The notes under the pieces were generated by a model. It was not told the DNA's origin. It did not search any database and saw only the letters and a list, made by a program, of their open reading frames with translations. A DNA stretch of 64,000 nt from an uncultured Opitutia bacterium (GTDB lineage: Bacteria > Verrucomicrobiota > Verrucomicrobiia > Opitutales > UBA953). Position 1 is the first letter of the stretch; every line of letters begins with the position of its first letter. The DNA is taken from the NCBI GenBank assembly GCA_903855995.1, contig CAIOAN010000006.1:1-64000 (forward strand). The letters are read 5' to 3'. Position numbers and translations under genes: made by a program. Shown in pieces: positions 1 to 64,000 of this stretch.

Positions 1-2
1 CC

Positions 3-2084
<2,082 letters not shown>

Positions 2085-2088
2085 TGCC

Positions 2089-2871
2089 ATGATTGCGCTG
2101 ACCTTCCCCTGGGAGATGTCTGACTTCAGGAAGACGGCGACCTTCATCTCGCTTAACGACCTCACGCACTACGTCTTCTTCGCCGGGACCGCCTGGCTGC
2201 TCGGCTACGTGCTCTTCCGCGGCTGGTGGCACAATCGCAAGATCATCCAGGAGATGCCCAGCGGCGCGGACATGCGACGCGAGGCCATGTGGTCGGCCTT
2301 GACGGTCGTCATCTACGGGCTCGTCGGCAGCAGCACCCTCGCCCTCTCTGAGTTCGGCTGGACGCATCTTTACTGGAAGGTTTCGGACTACGGCTGGGGT
2401 TGGTTCTGGGGCAGCATCGTCGTTGTGATCTTCGTGCACGACGCGTACTTCTACTGGACGCACCGGCTGATCCATCACCCCAGGCTCTTCCGCTTCTTCC
2501 ACGGCGTACACCACGAGAGCCATAATCCAAGCCCTTGGGCCGCGTATTGCTTCAGTCCTGGCGAGGCGGTCATCCAGGCCGGCATCTTCCCGCTCGTCGC
2601 CCTGACGATGCCGATCCATCCCGGCGCGTTCGGGATCTTCATGCTCTGGCAGATCACCTTTAACGTCGCCGGCCACACCGGCTACGAGTTCCACGCCCGG
2701 TGGCTCATGGATTCCTGGCTCGGCAAGTTCCTGAACACCCCCACGAACCACATTCAGCACCACGATAGTTTCAGAGGTAACTTCGGGTTGTATTTCAACT
2801 ACTGGGACCGCTGGATGGGCACCAACCACCCCGACTACGAGAAGCGCTTCCGCGAAGTGACGTCGCGATGA
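2089..2871 (+). CDS. Sterol desaturase / fatty acid hydroxylase family protein
   Basis: A 260-residue integral membrane di-iron oxidase-like protein. The family's histidine clusters are visible: HDAYFYWTHRLIHH, HGVHHESH and NHIQHH, which would hold the two irons. Hydrophobic segments lie between them. The family hydroxylates or desaturates lipid substrates such as sterols, fatty acids, sphingolipids or carotenoids. The substrate cannot be read from the sequence. It starts 4 bases after the ligA stop and its last 4 bases overlap the next gene's start (ATGA), so it is probably cotranscribed with the ankyrin gene. Confidence 0.88.
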   Translation: MIALTFPWEMSDFRKTATFISLNDLTHYVFFAGTAWLLGYVLFRGWWHNRKIIQEMPSGADMRREAMWSALTVVIYGLVGSSTLALSEFGWTHLYWKVSDYGWGWFWGSIVVVIFVHDAYFYWTHRLIHHPRLFRFFHGVHHESHNPSPWAAYCFSPGEAVIQAGIFPLVALTMPIHPGAFGIFMLWQITFNVAGHTGYEFHARWLMDSWLGKFLNTPTNHIQHHDSFRGNFGLYFNYWDRWMGTNHPDYEKRFREVTSR

Positions 2872-3311
2872 ATGCCACGGACCTTCTCCCCGACGCGGCC
2901 GCGGACCTCGCCCGTAAAGGCGATGCCGCTGGCTTGGATGCCTTGCTGAAGGGCGGACTGGCGATCGACGCACGCGACGCCAAGGGCAACACGCTGCTGA
3001 TGCTGGCCGGTTATCATGGCCGGACCGAGGTCGTGAAGCTGCTGCTGAAGTCGGGCGCGACGGTCGACCTACGGAACGACAAGGGCCAGACGCCCCTGGG
3101 TGGCGTGGCCTTCAAGGGCTACGTCGAGATCGCCACCCTGCTCCTCGACGCCGGCGCCGACCCGGTAGCGGACCAAGGCGGTTCGACGCCCGCTGATTTC
3201 GCGACACTCGCCGGCAAGACCGAGATCCTCGCCCTCCTGCAATCGCGTCGCGCCAACGCCGCCAAGCCCACCCGCTGGTTCAGTAAGTTGATTGGGTGGT
3301 TCCGGAGGTAG
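2868..3311 (+). CDS. Ankyrin-repeat protein
   Basis: A 147-residue protein made mostly of three ankyrin repeats at about residues 35-130, each with the TPL/TLL...G..E(I/V)..LLL..GA pattern. Ankyrin repeats bind other proteins; the partner is unknown. There is no signal peptide, and the C-terminus is basic and tryptophan-rich (RWFSKLIGWFRR), possibly a membrane-touching helix. It overlaps the upstream desaturase gene by 4 bases, suggesting translational coupling. Its stop codon TAG lies inside the first GGTAGGG of the intergenic repeat that follows. Confidence 0.85.
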   Translation: MNATDLLPDAAADLARKGDAAGLDALLKGGLAIDARDAKGNTLLMLAGYHGRTEVVKLLLKSGATVDLRNDKGQTPLGGVAFKGYVEIATLLLDAGADPVADQGGSTPADFATLAGKTEILALLQSRRANAAKPTRWFSKLIGWFRR

Positions 3312-3400
3312 GGCTGACCGCCTCGGTCAGCCGCGGTTGAGCGAGGGCGCTCAACCCTACCCGTTGCAGGCTATGTCGTGACGCGGTCCCGACCCTACCT
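3307..3400. repeat. 94-bp palindromic intergenic element, copy A
   Basis: The element begins with GGTAGGG. It then has hairpin 1 (stem GGCTGACC/GGTCAGCC, 3312-3332, loop gcctc) and hairpin 2 (stem GGTTGAGC/GCTCAACC, 3335-3356), closed by CCCTACC. After 11 bases comes a 28-base tail (3373-3400) ending CCCTACCT. Copy B at 12351-12444 has the same length, order of parts and identical tail, but the two stems are exchanged. It resembles REP-type elements. Confidence 0.85.
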
Positions 3401-3418
3401 GGATACATAAACAAAAAA

Positions 3419-3444
3419 GGACAGCACGTGGTGCTGTCCCTACC
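3419..3444. repeat. GGACAGCAC hairpin with CCCTACC flank
   Basis: A perfect 9-bp stem, GGACAGCAC (3419-3427) with GTGCTGTCC (3431-3439), loop gtg, followed by CCCTACC. The same stem word recurs imperfectly at 5524-5544. The right flank places it in the family of the 94-bp element. It has no T-run, so it is not a classical terminator. Confidence 0.75.
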
Positions 3445-3523
3445 CTGATACCCTGACCACGGCGGTGATGATTGGTTTTGTCATTCGACAGAGGCCGGCG
3501 ACTGCTCAGCGTAGGCTCACCCC

Positions 3524-5512
3524 ATGAGATTTCCTCTGCTCTGCCTGACGGCCTTGCTGGCCACGTTGACGCACCTCGGCGCCGAGACGCTGCCAGCCTT
3601 GAAAGACGGCAAAGTGCCGCAGAACCTCGATGAGCTCTGGGGCGATTTTGACCCGCGCAAGGAACCCCTTGAGGTCGAGGTCACCAAAGAGTGGGAGCAG
3701 GATGGCATTGTCTGTCGCGTCATCCGCTATCGCATCGGGACTTTCAAAGGTAAGCCTGCGACGATGGCGGCGTTCTACGCCTTCCCCAAAGGCGCCAAGC
3801 ACCTGCCGGCCATCCTGCAGATCCACGGCGGCGGCCAATCAGCCAGCCTCGCATCGGTAACAACCAACGCCAAACTCGGCTATGCGGGCATCTCGCTCAA
3901 TTGGGGCGGCAACAAGATGACCTTCGCCGATGGCAAGATTTACGGTGGGCCGAATACCGACTGGGGCTCGCTCGACGCCACCCACCCGCCGCAGCGCAAT
4001 AAGACCAACCACTTCGCCGGCGGCACGACGCCCGACGATTTCACGCTCGATGCCATCGATTCACCTCGCAACGACAACTGGTTCCTCGTCGCCCTAGGTG
4101 CGCGTCGCGCCCTGACCTTCCTCGAGCAACAGCCCGAAGTAGACCCGACCAAACTCGGCGTCACCGGCCACTCGATGGGAGGACGACTCACCACCATGGT
4201 CACGGGCATCGACGCACGTGTGAAAGCAGCCGTGCCTTCCTGTGGCGGCTCGGGCGACTTTACGGGCGACCCCGCGCTCGCGCCCGGTGCCCAGCCGTCC
4301 AAACGATCCGCCCTCGATTTGGCGACCATCTCTGAAAATAAATACATCGAGCGACTCAAAGTACCCACCCTGTGGTTCTCGCCGACCAATGACTTTCACG
4401 CACACATCGATAACTTTGCCTACACTTGGCGCGATGTGCCCGACCGCATCCTCGGCCTAGCCATCTCGCCACACTTCAATCACCGGCACTCCGACGACCT
4501 CAGCCTCACGGCCACGCTCTGGTTCGAGCATTACCTGAAGGGGACGTTCACCTTGCCGCCGTCACCCGGACTCCAACTCACCACCCCGACCGCCAAAGGC
4601 GAGGCCACGCTCACCGTGACGCCCGACGAATCTCGTGCGGTTAAATCGGTGCACGTCTACGTTTCCGCGGACCCGCATGCATTAACGCGCTTCTGGCGCA
4701 CCGTACCTGCCGTCAAGTCTGGCGCAAAGTGGATCGCGACTGTCACGACGCTTGAGGCGCAAGATCCGCTCTTCGCTTTCGCCAACGTCAGTTACGAGAC
4801 GCCGACAGAATATCGCAAAATCCCCAACCTGCCAGGCGTGGGATCTAGCGAGGTCTTCACCCTAAGTTCGCGCATGATTGTAACCACCGGAGCAAAACTC
4901 GCGGCCCTCGGCGTGCGCCCGACCGCCCAACGCGATCGTATGATTGATGCGGGCGCGAATGGCTGGCAGGACTGGTTCCGCCTTAACGGGGGCAACCCTG
5001 ATCACTGGCTGGCTACCACCCGCAAAGTGAAAGATCCGCTCTGGCGCGGCCCGCAGGGAGCACGCCTCGCTTTTGAAATCAACCCAGTGAATGACGCCAC
5101 CCTCTACGTGACCGTCACGCGCAACGCTTGGGGTGCCTTCGGATCGGGCACCGGCGAATACGTGGCCGCGAAGCCGATTAAAGCGAGTGGCGGATGGATG
5201 ACACTCACCTTCAGCCTGGAAGACTTCCAGCCCGTGGACGCCAAGGGCGCCCAGCCCTTAAAAGATTGGTCGACCCTGACCGACCTGAGCATCAGCGGCC
5301 ATGCGACTGTCGTGAAAGATGGCGTCAAAGTCGCCCTCCCGAGTAGTTCCTGGAAGAACGCGGATAGCCTCCGCGTACGCCAGCTGCGCTGGGTCGGCGG
5401 AGAATACCAGGGCTCGGCACCTGCTGCCGCGGAAATGACGGACGCCGAGCGCACCAAAGCCTTTAACGATTCCATCAAGGCCTCCCTCGAGCAGGAGAAG
5501 AAAGACCGGTAG
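3524..5512 (+). CDS. Secreted alpha/beta-hydrolase (acetyl-xylan-esterase / dienelactone-hydrolase-like)
   Basis: A 662-residue exported protein. It has a clear signal peptide (MRFPLLCLTALLATLTHLGA, cleaved near residue 20). The alpha/beta-hydrolase domain spans about residues 45-360. The oxyanion region HGGG is at 101-104 and the nucleophile elbow GHSMGG has Ser217. An Asp in SPTNDF and a His in HFNHRHSDD are likely triad partners. The 300-residue C-terminal half is rich in beta-type sequence and may bind a substrate, perhaps carbohydrate; this is inference. Likely role: deacetylating or hydrolysing an extracellular or periplasmic ester. It stands alone between two repeat-filled gaps. Confidence 0.72.
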   Translation: MRFPLLCLTALLATLTHLGAETLPALKDGKVPQNLDELWGDFDPRKEPLEVEVTKEWEQDGIVCRVIRYRIGTFKGKPATMAAFYAFPKGAKHLPAILQIHGGGQSASLASVTTNAKLGYAGISLNWGGNKMTFADGKIYGGPNTDWGSLDATHPPQRNKTNHFAGGTTPDDFTLDAIDSPRNDNWFLVALGARRALTFLEQQPEVDPTKLGVTGHSMGGRLTTMVTGIDARVKAAVPSCGGSGDFTGDPALAPGAQPSKRSALDLATISENKYIERLKVPTLWFSPTNDFHAHIDNFAYTWRDVPDRILGLAISPHFNHRHSDDLSLTATLWFEHYLKGTFTLPPSPGLQLTTPTAKGEATLTVTPDESRAVKSVHVYVSADPHALTRFWRTVPAVKSGAKWIATVTTLEAQDPLFAFANVSYETPTEYRKIPNLPGVGSSEVFTLSSRMIVTTGAKLAALGVRPTAQRDRMIDAGANGWQDWFRLNGGNPDHWLATTRKVKDPLWRGPQGARLAFEINPVNDATLYVTVTRNAWGAFGSGTGEYVAAKPIKASGGWMTLTFSLEDFQPVDAKGAQPLKDWSTLTDLSISGHATVVKDGVKVALPSSSWKNADSLRVRQLRWVGGEYQGSAPAAAEMTDAERTKAFNDSIKASLEQEKKDR

Positions 5513-5543
5513 TAATGAGGTAGGGACAGCACCACGTGCTGCC

Positions 5544-5601
5544 CTCGGTGCATCTAGGTAGGGCGGGCTGTCCTCGGTGCATCTAGGTAGGGCGGGCTGT
5601 C
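5544..5601. repeat. 2 x 29-bp tandem repeat
   Basis: Two exact, directly abutting copies of a 29-base unit (5544-5572 and 5573-5601). Each starts CTCGGTGCATC and contains GGTAGGGCGGGCTGTC. The second copy runs into the hairpin at 5591-5612. It looks like local duplication of a palindrome-family fragment. Confidence 0.9.
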
Positions 5602-5649
5602 CCTAGCCCGCCGTTAACCAGCAGGAGTTACGGATCTCGCATGGCGAAC

Positions 5650-5676
5650 GGACCGCTGAGGACAGCGGTCCCTACC
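5650..5676. repeat. GGACCGCTG hairpin with CCTACC flank
   Basis: Perfect 9-bp stem GGACCGCTG (5650-5658) with CAGCGGTCC (5663-5671), loop agga, then CTACC. It belongs to the same family as the elements at 3307 and 12351 by its flank. Confidence 0.75.
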
Positions 5677-5766
5677 CATTACAGGTGTCAGCGGTTAGCG
5701 GTTAGCGGCTGGGAACGGCAGAGACGTAACAAGGACAGCAGATCCCCGCGCACGCTTAGCGTGTGC

Positions 5767-6168
5767 TTACTTACAGCAACCTGGCTTGCCGGCGACGAGG
5801 TCGGCGGAGCGGGCGAGGAGGTCCTTCTTCGTGGCTTCATCGGTCGCGGAAGCGGCGAGGAGCTCGAGGGCCTTGAGATTGTTCGATTTCACCGAAGCGT
5901 GATGCGAAGCCGAGAAACGACGACGAGCCAGGCAGATGAAAGCGAGCTGTAGCGAGAGCAGCGCAACGAACCCGGTGAGGTGGCCGACAATACGTTCGGC
6001 GCTGCCGACATTACCCGTGGTGGAGTCATGAATGAATGCGGCACCGGCCTTAGCCAAGATGATCGTGACAATCACCGCGGCGACCAGGGCGCCACGAGCT
6101 GCCCAGCGGGTGCACTTGGCGGCGCGGCAGAAGACTTGGGAAGCGGAGGCAGGAGGGGTGCAGGCCAT
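5767..6168 (-). CDS. Small two-helix membrane protein, unknown function
   Basis: A 133-residue protein I do not recognise. It has two hydrophobic stretches at about residues 26-48 and 62-84, separated by a short polar loop. A basic segment and a helical, alanine-rich tail follow, ending PGCCK. The N-terminus has two cysteines (Cys3, Cys14). It converges with the esterase gene and is divergent from serB. Its codon use resembles that of its neighbours and the reading frame is clean, which supports a real gene. Confidence 0.6.
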   Translation of the reverse strand: MACTPPASASQVFCRAAKCTRWAARGALVAAVIVTIILAKAGAAFIHDSTTGNVGSAERIVGHLTGFVALLSLQLAFICLARRRFSASHHASVKSNNLKALELLAASATDEATKKDLLARSADLVAGKPGCCK

Positions 6169-6456
6169 AGTAGGAGTGACAGTGAGCAGCCTTGCCCCGC
6201 TGGCAATCCTGCATTGGCAGGGTCAGTGAGGCCAATGGAGGATGGAGTCGATGACTGCATCGAGGGCTGAATCGATGAGAACAAACAACCCTGCCACCTG
6301 CCACCCGGGGCTGCCACCCGCCACCCGAAACGAATCCCTAACCAGCATGCCTCTCGTTTAACAACGCCAGCAAGCGTCCGCCCCCATACTCGATACTCCA
6401 TACTCTCACGCACCGCCCTTTCTTGACCTTATCCGCTGCGCCCTTTCTAGTCCCAC
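6169..6456. other. Divergent intergenic region with dispersed repeats
   Basis: It should carry the promoters of the membrane-protein gene (minus) and serB (plus), but I see no convincing -35/-10 pair. It contains a segment (6244-6278) that recurs inverted at 11006-11047. Its repeated tgccacc words at 6292-6336 recur inverted after serB at 7110-7134. Confidence 0.55.
6311..6338. repeat. Left arm of inverted repeat flanking serB
   Basis: Its reverse complement contains TTCGTTTCGGGTGGC, which is exact in the right arm at 7110-7134 beyond serB. Both arms continue with further ggtggc words. Arms about 770 bases apart frame the whole serB gene. Confidence 0.75.
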
Positions 6457-7095
6457 GTGCTCAATAAGCTCCTGCTCTTCGACTGCGACTCGACGCTCTC
6501 GTCCATCGAGGGGATCGATGAGTTGGGCCGCCTGCGCGGACCGAAGGTCTTCAAGGCCGTCGAGGACATGACGAATGCGGCGATGAACGGCGGCACGCCG
6601 ATGGAGGATATTTTCGCCAAGCGCCTGGACATGATTAAGCCCACCCTCGCGGAACTTGAAGCGATTGGGGCCAAGTACATCGCGACCGTCGAGCCGACCG
6701 CGGTCGAGGCCATTGCCCAGCTCCGGGCGGCGGGCTGGCATATCGCGATCGTCAGCGGCGGCTTCACCCAGGCCATTAAACCGCTCGCCCAATTCCTCGG
6801 CATCGCCCGCGTCGAAGCGGTGGTCCTTAAATTCAATGAAGACGGCTCGTACGCCGGCTTCGACGAGACCTGCCCGACCGCTCGCTCCAAGGGCAAGAAC
6901 ATGATTGTCCGCCGCCTGCGTGCCGACTTCAAGGCCCAGATGGTCGTCATGGTCGGCGACGGCGCGAGCGATTTGGAAGTCAAAGGCGATGCCGATAAGA
7001 TGATCGGTTTCGGCCGCTACGTCGTGCGCCCCAAGGTGAAAGCTGGGGCCGATGCGTTTGTGATGTCGCTGGCGGAGTTGATTGGAGTGGTGTAA
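6457..7095 (+). CDS. serB: Phosphoserine phosphatase SerB
   Basis: Last step of serine synthesis: removes phosphate from O-phosphoserine. A 212-residue HAD-superfamily enzyme, as long as the compact SerB type without an ACT domain. Motif I is FDCDSTL (residues 8-14), with the nucleophile and acid/base Asp pair. Motif II is the Ser in IVSGGF, and motif III/IV is the lysine near SKGKN and GDGASDLEVK. The start is GTG (6457); there is no in-frame ATG that would keep motif I. The gene sits between inverted repeats in both flanks. Confidence 0.88.
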   Translation: MLNKLLLFDCDSTLSSIEGIDELGRLRGPKVFKAVEDMTNAAMNGGTPMEDIFAKRLDMIKPTLAELEAIGAKYIATVEPTAVEAIAQLRAAGWHIAIVSGGFTQAIKPLAQFLGIARVEAVVLKFNEDGSYAGFDETCPTARSKGKNMIVRRLRADFKAQMVVMVGDGASDLEVKGDADKMIGFGRYVVRPKVKAGADAFVMSLAELIGVV

Positions 7096-7463
7096 GTCAG
7101 TAGAACAATTTCGTTTCGGGTGGCAGGTGGCGGGAAGGCATAACTCAAAGGGAAACCGGAGATCGGATGATTGGCTCGGGATGCATTTTCAGGTGCCGGA
7201 TGACGGCCAATGGTGCCGGGAGTTCAAGCGCCAGCCGCTCAGGAATCGGCCGCAGGAACCAGGAGCCGATGGCCGATGGCTGAAAAGCCGACTCCTGAAT
7301 CGCCGATGCCCCGGTGGCTGTCACCCGACACCTAAAGCAATCAGGCACCGCAGCATTCTTTCCGGTTTTCCGGTCTCCTTTGGCTTTCCTATCCGCCAAG
7401 CGCTAACCGCCCATACCAGCCTCACTCCTTGCCATCCTTAGCCCATTCTCCTACCTATTAAAC
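7096..7463. other. 368-base gap made of nested imperfect inverted repeats
   Basis: No gene is supported. It contains the right arm of the serB-flanking repeat (7110-7134). A long-range inverted repeat has outer arms at 7146-7159 (caaagggaaaccgg) and 7370-7382 (ccggtctcctttg), with nested matches such as aggtgccggatgac against the complement of gtcacccgacacct. The 13-mer cggatgattggct (7164-7176) recurs inverted at 12300-12312. An open frame at 7082-7441 runs through it but looks like chance. Confidence 0.65.
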
Positions 7464-8309
7464 ATGCGTTGCCTCCTCCCCCTGCTCGCCGTTGCCGCTG
7501 TCTTCGCGGCAGACACCCCTGCTCCCGCCACCCCCCCTGCGCCGCTGCGCGTCTTCATCCGCTCCGGACCGAAGACGCACGGCCCCGGCGATCATGATCA
7601 TCCCTCCTTCCTCCGCGACTGGGTGCCCTTCCTCACCGCCGCCGGCATGAAGGTCGCCGGTAGCAATGACACCTTTCCCACCGCCGAACAACTGGCGGCG
7701 ACGGACGTTGTGATCATCCACCGCCAGACCGGGGGAGACTTCAAACCGGCCGAAAAAGAAATCGTCGATGCCTACGCCAAGCGCGGCGGTGGGTTCGTCG
7801 TGATCCACGCCGCGACAGTCGCAGGTGGCGACGCCTCGGTGATCTACTACAAAGACCTCATCGGCGGATCGTGGCGCCAGAAAGTCACCAAATGGAAAGA
7901 AGGCCCGATGGAGCTGCGCTTCGTGCGCGACGCCGCCGGCGCCACCCACGACCCCATCACGCACGGCGTGGCTGATTTCACGATGAAAGATGAGATCTAT
8001 TACGACATGGACCTGCGCGACGACATCCATGCGATCGCGGTGGCCACGACGCCGAAGAAAGGCGAGAAGCCTGACATACAGACGCAAATCTGGACGTATG
8101 AGAAGAGCGGCGCCCAGCGAGCCGTCGGCTTCATCCCCGGCCACACCTACGCCAACTTCAACCGACCCGACATGAAACTCCTGCTCCTGCGCAGCATCGC
8201 CTGGGCCGGCCGGCGCGACGTCAACACCTTCGACAAGCAGGCGCAACTCGAGATCTGCCCGGTGTTCGATCCGGCGAAAGCCGCGGCCGAAGCACCTAAG
8301 TCGAAGTAA
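7464..8309 (+). CDS. ThuA-domain protein, exported
   Basis: A 281-residue protein with a signal peptide (MRCLLPLLAVAAVFAADT, cleavage near residue 16) and one ThuA-like domain filling the rest. ThuA domains have a glutamine-amidotransferase-like fold and are common in Verrucomicrobia and Planctomycetes in carbohydrate-related proteins. Visible family features are VFIRSGPKTHGPGDHDH near the N-terminus, DVVIIHRQTGG, GGGFVVIHAATV and the H..Y.NF.R near the end. The precise activity is unknown. Confidence 0.8.
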   Translation: MRCLLPLLAVAAVFAADTPAPATPPAPLRVFIRSGPKTHGPGDHDHPSFLRDWVPFLTAAGMKVAGSNDTFPTAEQLAATDVVIIHRQTGGDFKPAEKEIVDAYAKRGGGFVVIHAATVAGGDASVIYYKDLIGGSWRQKVTKWKEGPMELRFVRDAAGATHDPITHGVADFTMKDEIYYDMDLRDDIHAIAVATTPKKGEKPDIQTQIWTYEKSGAQRAVGFIPGHTYANFNRPDMKLLLLRSIAWAGRRDVNTFDKQAQLEICPVFDPAKAAAEAPKSK

Positions 8310-8315
8310 GCGCGA

Positions 8316-8870
8316 CTAGCAGCCAAGGATCTCCCGGATCTTCGCGCGACGATAGCGGAAGATCCGTTCAACCTTCGTCTTCACGAATGGGTAGGCGACT
8401 TCTCCGACCGGCCAGAGCGGTAGCTTATACAGCACCTCGTCGTCCATGCGGGTGCGACCGCCTTCATCGGCGAACGTGTGCGTATGGAACCAGACGGCAT
8501 ACGGACCCTTCAACTGTTCATCCGCGAAGGCATAGGGCGGCTCCCAATGGGTGATGCGCGTACGCCAGCCAAAAGGAATTCCGTTCAATTTCAGACTGTA
8601 GTCGATCAAAGTTCCCTGCCCCATGACTACCGGGCGGGGCGTCTTGATGACGAATTGGAGCTCCGGCGGGGTGATCGCCTCGAGATTATCAATCTTAGAG
8701 AAGAACTCGAACACCTGCTCGATCGGCAGCGGCAAGAGCGTGCTTTCGAAATACCGATGGACCCCGCTGGGAAGAGCGTTCGGTTTCGCGAGATGGTCGC
8801 GGCGGTAGGCGCGGATGACTTCGCTGTAATCGGACACGGTGGCAGGGGACTGCAGGCAGGCTGGCGGCAC
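8316..8870 (-). CDS. SRPBCC (START-like) family protein
   Basis: A 184-residue protein of the SRPBCC ligand-binding fold. The family pattern is seen in FESTLLPLPIEQVFEFFSKIDNLEAITPP, then WRTRITHWEPPYAFADEQLKGPYAVWFHTHTF and DDEVLYKLP. It is probably cytoplasmic, with no signal peptide. Many relatives are listed as ligand-binding or cell-division-inhibitor-like proteins without firm function. An alternative GTG start about 11 codons in would give a protein starting VSDYSEV. Its end faces the ThuA gene. Confidence 0.72.
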   Translation of the reverse strand: MPPACLQSPATVSDYSEVIRAYRRDHLAKPNALPSGVHRYFESTLLPLPIEQVFEFFSKIDNLEAITPPELQFVIKTPRPVVMGQGTLIDYSLKLNGIPFGWRTRITHWEPPYAFADEQLKGPYAVWFHTHTFADEGGRTRMDDEVLYKLPLWPVGEVAYPFVKTKVERIFRYRRAKIREILGC

Positions 8871-8955
8871 TCAGGCGGGGTGTCAAGGGACGCCCAAGGG
8901 AAAGGGCTTGCCGAGGGGGCGGGTCGGGTTTCCCTTACAGACCCACCCTTTCCCA

Positions 8956-9486
8956 ATGGCCTCTCCCCATTCCCGCCGCAGGACCACCGGCGCTTTCGGC
9001 AACAACAAGCCCCGCGAAATCCTCCGCGACTGGTCTAAGCCGGAGCCAGCCCCGGTCGACACGACTCCCCGCGAACTCAACCTTGCGGATAAGTTCAGCC
9101 TCTACGCTGACATCATCATGCAGGATGCAACAAGGGACGGACATCTCACCCAAAAAGGGGCGATCAAAAAGGCCATGGAAGGTGCACTTAAAATTTCCCA
9201 AGCCTGCTGGAATGCCGCAGTCGAAGGTCCGGAAGGCGTCAAGAAGACAAAAGAGCACCTCTTTAATCAATTGGGTAAGACGATCTCAAAGGAGCAACTC
9301 GAGGCCCTCGTTGATGAAATGGTGAAACGAAAAAACGAGATGTACCCCGAAGAAAAGCTGCTCATCACTAATGTGCTGCCTGACTTCAAGTACAAGGGGC
9401 CCATGCGTTTCCGCATCCAAGCAGTGAATATCAATCCAGAGGGGGTCAGTAAAGCTGACCTCTCGGACCTAATCGGAGGAAAATAA
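8956..9486 (+). CDS. Conserved-looking hypothetical protein
   Basis: A 176-residue soluble, lysine-rich protein I do not recognise. I chose ATG 8956 (MASPHSRRR); the frame is open further upstream, but that sequence looks non-coding. It starts with a basic segment (SRRRTTGAFGNNKPREILRDW), followed by a mostly helical body with KTKEHLFNQLGKTISKEQLEALVDEMVKRKNEMYPEEK. There is no signal peptide or membrane segment. It is 52 bases before pyrC on the same strand. Confidence 0.55.
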   Translation: MASPHSRRRTTGAFGNNKPREILRDWSKPEPAPVDTTPRELNLADKFSLYADIIMQDATRDGHLTQKGAIKKAMEGALKISQACWNAAVEGPEGVKKTKEHLFNQLGKTISKEQLEALVDEMVKRKNEMYPEEKLLITNVLPDFKYKGPMRFRIQAVNINPEGVSKADLSDLIGGK

Positions 9487-9538
9487 GGGATTATTCCCGT
9501 TTGCGGTGGCCGTGGTTTCGGGCTGAATGAGCCTGCCC

Positions 9539-10885
9539 ATGTCCACCCTCGTCCTCCGCAACGCCGAGATCATCAACGAAGGCGTCCGCCTCCGCGCCGA
9601 CGTCCTCATTCGCGCCGGCCGCATCGAGCGCATCGGCACGATCCCCGCCGGCACGAAGGCCGACCAAGAGTACGACCTGACGGGCAAGCTCCTGCTGCCG
9701 GGCCTCATCGACGACCAGGTGCATTTCCGTGAACCCGGCCTGACGCATAAGGCCTGCATCGCCAGTGAAGCCCGCGCGGCCGTGGCCGGCGGCGTCACGT
9801 CGTTCATGGAGATGCCGAACACGAATCCTCCGGCGACCACGCACGAGGAGCTCGAGAAGAAATACGCCATCGGCGCGGCCACCTCCGTCGCCAACTACTC
9901 CTTCTTCTTCGGCGCGACCAACACCAATCTCGACGCCGTCAAGGCGACCGACCCGCACAAAGTCTGCGGCGTGAAGGTCTTCATGGGATCCTCGACCGGC
10001 GACATGCTCGTCGATGCAGCCGCCACGCTCGAAGGCATCTTCCGCCACTCCCCCACCCTGATCGCGACCCACTGCGAGGACACCCCGCGCATCAAGATTG
10101 CCGAAGCCGCCGCCAAGGCCAAGTGGGGCGAAGACGTCCCGGCTGGTGAACACCCTCACATCCGCGACGCCGAGGCCTGCTACGCTTCGTCGTCGATGGC
10201 CGCCGAACTGGCCAAGCGCCACGACGCCCGCCTGCACATCCTGCACATCACGACCGCCAAGGAACTTTCGCTCTTCAGCGCCGCACCCCTGAAGGGCAAG
10301 CGACTGACCGCCGAAGCCTGCGTGCATCATCTCTGGTTCGCCGAAGAAGATTACGCGCGACTGGGGCATCAGATCAAATGCAACCCCGCCATCAAGTCGT
10401 CCGCTGATCGCGCTGCCGTGCGCGCCGCCGTGGCCGCTGGCCTCATCGACGTCATCGCGACCGACCACGCCCCGCACACACGCGAAGAGAAAGCCCAGAC
10501 CTACTTCAAGGCGCCTTCAGGTCTGCCGCTCGTGCAACACTCCCTCCAGGTGCTGCTCGACCTCGTCCAACAGGGCGTCTTCACGCTCGAGACCGCGGTG
10601 GAACGCGCCTGCCACGCCCCGGCGATTCTCTTCGGCATCGAACAGCGCGGCTTTATCCGCGAAGGGTACTGGGCCGACCTCGTGGTCGTGGACCCAAAGA
10701 AATCATACACGGTGAAGGCAGAGAATATCCTCTATCAGTGCGGCTGGTCGCCGCTCGCCGGTCACACCTTCGGCAGCAGCATCGAACGCACGTTCATCAA
10801 CGGCGTCTGCGTCTTCGAGAACGGCCAGATTCGCGCCGACGCCCCGAAGGGAATGAGGCTGAGTTTCAACGGCAATAGCCGTTGA
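9539..10885 (+). CDS. pyrC: Dihydroorotase (class I, Bacteroidetes-like type)
   Basis: Closes carbamoyl-aspartate to dihydroorotate in pyrimidine synthesis. A 448-residue amidohydrolase-superfamily protein. The N-terminal composite domain leads to LLPGLIDDQVHFREPG, then EMPNTNPPAT, the lysine in GVKVFMGSSTGD (carboxylated metal-bridging Lys), HCED, HILHITT and ATDHAPHT with the catalytic Asp. The first His of the usual HxH metal motif is Gln here (DQVH), which I recall from some Bacteroidetes enzymes. An ATG four codons upstream (9527) is possible, but MSTLVLRNAEI fits the family better. Confidence 0.85.
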   Translation: MSTLVLRNAEIINEGVRLRADVLIRAGRIERIGTIPAGTKADQEYDLTGKLLLPGLIDDQVHFREPGLTHKACIASEARAAVAGGVTSFMEMPNTNPPATTHEELEKKYAIGAATSVANYSFFFGATNTNLDAVKATDPHKVCGVKVFMGSSTGDMLVDAAATLEGIFRHSPTLIATHCEDTPRIKIAEAAAKAKWGEDVPAGEHPHIRDAEACYASSSMAAELAKRHDARLHILHITTAKELSLFSAAPLKGKRLTAEACVHHLWFAEEDYARLGHQIKCNPAIKSSADRAAVRAAVAAGLIDVIATDHAPHTREEKAQTYFKAPSGLPLVQHSLQVLLDLVQQGVFTLETAVERACHAPAILFGIEQRGFIREGYWADLVVVDPKKSYTVKAENILYQCGWSPLAGHTFGSSIERTFINGVCVFENGQIRADAPKGMRLSFNGNSR

Positions 10886-11090
10886 AGAGCAAAACGGATG
10901 GCGGAGTCGATGGCGGATGACAGATGACAGAGAGAATCAACGGGTTAATCAGTAGTAGGCTTAGAAACAGGCCACCACCTCAACCCGTCCGCCCTCCATC
11001 ATCTGTCATCGATTCAGTCATCTGCACTCGATTCAGTCATCGACTCCTTCCCCTTGCCACCCTCCCGACCTGCCCCCTACTTTTCCGACC
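10886..11090. other. Intergenic region with interrupted palindrome
   Basis: No gene is supported. The left arm (about 10900-10932, ggagtcgatg...atgacagatga) matches the complement of the right arm (10998-11047). The right arm holds two direct copies of tcgattcagtcat (11009-11021 and 11028-11040). The right arm's complement also matches 6244-6278. Confidence 0.6.
11006..11047. repeat. Dispersed repeat, partner of 6244-6278
   Basis: The reverse complement reads ggagtcgatgactgaatcgag and later ctgaatcgatga. Segment 6244-6278 reads ggagtcgatgactgcatcgag and later ctgaatcgatga. The internal 13-mer tcgattcagtcat is repeated with a 19-base period. Confidence 0.7.
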
Positions 11091-12233
11091 GTGTTCACCC
11101 TGCTTAAAACCGATACGACGACGGCGGCCCGCCTCGGCGTCCTAAAGACCCCTCACGGGGAAGTCCGCACGCCAGTCTTCATGCCGGTGGGCACCCAGGC
11201 CACAGTGAAGGGCCTCTCGCCTCAGCAGGTCGCCGAGACGGGCGCCCAGATTCTACTCAGCAACACCTACCACCTGAACCTCCGCCCGGGCCGCGAGATC
11301 GTGCGCGCCGCCGGCGGTCTCCATAAGTTCATGCACTGGGACAAGCCGATTCTGACCGATAGCGGAGGCTTCCAAGTCTTCTCGCTGGCGAAGCTCCGCA
11401 CCATCACCGACGAGGGCATCCATTTCAGTTCCCACCTCGACGGCAACAAGCTGTTCCTCGACGTAAAAGACTGCTTCGACATCCAGGATGCGCTGGGCTC
11501 GGACATCGCCATGGTGCTCGACGAGTGTCCGCCCTACCCCTGCGAGCGCGCCGCATGCGAAGTCGCCGTCAACCGCTCCATCCGCTGGGCCAAGGAGATG
11601 CTCCAGCTGGCCAAGGACAGCGGCTTCCTCGCGTCGGGCCGTCACCTCTTCTGCATCAACCAAGGCTCGGTCTACGACGACCTCCGCATCCGCTGCGCCG
11701 AGGAGCTCGGCGGACTTGATTTCCCCGGCCACGCCATCGGCGGCGTCAGCGTCGGCGAACCCGAAGAGCACATGCTCCATCAGGTCGGCCTCGTCGCGCC
11801 GCTGCTGCCAAAGAACAAGCCCCGCTACGTCATGGGCGTCGGCACCCCGCCCCAACTCCTCCGCATGGTCGCGCTGGGCGCCGATATGTTCGACTGCACG
11901 ATGCCGACCCGCATCGGTCGCCACGGTGGCGCGTTCACGCCCGATGGCCCAATCAGCGTCAAGCACCTGCGCTATCGCGATGATCACCGTCCGCTCGTGG
12001 AAGGCATGGATAATTACACTTGCCGTCATTTCTCCCGGGCTTACCTGCGACACCTGCATCACGCGGGCGAACAGCTCGGCGGCACGTTGCTCGCGCTGCA
12101 CAATATCCACTTCCTGCAAGACCTCATGGCCCAGGCCCATGTGCATATCGCCGCAGGCGACTTCGCTTCCTGGTCCCAAGCTTGGTGCGAACGTTACGAA
12201 GCCGGCGCGAAGGACGAGATTCCCGCGGACTGA
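11091..12233 (+). CDS. tgt: Queuine/preQ1 tRNA-ribosyltransferase Tgt
   Basis: Exchanges guanine-34 of GUN-anticodon tRNAs for the queuosine precursor. A 380-residue TIM-barrel enzyme of normal length. Catalytic features are present: TDSGGFQVFSLAK (general base region), INQGSVYDDLR, GGVSVGEPE and MFDCTMPTRIGRHG (nucleophile Asp in FDC). The zinc site is degraded. Where the family has CxCxxC before SRAYL, this protein reads MDNYTC, keeping only the third Cys and the later His (LALHN). The start is GTG at 11091. Confidence 0.93.
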   Translation: MFTLLKTDTTTAARLGVLKTPHGEVRTPVFMPVGTQATVKGLSPQQVAETGAQILLSNTYHLNLRPGREIVRAAGGLHKFMHWDKPILTDSGGFQVFSLAKLRTITDEGIHFSSHLDGNKLFLDVKDCFDIQDALGSDIAMVLDECPPYPCERAACEVAVNRSIRWAKEMLQLAKDSGFLASGRHLFCINQGSVYDDLRIRCAEELGGLDFPGHAIGGVSVGEPEEHMLHQVGLVAPLLPKNKPRYVMGVGTPPQLLRMVALGADMFDCTMPTRIGRHGGAFTPDGPISVKHLRYRDDHRPLVEGMDNYTCRHFSRAYLRHLHHAGEQLGGTLLALHNIHFLQDLMAQAHVHIAAGDFASWSQAWCERYEAGAKDEIPAD

Positions 12234-12250
12234 AGGCAGTCACTCCCAAG

Positions 12251-12330
12251 CAAGGGGAGACCGGAAGCCGGGAGGTTTGCTGCGGGCATTTAATAACCCA
12301 GCCAATCATCCGGTCTCTGGTCTCCCCTTG
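12251..12330. repeat. 80-base inverted repeat
   Basis: Outer arms are perfect over 12 bases: caaggggagacc (12251-12262) with ggtctccccttg (12319-12330). The interior 13-mer agccaatcatccg (12300-12312) is the exact complement of 7164-7176 after serB. The left arm and its continuation (gctgcgggca) also resemble the complement of 7345-7382, so the two gaps share a repeat family. Confidence 0.75.
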
Positions 12331-12350
12331 AGTTTGGATTCCTGCATCGA

Positions 12351-12444
12351 GGTAGGGTTGAGCGCCTCGCTCAACCGCGGCTGACCAAGGGTGGTCAGCC
12401 CTACCCAACGCACACGATGTCGTGACGCGGTCCCGACCCTACCT
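12351..12444. repeat. 94-bp palindromic intergenic element, copy B
   Basis: Same framework as 3307-3400: GGTAGGG, hairpin 1, hairpin 2, CCCTACC, an 11-base spacer, then the identical 28-base tail (12417-12444). Here hairpin 1 has stem GGTTGAGC/GCTCAACC (12356-12376) and hairpin 2 has stem GGCTGACC/GGTCAGCC (12379-12400), the reverse of copy A. The first loop, gcctc, is the same in both copies. Confidence 0.85.
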
Positions 12445-12518
12445 CGAGACAAGCACGAGACGCCTTGCCCACATGCCAGCGTGTCAACTTGCCCCCTCGC
12501 GAAGGTTTAGCCTTCGCG

Positions 12519-12887
12519 CTAAAGCGAGAAACTCTCCCCGCAGGAGCAGCTGGCCTTGGCGTTGGGATTCGAGAATTTGAAGCCGCCCCCGATCATCTTA
12601 TCGGAATAATCCAGGTGGGTGCCGCGGAGGTAGAGGGCCGATTTCGGATCAACGATAACCTCGACCCCTTCGGTGCGGACCAGGATATCGGCCGGTTTGG
12701 CCTCACCCGTAAAACGCATTTTATAAGAAAGCCCGTTGCAGCCCCCGCCCGAGATTGCCACGCGCAGGAAGTTACCCTGCGCCTCCCGTATTGCCAGGGC
12801 GCGCACCTTGACACCCGCCGGCGCCGTGAGGCGGATCAGGCGCTCATCGGCCACGCGAGGGCCGGAGGGCGAGGGGGCGATTTCCAT
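12519..12887 (-). CDS. Iron-sulfur cluster carrier of the IscA/ErpA/HesB family
   Basis: A 122-residue A-type carrier that delivers Fe-S clusters to target proteins. All three cluster cysteines of the family are present: one in GGGCNGLSYKM and the CxC near the C-terminus (ASCSCGESFSL). It could be ErpA-, IscA- or SufA-like; no isc or suf genes are near, so the subtype is open. The N-terminal 15 residues are a non-conserved extension. It is convergent with tgt. Confidence 0.9.
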   Translation of the reverse strand: MEIAPSPSGPRVADERLIRLTAPAGVKVRALAIREAQGNFLRVAISGGGCNGLSYKMRFTGEAKPADILVRTEGVEVIVDPKSALYLRGTHLDYSDKMIGGGFKFSNPNAKASCSCGESFSL

Positions 12888-13008
12888 CCGGTCACAATCA
12901 GCGGACCGGGAGGAAAGACAAGTAACCTTGGCTTAATCCGCCTAAGTCCCGCCCAAATCAGGCTTGCCCGCCCCCGTCGGCAAAGCCATTTACATAGCCC
13001 CGGGATAC

Positions 13009-13085
13009 GGTCGCGTAGCTCAGTTGGTTAGAGCGCAGCATTCACATTGCTGAAGTCACAGGTTCAAGTCCTGTCGCGACCACCA
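13009..13085 (+). tRNA. tRNA-Val (anticodon CAC)
   Basis: A complete cloverleaf. Acceptor GGTCGCG (13009-13015) pairs with CGCGACC (13075-13081). The D stem is GCTC/GAGC. The anticodon stem is CAGCA/TGCTG with loop TTCACAT, anticodon CAC at 13043-13045. The T arm is ACAGG-TTCAAGT-CCTGT. A discriminator A is followed by an encoded CCA (13083-13085). It reads the valine codon GTG. The flanks CCCGGGAT (12999-13006) and ATCCCGGG (13085-13092) are complementary and could extend the acceptor stem in the precursor. Confidence 0.97.
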
Positions 13086-13134
13086 TCCCGGGATTCCTCG
13101 CCGTGGCCACCGCTGGAACGGTCTTTTATTAGTA

Positions 13135-13160
13135 TATAATATTACAGCCTGAATTGTAAT
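13135..13160 (+). promoter_or_regulatory. Candidate -10 box with adjacent operator-like dyad
   Basis: In an AT-rich patch unlike its surroundings there is a perfect TATAAT (13135-13140). It is directly followed by ATTACA-N8-TGTAAT (13141-13160), a perfect 6-bp dyad where transcription would start. No good -35 is seen at the right distance. If real, it would drive the gene at 13268 with a leader of about 120 bases. Confidence 0.35.
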
Positions 13161-13267
13161 TAGATGTTCACAGCGAACTGTCGCCTAAATAGAAAAGTGC
13201 CCTTGGCTACTTGCCGGTACCTGCGGCTTGAGCAGCCCCTCCCCTTTCACCCGATCCTTTCTGCCCC

Positions 13268-13621
13268 ATGTCCGAGCCAACGCCCGCGAAACTCCCTGAA
13301 GAACTCTGCGCCCTGATCGAGCACCTCCGCCTGCTCCAAGAAAAACGCGGCAACTGCCCGATGAACGCGCGGGCCGCGCTCTGGCTTCGGCTCGGGGGCG
13401 ACAGCCTGGACATCAGCCCTTCCAATTTCCACGCGGCCCTGGCCGAGGCACTCACGAACGCTGGTCTGGTTTCAAAGGATAAGACCGAGAACGTGACCGC
13501 CTTGCTCTACTGCCTCGGCGTGACCAATTCGAATAACCTCTTTCAGAAGGTCCATCAGGGGAAACTCATCCCGTACGGCATCGGCAAGAACGGCCGCCGC
13601 AACGCCAAGGGTAAGAAGTGA
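13268..13621 (+). CDS. Hypothetical protein, 117 residues
   Basis: I do not recognise this protein. It is soluble, with no signal peptide. The first 45 residues look helical, the centre is AALAEALTNAGLVSKDKTENVTALLYCLGV, and the tail is very basic (KNGRRNAKGKK), which would suit nucleic-acid binding. It is convergent with priA, 10 bases apart. The start ATG follows the CCCC motif seen before many genes here. Confidence 0.5.
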   Translation: MSEPTPAKLPEELCALIEHLRLLQEKRGNCPMNARAALWLRLGGDSLDISPSNFHAALAEALTNAGLVSKDKTENVTALLYCLGVTNSNNLFQKVHQGKLIPYGIGKNGRRNAKGKK

Positions 13622-13631
13622 GCGAGGCGCT

Positions 13632-15890
13632 CTAGGCGCAGTCCTGAGCGTCGACGTCGATCACGTCGATGACCTCGTCATCGCCGAGAATCTTCGCCCG
13701 CAGGGGGAGTAACACCGCGAGAAGCGACTTCACGCCGGTGACGAGATACCAGATATGCACGCGGTGCTGGTCCTGCACTTTTTCGAAGGGACACGGGGCC
13801 GGGCCGCGGATTTCGCAAAGGCCGGGGTGCAGGCGTTCCAGTTCCTTGACCCAGGCGTCGGCGACGAAGTTGACTTTCTCGACGTTGCGGCCGCGGAAGA
13901 CGTGGCGGATCAGATGGCGCTCCGGCGGATAACCGAACTCGGCACGCTTCGCCAACTCGGCCGCGGCGAAGCCATGGAAGTCGAGTCGCTTGGCGAATTG
14001 AATCGGATCCGAGGCCGGCTGAAAGCTCTGCACCACGACCACGCCCTCGAGCTCACCGCGGCCCGCGCGGCCGGCGACTTGGGTGAGCAATTGGAACGTA
14101 CGTTCGGCGGCACGAAAGTCTGGCAACTGCAGGGAAAGGTCGGCGTCGATGATGCCGACCAGCGTCACGCGCGGGAAGTCGAGGCCCTTGGCAATCATCT
14201 GCGTGCCGAGGAGCATATCATATTTACCCGCCCTAAAATCCGAGAGGACCTTTCGGAAGAGGTCCTTCTTGCCCATGGTGTCCGCGTCGATACGCGCCAC
14301 GCGGGCGCGCGGGAAGAGTTGGGCGATGGTCTCCTCGACCTTCTGGGTGCCGTAGCCCTTCCAGCGGACCTTGGGAGAGCGGCAGCTCGGGCAGAGCACC
14401 GGGGCGCGCTCCTGGTGGTTGCACAGGTGGCAACGGGCGGTATCGTCGGTCCGGTGCAACGTGAGTGAGACGCTGCACCGCTTGCACTGCACGGCCTCGC
14501 CGCAATCCGGACAGACCAGCGAGCGCGAATGCCCGCGGCGATTCAGGAATAAAATGGACTGCTCGCGGCGATTCAGCCGCTCCCGAATACCATCGGTCAA
14601 TTCCCGTGAGAGGATATGCTGGCCCTTCGAGTGCAGGATTTCGCGCCGCATGTCCACGATGCGGAAGGCTGGCATCGGGCGGTCATCCACGCGCTTCGCC
14701 ATCACATCGAGCACATAGCGGCCCGAGGTCGCGTTCTTCCAGGTCTCCAGCGACGGCGTCGCTGAACCCAGCACGCAGGCCGCGCCGAGGATGGAGGCGC
14801 GCATCACGGCCACATCGCGACCGTGATACATCGGGGTCTCCCCCTGCTTGAAGGAAGGCTCATGCTCCTCGTCGACCACGATGAGGCGCAGATTCGGCAG
14901 CGGAGCGAAGACCGCCGAACGGGCGCCGACCACCACCCTCGCCTGCCCCAAGGACATCGCCATCCAGGCGTCGAAACGCTCGCCAGCGGAAAGATGACTA
15001 TGCCAGACGACCACCTTGGCGCCCAGGTCGGCGAGGCGGGAACGGAGACGTCCGACCGTCTGCGGAGTGAGCGCGACTTCCGGCACCAGAAAAATTGCTG
15101 AGCCGCCTTCGGCCACGACCTTGCGGATCAGCGCGACATAGACCTCGGTCTTGCCCGAGCCGGTGACACCGTGCAGCAGGTGCGCGCGGAAAGCCTTCGC
15201 GTCCAAGGTCTGCGTGACGGACGTCACCGCGGCCACCTGCTCAGGGTTCAGCACATGCCCCGCCGCGGCGACCGTCTCGCCTTCGGCGTAGGGATCATTG
15301 TAGGCCACGCGCCAGAGCACGCTGGCATCCTCCTTGACCGCCCCCGACTTGATGAGGGCGTCGACGGCCTGCTGGGCGACGCCGAGGCCCTCGACCATCT
15401 TGGCGCGATCAGCGGGCTCCTTCTGTCCGGCGAGATAATCGATGACCTGCGCCTGGCGCGGGGCTTTTTTGCGGAGTTTCTCCAGGGCCTCGGCGGCGGG
15501 CGGTGCGACTAAAGTGAGCAGCCGGCGAAGCACCGGGCGCACACCCTTGCGCACGGCGGCCGGCAGCACCGTCTCCAGCACGGAATTCAATCCGCAACCG
15601 TAGTAACTAGCCATCCATTCGGCGAGTTTGCAGCAATCCGGCGTCATCACCGGCTGTTCGTGTTCCAGCGTGATAATACTGCGGAGCTTGGCGGCGGGCG
15701 GCGCCTCGGCCGGGTATTTCCAAACCACGCCGATGCTCGTGCGGCCGCCGAGCGGCACGCGGACCAACTGCCCGACCTGCAGGATTTCCTTCAGGGCCGC
15801 CGGCACAGAATACGAGTAGGCCCGGGCCCCGCCGTCGAACGGGACCACCTCGGCGACGCCGGGTTCAATTTCACCGAAGAGATCGGGCAC
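13632..15890 (-). CDS. priA: Primosomal protein N' (replication restart helicase PriA)
   Basis: A superfamily-2 3'-5' DNA helicase that reloads the replisome at stalled forks. It is 752 residues, normal length. The N-terminal fork-binding domain is followed by Walker A GVTGSGKTEVY, the DEEH box (VVDEEHEPSFKQ), GSATPSLE and a complete eight-cysteine zinc region (CPDC, CKRC, CHLC, CPSC) with the typical RRGHSR before it. The C-terminal helicase motifs GTQMIAKGLDFPRVTLVGI and QVAGRAGRG are intact. The start is GTG (15890). The full zinc region contrasts with LigA and Tgt in this window. Confidence 0.95.
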   Translation of the reverse strand: MPDLFGEIEPGVAEVVPFDGGARAYSYSVPAALKEILQVGQLVRVPLGGRTSIGVVWKYPAEAPPAAKLRSIITLEHEQPVMTPDCCKLAEWMASYYGCGLNSVLETVLPAAVRKGVRPVLRRLLTLVAPPAAEALEKLRKKAPRQAQVIDYLAGQKEPADRAKMVEGLGVAQQAVDALIKSGAVKEDASVLWRVAYNDPYAEGETVAAAGHVLNPEQVAAVTSVTQTLDAKAFRAHLLHGVTGSGKTEVYVALIRKVVAEGGSAIFLVPEVALTPQTVGRLRSRLADLGAKVVVWHSHLSAGERFDAWMAMSLGQARVVVGARSAVFAPLPNLRLIVVDEEHEPSFKQGETPMYHGRDVAVMRASILGAACVLGSATPSLETWKNATSGRYVLDVMAKRVDDRPMPAFRIVDMRREILHSKGQHILSRELTDGIRERLNRREQSILFLNRRGHSRSLVCPDCGEAVQCKRCSVSLTLHRTDDTARCHLCNHQERAPVLCPSCRSPKVRWKGYGTQKVEETIAQLFPRARVARIDADTMGKKDLFRKVLSDFRAGKYDMLLGTQMIAKGLDFPRVTLVGIIDADLSLQLPDFRAAERTFQLLTQVAGRAGRGELEGVVVVQSFQPASDPIQFAKRLDFHGFAAAELAKRAEFGYPPERHLIRHVFRGRNVEKVNFVADAWVKELERLHPGLCEIRGPAPCPFEKVQDQHRVHIWYLVTGVKSLLAVLLPLRAKILGDDEVIDVIDVDAQDCA

Positions 15891-15958
15891 AGGACAGAGG
15901 TTCGCCTAACGCGGACAGGGTTTCAAGCGAGGGATGCCGGCAGGGGGAGAAATCCCGC

Positions 15959-16656
15959 TCAAGCATGCACATCCGACACCGGGACACCCGAATGGGCGGC
16001 GATCCGGGCGCACATGAGCGCCCAGAAGCAGCCGATGCAGTTGGCCACGACCAACTGCAGGTCCGTGGGCATGCTGTAAAAAATAAGAGTCCCCGGGAAC
16101 CAGACGAAGTAGTTCGTCAGCAAGTTCGGCAGTACCAGTCGGCGATACCAACCCGGACCCATCGCCGCACGCAGGCGAGCCGTATCCCAGCCGCAGTCCT
16201 TCCAGAGATGCGAGATGGCATTAAACGGCGCGCCGATGAAGACTGTGAAACCGGCCATGTCGACGAACACCTTCAGTAGCACGGTGGAGAGATGGGCTTC
16301 ACTGCCGAACCAATCTGCCTGGAGGTGATAGAAGCAAGTAATCAGCATGCCCATCGAACCCCACCAGACCATGCTGTGGAGGAGGTCGCCGAGCGGGTGC
16401 GCCGGACGCAGGCCCGGGAATACCATGCGGAAAATCCACGGGATGAGTCCCGAGGTGATCGCCGTGCAGATCGCAGCGAAGGCAAGCGGGTGGGCCTTGT
16501 TGACGACACCGATACGATTCAGCACCGTGGCGACGGCAGGAACGTTGTAATAGGCGACGACCAGTCCGGCGGCGGCCAGCATGATGATGGCCAGCGGGAG
16601 GGCATTATCGCGGGCGGCCTTGATGCCGGCGGCCAGCGGCGAGGCGGAGGAATCTC

Positions 16657-16660
<4 letters not shown>
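15959..16660 (-). CDS. Polytopic membrane protein (weakly Mpv17/PMP22-like)
   Basis: A 233-residue protein with four or five hydrophobic helices. The order (helix near 22-40, 60-80, 92-112, 130-150, then WYRRLVLPNLLTNYFVWFPGTLIFYSMP and a last helix) vaguely recalls the Mpv17/PMP22 family, whose C-terminus has a WP...NF..VP motif. The resemblance is weak, so function is open. Its start overlaps the gatB stop by 4 bases (ATGA), so it is translated as the last member of the pheS-pheT-gatCAB string. Confidence 0.6.
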
Positions 16661-18158
<1,498 letters not shown>

Positions 18159-18162
<4 letters not shown>

Positions 18163-19616
18163 AGGGCGGCTTGCTGGTGGGCGTAACCATGGGCGGCCTC
18201 GAAGAGGCGGCCCGCGGCGAGGAGTTTGGCTTCGGAGAGCGGCGCTCCGACCAGATGAAAACCCACCGGCAGGTGGCCAGACTTACCGCAAGGCACCGAG
18301 ATCGCCGGGAGCCCGGCGAGATTGGCAGGAATCGTGAAGATATCTTCGAGGTAGAGCTGCAGCGGATCCGAAGCCTTCTCACCCACCTTGAAGGCGGGCG
18401 TCGGAACCGTCGGGGTGAGCAGCACATCGACACCGGCAAGGGCGGCGAGGTATTCGGCGCGGATCTTCGCGCGGGCCCGGAGGGCGCGGACGTAATAGGC
18501 GTCGGCGTAACCGGCGCTGAGCACGAACGTACCGAGCAGGATACGGCGCTTCACTTCCGGACCGAAGCCTTCGGAGCGGCTCGCCGTCATCATCTCGACC
18601 GGCGTACCGGCGGTGGCGGAGCGATGGCCGTAGCGGACGCCGTCATAGCGGCCGAGGTTAGAGGAGGCCTCGGCGGTCGCCACGACGTAGTACGTCGGCA
18701 CGGCGAGGTCGGCGGAGGGCAACTCGACCTCGGAGATTGCACAACCCTGGGAGCGGTAGAATTCGATGGCCGCGTTGACGGCGGCGGCGACTTCGGGTGC
18801 GACGCCCTTCCCGAGGAAACCCTTCGGGATGCCGATGCGGAGCTTCTTGGCGTCACCGGCCGGCGTGAGGGCGCGGTCGGACGGACCAAAGCAGGTCATG
18901 TCACGGGCGTCGGCCGAGGCCAGCGCGTTGAGGAGCAGTTCGCAATCTTCGATGCTGCGGGCCATCGGGCCGATCTGGTCGAGCGACGAGGCGAAGGCCA
19001 CGAGGCCGAAGCGGGAGATCAGTCCGTAGGTGGGCTTCAGGCCGACCACGCCGCAATGCGAGGCAGGCTGTCGAATCGAGCCACCGGTATCAGAACCGAG
19101 CGAGAGCGGCACCAGGCCGGCCGCGAGGGCCGCAGCGCTGCCACCGGAAGAACCGCCCGGGATGCGGGCGAGGTCCCAAGGATTAAAGGTCTTACGGATT
19201 GCAGAGTTCTCCGTGGAGGAGCCCATCGCGAACTCGTCCATATTCAGACGACCGTAGAGAATCGCGCCGGCGGCACGGAGGCGTTCGGCGACGTGGGAGT
19301 CGTAAGGCGAGATCAGTGAAGCGAGCATCTTGCTCGAGCAGGTGAGCGGCTGGCCCTTCACCGCGATGTTGTCCTTGATCGCGACCGGGATGCCTTCGAG
19401 CGGGCCCCTGCCCTGCCCGGCCTTGCGGCGGGCATCGGAGGCGTCGGCCTGCGCGAGCACGTCGGCTTCGTCTAGATGGGTGAAGGCACCGACCTTGTCA
19501 TTGATCGTCTTATAGCGGACGATGAACGCTTCGCAGAGGGCGCGGGACGTAAGCGTGCCGGCCGCGATGCGGCGGCCGAGCTCGGCGGCGGAAAGCGTAT
19601 GGAGCGCGTCGGCCAT
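18159..19616 (-). CDS. gatA: Asp-tRNA(Asn)/Glu-tRNA(Gln) amidotransferase subunit A
   Basis: The glutaminase subunit, which releases ammonia for GatB. It is 485 residues. The amidase-signature catalytic triad is visible: Lys in VAIKDNIAVKG, cis-Ser in SLGSDTGGSIRQPA and nucleophile region GGSSGGSAAALAAG. The C-terminal part FTIPANLAGLPAISVPCG is typical. It lies 3 bases after gatC and overlaps gatB by 4, in a tightly coupled gatC-gatA-gatB order. Confidence 0.97.
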
Positions 19617-19619
19617 GGC

Positions 19620-19910
19620 TTACGATTCGTCGTCCACGACGCGCGGGACGGAGATCTGCCCGTCGCGCGAGGCGGGGGCGATGCGGGTGACGGCTTCGGC
19701 GCCGAGGACCGGACCCGGCTCATCGGAGCGCAGGGCGGCTTCGTTGACGATGCGGGCGTCGTCGATCGTCGAGGGCAGGTCGGCTTCCGCGAGCGCCTGA
19801 AAGTGACCCAGGATTTGATTGAGCTGCGACGAGTAGAGCGCCTTCTCCGCGGCCGTGAGGCTGAGGCGGGCGAGCTTCGCGAGATGATCGATGTCGAAAC
19901 CTTCGGCCAT
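19620..19910 (-). CDS. gatC: Asp-tRNA(Asn)/Glu-tRNA(Gln) amidotransferase subunit C
   Basis: A 96-residue belt subunit that stabilises GatA on GatB. The family start pattern IDHLAKLARLSLTAAEKALYSSQLNQIL is present, followed by an extended C-terminal arm (LRSDEPGPV...ISVPRVVDDES). It sits 5 bases after pheT, with no room for its own promoter, so it depends on pheST transcription. Confidence 0.95.
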   Translation of the reverse strand: MAEGFDIDHLAKLARLSLTAAEKALYSSQLNQILGHFQALAEADLPSTIDDARIVNEAALRSDEPGPVLGAEAVTRIAPASRDGQISVPRVVDDES

Positions 19911-19915
19911 GGGAA

Positions 19916-22351
19916 TCAGCGGCGGACGGTCCAGCCGGCGCCCTTCTCAAGCGTCGCGATGACCACGCCAAGAGCTTGGTTGGTTTCTTCGTCGGTGAGC
20001 GTTCGGGCCGCGTGGCGCCAGCGGATTTCGAAGGCGAGGCTGCGGTGGCCTTCGGGCAGCCCAGGACCTGTGAAGACGTCGAAGCAGTTGACGGACTCCA
20101 GCACAAACTCCTTGCCGGCAGCCTTCGAGGCGCCTTGGCGGACGCGGCTTTCGACCTCGGCGGCGGCGACGCCGACCGGAACGATGACCGCGACGTCCTT
20201 AGTGACGGGCGGGAAGGAAGAGAACGCTTCGAAGCGAGGAATCTTGCGGGCCTCGACGAAGGCCGTGCGCGGGAAGCAGACTTCGCCGGCGATGACGGAG
20301 CTCTTGAGGCCGAGCGAACGCGTCCAGCGGAGATCGAGGACGCCGCAGGCGCCTTCCGCGGCGCGGCCGCGGTCGACGAGGGCGGCGGCGTGGTCAGCCT
20401 GCCAGAGACCGCCCGTGGCAGTAGCAAACGAAAGGCGAACCGCGGTGACGCCGGCGAGTGCGGCGACGTCCTGCAGGAGGCGCTTGGCGCGGAGTGCATC
20501 GAACGCCTCGCGAGACTTCCAAGAGCGTGTCACCGGTTCGGCGACGACAGCAAAGGCTACCGAGATGAATTCGCGCACCGTGCCATCGGCCTGGGGACGG
20601 AAAACCGTGCCGACTTCAAAGAGCCCACGCGGGTCGGCGTGGACCGAAAGGTTGAGCGCCAGCGCGCCGGCGAGACCCGGGACGAGCGAAGCACGCAGGT
20701 GCGTCTGTTCGGCCGTCAGCGGATTATCCATCGCGACCAGGGCGGCCTTGTCGGCGCCGAGGGTGCGTTCGAGTTCCGCGGCGTCGCGGAGCGAGTAGTG
20801 GCAGCACTCCGTGAAACCGGCACCGACGAGACGGGCCGAGACTTCGCGGGTGAAGACTGAAGTCAGCGCATCATCATCCCCTGGGAGTGGGGCGATCGGG
20901 CGACCCGCCGGCACCTTATCGGTGCCGTGGATACGAATGAATTCTTCGACGAGGTCGATCGGACGCGACACGTCGGAGCGGAATGAAGGCACCAACACTG
21001 AGAAACCCGTGGCGGAAGGCTTTACCGTGAAACCCAGACGAGCGAAGGCCGCGTTGACATCGGCATCGGCGATCGGCGTACCGAGTTTGGCAGCCACGTA
21101 GCCGGCAGGCAGTTCAATCGTCACATCGGCACGCGGAGGCTTGCCCACCGCGATGGCGGGACCAGCGACCTGAGCGCCCGCGTGTTCGATAAGGAGGTCC
21201 GTCGCGAGGCGCGAGGCCAGCTCGACGCCGGCCGGATCCACGTCACGGGCGAAGCGATGGGAAGAATCAGTCGACACGCCGATTCGGCGGGCGACGCGGC
21301 GAATCTCGCCGGGGCGGAACCAAGCGGCTTCGAGGAGAATCTCGGTCGTCGAGTCGGTCACGCCGGAATCGACGCCACCCATCACACCCGCGACGACGAG
21401 CGGGCGCTGGGCGTCGGCGATGACGCAGACACCCGTTTCAAGTTTCACCTTCTTGCCATCGAGCAGGACGATTTCTTCGCCTTCGCGGGCCGGGCGAGCT
21501 TCGATACCTTGGGAAACTTTCTTCGCGTCGAACGCATGGAGCGGCTGGCCGAGTTCAAGCAGCACCCAGTTCGTGATATCGACCACATTATTGATCGGAC
21601 GAAGACCAGCGGCCTCGAGGTCGCGACGGAGCCATTCCGGACTCGGGCCAACCTTCACGTTTTTTAACGTGCGCAGAGTGTAGTAAGGGCAGAACTCGGA
21701 GGACGAGCGGACGAACTTCACCGCATCGGAGGCGGAAGGCGTAGTGGCGAGGCCGGCAGCCGTCTTCACCGTGAGCGGCTTGAGCGCGAGACCCAGCGCG
21801 GCGGCGAGGTCGCGAGCGACGCCGCGGATGCCGAGGCAATCGCCGCGATTAGGTGTGACTGAAATTTCGAGCACCGTATCCGGCGCACCGAAGAGGGCAT
21901 TGAGCGGAGTGCCGAGTGCCGGCTGACGGGGAGTCAGGATGAGCAGGCCGTCCTCGCCCTTGCCGAGGCCGAGTTCTTCGGAGGAGCACATCATGCCCGC
22001 CGAATCGACATCGCGGAGCTTCGAGACCGAAATCGCGAAACCACCCGGCATCACCGTACCCGGAAGTGCGACCGGCACGCGGTCGCCCGCCTTGAAATTC
22101 TTGGCGCCGCAGACGATCTGGCGGATTGCGCCGTCGCCGACGTCGACCTGGCAGACGCTCAGACGATCGGCCTTCGGGTGTTTCTCGAAAGACTTGATCT
22201 CGCCGACCACTACGAGCGGCAGAGGTGCGAGTCCGAAGGTCGTGACCGACTCCACCTCAAGGCCGAGCATCGGGAGGACTTCTGCGACGCGCTCAGCGGT
22301 GACGCCGGCGAGGTCGAGGTGACGGGAGAGGGCTTGGAAAGAGACTTTCAT
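19916..22351 (-). CDS. pheT: Phenylalanine--tRNA ligase beta subunit
   Basis: An 811-residue subunit with the full domain set. An N-terminal EMAP-like tRNA-binding domain (VVVGEIKSFEKHPKADRLSVCQVDVG) is followed by the B3/B4 editing domain (RPINNVVDITNWVLLELGQPLHAFDAKK), the B5 domain, the core catalytic-like domain and a C-terminal ferredoxin-fold anticodon-binding domain (FPPVTKDVAVIVPVGV...FEIRWRHAARTLTDEE). It forms the heterotetramer with PheS and lies 3 bases after pheS. Confidence 0.96.
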   Translation of the reverse strand: MKVSFQALSRHLDLAGVTAERVAEVLPMLGLEVESVTTFGLAPLPLVVVGEIKSFEKHPKADRLSVCQVDVGDGAIRQIVCGAKNFKAGDRVPVALPGTVMPGGFAISVSKLRDVDSAGMMCSSEELGLGKGEDGLLILTPRQPALGTPLNALFGAPDTVLEISVTPNRGDCLGIRGVARDLAAALGLALKPLTVKTAAGLATTPSASDAVKFVRSSSEFCPYYTLRTLKNVKVGPSPEWLRRDLEAAGLRPINNVVDITNWVLLELGQPLHAFDAKKVSQGIEARPAREGEEIVLLDGKKVKLETGVCVIADAQRPLVVAGVMGGVDSGVTDSTTEILLEAAWFRPGEIRRVARRIGVSTDSSHRFARDVDPAGVELASRLATDLLIEHAGAQVAGPAIAVGKPPRADVTIELPAGYVAAKLGTPIADADVNAAFARLGFTVKPSATGFSVLVPSFRSDVSRPIDLVEEFIRIHGTDKVPAGRPIAPLPGDDDALTSVFTREVSARLVGAGFTECCHYSLRDAAELERTLGADKAALVAMDNPLTAEQTHLRASLVPGLAGALALNLSVHADPRGLFEVGTVFRPQADGTVREFISVAFAVVAEPVTRSWKSREAFDALRAKRLLQDVAALAGVTAVRLSFATATGGLWQADHAAALVDRGRAAEGACGVLDLRWTRSLGLKSSVIAGEVCFPRTAFVEARKIPRFEAFSSFPPVTKDVAVIVPVGVAAAEVESRVRQGASKAAGKEFVLESVNCFDVFTGPGLPEGHRSLAFEIRWRHAARTLTDEETNQALGVVIATLEKGAGWTVRR

Positions 22352-22354
22352 GGC

Positions 22355-23395
22355 TTAGGCGAACTGGCGCAGGAAGCGCGTGTCGTTGTTGTAGAAGTGG
22401 CGGATGTCGTCGATACCGTGGACCAGCATCGCGATACGTTCGAGTCCGAGGCCGAAGGCCAGGCCTGACCATTCGTTCGGGTCGAGGCCGCAGAGCTCGA
22501 GGACCTTCGGGTCGACCAGACCGCAGCCCATGATTTCCAGCCAGCGGTTGGAGAGGCGCCCGAGGTTAGGCGAACGCAGGTCCATTTCGAAAGAAGGTTC
22601 CGTGAACGGGAAGAACGACGGACGCAGGCGGATTTCGGCGTCGGCGCCGAAGGTTTCCTTCACGAAGAAATCGAGCACGCCGCGGAGATCGGCCAGCGTC
22701 ACATCGCGATCGATCCAGAGACCTTCGACTTGGTGAAAGTTAGCGGAGTGCGTCGCGTCGACCGCATCGCGGCGGAAGCAGCGGCCCGGAGCGACGATAC
22801 GGAACGGCGGCTTACGCGAGAGCATCGTGCGGACCTGCACGCTGGAAGTGTGCGTGCGGAGGAGGATCGCCTCTTCGCCCTTTCGCGGAGCGTCGGCGGA
22901 GCGGAACGCCTTCGGCATGTAGAGCGTGTCCTGCATGTCGCGGGCCGGGTGATCGGCGGGCGTATTGAGGGCGTCGAAGCAATGCCACTCCGTCTCGACC
23001 TCGGGTCCGTCGGCGACAACGAAGCCCAATTTACGGAAGGAAGCCAGGATGCGTTCGCGCGTGCGACTGAGGGGGTGAAGGGAGCCCACCGGAGCATCGG
23101 GGCTCGGCAGGGTCGGGTCGACAGGAGCGCCGAGCGCGGCGGCGATTTCGGAGTTCTCGACCTTGACCAGAAGCGAGGAGATCAGTTCTTCGACGGCCTT
23201 CTTCGCCTCGTTGATCAGCTTACCCACGACCGGGCGTTCTTCCTTTGAAAGGGTCGCCATCCCCTTCATCACTTGGGTTAGGGAGCCATTGGGTCCGACC
23301 ACGCGCGCCTTGAAGGCCTCGAGCTCGGCACGGGTGGCGACGGCGGCGGCTTCCTGGGTGGCGGCGGCGACGAGTTGGGCGAGCTGCTGCTGCAT
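22355..23395 (-). CDS. pheS: Phenylalanine--tRNA ligase alpha subunit
   Basis: The catalytic subunit. From the chosen ATG (MQQQLAQ) it is 346 residues. The N-terminal coiled coil is followed by class II motifs: motif 2 region MLSRKPPFRIVAPGRCFRRD, the HQVEGLWID-type segment (HSANFHQVEG) and motif 3 GLAFGLGLERIAML. The open frame extends 15 codons further upstream, but that part overlaps the rplT terminator side and is not conserved-looking. No Shine-Dalgarno is seen. Confidence 0.95.
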   Translation of the reverse strand: MQQQLAQLVAAATQEAAAVATRAELEAFKARVVGPNGSLTQVMKGMATLSKEERPVVGKLINEAKKAVEELISSLLVKVENSEIAAALGAPVDPTLPSPDAPVGSLHPLSRTRERILASFRKLGFVVADGPEVETEWHCFDALNTPADHPARDMQDTLYMPKAFRSADAPRKGEEAILLRTHTSSVQVRTMLSRKPPFRIVAPGRCFRRDAVDATHSANFHQVEGLWIDRDVTLADLRGVLDFFVKETFGADAEIRLRPSFFPFTEPSFEMDLRSPNLGRLSNRWLEIMGCGLVDPKVLELCGLDPNEWSGLAFGLGLERIAMLVHGIDDIRHFYNNDTRFLRQFA

Positions 23396-23442
23396 AGATT
23401 GATTTGTGCGTTGGAGGGGAAAGTCGGCAAGCGAAAGCACCG

Positions 23443-23475
23443 TAAAACAAAGAAGCCCCGGAGGGCCGGGGCTTC
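23443..23475 (-). terminator. Intrinsic terminator after rpmI-rplT
   Basis: On the minus strand a 9-bp stem GAAGCCCCG/CGGGGCTTC with a short loop is followed by TTTGTTTT. It lies between the rplT stop and pheS, so rpmI-rplT probably ends here and pheST has its own promoter or uses read-through. Confidence 0.85.
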
Positions 23476-23497
23476 GTGGGAGGACGGTGAAGTCGTC

Positions 23498-23854
23498 TTA
23501 GACGAGCGCGGCCTGGGCCTTCTTGACGATCGCTTCAAAAGCGGGGGCGTCATGGATGGCCAGTTCGCTCAGATTCTTACGATCCATCGTGATGTTAGCC
23601 TTCTTCAGGCCAGCGATCAGACGGCTGTAGGAAATACCGAGGGGGCGGCAGGCGGCATTAAGACGCACAATCCAAAGCTGACGGAACGTCGACTTGTTCT
23701 TGCGGCGGTCGCGATAAGCGAACTTCTGCGCGCGCTGAACGGCCTCGAGGGCGTAGACGTACAGACGTGATTTGTTTCCGAAGTAGCCCTTAGCGGCTTT
23801 GATCGCGCGCTTTTTACGGGCCTTGGTGGCCGGGCCGTTGGTTGCTCTAGGCAT
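23498..23854 (-). CDS. rplT: 50S ribosomal protein L20
   Basis: A 118-residue ribosomal protein, normal length, needed early in 50S assembly. It is recognised by the basic N-terminus (MPRATNGPATKARKKRAIK), AKGYFGNKSRLYVYALEAV and RKLWI-like FRQLWIVRLNAACRPLGISYSRLI. Its partner rpmI is upstream on the same strand, but infC, which usually leads this operon, is on the other strand. Confidence 0.97.
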   Translation of the reverse strand: MPRATNGPATKARKKRAIKAAKGYFGNKSRLYVYALEAVQRAQKFAYRDRRKNKSTFRQLWIVRLNAACRPLGISYSRLIAGLKKANITMDRKNLSELAIHDAPAFEAIVKKAQAALV

Positions 23855-23938
23855 GTTGGTATGGTATGTTTGGTTTGGTTAGATGGCCTCGGGGTCGCCT
23901 TAATGAACACCCGTTCGGCCAAAAATAGGATCTTCGAT

Positions 23939-24130
23939 TTAGGCGAAGGGCATCGAGGCCAGCATCTTCTTCTCGAAGCCGGAGTCGACACGCTTGGACT
24001 TATTGGCGCGGCGGCGCTGCTTGCGGGACTTGGAGCTCAGCAAGTGGCGGGTGTTGGCGGAACGGCGCATCACTTTGCCGGTACCGGTCACCTTGAAGCG
24101 CTTGGAGATGGACTTGCGGGTCTTTTGCAT
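23939..24130 (-). CDS. rpmI: 50S ribosomal protein L35
   Basis: A 63-residue basic ribosomal protein. The start (MQKTRKSISKRFKVTGTGK) is fixed by similarity to the family pattern KT.K...KRFK.TG.GK. HLLSSKSRKQRRR is the typical centre. The frame continues upstream as non-coding sequence. It is 84 bases before rplT. The upstream region shared with the divergent peroxiredoxin gene should hold its promoter. Confidence 0.95.
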   Translation of the reverse strand: MQKTRKSISKRFKVTGTGKVMRRSANTRHLLSSKSRKQRRRANKSKRVDSGFEKKMLASMPFA

Positions 24131-24304
24131 GGCGGAAAGGGTCGGAACAAAGGCTCTCCCGAGGGACTTGTAAAGGGGAAAGGGCCGCCCGCCCCTTACT
24201 TGCCTTGGAATAATCGGCAGAGAGCCAGACCAAGAAGCCGCAGGGTCGTTTGACAATTCCCCCGGACCCGACTCCCCTGCCCCACCTACCCATTCCATAA
24301 AACC

Positions 24305-24781
24305 ATGATTTCCTTAGGAAAAAAGCCGAAACTCACCTTTAAGATCAACGCCTTAGTAGACGGAAAGACCGTCCACGGGCCCTTTGCCGACCTCCTGGAC
24401 GGCCCGACCATCGTCTCCGTCTATATGCGCAACAACACCTCGGCCTGCGATAAACAGGCCGCCGCCATGGATAAAAATATGAAAGTCGTTGTTAAACAGG
24501 GATTTAAGATTGTCGCCATCTCCCGTGATACTATCGCCTCCCACCTTAAGTATGCCGCCAAGCATGGGTACAAGTTTACCCTCGTGTCGGACCCCGAGGA
24601 TCAGTTCTCCCAAGCCATGGATGCCATCGTCGAGAAATCCATGTACGGCAAAAAGTATCTCGGGCCGCTCCGGGCAGCCTACCTCTTCGACGCCTCCGGC
24701 AAACTCATCGGAGTCATCCCGAAGGTCGAAGCCGCCGAGCACGGCCAGCAGTTGCTCGTCGCCATTGCTGCGACGAAGTAA
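24305..24781 (+). CDS. Peroxiredoxin-like (AhpC/TSA, BCP-type) protein
   Basis: A 158-residue thioredoxin-fold protein. The only cysteine is in RNNTSACDKQ, at the place of the peroxidatic Cys motif (P/N..T..C). FKIVAISRDTIASHLKYAAKHGYKFTLVSDPEDQFSQAMDAI matches the BCP/PrxQ pattern. FDASGKLIGVIPKVEAAEHGQQLL is the C-terminal strand region. With no second Cys it would act as a 1-Cys enzyme; reduction of peroxides is expected. It lies between the divergent rpmI and the co-directional infC. Confidence 0.78.
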   Translation: MISLGKKPKLTFKINALVDGKTVHGPFADLLDGPTIVSVYMRNNTSACDKQAAAMDKNMKVVVKQGFKIVAISRDTIASHLKYAAKHGYKFTLVSDPEDQFSQAMDAIVEKSMYGKKYLGPLRAAYLFDASGKLIGVIPKVEAAEHGQQLLVAIAATK

Positions 24782-24871
24782 GCCGCGCCGGCGGGCAAAC
24801 TTACGAATCGGTGCTTGAATCAAAGCCCCGAAACGGGGAGTTTAGCGAAGAGACAACTCCGCAGTTACCTA

Positions 24872-25543
24872 ATGCCTTCACCCTATCGTCCTAAGAGTCC
24901 CCGGCCTAAGAATAATAATTCGGCCCAACAACGCGGCATGTTCCGCAAAGAGGATAAGGGACCCAAGCGCAACGACCGCATCCGGGCCACCGAAGTGCGC
25001 GTCATTTCTCCGAAGGGTGAAATGATGGGCATCATGCCCACGCAGCAGGCGCTTGATCTCGCCCGTGAATTCGGCGTCGACCTGATCGAAATCGCCGCCG
25101 CTGCCGTGCCGCCCGTCTGCAAGCTGCAGGAATACGGAAAGTACCTCTACGAAGAAGCTAAGAAGCACAAGCACCAGAAGACCGCGACGAAGGTGAAGGA
25201 GATCAAACTCCGCCCGCGGATCGACGTGCATGACCTCTTCATCAAAGTGCGCCGCGCCGAGAACTTCCTGTTCCACGGACACAAGATTAAGTTGTTGCTC
25301 CAGTATCGCTACCGCGAACTCGAGCACCCCGAGATCGGTATCGCCACGATCACCAAGGCCATCGAAGCCCTGGCGCACATCAGCACGCGCGACAACGAAC
25401 CCAAGCGCAGCGGCCGCGCGATCGTTGTCGGCCTCACGCCCGTCCAGCAGAACAAGCGTAAGCTCGTGCACAACGAGACGCCCGGAGAAGAAGACGGCGA
25501 GGATGACTCCGAGGTGGACAACGGCGAGAACGACGCGGAATAA
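24872..25543 (+). CDS. infC: Translation initiation factor IF-3
   Basis: Keeps 30S subunits free and checks start codons. From ATG 24872 it is 223 residues. The N-domain has NDRIRATEVRVISPKGEMMGIMPTQQAL, then CKLQEYGKYLYEE, the linker, and the C-domain KEIKLRPRIDVHDLFIKVRRAENFLFHGHKIKLLLQYR. An acidic tail (EEDGEDDSEVDNGENDAE) extends beyond the usual IF-3 end. ATG 24938 (MFRKED) is an alternative start. It is not linked to rpmI-rplT, which are on the other strand. The next gene begins 4 bases after its stop. Confidence 0.93.
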   Translation: MPSPYRPKSPRPKNNNSAQQRGMFRKEDKGPKRNDRIRATEVRVISPKGEMMGIMPTQQALDLAREFGVDLIEIAAAAVPPVCKLQEYGKYLYEEAKKHKHQKTATKVKEIKLRPRIDVHDLFIKVRRAENFLFHGHKIKLLLQYRYRELEHPEIGIATITKAIEALAHISTRDNEPKRSGRAIVVGLTPVQQNKRKLVHNETPGEEDGEDDSEVDNGENDAE

Positions 25544-25547
25544 GAGC

Positions 25548-26525
25548 GTGCGTCGGTTCGCGGCCAGCCTCCTTCTCCTGACCATGACGGTTCAGGCTTG
25601 GGCGGCGTCCACGGGATACTACCTCGGCGACTCCCTGCGCCAGCTCGGCCTGCGCGAGCTCGAGCATCAGCGCGGCGACGCCGCCGATTCCGAGCGGCAC
25701 GGCGTCAAGGGCGGTATTGTCGTATACGCCGAACGCAGCAAGGACTTCGTGCTCGTCGATGGCGTCAAGGTCGTGCTCGAAGACGCGGTGGGCTCACTCC
25801 GGGGACACCTGACCATCTCGCGCACCGACTACGAAAAAGTCTTCGTGCCCCTGCTCTGGGGCCCGCCCCGCGCCGCCACGGCCGTGCGTCGCATCGTCCT
25901 CGACCCAGGCCACGGCGGCAAGGACCCCGGCAAGATCAACGCTGCCCTCGGCTATGCCGAGAAGGCCGCCACCCTCGACACCGCCGCCCGCCTCAAAATC
26001 GCCCTCGAAAAGCGCGGCTTCGAAGTCGTGTTTACACGCACCAAGGACGAGTTTATCGAACTGAGCGACCGACCTGATTTCGCCGCCCGCACCAAGGCCG
26101 ACCTTTTCGTCAGCCTCCACTACAATGGCGGCGGGGCGGGCGACACGACGAGCTCCGGCATTGAAACCTATTGCTTGAGCCCCGAGGGACAGCGCTCCAC
26201 GAACAGCGGCAAGGCCAAGGCCACCACCACCGCCGAGCCAGGTAATCGTTTTGACAGCGGCAACATGGCGCTCGCCTGGGGCCTGCAACGCCAGCTACTG
26301 AGCCTCACCGGTGCCGAAGACCGAGGGGTGCGCCGGGCCCGCTTCGCCGTGCTCCGCACCCTCTCTTGCCCCGGAGTGCTGGTCGAAGGCGGTTTCATCT
26401 CCAGCCGCAAGGAAGGCGCCCAAATCAAGGAAGACGCCTACCGCCAGAAGATCGCCGAGGCTGTGGCCATCGGGGTCGCCGAATACGCCGCGCGGGTGCG
26501 CCCAGCCCAGAAAACCCAGAATTAA
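25548..26525 (+). CDS. N-acetylmuramoyl-L-alanine amidase (Amidase_3), exported
   Basis: Cuts the peptide stem from MurNAc in peptidoglycan. The GTG start at 25548, 4 bases after infC, gives a 325-residue protein with signal peptide MRRFAASLLLLTMTVQAWAAS. The catalytic domain has the zinc ligands: His in VLDPGHGGKDPG, Glu in GYAEKAATL and His in FVSLHYNG. The catalytic Glu is in VLVEGGFIS. The N-terminal segment (about 25-105) resembles a small AMIN-like beta domain, uncertain. It probably acts in the periplasm in cell separation. Confidence 0.87.
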   Translation: MRRFAASLLLLTMTVQAWAASTGYYLGDSLRQLGLRELEHQRGDAADSERHGVKGGIVVYAERSKDFVLVDGVKVVLEDAVGSLRGHLTISRTDYEKVFVPLLWGPPRAATAVRRIVLDPGHGGKDPGKINAALGYAEKAATLDTAARLKIALEKRGFEVVFTRTKDEFIELSDRPDFAARTKADLFVSLHYNGGGAGDTTSSGIETYCLSPEGQRSTNSGKAKATTTAEPGNRFDSGNMALAWGLQRQLLSLTGAEDRGVRRARFAVLRTLSCPGVLVEGGFISSRKEGAQIKEDAYRQKIAEAVAIGVAEYAARVRPAQKTQN

Positions 26526-26717
26526 GCCCGCCGCCGGGGTGTCCTGGGGTGGACTTAGCATCATAATCCGCTTGCCAGAGGGCGGGCGGGACAGTTCGTT
26601 AGACCTTCCTACCGGCCCACAAGCGCTTGCTTGCGGAACCTCCGGCGGGAAAAACCAAAACACAACCAAACCCTGGAAACGTCCTCCGCGACGACCAGGA
26701 CAAACAGTCAAAACAAC
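26526..26717 (+). promoter_or_regulatory. rpsA 5' leader without Shine-Dalgarno
   Basis: 192 bases between the amidase stop and rpsA. The last 70 bases are rich in A and C (ccaaaacacaaccaaaccc ... caaaacaacATG) and hold no GGAGG. An unstructured, SD-free leader is known for S1 genes, whose product represses its own translation. I infer the same here. Confidence 0.45.
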
Positions 26718-28436
26718 ATGAGCCTAATGGAAAAACTGCTCGCCGATTCTAATTTCGGCGCGCTCAAAGCACACTCTGTCATCGCCGCCACGGTGACCGA
26801 AATCCGCGACGACAAATTCGTCGTCGTCGACATCAACGGCAAGTCCGAGGGATTCATCCCCCAGGGCGAGTTCCCCGATATGGCCGAAATCCAAGTCGGC
26901 ATGCAGCTCGAAGTCTATCTCGAGAAGCTTGAGAACAAAGACGGCACCCCGACCGTCTCCTACGATCGCGCCCAGCAGATCCGTAAGTGGGAAAGCATCG
27001 AAGCCAATTGCCAGGAAGGCTCCATCGTCCAGGGACGCGTCAAGTCCATCGTCAAGGGAGGCCTCATCGTCTCCGTCGGCGTCGATGCCTTCATGCCCTC
27101 GTCGCAGATCGACATCAATCCGCCCAAGAACCTCGAACAGTTCGTGGGCCAGACCTTCGACTTCAAGATCATCAAGATCAACAAGGAGAAGAAGAACCTC
27201 GTCGTCTCCCGTCGCGAACTCATCGAAGAACAGCGCGGCGAAAGCCGTCGCAAGCTCCTCGAGGAGGTCAAGCCCGGCGTCGTCCGCCGCGGTATCGTCA
27301 AGAACATCACCGACTACGGCGCGTTCGTGGACCTCGACGGTCTCGACGGCCTGCTGCACGTGACCGACATGAGCTGGGGCCGCATCGGCCACCCGAGCGA
27401 AGTCGTCAAGGTGGGCGAAGAAATCACCGTCATGGTGGTCGAAGTCGACCGCGAGCGCGAACGCGTCTCCCTGGGCCTCAAGCAGACCCAGCCCAATCCG
27501 TGGGAAGGCATTGAGAAGCGCTACCCTGTCGGCCAGAAGGTCCATGGCAAGGTCGTCAATCTCGTCGCCTACGGTGCGTTCATCGAGATCGAAGGCGGCG
27601 TCGAAGGCCTCGTCCACGTCTCCGAGCTCTCCTGGACCAAGCGCGTCCAGAAGCCCTCTGACATCCTCAAGGTCGGCCAGGAAGTCGACGCGGTCATCCT
27701 CAACTTCAACAAGGAAGAACAGAAAATCTCGCTCGGTATCCGCCAGCTCGAAACCAATCCGTGGGAAAAGGTCCGCCACAACTACCCCGTGGGCGCTCGC
27801 GTCCGCGGCAAGGTGCGCAACCTCACCAACTACGGTGCGTTCGTCGAACTGGAAGATGGCATCGACGGCATGGTGCACGTGTCCGACATGAGCTGGACCC
27901 GCCGCATCAACAATCCGGCCGAAGTCATGAAGAAGGGCGACGACGTGGAAGCCATCGTGCTCGACGTCGACGTCGACCAGCAGCGCATCTCCCTGGGCGT
28001 CAAGCAGACCCAGACCGATCCGTGGAGCGAAATCGACCGCAAGTACCGCATCGGCGACCTCGTCAACGGCAAGGTCTCCAAGATTGCGAACTTCGGTGCC
28101 TTCATCGAACTCTCGGACGAAATCGACGGCCTCGTACACGTCTCCCAGCTCGCCGAACAGCGCGTTGAGAACGTCAAGGACGTCGTCAAGGTCGGCCAGG
28201 ATGTCACGGCTCGCGTCATCAAGATCGACAAGGAAGACCGTCGCATCGGCCTCTCGATCAAGGCCGCGAACTACGACGCCGAACGGCTCCAGGCGGAAAT
28301 CTCCAGCTACGACCGCATCAAGGGTCCTTCGACCGGTGGCGCTCCTGCTCCTTCGGCCGGCGGCTCCTCGTCGTCCTCGTCGGGCAGCGGAGACTTCAAC
28401 AGCCTCGGCGATCTCCTCGACAAGGCCGGCAACTAA
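26718..28436 (+). CDS. rpsA: 30S ribosomal protein S1
   Basis: A 572-residue protein with six S1 (OB-fold) domains at about residues 18-90, 100-168, 187-256, 272-343, 358-430 and 445-515. Domains 3-6 share the YGAF(V/I)(D/E)L...DGL(V/L)HV(S/T) pattern and bind mRNA; domains 1-2 anchor to the ribosome. The tail is Ser/Gly-rich and ends FNSLGDLLDKAGN. I chose ATG 26718 (MSLMEKLL). Six domains equal the proteobacterial form. A strong terminator follows. Confidence 0.97.
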   Translation: MSLMEKLLADSNFGALKAHSVIAATVTEIRDDKFVVVDINGKSEGFIPQGEFPDMAEIQVGMQLEVYLEKLENKDGTPTVSYDRAQQIRKWESIEANCQEGSIVQGRVKSIVKGGLIVSVGVDAFMPSSQIDINPPKNLEQFVGQTFDFKIIKINKEKKNLVVSRRELIEEQRGESRRKLLEEVKPGVVRRGIVKNITDYGAFVDLDGLDGLLHVTDMSWGRIGHPSEVVKVGEEITVMVVEVDRERERVSLGLKQTQPNPWEGIEKRYPVGQKVHGKVVNLVAYGAFIEIEGGVEGLVHVSELSWTKRVQKPSDILKVGQEVDAVILNFNKEEQKISLGIRQLETNPWEKVRHNYPVGARVRGKVRNLTNYGAFVELEDGIDGMVHVSDMSWTRRINNPAEVMKKGDDVEAIVLDVDVDQQRISLGVKQTQTDPWSEIDRKYRIGDLVNGKVSKIANFGAFIELSDEIDGLVHVSQLAEQRVENVKDVVKVGQDVTARVIKIDKEDRRIGLSIKAANYDAERLQAEISSYDRIKGPSTGGAPAPSAGGSSSSSSGSGDFNSLGDLLDKAGN

Positions 28437-28459
28437 GCCGTCCTTCACTGGAACCAAAC

Positions 28460-28487
28460 AGACCCCGGGCAACCGGGGTCTTTTTTT
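28460..28487 (+). terminator. Intrinsic terminator after rpsA
   Basis: Stem AGACCCCGG/CCGGGGTCT with loop gcaa, directly followed by seven T. A textbook rho-independent terminator 24 bases after the rpsA stop. Confidence 0.95.
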
Positions 28488-28523
28488 GTGCCCATCCGCG
28501 ACGAGAGGCCGTAATATCCAAGT

Positions 28524-29969
28524 ATGGTTCCGTTCCAGGGATACGGCCGGCTGACGCGCAGCACCTCGCTGGCGCTGCTGGCTTCCTTGGTCATCCTCGT
28601 GGCGGAGTGGCTGGGCTGGCTACCGCCCAACGTGATGCTGGCCGTCCGCATCGGCTGCCAAATTTATGTCCTGCTGCGCGTGATGCGCGCCCGCATCTCC
28701 CCGGCCTACCTGCTGCTATGGGGGCCGCTGGCCTGGCTCCTGCCGATCGGCACCGCCCTGCTGTTCTTCCTCTTCGGCGGCCGCAAGCATTCGTCCCTGG
28801 CCGACGCGAAGAAGGAAGTGAACCGCGTGGCCTGGCGCCTCAGCGAAGAACCTGACTTCGGAGGCAATCGCTTCCGCCTGCTCGGTGACCGCCACGGACG
28901 CGAGACCCTCGAAGAACTGCGCCGGCAGATCAAGCGAGCGAAACGACGCATCAGCCTCTCGACCTACGCGCTGGCCAACGATGCCGTCGGTCGCGAAATC
29001 GTCAGCCTACTGACGATGCGGGCCAAGGAAGGCCTTGAGGTCCGCCTGCTCGTCGACGCCATCGGCAGCTTCGGCATCCCGTTGCGTCTGTGCCGACCCC
29101 TCAGCCGCGCTGGCGGCAAGGTGGCCCGCTTCAACCCTGCGCTGCCCACTCAGGGTAAAGGCTCGGCCAACTGGCGCAATCACCGTAAGGTCGCGGTCTT
29201 CGACGGCACGTTCGCGATCATCGGCGGCCAGAACCTCGGCCTACTTTACATGGGCGATAAGCCCTCCTCCCGCCGCTTTCGCGACTGCTCCTTTCTGATT
29301 GAGGGCCCGACGGCCGCCGCGATTGAGCGCGTCTTCATCGCCGACTGGTGCCAGGCCACCGACGAGACCCCGATGACCTTCGCGACACTGCTACGCGAGC
29401 GCTCGCCCCACGTCGGCGATGCGCACGTCGAGGTCATCGCCTCCGGCCCCGACTGCGAAGGGGATCCGCTGTGGGAGACCTACGTGAAGCTGTTCTCCAA
29501 CTGCAAGCGTTCCATCACCGTCGTCACGCCGTACTTCGTGCCCGACCGCACGCTATTCACGCTACTGGTGACGGCCGCGAACGCTGGCCGCCACGTCAAG
29601 ATCATGGTACCGCGAAGGTCGGACCATCGCCTGCTTGACCTCGCCCGCCGCTGGCACCTGCGTACCCTCCGCGAGGCCGGTGCGGAAATCCTTTTCTTCA
29701 AGCCCGATGTGCTTCACTCCAAGCTCGTCATCGTCGACGACGAGCAGCTGGTCATCGGCTCAGCGAATCTCGACATGCGTTCGCTCTTCCTGAATTACGA
29801 GATCGGCGCGGTCGTGCGCGACCCAGTCGCAGTCGCCGAAGTCGGCGCCCTTATCACGGGTTGGGAAACGGAAAGCACGCGATTCACGGAAGACCTCTAT
29901 CGTCGCACCCGCACATGGACGGGCCGCGCGATCGAGGCCATCGCGCAAGTAATCTCTCCGCTCCTCTGA
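28524..29969 (+). CDS. cls: Cardiolipin synthase (phospholipase D family)
   Basis: Makes cardiolipin from two phosphatidylglycerols at the inner membrane. It is 481 residues. Two N-terminal membrane helices (about 12-30 and 60-82) are followed by two PLD/HKD motifs: NHRKVAVFDGTFAIIGGQN and LHSKLVIVDDEQLVIGSAN. The length and architecture match bacterial Cls. It ends one base before the convergent metX stop, with no terminator between them. Confidence 0.88.
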   Translation: MVPFQGYGRLTRSTSLALLASLVILVAEWLGWLPPNVMLAVRIGCQIYVLLRVMRARISPAYLLLWGPLAWLLPIGTALLFFLFGGRKHSSLADAKKEVNRVAWRLSEEPDFGGNRFRLLGDRHGRETLEELRRQIKRAKRRISLSTYALANDAVGREIVSLLTMRAKEGLEVRLLVDAIGSFGIPLRLCRPLSRAGGKVARFNPALPTQGKGSANWRNHRKVAVFDGTFAIIGGQNLGLLYMGDKPSSRRFRDCSFLIEGPTAAAIERVFIADWCQATDETPMTFATLLRERSPHVGDAHVEVIASGPDCEGDPLWETYVKLFSNCKRSITVVTPYFVPDRTLFTLLVTAANAGRHVKIMVPRRSDHRLLDLARRWHLRTLREAGAEILFFKPDVLHSKLVIVDDEQLVIGSANLDMRSLFLNYEIGAVVRDPVAVAEVGALITGWETESTRFTEDLYRRTRTWTGRAIEAIAQVISPLL

Positions 29970-31094
29970 TCAGCCCAGGAAGGCGTGCAGACGGACAGCC
30001 AGGCCCGTATCCGGCAGCAGGAAGCCGTCATGTCCGGCGTCCGTGATGACCTCATGGTAAGCCGCGTTCACGCCGACCGCGGTCGCGGCGGCCAGCAGCA
30101 TGCGCAGCTCACTCGTCGGATAAAGCCAGTCGCTCGAAAAACCAATCGCGAGCACATCCGGGCCATCCTGCGTGAAAAGCGACCCCGAGGAAGCACGGGC
30201 GGTCATATCAAAACGGTCGACCGCACGGGTGATGCGCAGCCAGCTGTTGGCATCAAAGCGCTTCACGAAAGATTTCCCTTGGTGCTCGAGATAACTTTCG
30301 ACCTGCCAATGTACCGGGTCGCGAGGGCTCGCGCCCGGCACCTTAGCACGGCCGAACTTCTGCTCAAATGAGGCGGAGGAAAGGTAGCTGATATGCGCGA
30401 TCATGCGGCCCACCGCCAAGCCGGATTCGGGCCCTTCGCCGGGCAAGTAGTGGCCGCCGCGGAAATGCGGATCACGCTCCACGCAGGCGCGGGAAACGGC
30501 GTTCAAGGCGATCGCCATCGGCGACTGGCTGAGCCCGGCGGCCATGACCGCGATGCGGCCGACCTCGGCGGGATAATCGGCACACCAGATCAGGGCCTGC
30601 ATACCGCCCATCGAGCCGCCGACGACGGCATGTAGTTTGGAGATACCGAGGTGACGGACGACTAGGCGCTGAGCGCGGACGATATCTCCGAGGGTGATTT
30701 CAGGAAAAAAGCCGCCGTAGGGCTGGCCTGTCCGGGCATCGATGGTGAGCGGCCCCGTGGAGCCTTGGCAGCCGCCGATACAATTGATGCCGATGACAAA
30801 AAAACGGTCCGTGTCGATGGCCTTACCCGGCCCAACGAAGCAATCCCACCAGCCTGACTTGGCGTCCGTGGAAGCGTATTTACCGGCGACGTGGTGATCA
30901 CCGCTGAGCGCGTGGGGGACCAGAATGGCGTTGGACTTATCGGGTAACAACGTGCCGTAGGTCTCGTAACGAAGCGTCAGACCGGGCAGGTCGCCACCGA
31001 GCTCGAGGGCGAAAGGCTGGGCGGAGACGAAATCCCGGAACTCAACTGGGCAGAGTTCGCGAGGGACGGAGGACTTGGCCGGGCGGTCGGACAT
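29970..31094 (-). CDS. metX: Homoserine O-acetyltransferase
   Basis: Activates homoserine for methionine synthesis. A 374-residue alpha/beta-hydrolase from MSDRPAKS. Family marks are YETYGTL, NAILVPHALSGDHHVAG, GWWDCFVGPGKAIDT, INCIGGCQGSTGP and the nucleophile elbow VVGGSMGGMQAL. The triad Asp is in GFSSDWLYP and the His in DAGHDGFLL. A strict homoserine acetyl- versus succinyltransferase choice cannot be proven by eye. I see no SAM riboswitch in the 88 bases upstream, shared with the divergent fur gene. Confidence 0.92.
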   Translation of the reverse strand: MSDRPAKSSVPRELCPVEFRDFVSAQPFALELGGDLPGLTLRYETYGTLLPDKSNAILVPHALSGDHHVAGKYASTDAKSGWWDCFVGPGKAIDTDRFFVIGINCIGGCQGSTGPLTIDARTGQPYGGFFPEITLGDIVRAQRLVVRHLGISKLHAVVGGSMGGMQALIWCADYPAEVGRIAVMAAGLSQSPMAIALNAVSRACVERDPHFRGGHYLPGEGPESGLAVGRMIAHISYLSSASFEQKFGRAKVPGASPRDPVHWQVESYLEHQGKSFVKRFDANSWLRITRAVDRFDMTARASSGSLFTQDGPDVLAIGFSSDWLYPTSELRMLLAAATAVGVNAAYHEVITDAGHDGFLLPDTGLAVRLHAFLG

Positions 31095-31182
31095 GGACGA
31101 ACCCAAGCCAAACCAGACCCGGGCGGGAGGCAAGTGGCCATTCGTTGTTGCCTCGTCATAAAGCCCATCAAACCTACGGGCC

Positions 31183-31659
31183 ATGTCCCAAGGCCACCGC
31201 CATGAGGAGGGTTGCTGCGGCGAAGGCTCCGGCGATCGCATCGAGGCGGCCGTCGCCCGCATGAAGGAGAAGTCCCTCCGCGTGACCTCGCCCAGGATGG
31301 CCATGCTCAAGGCACTGGCCGCCGCCAAGCACCCGTTGAGCGCCGAGCAGATCCACTCCGCGGCCGGCGACACCAAACTGGACCTCGTGACGGTCTACCG
31401 AAGCCTCGGCGCCATGGAAGATGCCGGCATCGTGCAACGCCACCCCCTCGAGCGAGGCCGCAGCCTCTATGCGCTCGTCTCCCCCGGGCACCACCATCAC
31501 CACGTCATCTGCCGTCAATGCGGCCGCATCGAGCGACTTCCCGGCTGCGACTCCAGCCGCATCGAAGCCGCCGCCCGTCAGCGAGGCTTCAGCGACCTCA
31601 CCCATATCATGGAGGTCTATGGCGTCTGCCCGACCTGCCTCAAAAAATCTCATGTCTGA
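31183..31659 (+). CDS. Fur-family metal-dependent transcription regulator
   Basis: A 158-residue regulator with an N-terminal winged helix (RVTSPRMAMLKALAAAKHPLSAEQI...LDLVTVYRSLGAMEDAGIV) and a C-terminal metal-binding dimer domain. A histidine-rich segment (HHHHHVICRQCG) and two CxxC pairs (CRQC, CPTC) give the structural zinc site, which is complete. An extra N-terminal His/Cys stretch (GHRHEEGCC) may bind metal. Fur, Zur or PerR identity is not decidable; the five-His run favours Zur-like zinc sensing. Its 3' end overlaps the next gene by 8 bases. Confidence 0.88.
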   Translation: MSQGHRHEEGCCGEGSGDRIEAAVARMKEKSLRVTSPRMAMLKALAAAKHPLSAEQIHSAAGDTKLDLVTVYRSLGAMEDAGIVQRHPLERGRSLYALVSPGHHHHHVICRQCGRIERLPGCDSSRIEAAARQRGFSDLTHIMEVYGVCPTCLKKSHV

Positions 31660-33332
31660 TTTCCCCCGCACTGCCTTCATTCTCGGAGCCGGCCTAGGCA
31701 CCCGCCTGCGCCCGCTCACCGAGCACTGCCCCAAGCCCCTGCTGCCGATCGCCGGACGACCGATGGTCCTGCAGGCCATGGAAAAACTCCGCGCCGCCGG
31801 CACGCGCCGCTTTATCATCAACACGCATCACTGCCCCGAAGTCTGGGCGCAGACCTTCCCCGAAGGTAAGTTCGGCGAAGCCGAAGTGAAGCTCGTGCAT
31901 GAACCTGTCATCCTCGAAACCGGCGGCGGCCTGGCCAATATCGCGGGCCTGCTCGGCGACCAAGACACCGATCTTGTGATCTGGAACGGAGACATTCTCT
32001 CCGGCTGCGACATCGTCGCCGCCGTCGCCCATCACCGTGACAATGGTGGAGCCGCCACGCTCGTCGTGCGCGAACAAGGCCCCGTGCGCAACGTGCGCAT
32101 CACCGACGACGGCCTCGTGACCGACATGCGTGATCGCCTGGGCAAGAGCGATCCTTGCTACCAATACACCGGGATCTGCGTCGTCACCAAGGCGTTCGCA
32201 CAAGGCGTTCCCGCGACGATGGAATCGCTCGTCGAACATTTCCTACGACAGATCCAGGCCCAGCCTGGCAGCATTCAGGGCTACCTTGACGCCTCGACCA
32301 CTTGGCACGATCTGGGCACCCTCGAAGAATACCAAGCTGTCAAAGCCCAGCAGGAGAAGCCCCTCCGTGGAGTGATCTCCCCGGCCGACGCTGCGAAAGC
32401 CCACGGCTACGAACTCACCTCCGGCGGCGAAGTGCTCAAAGGCGGTTCGGGTCGAAAGTTCCAGCGCGTACGCAATGCCGCGGGGGAATCTGCCGTCCTG
32501 TGCGTCTATGACGATTCGCGCCCGGAGAACCTCATCTACGGCAGCCTCGCCTCGGTGCTGCGCGAGAAGATTGGCGCCAACATCCCCGCGGTCATCGCGG
32601 AAGACAAAGACGCCGGCGTGCTCATTCTTGAAGACCTCGGCTCGACCGATCTCTGGACCTGCGCGCAGGCCGCCGAATTCCCGTGGGCGGCTTTCGCCTC
32701 GGCCCTGGAGCAAGCAGCGGCCATCCATCGCCACGGAGCCGAAGCCATCGCCGCCGCCGGCATCACCCTCATGGAGGCCTTTGGTCCGAATCTCTATCAA
32801 TGGGAGCGTCAATATTTCCAGGACAACGTCCTCGCCGGCCGCAAGGTCGACCGCGGCGTGCTCGACGAGATGGCCGCACTCGGCAAGGATCTCGGCACCC
32901 AGTCGCCCGTCACGATCCACCGCGACTTCCAGTCGCAGAATATCATGGTCCGTGACAACCAGGCTTGGCTGATCGACTTCCAGGGCATGCGTCACGGCAG
33001 CATGTTCTACGATTTCGCCTCGCTCGCTTTCGACCCGTATCTCACGCGCACGGACATGGACCTGTGGCGCATCGAGATCGAGGACCACGCCCGTGAAGTT
33101 TCCGACTGGAAGGGCTCGAGCGATGAGTTCTCACACTACTTCCACGTCGCCGCCACGCAGCGCCTGCTACAAGCCTGCGGTGCCTACGGATTCCTGGGCA
33201 ACAAGAAGGGTCGCCCGGAATACCTCGCGCACCTGCCGCAAGGCCTGCGCAACCTGACCATCGCCGCCTCCCTCTGCGGGAAGCGACGTCTGGCCAAGCT
33301 GGCGGAAGATCTCGCGGCGACCCCGCCGAAGG

Positions 33333-33343
<11 letters not shown>
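31652..33343 (+). CDS. Fused nucleotidyltransferase-sugar kinase (MurU-AmgK-like)
   Basis: A 563-residue two-domain protein. Residues 1-235 are a sugar-phosphate nucleotidyltransferase: [21 protein letters not shown] (11-33), ETGGG (89-93) and metal Asp114 in WNGD. Residues 250-563 are an aminoglycoside-phosphotransferase-type kinase: catalytic Asp425 in HRDFQSQN (423-430) and Asp442 in IDFQ. In Pseudomonas, separate AmgK and MurU turn MurNAc into MurNAc-1-P and then UDP-MurNAc, bypassing de novo synthesis. The DFQ motif and ETGGG favour this over a LicA/LicC-like choline pair, but the substrate is inference. Its ATG lies inside the fur gene's end; it converges with and overlaps glyQS by 11 bases. 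Confidence 0.75.
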
Positions 33344-34835
<1,492 letters not shown>

Positions 34836-34892
34836 GGCGGGTAAAGTCCCTCACCTATCCCCGCTCCGGGGGTCCGCCGCAAGCCTCTTCCC

Positions 34893-35828
34893 TCAGCGGG
34901 GCAACGGCTCCGTGGTCAGCCCGGCCGCTTTCTTCGTCCATTGACGGGCCTTTTCGGAAACCGCCCGAAATAAATCCGAGGCTTCGCCAGAGGCGGAATT
35001 CATACTGGCGCGCGAACCCTCCAGGGCGGCGGAAAAGGAGGCCAGGGCAGCCCCCGCATCGGCCAGCCTGACCTGCAGCAGCACCAGTGTCTCGTCATCG
35101 AGTTTTCGGTCCGCGACGGCGACGGCCTCGCGGAGACGCGTGCATGCGGAGGAAAGCCGCACACTCTGGGCGCCGAGCGTGCTTTCGTCCGTCGCCGCCA
35201 CGACTGAACCCGTCCGCTCCAGGAGCATCGTGGAGAAGCGGATGGCACGGGCCGGATCTGTCGCGGGATAGAATGCGTCGAGGTCTTGTTCGAGGCTGGC
35301 GGCCAGCCCAACGAGGTCGCGATTAGAAATCATTTCCAGCTGATGCGCGACCTCTTCCATCGTGCGCTGCATCGTGCCGCCGGCGGTCGGAATCTCATTC
35401 TGCGCCAGGCCGGGCGGCGGCGTGACAGGAGACTCCCAGATCAACTCAACCTGCAGCATGCCGGAGGCCCGGTTCACCGCCATCAGGCGGGCCCGCAGGC
35501 CTAGGGCGACCTCATCGCGCAGCCGGTCGCCGCGGAGGCGATCAGCGAAGCCGCGATCCTCGAGCATCGAAGGGTCAAGGCTCAGGCTGACGACCGGTCG
35601 CAGGCGGCCATCGACATCAGCCTCCAAGCCGATGGAAGCGACCTGCCCGACCGTCACGCCCTTCACGCGCACGGGCGTGCCGGAAGAAATGCCTTCGACC
35701 GAATAAGCCGGACGCAGCACGACGGTGACCAGCGGAGCGGACCACGCCCGCCACCAGGCGAAACCAGCCCAAAGGAGCGCCGCGGCCGAGACGGCCAGCA
35801 TCACGCCTCCCAAGGCGCGACGATTCAT
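34893..35828 (-). CDS. MCE (MlaD/PqiB-like) domain protein
   Basis: A 311-residue protein: N-terminal membrane anchor (about 6-25), then one MCE domain (YSVEGISSGTPVRVKGVTVGQVASIGLEAD), then a long helical tail. MCE proteins form hexameric rings that shuttle lipids between membranes. The usual permease and ATPase genes are absent from this neighbourhood. The start is ATG 35828, whose ATGA overlaps the pheA stop, so it is coupled to pheA. Residue spacing favours MlaD/PqiB-like; partners are presumably elsewhere. Confidence 0.8.
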   Translation of the reverse strand: MNRRALGGVMLAVSAAALLWAGFAWWRAWSAPLVTVVLRPAYSVEGISSGTPVRVKGVTVGQVASIGLEADVDGRLRPVVSLSLDPSMLEDRGFADRLRGDRLRDEVALGLRARLMAVNRASGMLQVELIWESPVTPPPGLAQNEIPTAGGTMQRTMEEVAHQLEMISNRDLVGLAASLEQDLDAFYPATDPARAIRFSTMLLERTGSVVAATDESTLGAQSVRLSSACTRLREAVAVADRKLDDETLVLLQVRLADAGAALASFSAALEGSRASMNSASGEASDLFRAVSEKARQWTKKAAGLTTEPLPR

Positions 35829-36892
35829 CCGGCGGACTGCGGATAACTGCCCAGCCACTTCACCACTTCGCAGCGACCCTTGAGCTCGGTGACTGCGGCC
35901 TGCACGGCCGCGGTGTCCCAGTGTCCCGGGAAATCGATAAAGAAGAGATATTCCCAGGCACGGCGATGGCTCGGGCGAGATTCGATGCGGATGAGATTGA
36001 TGCCGCGGTCGGAGAAAGCGGCAAGCGCCCCTTGGAGCGCACCGGGTTCATGCTTCAGCGTGAGTACCACGCTCGTGACCTCGTCCTTGGCACCGACCGC
36101 GTTGGCCGCCGTGCCGATGACGAAGAAGCGCGTCGCGTTATCACGGCGATCCTGGATGCCTCGGGCGAGGATGGGGACGCCGCGCGATTCCGCGGCGGTG
36201 GCGGAAGCGACGGCAGCCTGACCCTTGGGGTCACGCGCGACGATTTCCACGGCGGCGGCAGTGCTGTCGGATTCGACCAGCGTCGCATGCGGCACATGGC
36301 GAGAGAGCCAGCCGCGGCACTGCGCAAGAGCGATATCCTTTGAGAGCACCTTGGTCACCTGGTCCAGCGGCCCCTGGCCGACGAGACACTGCTCGACGGA
36401 AAGCGTGACCTGAGCGACAACTTTCAGTTCGGATTCGGCGAGCAGGTCGAGCGAGTGGCTGACCACACCTTCAGTGGAATTCTCGATGGGCACGACGCCA
36501 TAGGAAGCTTCGCCGGATTCGACGGCGGCGAAAATGTCGCCGATGGAACGGAGCGGCAGCGAAGGCACGCTGGAGCCAAAAGCCCGGACCTGCGCCTGCT
36601 GAGTAAAGGAGCCTTCGGGCCCGAGATAGGCGACCGGCTTGGCCATCTGGGCGCCGATCGAAAGGGAAATCACTTCGCGAAAGACTGCGCGCAGCCCCGA
36701 GGCGGGAATGCCAGGGGCGGCTTCGGCCAGGGTGCGCAGCAACTGTTCTTCGCGTTGCGGAGCATAGACTGGGGCGCCTGATTTCAACTTCGCCTCACCG
36801 ATGGCCCGGGCGACCTGAAGGCGCTCACCGAGCAGCTTCAGGATTTCGCGGTCGATGCGGTCGACCTCGCGGCGATGCTCCTCCAAACTCAT
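35825..36892 (-). CDS. pheA: Bifunctional chorismate mutase / prephenate dehydratase
   Basis: Two steps of phenylalanine synthesis in one 355-residue chain. Residues 1-85 are an AroQ chorismate mutase ([25 protein letters not shown]). Residues 90-270 are prephenate dehydratase ([40 protein letters not shown] with the catalytic TRF). Residues 280-350 are an ACT domain ([29 protein letters not shown]) that senses Phe. The ESRP motif for effector binding is intact. It overlaps both scpB and the MCE gene by 4 bases. Confidence 0.96.
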
Positions 36893-37680
36893 GCAGAAGG
36901 CTCTTCGGGAGCGGGCGGGTTCTCCGTCGCGAGCGCGATGGAGGATTGATCTTCGAGCGGCAGGCCGACCTCGGTGTCACCGATGTTCACCGGCGTGGTG
37001 GCACGCGTGATCCACTCGGAGATCTGGGCGGGCGAGAGCACGTCGGAAGCAGGGAGTTCGCCCAGGGAGCGCAGTCCCGTGAAATCGAGGAAGCGGTCCG
37101 TTGTGCCATACTGGATCGGACGGCCAGGCAGATCGGCACGTCCCGTGACGGCGACCAACTCCAGTTCCAAAAGGCGGGTGAGCGCGCTGTCGATGGAGAC
37201 GCCGCGAATGGCTTCCATCTCCGAGCGAGTGACGGGCTGGCGGTAAGCGACAATCGAAAGCGTCTCCAGGGCGGCCGGACTCAGGCGCTGCGGGCGGGGC
37301 TCTCCGCGGAGCAGCCGGACCCAGTCCGAGTAGGCAGGCGAAATCACAAGACGGAATCCTTCCGGCCCCTGCAGAATCCGGCACGCGTCATTGGCTTCGC
37401 GCATCTCGGCTTCCAGAGCGTCCACGGCCTCGCGGATCTGGGTCGCGGTAAGCAAGGTCGGCACCTGGTCGATGATGTCTTGGATGATTTCCTGCACCGG
37501 AGCGGAAGAGGGCGCCGACGGAGTCACCGCTTCCCCCTGCCCCTCGAGCAGGTCGGGCTGCCTTTCGGCGGCCGCCTGGGCATGGTAGCGCTGGACGACC
37601 TTCTGGATGTCCTTGATGGACACCGCCTCGGAGGTCGAGAACAGGAGGGCCTTGATGATTTTCTTGAGGTTGAATTCCAC
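36889..37680 (-). CDS. scpB: Segregation and condensation protein B
   Basis: A winged-helix partner of the SMC-ScpA complex in chromosome organisation. It is 263 residues. The typical start ([18 protein letters not shown]) is followed by an inserted acidic/proline segment. [40 protein letters not shown] and [31 protein letters not shown] are family hallmarks. No scpA is in the window. First of a coupled scpB-pheA-MCE string; divergent from ilvD, 114 bases apart. Confidence 0.93.
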
Positions 37681-37794
37681 GGGACGAGGGGTCTTAAATC
37701 GGATTGTCGGCGGCGACGGGGCGGCTCAGTGTCCGCTCCCTGCCCTCTTATTAGGGGGTGGCAACCGACTGACAACCGCAGACTTTTCACACCC

Positions 37795-39483
37795 ATGACC
37801 GACGCCCATTCCTGCCGCCAACACTCCGCCATCGTCGTCGACGGCCCAGACCGCGCCCCCAGCCGAGCCATGCTCCGGGCGGTCGGCTTCACCGACGCCG
37901 ACTTCAAGAAGCCCGTCGTGGGCATCGCCTCGACCTGGTCGATGGTCACGCCCTGCAATATGCACATCAACCGGCTGGCGGACGAAGCCGTCAAGGGCGC
38001 CGACGCCGCGGGCGGCAAGGCGGTCATCTTCTGCACCATCACCGTCTCTGACGGCATTTCCATGGGCACCCCGGGCATGCGCTACTCTCTGGTCTCCCGT
38101 GAAATTATCGCGGATTCCATCGAGGCAGTGACCGGCGCCGAAGGCTTTGACGGCCTCGTCACCATCGGAGGCTGCGATAAGAACATGCCCGGTTGTGCCA
38201 TGGCCATGGCCCGGCTCAACCGCCCTTCCGTCTTCGTCTACGGCGGCACCATCGTCCCCGGCCTGCACCGGGGGCAGTCCGCCGACATCGTCACCGTCTT
38301 CGAAGCCGTCGGCAAGCATGCTGGCAAACAGATCGGCGAGAGCGAACTTCGGGAGATTGAAGTCTGTTCAATCCCGGGCGAAGGCTCGTGCGGCGGCATG
38401 TATACCGCCAACACCATGGCCTCCGCGATCGAAGCCCTCGGCCTCAGCCTCCCGGACAGTTCCGCGCAGCTGGCGAACTCCCACGCCAAACTCGCCGACT
38501 GCGAGCGGGCGGGCAAGGCCGTGCTGGAACTAATCAAGCGCAACATCCGTCCGTCGGACATCCTCTCGCTGGCCGCGTTTGAGAATGCCATCACCGTCGT
38601 GATCGCGCTGGGCGGCTCCACGAACGCCGTGCTGCACCTCATCGCGATGGCCCATTCCGCGGGCATCAAACTCACGCTCGAAGATTTCGAACGCGTCGGC
38701 CGCAAGGTACCCGTGCTCGCCGACCTCAAGCCCAGCGGAAAATATAACATGGCCCACTTCGTGCGCATCGGCGGCCTGCAGCCGCTGCTCAAGATGCTCC
38801 TCGATAAAGGCCTCCTGCACGGCCACTGCATGACCGTGACCGGCAAGACCGTCGCCGAGAATCTCGCCAACGTCGGCAGCTACGCCGCCGACCAGGACGT
38901 CGTACGCCCCTTCTCGAATCCGATCAAGCCCGACAGCCACCTGCGCATCCTCCGCGGCAATCTCGCCCCGCAGGGTTCAGTCGCCAAGATCTCCGGCAAG
39001 GAAGGCAACGCCTTCACCGGCAAAGCCATCGTCTACGAATCTGAAGAAGCCTCCCTGCGCGGCATCCTCGACGGCGAAGTGAAAGACGGTCACGTCATCG
39101 TGATCCGCAACGAAGGCCCCAAGGGCGGACCCGGCATGCGCGAGATGCTCGGACCGACGAGCGCCGTCATGGGCAAAGGCCTCGGCAAGACCGTCGCACT
39201 CATCACGGACGGACGTTTCTCCGGCGGCTCACACGGCTTCGTCGTCGGCCATATCACGCCTGAAGCTGCCGTCGGCGGCGTGCTCGCGGTCGTGCAGAAC
39301 GGCGACACCATCACCATCGATGCGCAGAACAACGAGATCAACCTGGTCGTGTCGGCGGAGGAAATCACCCGCCGCCTGAAATCCTGGAAGGCCGAACCGT
39401 GCAAAGAAAAGCGCGGTACGCTGGCGAAATACGCCAAGCTGGTCTCGTCGGCTTCCGACGGCGCCATCACCGACGGAGACTAA
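37795..39483 (+). CDS. ilvD: Dihydroxy-acid dehydratase
   Basis: Dehydrates the dihydroxy acid precursors of valine, leucine and isoleucine. It is 562 residues from ATG 37795 (MTDAHSCRQ). The iron-sulfur cysteines are visible in [17 protein letters not shown] and [14 protein letters not shown]. The C-terminal domain has [27 protein letters not shown] with the catalytic Ser. The frame stays open far upstream over scpB, but that is shadow. No T-box or leader peptide is seen in the short upstream region. A terminator follows. Confidence 0.96.
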
Positions 39484-39503
39484 TCGCCCCGCGAGGCGGA
39501 CTG

Positions 39504-39540
39504 AGGGGCGGTCGCCACGGGCGACTCGCCCCTTTTTATT
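39504..39540 (+). terminator. Intrinsic terminator after ilvD
   Basis: Left arm aggggcg-gtcgcc and right arm ggcgac-t-cgcccct pair over 13 bases with one bulged T and a 3-base loop, followed by TTTTTATT. It lies 20 bases after the ilvD stop. Confidence 0.88.
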
Positions 39541-39606
39541 TACCGGAGCCGCCCGAAGGCCCTTCCGATGTTGCCAAGCCCCCGGCCGGGCGGGAAATAT
39601 CCACCC

Positions 39607-41184
39607 GTGGAAAACTCGTTCGATCATTTCCGGAAGAACCTCCTGAACTTCCCGCAACTCGGTATCGCGCTCGATTTCAGCCGCGCTCCGGCTCCGGCCG
39701 GCTTCGAGGCCAGCATGGACGATGCGATGACGCGGGCTTTCGCCGACATGGCGGCGCTGGAAAATGGCTCCGTCGCGAATCCCGATGAGAAGCGGATGGT
39801 CGGCCACTACTGGCTCCGTGCCCCTGAACTCGCCCCGAACGCCCAGATCACCGCGGAAGTTAAAGTAGCGATCGCCGCCATCCAGGATTTCGCCCAGAAA
39901 ATTCACAACGGGCAGCTCAAAGGCTCGGCCGGTAAATTCACCGACCTGCTTTGCATCGGCATCGGCGGCTCGGCGCTGGGTCCGCAATTCGTGGCGGATG
40001 CGCTCGGCGGTAAGACGGATAAGCTGCGCGTCCACTTCATCGACAACACCGACCCCGACGGTATCGATCGCATCTTTGACACCTTGGGCAACCGCCTGGG
40101 CTCCACGCTGGCGATTGTGACCTCAAAATCCGGGAGCACCCCCGAGCCGCGCAACGGCCAGATCGAAGCCGCCCTCCGCTGGAAGCAGGCTGGCCTGTCC
40201 TTCGCGCAGCACGCCGTCGCCGTCACTGGCGAAGGCAGCCAACTGGATAAAGTCGCGGTCGGCGAAAAGTGGCTCGCCCGCTTTCCCATGTGGGATTGGG
40301 TCGGCGGACGCACGAGTGAGATCGGCCCCGTGGGCCTCTTGCCGGCGGCCCTGCAAGGCATCGACATCACCGGCATGCTCAACGGCGCCCGCGAGATGGA
40401 TGCACTCACCCGCGTGCCGGACTCCGGCGCGAACCCCGCTGCCCGCCTGGCGCTCGCATGGCACCACCTCACGGACGGCCGCGGCTCCAAGGCCATGGTC
40501 GTGCTTCCTTACAAAGATCGCCTAATCCTCTTCTCGCGCTACCTGCAGCAACTCGTCATGGAATCCTTGGGTAAGGAACTGGACCTCCAAGGTCGTAAGG
40601 TTCTCCAAGGCCTCACCGTCTACGGCAACAAAGGCTCCACCGACCAACACGCCTATGTCCAACAGCTGCGCGACGGTGTGAATAACTTCTTCGCCCTCTT
40701 CATCGAAGTCCTCAAGGACCGCGAGGGGCCGTCGATTGAGGTCGAGCCGGGCGTTTCCTCGGGCGACTACCTCCAGTCCTTCCTCCTTGGCACCCGCGAC
40801 GCCCTCTCCGGAAGCGGACGTGCCAGCATCACCCTGACCATCAATGAGGTGGACGCTCGGTCGGTCGGGATGCTCATCGCTCTCTTTGAGCGAGCGGTTG
40901 GTCTTTACGCCAGTTTACTCGGCATCAACGCCTACCATCAACCCGGCGTGGAAGCCGGAAAAAAGGCCGCTTCAGACACACTTAAAGTGCGCGCCCAAGC
41001 CATCGCCACCCTCGCCCAGAATAAGGGCAAATCCCTCAGCACCACACAGGTTTGCGAGCAAATTGGTCTTGTGGGGAAAGAGGAATTGGTGTTTAAAGTG
41101 CTCCTGCACGTTTCGTCCAACCCCGGTCCTGTTTCCCGACAGGAAAGCTCCGATCCCGGCAAGACCCTTTTTAGTCATTCCTAA
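39607..41184 (+). CDS. pgi: Glucose-6-phosphate isomerase
   Basis: Interconverts glucose-6-P and fructose-6-P. From GTG 39607 ([11 protein letters not shown]) it is 525 residues; an ATG 13 codons earlier (39568) is possible but its residues look non-conserved. Two SIS sugar-isomerase folds: [31 protein letters not shown], then [16 protein letters not shown], and the C-terminal lysine region [14 protein letters not shown]. It is closer to the bacterial PGI with a C-terminal extension (THREE-helix-like [16 protein letters not shown]). Confidence 0.9.
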
Positions 41185-41205
41185 CCCCCCATTCCCCAAT
41201 ACCCC

Positions 41206-42132
41206 ATGAACAAGAAGCTCAATGCCTTCCTCCGCATCCTGACCGTCGTCGCCGCTGTGGCCGCTGGCGTTTTCGCCTTCCTCCTCAAAGGCAAGATGGA
41301 CGTTGCCCTCAAGAACACCGCCTGGGCTGTCGCGGATACCGAAGTCAAAGCCGGCAAGGATTTTGACGCCCGCATGACTTCCCTCGCCACCCTGCCCGCG
41401 CTCATCGACGGGAAGCGCAAGACCATCGTTGAACTCGAAACCTCCAAGAAGGAGCTCCAGGCCGACGTCGCCGACAAAAAGACCAAGATCGAAGGTCTCT
41501 CCGCCCAGAACACGACCCTCGAAGCCGAGCGCACTGATCTCACCCGCAAGAACGGGGAAATCTCCGCACAGTTGACCGACGCCAACAGCAAGAAGGACGG
41601 CGCCATCGCCGAGCTCGCCACCTCCAAGGAAGAACTCGTGAAGGAAAAGGAAAAGTCTGCCGCCATGTTCTCCAAGGAACAGCTCGCTGAAATCGAAGCC
41701 AAGGCCACCAAGGCTGACGAAAAGGCCTCGGCCATCCTGGGCAAATATGTCGCCCTTCACTCCAAGGTCTCTGCCGCCATGGAAAGTTCCTCCCCCTTCG
41801 GCTTCCAGCGCGACCCGTTCGGCGAAGCCCCGAAAGACGGTGGTCCCATCAATGTCGCCGTCGAAGCCAGCGGTGAAACCCTGCTGACCAAGCTCGTCGC
41901 CGTCGATTCCAAGTCCGGCATCGTCGCCTTCTCCGTCGGCGAAAGCAGCGGCATCAAAGAAAAGTCCCTCTTCGAAGTCCGTATCGACGGCAAGAAGATC
42001 GGCAAGGTTCAGATTTCTTCCGTGAAGGGTGCTCTGTCCTTCGGCCAGATTCAGCCTGACTCCGACGTCGGCGCCTTCAGCACCGGCAGCATCGTCTCGC
42101 TCGTTCCTTCGACCAAACTCGCCAGCAACTAA
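41206..42132 (+). CDS. Membrane-anchored coiled-coil protein, unknown function
   Basis: A 308-residue protein. One N-terminal membrane helix (residues 9-27, LRILTVVAAVAAGVFAFLL) is followed by a coiled coil (about 70-175, lysine/glutamate/alanine heptads). Then comes a short disordered, proline-rich segment and a C-terminal beta-type domain (about 205-305, with VEASGETLLTKLVAVDSKSGIVAFSVGESSG). It probably faces the periplasm. Its stop shares one base with the start of the 55-residue lipoprotein (TAATG), so the two may work together in the envelope. No family recognised. Confidence 0.6.
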   Translation: MNKKLNAFLRILTVVAAVAAGVFAFLLKGKMDVALKNTAWAVADTEVKAGKDFDARMTSLATLPALIDGKRKTIVELETSKKELQADVADKKTKIEGLSAQNTTLEAERTDLTRKNGEISAQLTDANSKKDGAIAELATSKEELVKEKEKSAAMFSKEQLAEIEAKATKADEKASAILGKYVALHSKVSAAMESSSPFGFQRDPFGEAPKDGGPINVAVEASGETLLTKLVAVDSKSGIVAFSVGESSGIKEKSLFEVRIDGKKIGKVQISSVKGALSFGQIQPDSDVGAFSTGSIVSLVPSTKLASN

Positions 42133-42299
42133 TGAGCCTGCGTCTCCTCTCCGTTCTTGCCCTCCTGGCCTGCTTGCTTGGCTTGGCTGGTTGCGAGACC
42201 GTCGAGAAGCCCTCTGACTCGATGTTGCCTCAGTCCGCTCCTGCCAGCTGGCAGGGCGGTCTGCCCGGAGTCAACACTCCTGGCAGCGGTTTCCGCTGA
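42132..42299 (+). CDS. Small lipoprotein, 55 residues
   Basis: The signal peptide MSLRLLSVLALLACLLGLAGC ends in the lipobox LAGC, with the lipidated Cys at residue 21. The mature part of 35 residues is Ser/Pro/Gly-rich (ETVEKPSDSMLPQ... NTPGSGFR). It is translationally linked on both sides: its ATG shares a base with the previous stop, and its TGA shares the A with the rsmI ATG. Function unknown. Confidence 0.72.
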   Translation: MSLRLLSVLALLACLLGLAGCETVEKPSDSMLPQSAPASWQGGLPGVNTPGSGFR

Positions 42300-43027
42300 T
42301 GCACCCAGCCCATGATGGTCCGGTCGGTCGTCCTTCCGGGACGACAGGTCGGCTGTGGGTCGTGGCTACTCCACTCGGGAACCTCGGCGACATCACCGCA
42401 CGAGCCCGCGAGGCCATCGCGCAGTGCGACGCCGTGGCCTGCGAAGACACGCGCGTCACCGGCGGACTGCTTCGTCACTTAAACATCTCCAAGCCGATGC
42501 TCGCCTACCACGAGCATAACGAAAAGGAAGTCGCCGTGCAGATCGCCGAACGAATCGCTGGCGGCGCCCAGATCGCCCTGATTACCGACGCGGGCACCCC
42601 TGGCATCAGCGACCCGGGATTCCGCGTCACCCGCGAATGCCGCCGCCGCGGCCTGACGGTGACCCCTTTGCCTGGACCCTGTGCGATCGTCGCCCTACTC
42701 TCCGCATCAGGCCTGCCGACCAACGCCTTCCGCTTTGTCGGATTCTTGCCTCCCAAATCCGCCGCTCGCCGACGGTTCCTGGAATCCATTAAGGCAGCCG
42801 ATGAGACCGTCGTTTTGCATGAATCCTGCCATCGTATCAGCGACTTTCTGGACGAAATGCTCGAAGAGCTCGGTCCTCAGCGTGTCGTCTGCGTGGGGCG
42901 CGAAATGACCAAGCTGCACGAGACCATCCGCACCACCGCGCTGGTCGAATTAGTACCAGCGATGAAGGCCGGATCACTGAAAGGCGAGTTCACCGTAGCC
43001 ATCGCCCCGGTCGACTTCGTGCTCTGA
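42299..43027 (+). CDS. rsmI: 16S rRNA (cytidine-1402-2'-O)-methyltransferase RsmI
   Basis: Methylates the ribose of C1402 in the 30S decoding centre. A 242-residue tetrapyrrole-methylase-fold protein. The N-terminus is LWVVATPLGNLGDITARAREAIAQCDAVACEDTR. Other family marks are HEHNEKE, ALITDAGTPGISDPGFRVTRECR, VTPLPGPCAIVALLSASGLPTNAFRFVGFLP and CVGREMTKLHET. It is recognised without doubt. It starts within the stop of the 55-residue lipoprotein gene. Confidence 0.95.
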   Translation: MHPAHDGPVGRPSGTTGRLWVVATPLGNLGDITARAREAIAQCDAVACEDTRVTGGLLRHLNISKPMLAYHEHNEKEVAVQIAERIAGGAQIALITDAGTPGISDPGFRVTRECRRRGLTVTPLPGPCAIVALLSASGLPTNAFRFVGFLPPKSAARRRFLESIKAADETVVLHESCHRISDFLDEMLEELGPQRVVCVGREMTKLHETIRTTALVELVPAMKAGSLKGEFTVAIAPVDFVL

Positions 43028-43078
43028 GTCTTATCGCGGGTTGACCATGGCGGCCCGTCCGACGCATCCTATCAGCCA

Positions 43079-43690
43079 ATGGCGGGTTTCGACGACAGTC
43101 TGGTCCGCGAATATTTCGAGATGAACGGCTTCTTCGTGCGGCAATCCCGCAAGTACGCCGTGCAATCAAGGAGGAAGCGCGCCGACGAGGAGGGCGACCT
43201 CCTCGTGATCAATCCTTCCCCCCGGCGGGACGCCGTGGCGCCCTTCCAGCTCTTCAGTTCGGACCTACCCGCCATCGCCGCCGGCGTGGTCGCCGTGAAA
43301 GCCTGGCACACCACTAAGGCCATCACCCCGACGATGATCAAGAAAGGCGACCTCCTGGAGTTCGTCCGCAAGGAAGCCGTCGAGGCCGCCAAAGAAGCGT
43401 TCGCCGACCTGACGCCCACGGAAGGCCCGCCGCTGGCCAAAATCCTCGTGCTGCCGGGCATTCCCGCCCAGGAGCCTCAACGATCCGAGAGCATCACCCT
43501 GCTGCGGGAAAGCGGCGTCGACCACGTCCTCACCTTCCGGACGATTCTGGAGAATCTCGTGCAGGCCGTGGAATCCAATCAGAGCTACGCGAAATCTGAC
43601 ACCTTGCAGTTGCTTCGACTACTCCGCGTCTACGATATGGTCAAAGCCGCCCAACTGGAACTATTCGGTTCAGCCAATTCCCAGAAGTGA
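43079..43690 (+). CDS. Hypothetical protein between rsmI and lpxA
   Basis: A 203-residue soluble protein I do not recognise. The N-terminus has MAGFDDSLVREYFEMNGFFVRQSRKYAVQSRRKRADEEGDLLVINP, reminiscent of restriction-nuclease-like folds that begin E.....GF.V......D.......DL......P. The rest (HTTKAITPTMIKKGDLLEFVRKEAVEAAKEAF...AKILVLPGIP) has mixed alpha/beta character. The nuclease idea is speculation. Its TGA overlaps the lpxA GTG start, so it is part of the lpxA operon. Confidence 0.6.
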   Translation: MAGFDDSLVREYFEMNGFFVRQSRKYAVQSRRKRADEEGDLLVINPSPRRDAVAPFQLFSSDLPAIAAGVVAVKAWHTTKAITPTMIKKGDLLEFVRKEAVEAAKEAFADLTPTEGPPLAKILVLPGIPAQEPQRSESITLLRESGVDHVLTFRTILENLVQAVESNQSYAKSDTLQLLRLLRVYDMVKAAQLELFGSANSQK

Positions 43691-44466
43691 TTCACCCCAC
43701 CGCTCAGATCCATCCCTCCGCCCTCCTCGGCGAACAAGTCGAGGTGGGGCCGTATGCCGTGATCGAGGCCCGCACGAAAATCGGCCGGGGAGCCCGCATC
43801 GCCGCACATGCGATTATCAAAACGGGGACCGAACTGGGCGAAGGCGTGGCGGTCGATCATTTCGCCGTCGTCGGCGGCGACCCGCAGGACCTTTCCTTCG
43901 ACCGCTCCATCGTGTCGGGCGTTCACATCGGTGCGCACACAGTGATCCGTGAGCACGTCACCATCCACCGGGCCACGAAGCCGGACGCCCAGACGCTCAT
44001 CGGTGCGGACTGCCTCCTCATGGCGGGGGCGCATGTCGCACACGACTGCGTCCTCGGCGAGGCGGTCATCCTGGCCAACGGCTGCATGTTGGGCGGACAC
44101 GTGCAGGTAGGTGATAAAGCCTTTATCAGCGGCGGCGTCGCCGTGCATCAATTCTGCCGAATCGGCGGCGGCTCGCTGACCTCCGGCAACGCCGTAATCA
44201 CCGAAGACGTCCCCCCCAACGGCCTAGCACACGGTCGCAACCTTCTCGCGGGACTCAACCTTATCGGCTTGCGCCGACGCGCCGTCCCGGCTCCGGCGGT
44301 CGCCGAACTGAAGCGCGCCTACCATGCCGTGTATGCGACCTTCGGCGCCTGCCCCACCCTCGCGCAGAAGGCCCTCGCAGCGGGCGACTATCAGACCGCC
44401 GAAGCGCACGACTTCCTCAACTTCTTCCTCGGCGGCAAGCGTGGACGCTTCGCCTCACCCGAATGA
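43687..44466 (+). CDS. lpxA: UDP-N-acetylglucosamine O-acyltransferase LpxA
   Basis: First enzyme of lipid A synthesis. A 259-residue left-handed beta-helix of hexapeptide repeats. IHPTAQIHPSALLGEQVEVGPYAVI starts the helix. The catalytic His lies in the VAHDCVLG region (MAGAHVAHDCVLGEAVIL). The C-terminal helix bundle has GLNLIGLRRRAV. The start is GTG 43687, overlapping the previous stop; it overlaps pdxA by 4 bases. It indicates an LPS-bearing outer membrane. Confidence 0.93.
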   Translation: MIHPTAQIHPSALLGEQVEVGPYAVIEARTKIGRGARIAAHAIIKTGTELGEGVAVDHFAVVGGDPQDLSFDRSIVSGVHIGAHTVIREHVTIHRATKPDAQTLIGADCLLMAGAHVAHDCVLGEAVILANGCMLGGHVQVGDKAFISGGVAVHQFCRIGGGSLTSGNAVITEDVPPNGLAHGRNLLAGLNLIGLRRRAVPAPAVAELKRAYHAVYATFGACPTLAQKALAAGDYQTAEAHDFLNFFLGGKRGRFASPE

Positions 44467-45365
44467 GCCGCCTTCCCATCGCAGTAACCTGCGGCGACCC
44501 CGCAGGCGTGGGACCAGAGTTGCTGGCGGCCTGGCTGAAAGCCAATCCAGATGAAGCCGCTTCAATCGTGCCCATCGGGCCCGCCCATTGGATCACCCAG
44601 CTCGGGGTCGGCATCGCCGTCGGCCCAACCGACTTTCAGATCACGCCGGGCAAACCCAGCGCAGCCGGACAACTCATCGCCATCGAGGCCATGGAGCTCG
44701 CCGCCCGCGGCGCCACTGGCGGAAGATTCGCCGCCGTCGTCACCGGGCCCGTAAATAAAAAAGGCCTGGCCGACGTCGGCTACACTTTCCCGGGGCAGAC
44801 TGAATTCTTTGCCGCGCGCTGGAGCGGCCAACCCGTGATGGCTTTCGCCGGCGGCAAGATGACCATCGGGCTCGTCACTTGGCATATCCCGCTCTCCGAA
44901 GTGGCCCGCACCGTTACGGGCGCCGACATTCGCCGCACGGTGCTCGCGCTCATCGCCCTGCGCAAGCAACTCGGCGATCGTAAACCCCGGATCGCCGTCT
45001 GCGGGCTCAACCCGCACGCCGGCGAAGGCGGCCTACTTGGCAAGGAAGACGACGCCATCATCCGCCCCGCCGTGGAACTCCTGCGCGCCGAAGGGCACGA
45101 TGTCAGCGGACCCTTGCCGGGCGACACGGTCTTCCATCGACATCTCTTGGGCGAATTTGATGCCGTGGCCGCCATCTATCACGACCAAGGCCTCGCGCCC
45201 CTTAAATCCGTGGATTTCGCAACTGCGGCCAATCTCAGCCTCGGGCTTAAGCATGTGCGCACCAGCCCCGACCACGGGACCGCGTACGAAATCGCCGGCC
45301 AAGGCAAGGCGGACCGCGGCAGCTTCGATGCGGCGATGCGCCTCGCCCGAAAACTCTCGGAGTGA
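44463..45365 (+). CDS. pdxA: 4-hydroxythreonine-4-phosphate dehydrogenase PdxA
   Basis: A step of the DXP-independent branch leading to pyridoxal phosphate. It is 300 residues, slightly short but with all hallmarks: VTCGDPAGVGPELL at the N-terminus, VTGPVNKKGLADVG, TEFFAARW, metal-site histidines in GLVTWHIPLSEV and CGLNPHAGEGGLLGKEDD, and AIYHDQGLAPLKS with the third metal His. The C-terminal RTSPDHGTAYEIAG is standard. It overlaps both neighbours. Confidence 0.95.
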   Translation: MSRLPIAVTCGDPAGVGPELLAAWLKANPDEAASIVPIGPAHWITQLGVGIAVGPTDFQITPGKPSAAGQLIAIEAMELAARGATGGRFAAVVTGPVNKKGLADVGYTFPGQTEFFAARWSGQPVMAFAGGKMTIGLVTWHIPLSEVARTVTGADIRRTVLALIALRKQLGDRKPRIAVCGLNPHAGEGGLLGKEDDAIIRPAVELLRAEGHDVSGPLPGDTVFHRHLLGEFDAVAAIYHDQGLAPLKSVDFATAANLSLGLKHVRTSPDHGTAYEIAGQGKADRGSFDAAMRLARKLSE

Positions 45366-46159
45366 TGCGTCTGCTGCTCGTCTGGTTTCTTTCGCTAGGC
45401 GTGCTGGAGTCGGCCGACAACCGGATCGCCAGCTTCAGCCCGGGTGCGACGCAGACCCTCCTTGATCTCGGATGCTCCGCCGAAATCGTGGCGGCCACAC
45501 GGTGGTGCCCCCTGCCCAAGGAACACCCCGCCTCACGCACGTGCGACGTCTTTCAACCCGACCTCGAAAAACTCCTACTCACGAAACCGACGCTCGTGAT
45601 TCTGCCGCGCATGGCCAATCCGCTCTGGGCCGACAAATGCACCAAGGCGGGACTGCGTACCATCGTGCTGCATCCGGAGTCGAAAACTTCCTGCAGCCAA
45701 GACATCCAGCTCTTGGGCGAAGCAACTGGCCGGACCGAAGCTGCGGAGAAATACTCTGCCCTCCTGAAGAGTCGCCCGGCCCAACCGGGCAAGAAGATCA
45801 TCATCGTCTGGGATGGCGTGATGGCGGGGCCAGAAAGTTATCTCGCCGAACCCATGGCCGTCGCCGGATTTATTTCGGCCCTACCTCGAGGTAGTTGGGT
45901 GAAGTTTGACTGGGAGCTCCTGACCGCTGCCAGACCGGATGCCATCCTCTGGATTCAAAACAATGGAGCTAACAGCCCCATCGCGGATAGCCCCGATAAA
46001 GTCACGGAAATGGCCAAAATCCCCTCCGTCAAAGACCTGCCATGCCTAAAGGCGCGCCGAATTTACCAAGGCATGAGTGGCAATAACTGGTTGCCTGGCA
46101 GCGGGTTAACTAAAATATTGCCGGAGTTGGCACGAGTCAGAGAAATCCTCGGACCCTAG
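45365..46159 (+). CDS. BtuF-like periplasmic metal-chelate/B12-binding protein
   Basis: A 264-residue substrate-binding protein of the BtuF/FepB/FhuD fold. NRIASFSPGATQTLLDLGCSAEIVAATRWCPLP near the N-terminus and LVILPRMANPLWADKCTKAGLRTIVLHPES fit the helical-backbone binding fold. A short signal sequence (MRLLLVWFLSLGVLESAD) suggests export. It begins at ATG 45365 (or the GTG at 45362), overlapping pdxA. No permease or ATPase gene is adjacent, so it is an orphan binding protein. Ligand unknown. Confidence 0.7.
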   Translation: MRLLLVWFLSLGVLESADNRIASFSPGATQTLLDLGCSAEIVAATRWCPLPKEHPASRTCDVFQPDLEKLLLTKPTLVILPRMANPLWADKCTKAGLRTIVLHPESKTSCSQDIQLLGEATGRTEAAEKYSALLKSRPAQPGKKIIIVWDGVMAGPESYLAEPMAVAGFISALPRGSWVKFDWELLTAARPDAILWIQNNGANSPIADSPDKVTEMAKIPSVKDLPCLKARRIYQGMSGNNWLPGSGLTKILPELARVREILGP

Positions 46160-46218
46160 GGGGATTCACTATCCGGAACACCGCTGGGTCGATTGACAGC
46201 CACGGAATTGCGGAGAAG

Positions 46219-46461
46219 ATGTCTTTCACCATGAACTCCAAGTTCCTCAAACTCCTCGCCCTCACCGTTGGCATCCTCGCCCTCTCGGCCGCTTTCGTCA
46301 GCGCCCAGGAAAAGAAGGACGATGGCAAGTGCCCCAACTGCCCTTGCGAAAAGGAAAAGCCTAAGGCGATCGTCGCCGAAGAACCCAAGGCGATCGTCGC
46401 CGTGGATGAGCCGGCGAAAGAAGGCAAGTGCCCCTGCGAGAAGGAAAAGCCCAAGGCCTAA
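46219..46461 (+). CDS. Small secreted Cys/Lys-rich protein
   Basis: An 80-residue protein. The signal peptide (from the fifth codon, MNSKFLKLLALTVGILALS...VSA) is followed by a 45-residue mature part. It holds the word CPCEKEKPKA twice and PKAIVA twice, with CPNCPC at the start. Five cysteines are arranged as CxxCxC and CxC, which could bind a metal or form disulfides. No family recognised. A clear terminator follows. An alternative start is the upstream ATG (MSFTMNSK). Confidence 0.6.
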   Translation: MSFTMNSKFLKLLALTVGILALSAAFVSAQEKKDDGKCPNCPCEKEKPKAIVAEEPKAIVAVDEPAKEGKCPCEKEKPKA

Positions 46462-46480
46462 GGAAGGCCTCAGGTAATCA

Positions 46481-46510
46481 AAGGACGAACCACCCGGTTC
46501 GTCCTTTTTG
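46481..46510 (+). terminator. Intrinsic terminator after the Cys/Lys-rich gene
   Basis: A perfect 11-bp stem AAGGACGAACC/GGTTCGTCCTT, loop accc, followed by TTTTG. It lies 20 bases after the stop and also ends near the convergent HAD gene. Confidence 0.9.
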
Positions 46511-46515
46511 TTGGA

Positions 46516-47064
46516 CTAGAACTTCAAGCCCAGTTCGACGCGGACAAATTCAGGGAAATCCGCATGAATAGCAAAGCCCCGCTGGGCGGCCTGCAAAAGG
46601 TCTTCCGGCCTTGCCGCCCCGCTGCGCATGGCGCCTGAACGGATGCCGGCATTAAAGCCAGCCTCCCAATCCGAAATACGATCACCCGTCATCCATGAGC
46701 GGGCGGGGTCGATACCGTATTGAGCGACCTTCTCCAAAATAAATAGCGGGCTGGGCTTACGATAAACCGATGGCTCATCCGGCCGCTCTGGGGCAGCTTT
46801 GATTTCCAGAATGCCTGGTGCGGGCAAATCCAGCAGCTCCAGCATGCGACGATTGCAGGCTTCATATTGCTCCCAGGTAAAGATTCCGCGGTTAATGCCG
46901 CTCTGATTCGTCAGGATGAAAAGCAGGTAGCCTTCACGCAGGCAGGCGTGCAATGCCTCCTTAACCCCGGGAATCAGTTCAATCTGGTCCTCCCGGCAGG
47001 TGTGATGGTGGTCGCGGATCAGATTGCCGTCGCGATCGAGAAATAAGGCTGGGGGGCCAGACAT
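46516..47064 (-). CDS. HAD-IIIA phosphatase (GmhB/HisB-N-like)
   Basis: A 182-residue phosphatase from ATG 47064 (MSGPPALFLDRDGNL). HAD motif I is FLDRDGN with both catalytic Asp residues. Motif II is FILTNQSGINRG, motif III is RKPSP and motif IV is TGDRISDWEAG. GmhB (heptose-bisphosphate) and HisB-N enzymes carry a zinc-binding Cys/His loop just before RKP. Here that stretch reads KAAPERPDEPSVYRKP with no Cys or His. It might act on heptose or another sugar bisphosphate; substrate unknown. Confidence 0.8.
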   Translation of the reverse strand: MSGPPALFLDRDGNLIRDHHHTCREDQIELIPGVKEALHACLREGYLLFILTNQSGINRGIFTWEQYEACNRRMLELLDLPAPGILEIKAAPERPDEPSVYRKPSPLFILEKVAQYGIDPARSWMTGDRISDWEAGFNAGIRSGAMRSGAARPEDLLQAAQRGFAIHADFPEFVRVELGLKF

Positions 47065-47167
47065 GGCCTTAACCAAACAAACATGCCCACAATCGCAAGG
47101 TAATGGAAAGGGGGCTTGACCGAGGGGGCTGGAGGGGTAGAACCGACCCTCATCCCAGCGTAGAACC

Positions 47168-47347
47168 ATGGCCAACCCGAAACGCAAACAGTCCAAACGC
47201 CGCAGCCGACTCCGTCGCGGTGCCAACCAGTTCCGCGCCCCTAAGCTCGTCAAGGACGCCGAATCCGGCGCCCTCCGTCGTTCTCACCGCGTCGACCCCA
47301 CCACGGGCAAATACCGTGGTCGTCAGGTTCTCGACACCGGAGCTTAA
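47168..47347 (+). CDS. rpmF: 50S ribosomal protein L32 (cysteine-free form)
   Basis: A 59-residue ribosomal protein: MANPKRKQSKRRSRLRR..., a short basic segment, then SHRVDPTTGKYRGRQVL. The tail HRVxxxTGKYRGRQV is the L32 signature. In zinc-binding L32 forms the centre holds CPxC...CxxC. This one has no cysteine at all, so it is the zinc-independent type, as in E. coli. It precedes plsX and fabH, the classical rpmF-plsX-fabH order. Confidence 0.93.
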   Translation: MANPKRKQSKRRSRLRRGANQFRAPKLVKDAESGALRRSHRVDPTTGKYRGRQVLDTGA

Positions 47348-47374
47348 GCTCCGATCCGGGCTCAGCCCGAACTC

Positions 47375-48445
47375 ATGAGCGAAGCCACCCTGAAGAAAGG
47401 CCACCGGATCGCCTTGGATTGCATGGGCGGCGACCTTGGCCCTTCTGAAGCGGTTGCTGCAGCGGCCCTGGCCTTCAAGGAAGGCGTCATTGGCCCCGAA
47501 GACACCCTAGTGCTCGTCGGGCACGAAGACAACCTGCGCATGCTGGCGATCGAACATCGGGTGCTCAAATCCCCTCGGGTCATTTTCAAGCACGCCGCTA
47601 GCATCGTTGGTCCGGATGACGCCGCGATGACGGTTCTTAAGTCAAAGCGCGATTCCTCCATGGTCGTTGCGCTGGAAATGCTAAAAGCCGGCGAAGTCGA
47701 TGCCGTGGTTTCAACCGGGAACACCAAGGCGCTGGTCGCCGCCGGCACGATCAAGGTCCGCCCGATGGAAGGCGCCGAACGACCTGCCCTGGCAGCCATC
47801 ATGCCGCGCCGCGAAGGACATTTCATCATGCTCGACGTGGGCGCCAACCCTGAGGCCACCCCAGCTCAGCTGGTGCACAACGCCGTCCTCGGTGCCATCT
47901 ACGCGCAGAGCGCGCTGGGCATCGCCAACCCTCGGGTCGGCCTGCTCACGGTCGGCACGGAAGAAGGCAAAGGCGGACCGCGCATCAATCGCACCCACGC
48001 CTTGCTCAAGGCTATGGGAGATCGGATCAATTATGTCGGCCCCGTCGAAGGCTTCGATGTCTTCGGCGACGCCTGCGACGTGGTTGTCACGGACGGCTTC
48101 ACGGGTAACGTGATTCTCAAGACCTTGGAAGGCCTCGTCTATATGCTGCGCGACCTCGTCGGCAGTAAGGTGAAGCGCAACCCGGTGTACCTCGCGGGCG
48201 GTATCGCGATGTTCCCCTTGCTGCGCGACCTGAAGGGCAAACTGAAACCCGAGCGTTACGGCGGAGCTCCGCTGCTCGGCCTTACCGGACTTGTCATGAA
48301 AGCCCACGGTTCCAGCAACCGCCAAGGGATCGCTAGTGCCATCCGGCTGGGACTAGAGGCCCTTGGTCACGGTGCTGGCGGACGCATGCTGACGGCCTTA
48401 GCCGAGGCGAATGCGGTGATTTCTACCACCCCCGAGGAGGCCTGA
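47375..48445 (+). CDS. plsX: Phosphate acyltransferase PlsX
   Basis: Makes acyl-phosphate from acyl-ACP for phospholipid synthesis. It is 356 residues. Hallmarks: IALDCMGGDLGPSEAV at the N-terminus, DTLVLVGHEDNL, AVVSTGNTKALVAAG, RPALAAIMPRREGHFIMLDVGANPE and DVVVTDGFTGNVILKTLEG. Directly downstream of rpmF (27 bases) and upstream of fabH, so one lipid operon. Confidence 0.96.
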   Translation: MSEATLKKGHRIALDCMGGDLGPSEAVAAAALAFKEGVIGPEDTLVLVGHEDNLRMLAIEHRVLKSPRVIFKHAASIVGPDDAAMTVLKSKRDSSMVVALEMLKAGEVDAVVSTGNTKALVAAGTIKVRPMEGAERPALAAIMPRREGHFIMLDVGANPEATPAQLVHNAVLGAIYAQSALGIANPRVGLLTVGTEEGKGGPRINRTHALLKAMGDRINYVGPVEGFDVFGDACDVVVTDGFTGNVILKTLEGLVYMLRDLVGSKVKRNPVYLAGGIAMFPLLRDLKGKLKPERYGGAPLLGLTGLVMKAHGSSNRQGIASAIRLGLEALGHGAGGRMLTALAEANAVISTTPEEA

Positions 48446-48494
48446 GGTTTTAGTGTTCCCTTCCCCCCTTGTCGGGGCTTACCTCACGCCATCG

Positions 48495-49508
48495 ATGAGC
48501 AGCGCTGAGCATTCAGTCTTCATTAGAGCCATCGGAGTGCACGCTCCCGACCGCAAACTCACCAACGCCGAGCTCTCGAAGATGGTCGATACCTCCGACG
48601 AATGGATTAAGACCCGCTCGGGCATCTCCGAGCGACGGATCGCCGCCGCGAACGAGAACCCTTCCGACATGGGCGCGAAGGCCGCCGCCGTCGCCCTCGG
48701 GCGTGCGGGGCTGACCGCCGCCGACATCGACCTGCTCATCGTGGCCACGATGACGCCGGACGTCCCGTTCCCCTCGACCGCCTGCCTCCTCCAGGCCAAA
48801 CTTGGCCTGCGCCGGGACATCCCTTGCTTTGATATCTCGGCCGCCTGTTCGGGCTTCGTCTACGCGCTTCAAGTCGCGACCGACATGATGCGCTCCGGCC
48901 GCTACCGCCGGGCCCTCGTCATCGGAGCGGAAAAACTTTCCAGCGTCGTCGACTGGACCGACCGCACGACCTGCGTCCTCTTTGGCGACGGTGCCGGGGC
49001 CGTCGTACTCGAGACCACTCCGACGCCGCACGTCGGCATCCTAGGCAATCTCCTCGGCGCCGACGGCAATAACGCCGAACTCCTCCACTGCGTCGCCGGC
49101 GGCTCGGCGGCCCCCGCCACGCCAGACTCCATCAGCGCAGGCAAACACTTCCTGCGCATGAACGGCAAGGAAGTCTTCCGCCACGCCGTCCGCGTGATGG
49201 CCGAATCCTGCGAACGCGTTCTCGCCCAGTGCAACGTCACCTCGGATCAGGTCGCTTGGTTCATCCCGCACCAGGCGAATATCCGCATTCTTGAGGCCGT
49301 CGCCAGCCAGTTGAATGTGGGCATGGAGCGTTTTCCCTTCAATCTAGACCGCTACGGCAACACTTCGGCCGCTTCCATCCCCCTCGCGCTTGAAGAAGCC
49401 TGGCGGGAAGGTAAGATTAAACACGGCGACCTCGTCCTGATCGTCGCCTTTGGCTCCGGTCTGACCTGGGGCGCTACCCTCCTTCGCTGGCATGAACCTT
49501 CTCGCTAA
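48495..49508 (+). CDS. fabH: Beta-ketoacyl-ACP synthase III FabH
   Basis: Starts fatty acid synthesis by joining acetyl-CoA with malonyl-ACP. A 337-residue thiolase-fold enzyme from ATG 48495. Catalytic Cys118 is in DISAACSGFVYAL; the His is in WFIPHQANIRI and the Asn in YGNTSAASIPLAL. The frame opens a little earlier at 48453, but that sequence is not conserved. Its last 17 bases overlap the following TPR gene. Confidence 0.96.
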   Translation: MSSAEHSVFIRAIGVHAPDRKLTNAELSKMVDTSDEWIKTRSGISERRIAAANENPSDMGAKAAAVALGRAGLTAADIDLLIVATMTPDVPFPSTACLLQAKLGLRRDIPCFDISAACSGFVYALQVATDMMRSGRYRRALVIGAEKLSSVVDWTDRTTCVLFGDGAGAVVLETTPTPHVGILGNLLGADGNNAELLHCVAGGSAAPATPDSISAGKHFLRMNGKEVFRHAVRVMAESCERVLAQCNVTSDQVAWFIPHQANIRILEAVASQLNVGMERFPFNLDRYGNTSAASIPLALEEAWREGKIKHGDLVLIVAFGSGLTWGATLLRWHEPSR

Positions 49509-50613
49509 AACCTTTCTGGGAGCCCTGCTCCTGCTCAGCCCGCTCGTCCGAGCTGAATACATCCGCACCGAGGGGGTCTGGCAACTCAAGCCCGGCACCC
49601 AGTCCGACGTGACTCCGGCCGAACGCGTCTCCCACGTTCTGCTCGTCATGAATCGCGCCAGCCGCGAGGCCGAAGCAGGAGACGCCGCCGCCGCGCTCAA
49701 GGATTGGGCCGTCATCGCCGAAGCCGAACGCGGCACCGAAGCCGAAGCCGTCTCGCTGATCCAGCAGGCCCGCCTCTTCACCACGCGCGGCCAGTTTGAA
49801 AACGCCTCGGCGCTGATCAATGAACTCTACGAGCGCCACACCAGCTTTAGCGGCTTCCAACAGGCTGTGCAGGTGCAGTTTGAAATCGGCAATCACTACG
49901 CCGCCGGCGACCGCAGATATCTCGGCGGCTGGTTCCCATGGTTCCGCGACCCACTCGCCGCCATCGGCGCCTGGGAGACCGCCGTCAAACTCGCCCCACA
50001 CGGACCTTTGGCCGAAGAGTGCCTCATCCTCTCCGCCCGCCTCGCGCTCGAAAAAGACAATACACCCAAGGCGAACGAGATTCTCGAACGCCTCGTGAGC
50101 GACTACGCCTTCTCCAAGCACGCGCCAGAGGCCCTGGAAATGCTGGCCACCCTTCGCGCCAAGGAATCCATGGGGCCTGACTGGGACCAGGTCACGACCA
50201 TCGAAGCCACTGATCATTGGCGCACGCTCGCCGATCAATTCCCCAATCACCCCCGGGCGAAAAACGCCGCCGAGCAAATCGCCATGCTTCGCGACCGCGC
50301 CGCCCGTGCCCGCCTCAATCTCGCGAAATTCTACTGGTTGAATCGCAATAATCCAGAAGCCGCCAAACTCATGGCCAATTCCTGCCGCACCCTCTCGCCG
50401 GATTCCGCGGCCGCCAAGGAAGCCCAGGAACTTCTCGATACGATCCAGAAGGACCCCACCCCGCCGAAATCGCTCGCCGACAAACTCCTCGGAGTCTACC
50501 CCCGCCCCAAGACTGCGCTGGATGTAAAGCCGACGGCAGTCGGCGAAGATCTCGACTCACTGGGCTTCAAGAAGGAAGCGCCGAAGTCAGCCACCGACAC
50601 CGAACGCCGATGA
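49492..50613 (+). CDS. Exported TPR protein (BamD-like topology)
   Basis: A 373-residue protein. The signal peptide MNLLAKTFLGALLLLSPLVRA is followed by tetratricopeptide-like helical repeats over about residues 45-330. The repeats and position near lptE recall BamD, which assembles outer-membrane proteins, but there is no lipobox Cys (the signal ends VRAEYI). The BamD link is therefore only structural guesswork. The tail is Lys/Pro-rich. It overlaps fabH by 17 bases and lptE by 4. Confidence 0.65.
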   Translation: MNLLAKTFLGALLLLSPLVRAEYIRTEGVWQLKPGTQSDVTPAERVSHVLLVMNRASREAEAGDAAAALKDWAVIAEAERGTEAEAVSLIQQARLFTTRGQFENASALINELYERHTSFSGFQQAVQVQFEIGNHYAAGDRRYLGGWFPWFRDPLAAIGAWETAVKLAPHGPLAEECLILSARLALEKDNTPKANEILERLVSDYAFSKHAPEALEMLATLRAKESMGPDWDQVTTIEATDHWRTLADQFPNHPRAKNAAEQIAMLRDRAARARLNLAKFYWLNRNNPEAAKLMANSCRTLSPDSAAAKEAQELLDTIQKDPTPPKSLADKLLGVYPRPKTALDVKPTAVGEDLDSLGFKKEAPKSATDTERR

Positions 50614-51095
50614 GAGCCGCCTTCGCCCTCTGTTGCGCCTTGGTTCTGACCGGCTGCGCCTCCTATCGACTCGGCGGTCCTAAGCTCGCCTTCCGCACCA
50701 TCGAGGTCTCCCCGATCCGCAATTCCACGCCGCGCCCAGGCACGCACGCGGTGCTGCAGGGCAAAATCATCGAGGCACTGAGCTCCGACCCGCGCGTTAA
50801 AATCGGGCCCGGCGATGCCCGGCTCGACATCGAAGTCACGCAGTATCACCGCGACGGCTTCACGACGAAGACCGGCGACGCGTATACCTACACGAGCTAT
50901 CGCTCCTCGTTCACCGTCCGCTGCACGCTCACCGCCGACAATGGACGGCGCATGCTTTTCAAGGACCGGGAGTTCTCCTCTGTCGCCACACTCCAAGCCT
51001 CCGGCGACGCCGCCGCGGAAGAACTAAGCCTTGGCCCGACGCTCTTCGCCGACATCGCCGCGCAGATCCGCGAGGCGACCACCACCGCTTGGTAA
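50610..51095 (+). CDS. LptE-like LPS-assembly lipoprotein
   Basis: A 161-residue lipoprotein with lipobox LTGC (Cys16 lipidated; ALVLTGCASYRLGG). Relatives of LptE help insert LPS into the outer membrane with LptD. It shows the typical start CASYRLGGPKLAFRTIEVSPIRNST and a beta/alpha body with DARLDIEVTQYHRDGF. Length and pattern match the LptE-like group in Verrucomicrobia-type genomes. It is 2 bases before rpe and coupled to the TPR gene. Confidence 0.78.
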   Translation: MRAAFALCCALVLTGCASYRLGGPKLAFRTIEVSPIRNSTPRPGTHAVLQGKIIEALSSDPRVKIGPGDARLDIEVTQYHRDGFTTKTGDAYTYTSYRSSFTVRCTLTADNGRRMLFKDREFSSVATLQASGDAAAEELSLGPTLFADIAAQIREATTTAW

Positions 51096-51097
51096 TC

Positions 51098-51748
51098 ATG
51101 CCTTCCGCCGTCGTCGCACCCTCTTTGCTCGCCGCTAATCACGGCGACTTCGCACAGGGCGTCCGCACGGTCGAAGAGGCCGGGCTGCAGTGGTTGCACC
51201 TCGACATCATGGATGGCCATTTCGTGCCCAACATCAGCTTCGGCCCCCAGGTCGTCGCAGATCTCCGCCCTTTGACAAAACTTCATTTTGACGTGCACCT
51301 GATGCTCACAAACCCCGACCGTTTCGTGGCGGCGTTCGCAAAAGCCGGCGCGGAGCGACTCACCGTCCACGTCGAAGCCGACCATGATGTCGCGCTGACC
51401 ATTGCCGCCATCAAGAACGCAGGCATGTCGGCGGGCATCGCGATGAATCCGGACACGGATCCGCAGCGACTCCTTCCCTACCTTGACTCCGTGGACCTGG
51501 CATTGTGCATGACCGTCTTTCCCGGCTTCGGCGGACAGGCATTCATTCCGAGCGCCCTTAAGAGTATTCAATTCCTAGCGGACGAGCGGACGAGCCGCGG
51601 AGCCAGCTTCCGCCTCGAAGTCGACGGCGGCATCAATCTCGACACCGGTCGCCAATGTCGCGCCGCGGGTGCCGACACGTTTGTCGCCGGTACGGCCTTC
51701 TTCAAAGCCGCAGACCGTTCGTCCTTCGCGCGACAACTGACGGCCTAA
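51098..51748 (+). CDS. rpe: Ribulose-phosphate 3-epimerase
   Basis: Interconverts ribulose-5-P and xylulose-5-P in the pentose phosphate pathway. A 216-residue TIM barrel from ATG 51098 (MPSAVVAPSLLAANHGDF). Metal-binding residues are conserved: HLDIMDGHFVPN (His, Asp), FDVHLML (His) and VDGGI (Asp). The C-terminal GADTFVAGTAFF is typical. An upstream in-frame TTG adds three residues but is unlikely. Confidence 0.94.
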   Translation: MPSAVVAPSLLAANHGDFAQGVRTVEEAGLQWLHLDIMDGHFVPNISFGPQVVADLRPLTKLHFDVHLMLTNPDRFVAAFAKAGAERLTVHVEADHDVALTIAAIKNAGMSAGIAMNPDTDPQRLLPYLDSVDLALCMTVFPGFGGQAFIPSALKSIQFLADERTSRGASFRLEVDGGINLDTGRQCRAAGADTFVAGTAFFKAADRSSFARQLTA

Positions 51749-52875
51749 GCGGCCGCTGGCGGCGTGATTCCACCCGTCGCCTTCTCCGTCTGCAAGCGCA
51801 ACTGCCCGCAGGCGGCGTCGATGTCATGCCCCTTCTCGCGGCGCAAAGTCGCCGTGACCCCAAGTCCGCGGAGCTCCTTGACGAAACGATCCTGACGGGT
51901 GAGCGAAGGCCGGACCCATGACAGGCCTTCGACCTTGTTATAGGGGATGAGATTGACGTGCGCGTGCAGTTCACGGGCGATGACGGCGAGTCGCTTTGCC
52001 TGATCGAGCGAGTCGTTGATGTCCTCGATAAGGATGAACTCCAAGGTGAGCATCCGCCCATGCTTGCGGGCGAAAGCCTTCGCCGCCGGGATCAGTTCCT
52101 CGAGCGGATATTTCTTATTCACCGGCATGATCTGACTGCGGACCTCGTTGGTCGCGCCATGGAGGCTGATGGCCAGGCGAAAGCCCAGCGGCTCCTCCGC
52201 GAGCTTCAAAATTTTCGGGACCACGCCGGAAGTAGAAATCGTGACGCGACGGGCGCCGAAACCGAAACCCCAGGCGGCGTTCACGATCCGCAGGGCCGAC
52301 ATCAGGTTCTCGTAGTTGGCCAGCGGCTCGCCCATGCCCATCACCACGATGTTATCGAACGAGGCCAGCCCTTCGGCGGCGCGACGGGGGTCTGTCTTAT
52401 CTTCGATACGACAGACCTGCATCAACTGGGAGACAATCTCCCCGACAGAGAGATCTCGCTTCCAGCCCTCGAGACCTGAGGCACAGAACTTACAGCCGTA
52501 GGCGCAGCCGACCTGGGTCGAAATACAGATCGTCCGGCGAGAGGACTCCTGCCCCACCCCCTCCATCGGGGCGCGAATGATGACCGTCTCAATCAGGGAG
52601 CCATCCCGCAGCCGTTGGAGGATCTTTTGAGTGACGTCCGATGACTCCTTGCGCTGCATCAGGCTGGTGGCCTCGAAGTCATAATTGTCGCCCAGCCAAC
52701 CCCGCAGGTTGGCAGGAAGGTTGGTCATGAGCTCGGCTTTCTCGACCCGCCGGGGGTAGAGCCATTCAAAAATCTGCCCCGCCCGGTAGCGGGGGTGGCC
52801 GTCCGCGACCAGCCGCTCGCCGAGAGTCTCGGGAGTTTCGCCGTGGATTGAGGGTTTTTCGGGCTTAAAGGCCAT
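51745..52875 (-). CDS. rlmN: 23S rRNA (adenine-2503-C2)-methyltransferase RlmN
   Basis: A radical-SAM enzyme that methylates A2503 of 23S rRNA (and A37 of some tRNAs). It is 376 residues. The 4Fe-4S motif CAYGCKFCASG is clear (CxxxCxxC), followed by VVMGMGEPLANYENLMSAL and RVTISTSGVVPKI. The C-terminal cysteine region VTATLRREKGHDIDAACGQLR holds the second catalytic Cys. It ends overlapping the rpe stop by 4 bases, convergently. Confidence 0.96.
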   Translation of the reverse strand: MAFKPEKPSIHGETPETLGERLVADGHPRYRAGQIFEWLYPRRVEKAELMTNLPANLRGWLGDNYDFEATSLMQRKESSDVTQKILQRLRDGSLIETVIIRAPMEGVGQESSRRTICISTQVGCAYGCKFCASGLEGWKRDLSVGEIVSQLMQVCRIEDKTDPRRAAEGLASFDNIVVMGMGEPLANYENLMSALRIVNAAWGFGFGARRVTISTSGVVPKILKLAEEPLGFRLAISLHGATNEVRSQIMPVNKKYPLEELIPAAKAFARKHGRMLTLEFILIEDINDSLDQAKRLAVIARELHAHVNLIPYNKVEGLSWVRPSLTRQDRFVKELRGLGVTATLRREKGHDIDAACGQLRLQTEKATGGITPPAAA

Positions 52876-52975
52876 GTGGGACGCGAGTCGGAAGGGGGCG
52901 CAGGGCGTTCACCCCAAAGCCCCCCGCCTTCCTGCTTGCAAGTAAGAATTGTTATGCCCAAAACCCCTTTTTGCA

Positions 52976-54943
52976 ATGAGCAACAAGGCCCTCAACCCAC
53001 AAGGTGGTAAAATCAACTCCCTGCAGGCCGCCATCGACCGGGTGGCGACGGGTCAGCCCGCCTTCTGCCTCCACCAGGCCTGGGGTATCGGAGTCATCCG
53101 TACCTATGACGAAGCAGCCAAGCGCTTCACCGTAGACTTCCCTGAACAGAATAAGAAGGCCCACGCCATGGATGCGGCCTTCTTCCTCGGCAAAATCGAG
53201 ATCATCAATCCGAATGGACTGGTCGCCAAGGCCTACGCCGACGCCTCTAAGCAGGAAATCGCCGAGATGGTCGCCAATGACCCCGCTGGAGTGGTGAAGG
53301 CCCTGCTCGCCGAATACCCGACGGGCGAATGCTCTTCCTACGCACTCGAAGCGAATCTCGACCGCGTCTACTTCGCCTCCCTGCCCGCCGGCAAGGATCG
53401 CGCCACCTCTTTCAAGGCCTGGTGGACCAAGGGTCGCGCCGCTCTGCGCAAGGACCGCGCCATCCTCGTCCCTGAGCGTAAAGGCGGCCTGTACGCCCTG
53501 CTTGAGGCCCCCAAGGACCTCGGCGAGGACCTTTTCGCCCAATACGAAGGCGCCCCGAATTTCGAACGAAAGCTGGCCCTACTCGAAGAGCTCGCCGATA
53601 GCGCCTCCGCCGAGACCCGCTCGGCCGCCAATGAGGCCAATCTCGCCAAGGTCTCCGCCGACCTGGCCAAGGAAATCAAGAAGCTCGAGACGGCGCGCCG
53701 GCGCGACAATCTTCCGGCCATCCTCTGCGGCATCTGGAACCGTGATAAGTTCTTCCGTTCCGCCGTCGAAACCGTCGAAACCGTCAGCCCGACCGCCTCC
53801 GAAATCATCGCCCTCTGCTCCGAAAGCGATCTCGCCTTCGTGGCCCTGAACATCCCGCACACGACCGAAAAAATCCGCAGCCTGCTCGACCTCGTGCGCG
53901 CCCACCACGGCGACAATTGGGCCGAACGCGCCTTCGATCTGCTCCGCAACCGCGATATCGGTGGCACCAAGAGCGGCTCCGCCAAACTCGTCTCGGAATC
54001 CATCGCCTATCTCTGCGATCAGGAACTCGCCGCCGCCGTCGCCGCCCGCTTCGCCCAATGGCTCGAAACCCGCGAACTCCGCGCCCCGGTCATCATCTGG
54101 GTCATCAAAAATCGCGACTCGAAAAAATACTCCGAAATCGTCGCCCCGCTCATCAACCCTTCCCTACTTGGCGCCATCCTGTCGTCCATCGACACGGAGT
54201 CCCTGGAATCCAACTCCACGGCCCGCATCCCCCTCGCCAACGAACTCATCAAGGACAAGGAACTCATTTCGAGCATCCTCGCTCCGGCCACGGGCAAGAA
54301 GGCAGATAGTGAAACCATCTTCGACCTCGGCCGCACCATGATGAGCAGTCAAGGCTTCGACGAAATGACGAAGAAAGCCCTGCTTTCGCGCCTCGCCAAG
54401 ATCGACCCGCACGTCCAGCGCCTCGCCAAGTCAAAGCACTCCGGCTCTGAAGCCGAAGAAAAAGAGCTCATCGTCTCCAAGCACAGCAAGGAAGAGAAAG
54501 AGCGCGAACTCATCGAAATCGTCCAGGTCCGCCTACCCGCCATCAAGGAAGCCATCCAAGTCGCCAAGGAACACGGTGACCTTCGGGAGAACTCCGAATA
54601 CAAGATGGCCCGTCAGGAACACGACACCCTCTCCGCCCGCCGCGCCGAACTCGACACGATCCTCAAGAAGGCCAAGGTCGTCGACTTCAGCGAAGCCAAG
54701 ACCGATTCGATCAGCGTCGGGTCGAGCATCGTCCTTCGTCGCGGATCCGACCAGGCCGACGTCGCTTTCGACATCCTCGGAGCATGGGATGGCAAGCCGG
54801 AGGAAAGCATCCTCTCCTACATCTCCCCGCTGGCGAAGCAGTTCCTCAATCAGAAGCTCGGCGAAACGTTCACGACCAACATCAACGGCAAGTCCGAGTC
54901 ATGGACCGTGGTAAAGATTACTCGCTGGGTAGATAAGCGCTAA
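52976..54943 (+). CDS. greA: Very large GreA-type transcript cleavage factor
   Basis: A 655-residue protein whose last 150 residues are GreA. The coiled coil ELIEIVQVRLPAIKEAIQVAKEHGDLRENSEYKMARQEHDTLSARRAELDTIL has the two catalytic acids Asp535 and Glu538 in GDLRENSEY (E. coli Asp41/Glu44). The C-domain has SISVGSSIVLRRGSDQADVAFDILG and ends VDKR. The first 500 residues are a helical extension with DHxxxx-like repeats, similar in scale to the large chlamydial GreA. It rescues backtracked RNA polymerase. ATG 52976 is chosen. Confidence 0.86.
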   Translation: MSNKALNPQGGKINSLQAAIDRVATGQPAFCLHQAWGIGVIRTYDEAAKRFTVDFPEQNKKAHAMDAAFFLGKIEIINPNGLVAKAYADASKQEIAEMVANDPAGVVKALLAEYPTGECSSYALEANLDRVYFASLPAGKDRATSFKAWWTKGRAALRKDRAILVPERKGGLYALLEAPKDLGEDLFAQYEGAPNFERKLALLEELADSASAETRSAANEANLAKVSADLAKEIKKLETARRRDNLPAILCGIWNRDKFFRSAVETVETVSPTASEIIALCSESDLAFVALNIPHTTEKIRSLLDLVRAHHGDNWAERAFDLLRNRDIGGTKSGSAKLVSESIAYLCDQELAAAVAARFAQWLETRELRAPVIIWVIKNRDSKKYSEIVAPLINPSLLGAILSSIDTESLESNSTARIPLANELIKDKELISSILAPATGKKADSETIFDLGRTMMSSQGFDEMTKKALLSRLAKIDPHVQRLAKSKHSGSEAEEKELIVSKHSKEEKERELIEIVQVRLPAIKEAIQVAKEHGDLRENSEYKMARQEHDTLSARRAELDTILKKAKVVDFSEAKTDSISVGSSIVLRRGSDQADVAFDILGAWDGKPEESILSYISPLAKQFLNQKLGETFTTNINGKSESWTVVKITRWVDKR

Positions 54944-54964
54944 AAGCCCCGCCCATCGCCTTAA

Positions 54965-54995
54965 AGGAAGCCCCGGAATCGGGGCTTCCTCTTTT
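54965..54995 (+). terminator. Intrinsic terminator after greA
   Basis: A perfect 10-bp stem AGGAAGCCCC/GGGGCTTCCT, extended by one G-C pair, loop gaat, followed by CTTTT. It lies 22 bases after the greA stop. Confidence 0.92.
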
Positions 54996-55028
54996 GACAC
55001 GCCTGCGCCGCGCCCCCATTTTCAGCCC

Positions 55029-55967
55029 ATGCCCGATCCCTGGGAATCCCTGCGCCTCCTGGCCGACCCCACCCGGGCCCGCCTGCTGACCCTGCTGCAT
55101 CGCGGCGAACTGGCGGTAAACGAGTTGCAGGAAATTCTTGGCCTGCCTCAGTCGCGCATCTCCACCCATCTCGCGCTCCTGCGCAAAGCCGATTTGGTCA
55201 AGGACCGGCGCGACGGGAAAAAATCCTTCTACTCCTTGGCGCGCGATTTGCCGGCGAGCATCAGCGGCATCGTTGACGCCGCGCTGGTCGCCTGCGCGCG
55301 CGAACCGCAAGCCGCCGCCGACCAACGCTCACTTCAGCGCATCGTCGAAAAGCGACGCCAGAAGGCCGAGCAACACTTCAACTTGGTCGCAGATCGCCTC
55401 GGCCGGAACTATTGCCCCGGAAGATCCTGGGAGGCCATCGGCCAGATGCTCTTCCTGCTCACGCCGCGCGTACGCATCGCGGATTTGGGCGCGGGTGACG
55501 GCACCCTTTCCAGGCTTCTCGCCCGTCAGGCAGAGAGTGTGCACTGCGTTGACAGTTCTCCGCACATGGTGCGACTCGGCCGGCGCTTAGCCAAAAAGGA
55601 ACACATCCGTAACCTGACGTACTTACTCGGGGACATTGAAAAAGTGCCCCTGCCCGATCGCAGCATCGACCTCGCCCTGCTCAGCCAAGCACTCCACCAC
55701 GCCGAGCAGCCGCGACAAGCGCTCGCCGAGGCCTTTCGGATTCTCAAGCCCGGCGGCCGTCTCTTAATCCTCGATTTACGCGCCCACCGCTTCGAAAAAG
55801 CCCGTGAACTTTACGCCGACCGCTGGCTGGGGTTCAAAGAAAACGACCTCCACGACTGGATCGAGGAGGCCGGCTTCAACCAATCTGAAGTCCGGGTGGT
55901 GGCGAAGGAGGCGAAGGAGCCTGGTTTCGAGACCCTGCTGGCCTCAGGCATCAAGCCCCGCGGCTGA
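55029..55967 (+). CDS. ArsR-family regulator fused to a SAM-dependent methyltransferase
   Basis: A 312-residue two-domain protein. Residues 8-90 are a winged helix of the ArsR type (LRLLADPTRARLLTLLHRGELAVNELQEILGLPQSRISTHLALLRKADLV). Residues 100-310 are a class I methyltransferase, with the SAM loop IADLGAGDGTLSRLLA (motif I). The architecture is widespread; some members regulate methionine or metal genes. No metal-binding CxC is seen in the HTH. Monocistronic, between two terminator-bounded units. Confidence 0.82.
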   Translation: MPDPWESLRLLADPTRARLLTLLHRGELAVNELQEILGLPQSRISTHLALLRKADLVKDRRDGKKSFYSLARDLPASISGIVDAALVACAREPQAAADQRSLQRIVEKRRQKAEQHFNLVADRLGRNYCPGRSWEAIGQMLFLLTPRVRIADLGAGDGTLSRLLARQAESVHCVDSSPHMVRLGRRLAKKEHIRNLTYLLGDIEKVPLPDRSIDLALLSQALHHAEQPRQALAEAFRILKPGGRLLILDLRAHRFEKARELYADRWLGFKENDLHDWIEEAGFNQSEVRVVAKEAKEPGFETLLASGIKPRG

Positions 55968-56105
55968 ATTATTCACACCACGAGCGAGGGAGGGGAATTC
56001 CCGCCTCGCCATGCGCCCGGAATGGGGGCTTATTGCTTGGCATTAGCGGGCCTCACGACTATTTCAAGTCACCCCAAATGCGGAGCCAAGCGCTCCCGTC
56101 CCCCG

Positions 56106-59100
56106 ATGCTTATCTCCGAGTCCCGCACCTACAAACTGGCGAAGGCAACCTTGCTTGCCGTCCTCATCGCCGTGACACCCGTCGTCGCCCATCTCAGGGG
56201 ACAGACCAAGCCGCTCCCGACCGCGGAGAAGAAGGAAGATCCATTGGCCGTGCTCTACAAAGCCGCGGAGAAAAGCCTCGAGGAGAAAAAGTACAAAGAC
56301 GCTCTCGCTCAATATGAGGACCTCGAGAAACAGGCGACCAACGTCGAAGACAAACTGAAGGCTGTGGTGTCCTTCCGCAAGGCAAGCTGCCTCTACCTGA
56401 TGCGCGACTGGTCCAAGGCGGAAGCCGAGCTCACGGCCTTTCTTACGAAGTACCCGCGCGGCACCGATGACTTTTTTGACAACGATAACCGCCGCGGAGT
56501 CGCCGAACTCACCCTGATCGAAGTCCTCTCCAGTCAGGCTAAATGGGATGCCGCCCTGGCCCGACTTGAGAAGATCCGTTCAAACAACCTCGCCCGACCA
56601 GAAGATCGCGTCAACGCGTTCACCCTTTCCGCCAAAATCATCGCTGATCGCGTCAAAAATGAGCCGGACGATGTCAAAAAGGCCGCCTACGCTCAGGCGA
56701 TAGCCCTGCTCAAGCAAGCCACCGCGGCGGGCATCAACACCCCAGAGCGCCGCGAAGCCGCCTACAAGCTCGTCGAACTCTACACCAAACTCGGCCTCAC
56801 CAAGGAAGCCGCCCAGCTGAAAAGCGAAATCGACGCCAAGAGCAACGGCTCGCCCGCCGAGGTCGTCCGTTCGAATTTCCAGCGCCTTGAAATCGGCGAC
56901 GCCCGCTTTGCCGCCGCCGAACAGGCCGCCGACGAGTCCCTCCGGGCCAACTTTTACCGCGAAGCCCTCAGCAACTACCAGGGCACGCTGCGCCGCGCCA
57001 ACCTGACCCGCTCGTTTGGCAAGGCGATCGAAAGCAAGACCGCCGAATTAGAGACCCTCACGAAATCCTACCCCAAGCCTAACGCCGAGCAGGCCGCCAA
57101 CATCGAGAAGGCCAAGGCCGAGGTGGAGCAGTTCAAGAAGATCGAGACTGAGTTCGCCGCCAACAAGGACTACGACGCCTTCATCTCCTATCGCATCGGC
57201 CTCTGCCTGCTGGAACTCAAGCGCCCCTGGGAGTCCTTCGTGGCCTTCAAGGACATCTTCGAGAACAGTCCGAATTTCTCCCGCATCGCCGGAACTTATT
57301 ATTATTACATCCTGACGCTACGCCAGATCGGCCGCAGCACTGACGCCCAGGCCAAGTGCAAAGAGTTCCTGGACAAGTTCCCCAAGGCCGATGAAACCTC
57401 CGCCATCGGCCTGCTCCTTGGAGAGATCTCCCAGGACCGCGAAGAGTTTCCGGAAGCAATCAAGCACTTCCAATGGGTGCGCGACAACGTTAAGAACCTC
57501 ACCGCTGAAACGGCCGAGGAAATCGACTTTCGTATCGCCGCCTGCATGTTCTCCCAGGTCGATTGGGCCCCGGCTCAAAAGGCCTTCGCCGAATTCCTAA
57601 AGAAATACGAGCGCTCGCCGGTGCGCCAGCAGGTAATCTACATGAACGCGCTGTGCTGGTTCTTCCAAGGGAAGTACAAGGAAACCAAGGCGGCCTTCGA
57701 CCTCTACCAGACGGAATACCCGAAAGGCCAGTTCCTCCCCGACGTCCGCTATCGCCAGGCCATCGTCAAATTCGGCACCGCCCCGTCGGACATCCCCGGC
57801 ACGCTCCAGCTCTGTGAACAGTGGCTGAAGGATTACGAGAAGGACCGCACCGACGAAGTCATCAATCAGACCCCGGAAGTCTTCACGCTCATCGGCGACG
57901 CCAACATCCGCCTGACCGAAGAGATCGACAAGAAGATCAAGGCCGCCGACCTCGAACTGCGCGAGCATTCCAAGTCCGCCGACAAGGCGAAGTATGTCGA
58001 AGCCAAGGCGAAGGTCGAAAAGGAGAAAGAAATCCTCACCGGCAAGGCTATCGATGCCTATGAAGCGGCCGCCAAGAGCGCCCGCACGAACCCCCAGGCT
58101 CTTGAATTCGTCCTTGGCGAACTCCGCAAGATGCTCCCGGGCCGCGGCGAACACAAACGCATGCGCGACCTCTTCAAGGAGATCTACGACTGGAACCATA
58201 GCGACCCCAAGGCGATGACGTACCTCTACGAGGTCATCCGCTCCACCGAACGCATGGGCGACATGCCGGAGTTCGGCCAGCAGGCCGAAAAGGTCCAGAA
58301 GAACTTCAGCGCTAAGCTCGCCGATGCCCGCAAGAAGGTCGACGAACTTGAGCGCCGCGATAAGGTCACGAAAGAAGAACTCGACGCCGCCAAAGCGGCG
58401 GTGGCCAAATTATCCAAGGAGCTCGCCGACGAACTCGCGAAAGTCGAGGACTCGCGCCAGCTGTCGATCAAACTCGCCAAGAGTCGCGCCCTGAAGATCC
58501 TCTCCGACTCCGTCGGCGAAACCCTCAACGACCGCACACAGGAAGGCGCCGAGAAGCTCATCGTCTTCCTCGCAGAGAAGATCTCCCGGAAGGTCAAACG
58601 CCTCAAACCCGGCGTCAAACCCGCGGCGGGCGCCTTCACCTCCGACGACGCCGCCGCCGAGATGACGAAGCTCCTGCACATTGAAGATCACCGCGATTCG
58701 GTCGTGGCCCTCGCCCGTAGCTATTTCGCGGTGGGACAAATCGGCATCTTCACGCGCGAATCCGCGCTGACCGAAGTCAATTTCGGGAAAATTGCCGCCA
58801 ACTTCAAGGCCGAGGAACTCAGCCCCACGATCCTCGCAATGGTCGGCGAACACCTGCTCATAAAAGGTGACCACAAGAAGGCCGGCGAATACTTCGGCTA
58901 CATCCTCGAACACGGCCGCGCCTCCGAGCTCGCCGACTACGCCTTCGCCGGCATGGCCGAAATCAGCGCCGCCTCCAAGAATTACAAAGAGGCGCTCTCC
59001 CTCTGCAACGAGGCCATCGACAATAACATCCTCATGTCGAAGGAGCTCGAGATCCGCTTCATCCGCGCCCGCTGCCTTGCTGAAACCGAGAAATACGCCG

Positions 59101-59453
59101 AGGCGAAGAAGGAATTCGAGGACATCGCCAAGACCAAGGAATGGCGCGGCGAGAAGACCGCGGCCTCCCTCTACTGGCTTGGCCTGATGGAAGAACGTCA
59201 AGCCGCCGGCAACAAAGAGAAGCTCGCCGCCGCCGTGGCCTACTATCGTCGCTGCTACATGACCTGGAAGAAATACGAAGCCTGGGCCGCCAAGTCCTAT
59301 CTCTCCTCCGCCAAGATTTTTTCGAAATCCCCTTTTGGCGAAGCCAAGGATAAGGCCGATGCGAAGCTGATCCTTAAGGAGATGCTCGAAAAAGATCGCA
59401 TCAAGGACACGCGCGAAGGCCAGGAAGCCAAAGCTCTCATTCTCAGCCTCTAA
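56106..59453 (+). CDS. Giant TPR-repeat envelope protein
   Basis: A 1115-residue protein from ATG 56106 (MLISESRTYKLAKATLLAVLIAVTPVVAHL, signal anchor or peptide). It is followed by many tetratricopeptide-like repeats (EEKKYKDALAQYEDLEKQA, LLKQATAAGINTPERREAAYKLVELYTKLG and so on) and a long charged coiled coil at about residues 735-790. It has no catalytic motif. It heads the TPR-TPR-ExbB-ExbD-ExbD cluster and may be a periplasmic scaffold for the motor. Five bases separate it from the next gene. Confidence 0.7.
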   Translation: MLISESRTYKLAKATLLAVLIAVTPVVAHLRGQTKPLPTAEKKEDPLAVLYKAAEKSLEEKKYKDALAQYEDLEKQATNVEDKLKAVVSFRKASCLYLMRDWSKAEAELTAFLTKYPRGTDDFFDNDNRRGVAELTLIEVLSSQAKWDAALARLEKIRSNNLARPEDRVNAFTLSAKIIADRVKNEPDDVKKAAYAQAIALLKQATAAGINTPERREAAYKLVELYTKLGLTKEAAQLKSEIDAKSNGSPAEVVRSNFQRLEIGDARFAAAEQAADESLRANFYREALSNYQGTLRRANLTRSFGKAIESKTAELETLTKSYPKPNAEQAANIEKAKAEVEQFKKIETEFAANKDYDAFISYRIGLCLLELKRPWESFVAFKDIFENSPNFSRIAGTYYYYILTLRQIGRSTDAQAKCKEFLDKFPKADETSAIGLLLGEISQDREEFPEAIKHFQWVRDNVKNLTAETAEEIDFRIAACMFSQVDWAPAQKAFAEFLKKYERSPVRQQVIYMNALCWFFQGKYKETKAAFDLYQTEYPKGQFLPDVRYRQAIVKFGTAPSDIPGTLQLCEQWLKDYEKDRTDEVINQTPEVFTLIGDANIRLTEEIDKKIKAADLELREHSKSADKAKYVEAKAKVEKEKEILTGKAIDAYEAAAKSARTNPQALEFVLGELRKMLPGRGEHKRMRDLFKEIYDWNHSDPKAMTYLYEVIRSTERMGDMPEFGQQAEKVQKNFSAKLADARKKVDELERRDKVTKEELDAAKAAVAKLSKELADELAKVEDSRQLSIKLAKSRALKILSDSVGETLNDRTQEGAEKLIVFLAEKISRKVKRLKPGVKPAAGAFTSDDAAAEMTKLLHIEDHRDSVVALARSYFAVGQIGIFTRESALTEVNFGKIAANFKAEELSPTILAMVGEHLLIKGDHKKAGEYFGYILEHGRASELADYAFAGMAEISAASKNYKEALSLCNEAIDNNILMSKELEIRFIRARCLAETEKYAEAKKEFEDIAKTKEWRGEKTAASLYWLGLMEERQAAGNKEKLAAAVAYYRRCYMTWKKYEAWAAKSYLSSAKIFSKSPFGEAKDKADAKLILKEMLEKDRIKDTREGQEAKALILSL

Positions 59454-59458
59454 TCCCC

Positions 59459-60484
59459 ATGAACTTCGCCCGTCTTTTCACCCCGGTCGCCTGCCTGCTC
59501 GCCGCAGCCGCCGCCCACGGCCAGACCCTTGTCTTTAAGGGCGGTGAACGCTGGGAAATTAACGACCCTTTTAAAATCGATAACTCGTCGATTCCACCGA
59601 AACCTGTTTTCGACAAAGCCAAGGGCGTCATCAATGCCGTCAAGGAGACCGTTGACCGCTCCTCCAATCAGGGTGGCGTCGAAGTGGTTCTCACCCGCAA
59701 GCTTTCCGAAGTGACGGCGATCTTCTGGCCCTTGCCCGCACGCTTAGCCGAGGCGCAGAATAACGTAAACCGAGGCGAGAACCAAAAAGCGCTCGAGGGA
59801 GCCGAGGCCGTCCTGCGTCTTTTCGAGCCGGTGAAAAATATCCCCGGCTCCTGGTGGGCCAACGCAGCGATCGTCAAACTCGACGTCCTCGATCGCCTCG
59901 AGAATGACCAGGCCATCGGAACCTTCCTGGAAGCCTTTGAAAAGACCGAAGTGGCAAAGCAGCCTGACGTTGCCGTGCGTATCCAAATGGCCCGTCTCAT
60001 GCAGCGCGCCCGCAAAGGGGAACACGAGGCCGTCATCAGTGAGTCCACTGCTTTGATTTCGACCGCGGACGGCGCAGAGGTCCAGGCCCGCCTCCACCTC
60101 GTAAAAGCCAGCTCCCTTTTCGCGACGAAGAAGTATGAGGCCGCGATGAACGCCTATCTGCGCGTCCCCGTCTTCTTCGGCTCAGCTGTCGAGTATGTCC
60201 CCCGGGCGCTCCTCGGGGCGGCCCGCTGTTTCCGCGGCATGGACAGCCCGGCCCTCAAGGAGCAAAAGCTCGAAGCGATTTCAAATCGTTACCTCTACGA
60301 CATCATCGTGACATTCCCGACCTCCAAGGAAGCCGAGGAAGCCAAGAAGCTCCTGCCCAAGGAAGAACGCGCCCGTGCCGAAGCCGACCAGAAGAAAATC
60401 GCCGCCGGCGGCCCGCTCCCCGAGGGCGTGATCATGGCCAAGCCCAAGCTGCGGCCCGAAGAGGCCGTCGAAGGCAATAAGTGA
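59459..60484 (+). CDS. Exported TPR-like protein preceding ExbB
   Basis: A 341-residue protein. The signal peptide MNFARLFTPVACLLAAAAAHG is cleaved near residue 21. Then comes a small domain (GGERWEINDPFKIDNSS..., residues 25-95) and helical TPR-like repeats (about 95-300), ending in a charged tail. No enzyme motif. It sits between the giant TPR gene and exbB in the same unit, so a role in the envelope motor system is likely. Family not recognised. Confidence 0.65.
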   Translation: MNFARLFTPVACLLAAAAAHGQTLVFKGGERWEINDPFKIDNSSIPPKPVFDKAKGVINAVKETVDRSSNQGGVEVVLTRKLSEVTAIFWPLPARLAEAQNNVNRGENQKALEGAEAVLRLFEPVKNIPGSWWANAAIVKLDVLDRLENDQAIGTFLEAFEKTEVAKQPDVAVRIQMARLMQRARKGEHEAVISESTALISTADGAEVQARLHLVKASSLFATKKYEAAMNAYLRVPVFFGSAVEYVPRALLGAARCFRGMDSPALKEQKLEAISNRYLYDIIVTFPTSKEAEEAKKLLPKEERARAEADQKKIAAGGPLPEGVIMAKPKLRPEEAVEGNK

Positions 60485-60541
60485 GTCCTTGCCCCTTTCC
60501 AAATCCCAACCTAAAACCCTATCAAACACCCCGTCATCCCC

Positions 60542-61333
60542 ATGAAGATGAATCTCCGCCTCGCCACCCTGACCTCGGCCTTCCTTGGTCTCATGACCGC
60601 CGTCGCTTCCGCCCAGGAAGCCGCCGGCCATCATGACAAGACCTTGATGGACCTCTTCAAGGACGGCGGCTGGGTGATGTATCCCATCACGCTTTGCTCC
60701 GTCGCCATGATCTGGTTCATCGTCGACGGCGTCATCCGCACAAGCGCCGGCAAACTCTACCCCGCCGATCACGTCAACAATCTCCGCGAGCTCTTCAAGC
60801 GCGGCGACTACGTCGGCGCCTACGCTTTCGCCAAGACGGCTGGCTCGCCCCTCGCCGATGTCGTCCGGGCCGGCGTCGCCTTCACCCCGGATGGCAAGAC
60901 GATGACCGAAGAAGCGATCATTTCCGAAATCACCCGCATCCAGGGCGACCTCAAGGGCCGCTCGTCCTACCTCTCCGTGATCGGCGTCTGCACGCCAATG
61001 ATCGGCCTCACCGGCACCGTGACAGGCATGATGAAGGCGTTCGATAAACTCGGCTCCTCCGGCGTGGGCGACCCCTCCAAACTCGCCGAAGCCATCGGCG
61101 AAGTGCTCGTGGCCACCGCCTCGGGCCTCTTCATCGCGATCCCGGCGTTCATGTCCTACTACCTTCTGGCCAACCGCATCAACAAGGGCATCCACGACAT
61201 CACCGAGATCGTGACCGGCCTCTTCCGTGCCTTCCCGTACGACGAAGTTGCTGGACGCAAGGTGGGCGACGAAGAGATCTACGCCGCCAAGCCAGACTGG
61301 AACGCCTCCGCGTCCAACCAGCCTCAGGCCTAA
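60542..61333 (+). CDS. exbB: MotA/TolQ/ExbB proton channel family protein
   Basis: A 263-residue inner-membrane protein. An N-terminal signal-like segment (to about residue 25, SAQEAAG) is followed by the MotA_ExbB domain: a first helix GWVMYPITLCSVAMIWFIV, the large cytoplasmic part, and the pore helices GVCTPMIGLTGTVTGMMKAF and VATASGLFIAIPAFMSYYLLAN. It uses the proton gradient to drive envelope work, like ExbB/TolQ. Five copies of ExbB with two ExbD proteins per motor are usual. Confidence 0.9.
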   Translation: MKMNLRLATLTSAFLGLMTAVASAQEAAGHHDKTLMDLFKDGGWVMYPITLCSVAMIWFIVDGVIRTSAGKLYPADHVNNLRELFKRGDYVGAYAFAKTAGSPLADVVRAGVAFTPDGKTMTEEAIISEITRIQGDLKGRSSYLSVIGVCTPMIGLTGTVTGMMKAFDKLGSSGVGDPSKLAEAIGEVLVATASGLFIAIPAFMSYYLLANRINKGIHDITEIVTGLFRAFPYDEVAGRKVGDEEIYAAKPDWNASASNQPQA

Positions 61334-61365
61334 GTCCAATCCACCCTTAACCCCAAGACACAGCC

Positions 61366-61806
61366 ATGGCAGGCGGAGGAGGAGGCGGAGAAGGGGAACC
61401 AGAGTTCCAGGTCGCACCGATGATCGACGTGCTCCTGGTGCTGCTCATCTTCTTCATGTCGATTACCTCCTCGCAGGTGCTCAAGGTCGACAAGAACATC
61501 TCCCTGCCTGTCGCCGCCAACGGCATCAAGCGCGACGACAAGGCAGCCGCTGGCCTCATCAACATCTCTTGGGACAAGACGACCGGTCAGGCCAAATACA
61601 AACTCGACGACCGCGAGCTCGACGCGAACGACAAGGACGGCATCGCGAAGGAACTCGCCGCCCGCAAGGGAGACAATCCGAAGTACCGCCTGCTCGTGCG
61701 CGCCGACCGAGAGTGCCACGCCAAGTATATCTCCAAGGCCCTGGAATGGGGTGCCGAAGCCGGCATCGAGAACATCGCGTTCTCGGGCCTCAACCACGAA
61801 GAATAA
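61366..61806 (+). CDS. exbD: ExbD/TolR-family protein, first copy
   Basis: A 146-residue protein with a single membrane helix at 14-36 (FQVAPMIDVLLVLLIFFM). The essential Asp21 lies in the helix, as Asp25 of E. coli ExbD. A glycine-rich start (MAGGGGGGEGE) is unusual. The periplasmic part (to 146) is 110 residues and resembles the ExbD C-domain. It is 3 bases before the second copy. Confidence 0.88.
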   Translation: MAGGGGGGEGEPEFQVAPMIDVLLVLLIFFMSITSSQVLKVDKNISLPVAANGIKRDDKAAAGLINISWDKTTGQAKYKLDDRELDANDKDGIAKELAARKGDNPKYRLLVRADRECHAKYISKALEWGAEAGIENIAFSGLNHEE

Positions 61807-61809
61807 GCC

Positions 61810-62253
61810 ATGAAGCAACTCGAACAGACGGCGGACGCCAACCCGGGCTTCCAGATCGCACCGATGATTGACGTGGTCTTCGTGATCATGCTCTTCTTCA
61901 TGGTCATGGCTGGCGCCGTCAAAGTGGAGCACGAGCTCAAGACTACGCTGCCCGGCAATGCCGAGACGGCCAAAGAAACCGAGATGCCCGACGAGGTGAC
62001 CATCGGCGTCAGCGAAAGCGGAGAAATCACCTTAAATGAAGATCCGGTCGGCGCCCCGGGCGACAAACTCCTCGAGAACCTCTTCAACCAGATGAAGCAG
62101 ATGGGGCAGGCCGCCGAGCAATCCAAGACCAAGCTGCTCATCACGGTGCAAGCGGAGGAGACCGCCCGCTATGAGCGCGTCATCAACGTCCTCGACTGCC
62201 TGGCGAAGGCGAACATCTCGAACGTGACGTTCGCGGTGGCTGATACGGAGTAA
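61810..62253 (+). CDS. exbD: ExbD/TolR-family protein, second copy
   Basis: A 147-residue paralogue of the preceding protein. The helix FQIAPMIDVVFVIMLFFMVMAG has Asp21 at the same position. The periplasmic part differs (VKVEHELKTTLPGNAETAKETEMPDEVTIGVSESGEITLNEDPVG), so the two are old, diverged copies that could form a heterodimer plug for the ExbB pore. Followed by a GC-rich hairpin with a T-run. Confidence 0.88.
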   Translation: MKQLEQTADANPGFQIAPMIDVVFVIMLFFMVMAGAVKVEHELKTTLPGNAETAKETEMPDEVTIGVSESGEITLNEDPVGAPGDKLLENLFNQMKQMGQAAEQSKTKLLITVQAEETARYERVINVLDCLAKANISNVTFAVADTE

Positions 62254-62280
62254 TCGCCGCCACCACCGTGGCCTCAGGCT

Positions 62281-62299
62281 GCCGCCGGGCGGCCTTTTT
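62281..62299 (+). terminator. Intrinsic terminator after exbD
   Basis: Short GC-rich stem GCCGC/GCGGC (62281-62293), loop cgg, followed by CTTTTT. The stem is only 5 bp but the T-run is good; it ends the TPR-exbBD unit. Confidence 0.6.
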
Positions 62300-62345
62300 A
62301 TTTTGCGGATTTGCAAAGTCCGCCCGGCGTCCGTAGACCTGCACC

Positions 62346-62489
62346 ATGAAGACCGTCCTAATCGCCGCCCTCGCCGTCGCCTGCCTCGCCCTCTCCGGCT
62401 GCATCATCGTATTCGAGCAGCCGCGCGATCCGAAGCCCGCCCCGGCCGCCCCGGCGAAGGCCAAGACGGCCGACAGTCAGTCGAAGTAA
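62346..62489 (+). CDS. Small lipoprotein, 47 residues
   Basis: The signal peptide MKTVLIAALAVACLALSGC ends in lipobox LSGC (lipidated Cys19). The mature part is IIVFEQPRDPKPAPAAPAKA and a short polar tail. It is Pro/Ala-rich and positively charged, like linkers that cross the periplasm. It follows the exbBD terminator and converges with thrC, 7 bases apart. Function unknown. Confidence 0.6.
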   Translation: MKTVLIAALAVACLALSGCIIVFEQPRDPKPAPAAPAKAKTADSQSK

Positions 62490-62496
62490 GCGCCCC

Positions 62497-63828
62497 TCAA
62501 CGGAAGCCGGCTTCGGACTCCAGCACCTGGCGGACGGCCTCGAAGTCGTTGCCGATTTTGATCGGAGCAGGCGAAGGCAATTCTCCCGGAAAGATCGAGG
62601 CGTTGCTGTCGCCGAAAGCAGCCTGCAAGACATCGGGAAACTTCGCCGGGTGGGCGGTCCCGAAGATAATAACGTCGTCGAGATTCGCACCATCGCGAGC
62701 CAGCAGATCCTCGGCGGCCTTCCAACCAACCGCCGTGTGCGGGCAGAGCACATAACCACTAGCCGCGCGCACGCGGCGCATCGTGTCCAACGTCGCCCGA
62801 TCATCGACCGTGACAGCCTCGACCGACGGACCGCCCTCGCGCCAAGCAAGCAAGCGGCTGAGATTATTCGGGTCGCCGATGTCCATGGCATTGGACGCGG
62901 TGGGATTCGAGCGACGCGGACGATACTGACCGGTGGCGAAAAGTTCCGGCAGAGGCGAGTTGGTGTTGGTGGCGGCGACCAGGGCGGCCACATCCAAGCC
63001 CATGCGGCGAGCCAGTTGCACGGCACCGACATTACCCAGATTGCCCGAAGGTACCACGACGCCCATGCGGCGCCCTGACGCCAGCAGGCGCTTGGAATGG
63101 AAAGCGAACGGCACCTGCGCGATGAGGCGCACGGGGTTGATGGAATTAGCCGTCAGCAAAGGACGGCGACGGCGCAGCGTCTCATCCGCCAGCGCGCGCT
63201 TCACCATCGCCTGACAATCATCGAAGGTGCCGTCGACCGACAAGGCGACCACTCCGGGCCGGGCCCGGGCGATCTGTGATTCCTGCACGCCGCTGACTCC
63301 GATTCGCGGATAAAGGACGACGGCGCGCACGCCGGGGACGCCAGCACAAGCCTCCGTGACCGCCGCACCCGTGTCGCCCGAGGTCGCGGCGAGGACGGTG
63401 AGCTGAGGAAATTCGTCACCCAGGACCCGCGCCGTGACGCGCACGAGTGTACGGACGGCGAAATCCTTGAACGCCGCCGAAGGTCCGTGAAAAAGCTCCA
63501 GCACGGCCAGACGTTCCGCGGCCGTGCCCTTGAGCCGGTCGGGCCGCACGAGCGGCACCGGGAAATTATAAGCGTCCTGACAAATCTGGTGAAGCGTCTC
63601 CGCCCCGAGGACTTGGGAAAAATAGGGCGCGATGACCGCTTCGGCCAGATCGGCATAGGAATCGTGGCGATGGCGCTCGACGAAGTCCGCTGAGAACTGC
63701 GGAATGTGCGTCGGGACCCAAAGCCCGCCCTTGGCCGGCATGGCGGATAACAGCACGTCGCGCAAGGAACCGCGACAGGTAGCGTCGGCGGTGGAGACGA
63801 ATTCCAACTCAGGACTCGGAGATGACAT
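62497..63828 (-). CDS. thrC: Threonine synthase
   Basis: Last step of threonine synthesis: O-phosphohomoserine to threonine with PLP. It is 443 residues from ATG 63828 (MSSPSPELEF). The Lys that binds PLP lies in AAFKDFAVRTL. Other hallmarks are ATSGDTGAAVTEACAG, VVPSGNLGNVGAVQLARRMG and NSINPVRLIAQVPF. The start overlaps the thrB end by 20 bases, as in thrB-thrC operons. Confidence 0.93.
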   Translation of the reverse strand: MSSPSPELEFVSTADATCRGSLRDVLLSAMPAKGGLWVPTHIPQFSADFVERHRHDSYADLAEAVIAPYFSQVLGAETLHQICQDAYNFPVPLVRPDRLKGTAAERLAVLELFHGPSAAFKDFAVRTLVRVTARVLGDEFPQLTVLAATSGDTGAAVTEACAGVPGVRAVVLYPRIGVSGVQESQIARARPGVVALSVDGTFDDCQAMVKRALADETLRRRRPLLTANSINPVRLIAQVPFAFHSKRLLASGRRMGVVVPSGNLGNVGAVQLARRMGLDVAALVAATNTNSPLPELFATGQYRPRRSNPTASNAMDIGDPNNLSRLLAWREGGPSVEAVTVDDRATLDTMRRVRAASGYVLCPHTAVGWKAAEDLLARDGANLDDVIIFGTAHPAKFPDVLQAAFGDSNASIFPGELPSPAPIKIGNDFEAVRQVLESEAGFR

Positions 63829-64000
63829 GGACACCCTTGGGATTGATGCGCGAGACGTAAGGCGTGGCCTTGATCGGCACCGAAGAGAATACCGCGGCCA
63901 CGGCGGCGGCCACCCTGCGGGCGGTCTCCTCCCCTTCGCACAGAGCAAAGACGCTCGGACCGGCGCCGGAGATTGAGAAGCCCAGCGCACCGGCGGCCAT
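63809..64000 (-). CDS. thrB: Homoserine kinase, C-terminal end (cut by window edge)
   Basis: The last 63 residues visible: MAAGALGFSISGAGPSVFALC, then an alanine-rich helix, and SRINPKGVHVI at the end. GHMP-kinase C-terminal motif GAGPSVFAL and the INPKGV tail identify ThrB. The rest of the gene lies beyond position 64000. The first codon shown is an internal Met. Confidence 0.85.
   Translation of the reverse strand: MAAGALGFSISGAGPSVFALCEGEETARRVAAAVAAVFSSVPIKATPYVSRINPKGVHVISES

Follow-up and report, generated by a model that had tools for sequence, protein, structure and literature searches.

The window analysed here, a stretch of 64,000 nucleotides from an uncultured Opitutia bacterium of the phylum Verrucomicrobiota, carries a gene in which a MurU-like nucleotidyltransferase and an AmgK-like kinase are joined in one polypeptide chain. 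We propose, with a probability of about 0.7 and from sequence comparison, that the product is a bifunctional N-acetylmuramic acid (MurNAc) 1-kinase and MurNAc-1-phosphate (MurNAc-1-P) uridylyltransferase, acting in the salvage of free MurNAc beside intact MurA and MurB. In such a route, the C-terminal AmgK-type domain would phosphorylate free MurNAc, and probably also GlcNAc, at the anomeric carbon with ATP, and the N-terminal MurU-type domain would convert MurNAc-alpha-1-phosphate and UTP into UDP-MurNAc and pyrophosphate. The UDP-MurNAc would enter peptidoglycan synthesis past MurA and MurB. The MurNAc used would be the free sugar, most likely released by NamZ outside the cytoplasm and not derived by AnmK from anhydro-MurNAc, and a MurK-MurQ-type fusion of the same genome could degrade the same MurNAc. 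The substrate, the base, the product, and the order of events are those that we infer from observations of the fusion and its conservation, the family matches, the gene inventory, and the adjacency of NamZ in other families of the phylum.

The preliminary description of this DNA had called the gene a natural MurU-AmgK-like fusion, with a nucleotidyltransferase and an APH-type kinase in a single chain. That arrangement is confirmed by an intact frame with zero internal stops, by two Pfam matches (NTP_transferase at 3.6e-20, residues 8-141, and APH at 1.4e-16, residues 263-466), and by 28 intact relatives. The motifs quoted earlier are all present, with ETGGG at residues 89-93 and WNGD and the two kinase motifs at the places listed in Table 1; we take HRDFQSQN to be the catalytic loop and IDFQ to lie at the place of the metal-binding motif in such kinases. 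The fusion gene shares its first 8 bases with the 3' end of a Fur-family regulator gene and its last 11 with the convergent glyS. The genome to which the window belongs (G000) comprises 2.66 Mb in 13 contigs and is 97% complete. An AlphaFold2 model of the protein, calculated from an alignment of 29 rows with 68-94% identity, was too poor for use (mean pLDDT 52.6, pTM 0.37). The window also encodes an N-acetylmuramoyl-L-alanine amidase (Amidase_3, 3.1e-44) at 25230-26525, some 5 kb before the start of the fusion.

Table 1. Features of the fusion gene and its upstream neighbour, in window coordinates.
Feature	Position	Strand	Basis
Complete fusion gene, 563 aa and stop codon	31652..33343	+	Translated frame; intact in relatives
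MurU-like nucleotidyltransferase domain, residues 8-231	31673..32344	+	NCBIfam MurU NF045761, 1.1e-34; PDB 4y7t, 1.7e-18
Nucleotide-binding signature, residues 12-21	31685..31714	+	GXGXR signature (excerpt of PMC6981941)
Asn57, aligned with the UTP-holding Asn52 of P. putida MurU	31820..31822	+	Alignment; invariant in 69/69; role from an excerpt of PMC6981941
LETGGG loop, residues 88-93, with the acidic residue common to MurU references	31913..31930	+	Alignments
WNGD, residues 111-114, Asp invariant in 69/69	31982..31993	+	Alignment
Short linker, residues 232-262, separating both family matches	32345..32437	+	Domain match boundaries
AmgK-like APH-fold kinase domain, residues about 263-540	32438..33271	+	NCBIfam AmgK NF045759, 3.9e-15; PDB 3csv, 6.6e-12
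Catalytic-loop motif HRDFQSQN, residues 423-430	32918..32941	+	H, R, D, Q427, and N invariant in 71/71
IDFQ, residues 441-444, at the metal-binding motif place of APH-type kinases	32972..32983	+	D442 and Q444 invariant in 71/71
Upstream Fur-family regulator gene (context; no functional tie to the fusion implied)	31183..31659	+	Pfam FUR, 9.6e-23; synteny

A scan of a genome collection for relatives of the fusion yielded 32 loci, mostly in assemblies named as uncultured Opitutae or Verrucomicrobia. One locus (L029) was set aside, as its stretch matching the fusion, at 5001-6662, contains an in-frame stop, which may be a sequencing error or a genuine break; two others (L033 and L034) are parts of one gene lying on two contigs of the same assembly, and the match in L035 covers only 51 residues of the transferase. 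The fusion is intact in 28 Opitutae relatives from other assemblies, with 68-94% identity, which argues against a chance or joining error as its origin. The fur gene lies upstream in all 30 of the loci L004-L033 (in L004, the match is limited to fur residues 65-158), and glyS lies downstream in 29 of these 30, three of the glyS matches being cut by a contig end, while the remaining contig ends before glyS. Two assemblies titled Akkermansia muciniphila (L005) and Polynucleobacter (L018) carry an Opitutae fusion with the same fur and glyS neighbours and are probably misnamed bins.

Across the phylum, 154 of 288 Verrucomicrobiota genomes match the whole fusion protein at E<=1e-20 and are called carriers here, although one domain alone can reach this threshold. 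The arrangement was inspected in 73 genomes, namely that of the window and 72 others picked among the better matches, which do not form a random sample: 49 are fused, 18 are split, and 6 are undecided, with a single part above the threshold in the stretch taken (one of these, G252, is fused under looser criteria). The two parts of the split forms are separate frames, located within one stretch in 10 genomes and in different stretches in 8. In four of the 18 (G265/L087, G166/L089, G008/L092, and G234/L146), they share one reading frame with a single stop codon between them; such splits may have arisen by fission not long ago or mark an intermediate on the way to fusion, or the stop may occasionally be read through. 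Split forms also occur inside the family of the window (G149 and G175), and two genomes of one genus, with neighbours in common, differ in being split (G131) and fused (G210). The linker of some fusions is about as short as that of the window protein, while others have linkers 65-90 residues longer. The two domains, fused or split, mostly persist together. Their trees have similar main groupings and differ in deep placement; such similarity is expected for partners staying together through fissions or fusions.

The identity of the kinase half is the clearer of the two. Among 18950 NCBIfam models, AmgK (NF045759) is its top kinase match at 3.9e-15, followed by the next unrelated family at 1.9e-4, a gap of ten orders of magnitude, so that the AmgK-like identity proposed earlier is supported. 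Of the 71 kinase relatives, one AmgK model matches all and the other 70, the next family reaching 49. The kinase profile has one strong match among solved structures, 3csv at 2e-48, titled aminoglycoside phosphotransferase, with the next at 5.2e-5. H423, R424, D425, Q427, N430, D442, and Q444 are invariant throughout the 71 relatives. Choline and heptose kinases, which the preliminary description had named as possible better matches, were rejected, none of their models matching any of the 71 relatives at E<=0.001. Aminoglycoside kinases were rejected as well: such models match at most 6 of the 71, and AmgK leads for the window protein. Another candidate, a maltokinase-like kinase of the GlgE pathway to which an unrelated transferase has become attached, draws on the position of GlgE, which is the next gene after the split kinase in two genomes (G125 and G217) and is 0.9 kb away from it in a third (G066). 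However, this context occurs in only 3 of the 73 genomes, all of one class, and maltokinase models are missing among the 21 families matched by the 71 kinases, which makes this explanation hardly credible. The two GlgE maltosyltransferases next to the split kinase are at L091 (8886-10847), where Pfam confirms the assignment, and at L093 (5894-7891), where the gene ends overlap with the split kinase. We predict that the C-terminal domain has MurNAc 1-kinase activity, as its family matches suggest.

The transferase half is closest to MurU by a smaller margin. We take the structure 4y7t to be MurU of P. putida and 8hhd to be that of P. aeruginosa. The transferase sequence finds 4y7t first among solved structures (1.7e-18, next 2.1e-16), and so does its profile, again with a small margin (3.6e-47, next 6.4e-44). 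In contrast, the curated MurU model, at 120.3 bits, is tied with a mannose-1-phosphate guanylyltransferase model, man1P_GTase_Rv (NF052502), at 120.4 bits, and thus sequence scores alone leave the sugar unsettled. A Bacteroidales MurU, unlike the window protein, clearly favours the MurU model (146 vs. 80 bits). An excerpt of PMC6981941 states that UTP is held by Asn52 in P. putida MurU and that the corresponding residue of HddC is Ser. Residue 52 of 4y7t, likewise an Asn, aligns without gaps to Asn57 of the window transferase, which is invariant in all 69 transferase relatives; since one HddC reference (L131) also aligns an Asn here, this residue is consistent with UTP without being exclusive to it. 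The earlier proposal of a MurU-like transferase is favoured by the best solved structure and Asn57, and is weakened by the tie of the curated models. Together with the AmgK-led kinase, the leading place of MurU among solved transferase structures, by its small margin, supports the name of natural MurU-AmgK-like fusion.

A second feature is the acidic residue of the L(E/D)TGGG motif, Glu89 in the window protein. Glu or Asp is found here in all 23 members of the class to which the window belongs and in all six MurU-type references (Bacteroides, Parabacteroides, Acinetobacter, Halomonas, 4y7t, and 8hhd); in other classes, 0 of 46 members are acidic at this position, all 46 having Gly or Asn. The L(E/D)T(G/A)GG acidic signature was derived here from these six references and is not a published one. 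Gly is the residue of the HddC, PtmE, Tsukamurella, and mannose-1-P references, and its presence in 39 of the 46 members from other classes would fit a guanylyltransferase for the 1-phosphate of mannose, heptose, or a similar sugar, joined to a sugar kinase and serving glycan synthesis. The tied models, the solved mannose-1-P transferases that closely follow MurU, and a glycosyltransferase-like ORF, named by eye, that adjoins the gene in 4 of the 73 genomes point in the same direction. The window protein, however, carries the acidic residue and matches the HddC model with 39.5 bits only, its Asn57 sits where MurU holds UTP, and HddC in L131 is accompanied by a GHMP kinase rather than by an APH-fold kinase; we thus regard a guanylyltransferase as quite improbable. 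In a midpoint-rooted transferase tree, the MurU references group with HddC, PtmE, and Tsukamurella and not with the proteins of this phylum, with weak support (0.17-0.86). Returning to the salvage enzyme, we consider the N-terminal domain a putative MurNAc-1-P uridylyltransferase.

Both domains score far below the curated cut-offs: the kinase reaches 55.8 bits of the 550 set for AmgK (NF045759) and the transferase 120.3 of the 250 set for MurU (NF045761), which bars filing the window protein as a formal member of either family. The AmgK copies of Caulobacter, Bacteroidales, and Acinetobacter likewise miss the 550-bit cut-off, and the Bacteroidales MurU (134-146 bits) also falls below 250, while that of Acinetobacter passes at 313.9. 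The AmgK and MurU of Parabacteroides, which like Tannerella is a member of the Tannerellaceae, score 71.2 and 146.2 bits, compared with 55.8 and 120.3 for the window domains, and those of Bacteroides score 64 and 134. According to excerpts of the respective papers, AmgK and MurU of T. forsythia enable the incorporation of MurNAc probes in E. coli (PMC13041923), and AmgK of Caulobacter is genetically needed for MurNAc consumption (PMC13046382). Because the Tannerellaceae pair and the Caulobacter AmgK score low too, a missed cut-off is weak evidence against function.

The neighbourhood of the gene was searched for NamZ, an exo-N-acetylmuramidase family, because this enzyme would supply free MurNAc. 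In four genomes from four families (G074, G110, G124, and G139), the gene directly preceding the fusion, and on its strand, encodes NamZ, and in G145 NamZ is about 3.4 kb upstream, which gives 5 of the 73 genomes searched; G165, with NamZ about 2 kb upstream, was added afterwards, its NamZ having already been seen nearby. By chance, 0.27 such cases would be expected in 67 genomes, compared with 5 observed, if genomes are taken as independent and 3 Mb in size and the reach as 6 kb. All six genomes belong to classes other than that of the window, and their transferases lack the acidic motif residue; the NamZ context and the acidic motif, both of which speak for MurNAc, are thus found in separate branches of the family. 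In the class of the window, neighbourhood clustering recognised no recycling genes next to the fusion, and across 80 stretches of 72 genomes and the window no recycling neighbours were recognised beyond NamZ, the neighbours being crude longest-frame ORFs identified by Pfam checks where these were made and otherwise by eye. In 8 genomes, the gene that follows the fusion encodes a member of an uncharacterised family, which occupies similar sites in genomes of families f33 and f35; its 725-aa member at L074 (9078-11255) is Pfam-negative at E<=1e-5.

At the level of whole genomes, NamZ is found in 108 of the 154 carriers and 62 of the 134 others (p 4e-5, with related genomes treated as independent), and this co-occurrence is given little weight since related genomes are not independent. 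MurQ does not co-occur with the fusion (19 of 154 carriers, 23 of 134 others, p 0.32). One genus, g28, which at a guess is Akkermansia-like, matches the fusion in all 22 of its genomes, and NamZ, AnmK, and a strong MurQ were found in none of them; the two genomes inspected are split. Such genomes would suit the main rival explanation, a kinase and nucleotidyltransferase of the same build acting on the anomeric position of another N-acetylhexosamine, chiefly GlcNAc or GalNAc, and yielding UDP-GlcNAc or UDP-GalNAc instead of UDP-MurNAc. The AmgK model NF045759 is itself annotated as a MurNAc/GlcNAc kinase, and the transferase models are not decisive. On the other hand, the MurNAc-releasing NamZ is a direct neighbour of the fusion in four genomes of four families, MurU ranks first among solved structures, and the UTP-holding Asn is invariant; on balance, we consider another N-acetylhexosamine an unlikely substrate, and MurNAc is retained as the preferred one.

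The source of this MurNAc was sought in the gene inventory of the window's genome. The preliminary description had placed the fusion within anhydro-MurNAc recycling of the Pseudomonas type, and this claim was not supported. AnmK is absent from the matches of the genome, and in the 288 Verrucomicrobiota genomes it is found in 9 at over 190 bits, with 2 of the 154 carriers having it. GH3 (PF00933) has zero matches in this 97% complete genome, and hence NagZ was not found, so that the Pseudomonas route would here be without its anhydro-sugar kinase and hexosaminidase. Searches for other components gave an AmpG-like match of 106 bits against a cut-off of 350, an Amidase_2 match of 5.6e-27 in the search for an AmpD-type amidase, and, in the search for the importer MurT, a DUF5009 match of 26.9 bits (cut-off 25), the family to which MurT presumably belongs. 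De novo synthesis is represented by MurA (516 bits), with Cys in PGGCVIG, which we take to be the fosfomycin-sensitive type, and by MurB (MurB_C, 3.1e-32). Many of the MurB_C matches, such as that at C1:42320, fall within open frames of 735-850 aa, which may indicate a fusion of MurB to another protein.

The same genome encodes NamZ on a contig other than that of the fusion; the match to its C-terminal domain is weak (34.7 bits), and its start, judged by eye, resembles a lipoprotein signal. On contig C13 (L124, 4046-5827), it also encodes a 593-aa protein of the MurK-MurQ type, in which a BadF/BadG-type kinase is fused to a MurNAc-6-P etherase. The kinase half matches the GlcNAc kinase model NF046058 (72 bits), and for this reason its role as MurK is treated as putative. 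In a relative from the same order (L181, G010 contig C25, 482-500 kb), where the match to the fusion is weak (best 9.3e-11), AnmK, MurQ, an AmpG-like permease, Amidase_2, NamZ, and a GH3 enzyme are grouped within about 10 kb; it may be that one kind of recycling takes the place of another among the members of this order.

A broader reading, to which we give somewhat less than even odds, is that an AnmK-independent route extends throughout the phylum: NamZ would free MurNAc, and one bifunctional enzyme would convert it to UDP-MurNAc, passing MurNAc-1-phosphate from domain to domain within the molecule. The second bifunctional enzyme of the window's organism, of the MurK-MurQ type, would compete for the sugar, and the choice between building and burning it would be set between two fused proteins. 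The activities of AmgK and MurU are already known. Among the matches listed in the open-licence literature, as represented by titles and the beginnings of abstracts, none described a naturally fused AmgK-MurU protein, its phylum-wide fused form, AnmK independence, or NamZ linkage. If the reading is correct, MurNAc is salvaged straight into a cell wall precursor in a large phylum that has received little study, without the anhydro-sugar kinase of Pseudomonas and often by means of one polypeptide. It would also predict fosfomycin tolerance dependent on MurNAc supply, and a single gene could replace the AmgK and MurU pair in labelling with MurNAc probes. The natural fused and split versions within one genus offer material for asking whether fusion gives channelling.

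In Pseudomonas, AmgK, an anomeric kinase for MurNAc and GlcNAc, and MurU, a MurNAc-1-P uridylyltransferase, are two separate enzymes. The window protein has in common with them both domain families, the Asn of the UTP pocket, and the LETGGG motif; it differs in being fused, in the order MurU-AmgK, in scores far under the curated cut-offs, and in a genome in which AnmK and NagZ were not detected. HddC, PtmE, and mannose-1-P guanylyltransferases share the transferase family and the GXGXR signature with it, but their motif has Gly where the window protein has its acidic residue, and the partner of HddC in L131 is a GHMP-type kinase. In Bacteroidales (L125 and L128), a kinase and a MurU are about as distant from the curated models as the window domains; there, however, the kinase is fused to a RapZ C-terminal domain and MurU is a separate downstream gene. 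These AmgK-like kinases (L125, 3935-5365; L128, 2935-4365) are annotated as RNase adapter RapZ, and it is possible that such naming hides a link between amino-sugar sensing and wall salvage.

The closest likeness in gene content is to Tannerella forsythia. According to an excerpt of PMC7670621, this bacterium lacks AnmK and imports free MurNAc, which is then used by AmgK/MurU or MurK/MurQ, and a title in the reference list of PMC10465942 names NamZ1 and NamZ2 as exo-muramidases. As far as these excerpts go, AnmK is missing in both organisms, and both have NamZ, MurK/MurQ-type enzymes, and the AmgK/MurU pair. In contrast to T. forsythia, which is without MurA and MurB, the window's genome has these two enzymes intact, both of its salvage pairs are fused, and its match to MurT, which is part of the T. 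forsythia route, is not a confident one. By analogy, its gene set resembles that for the use of free MurNAc in T. forsythia.
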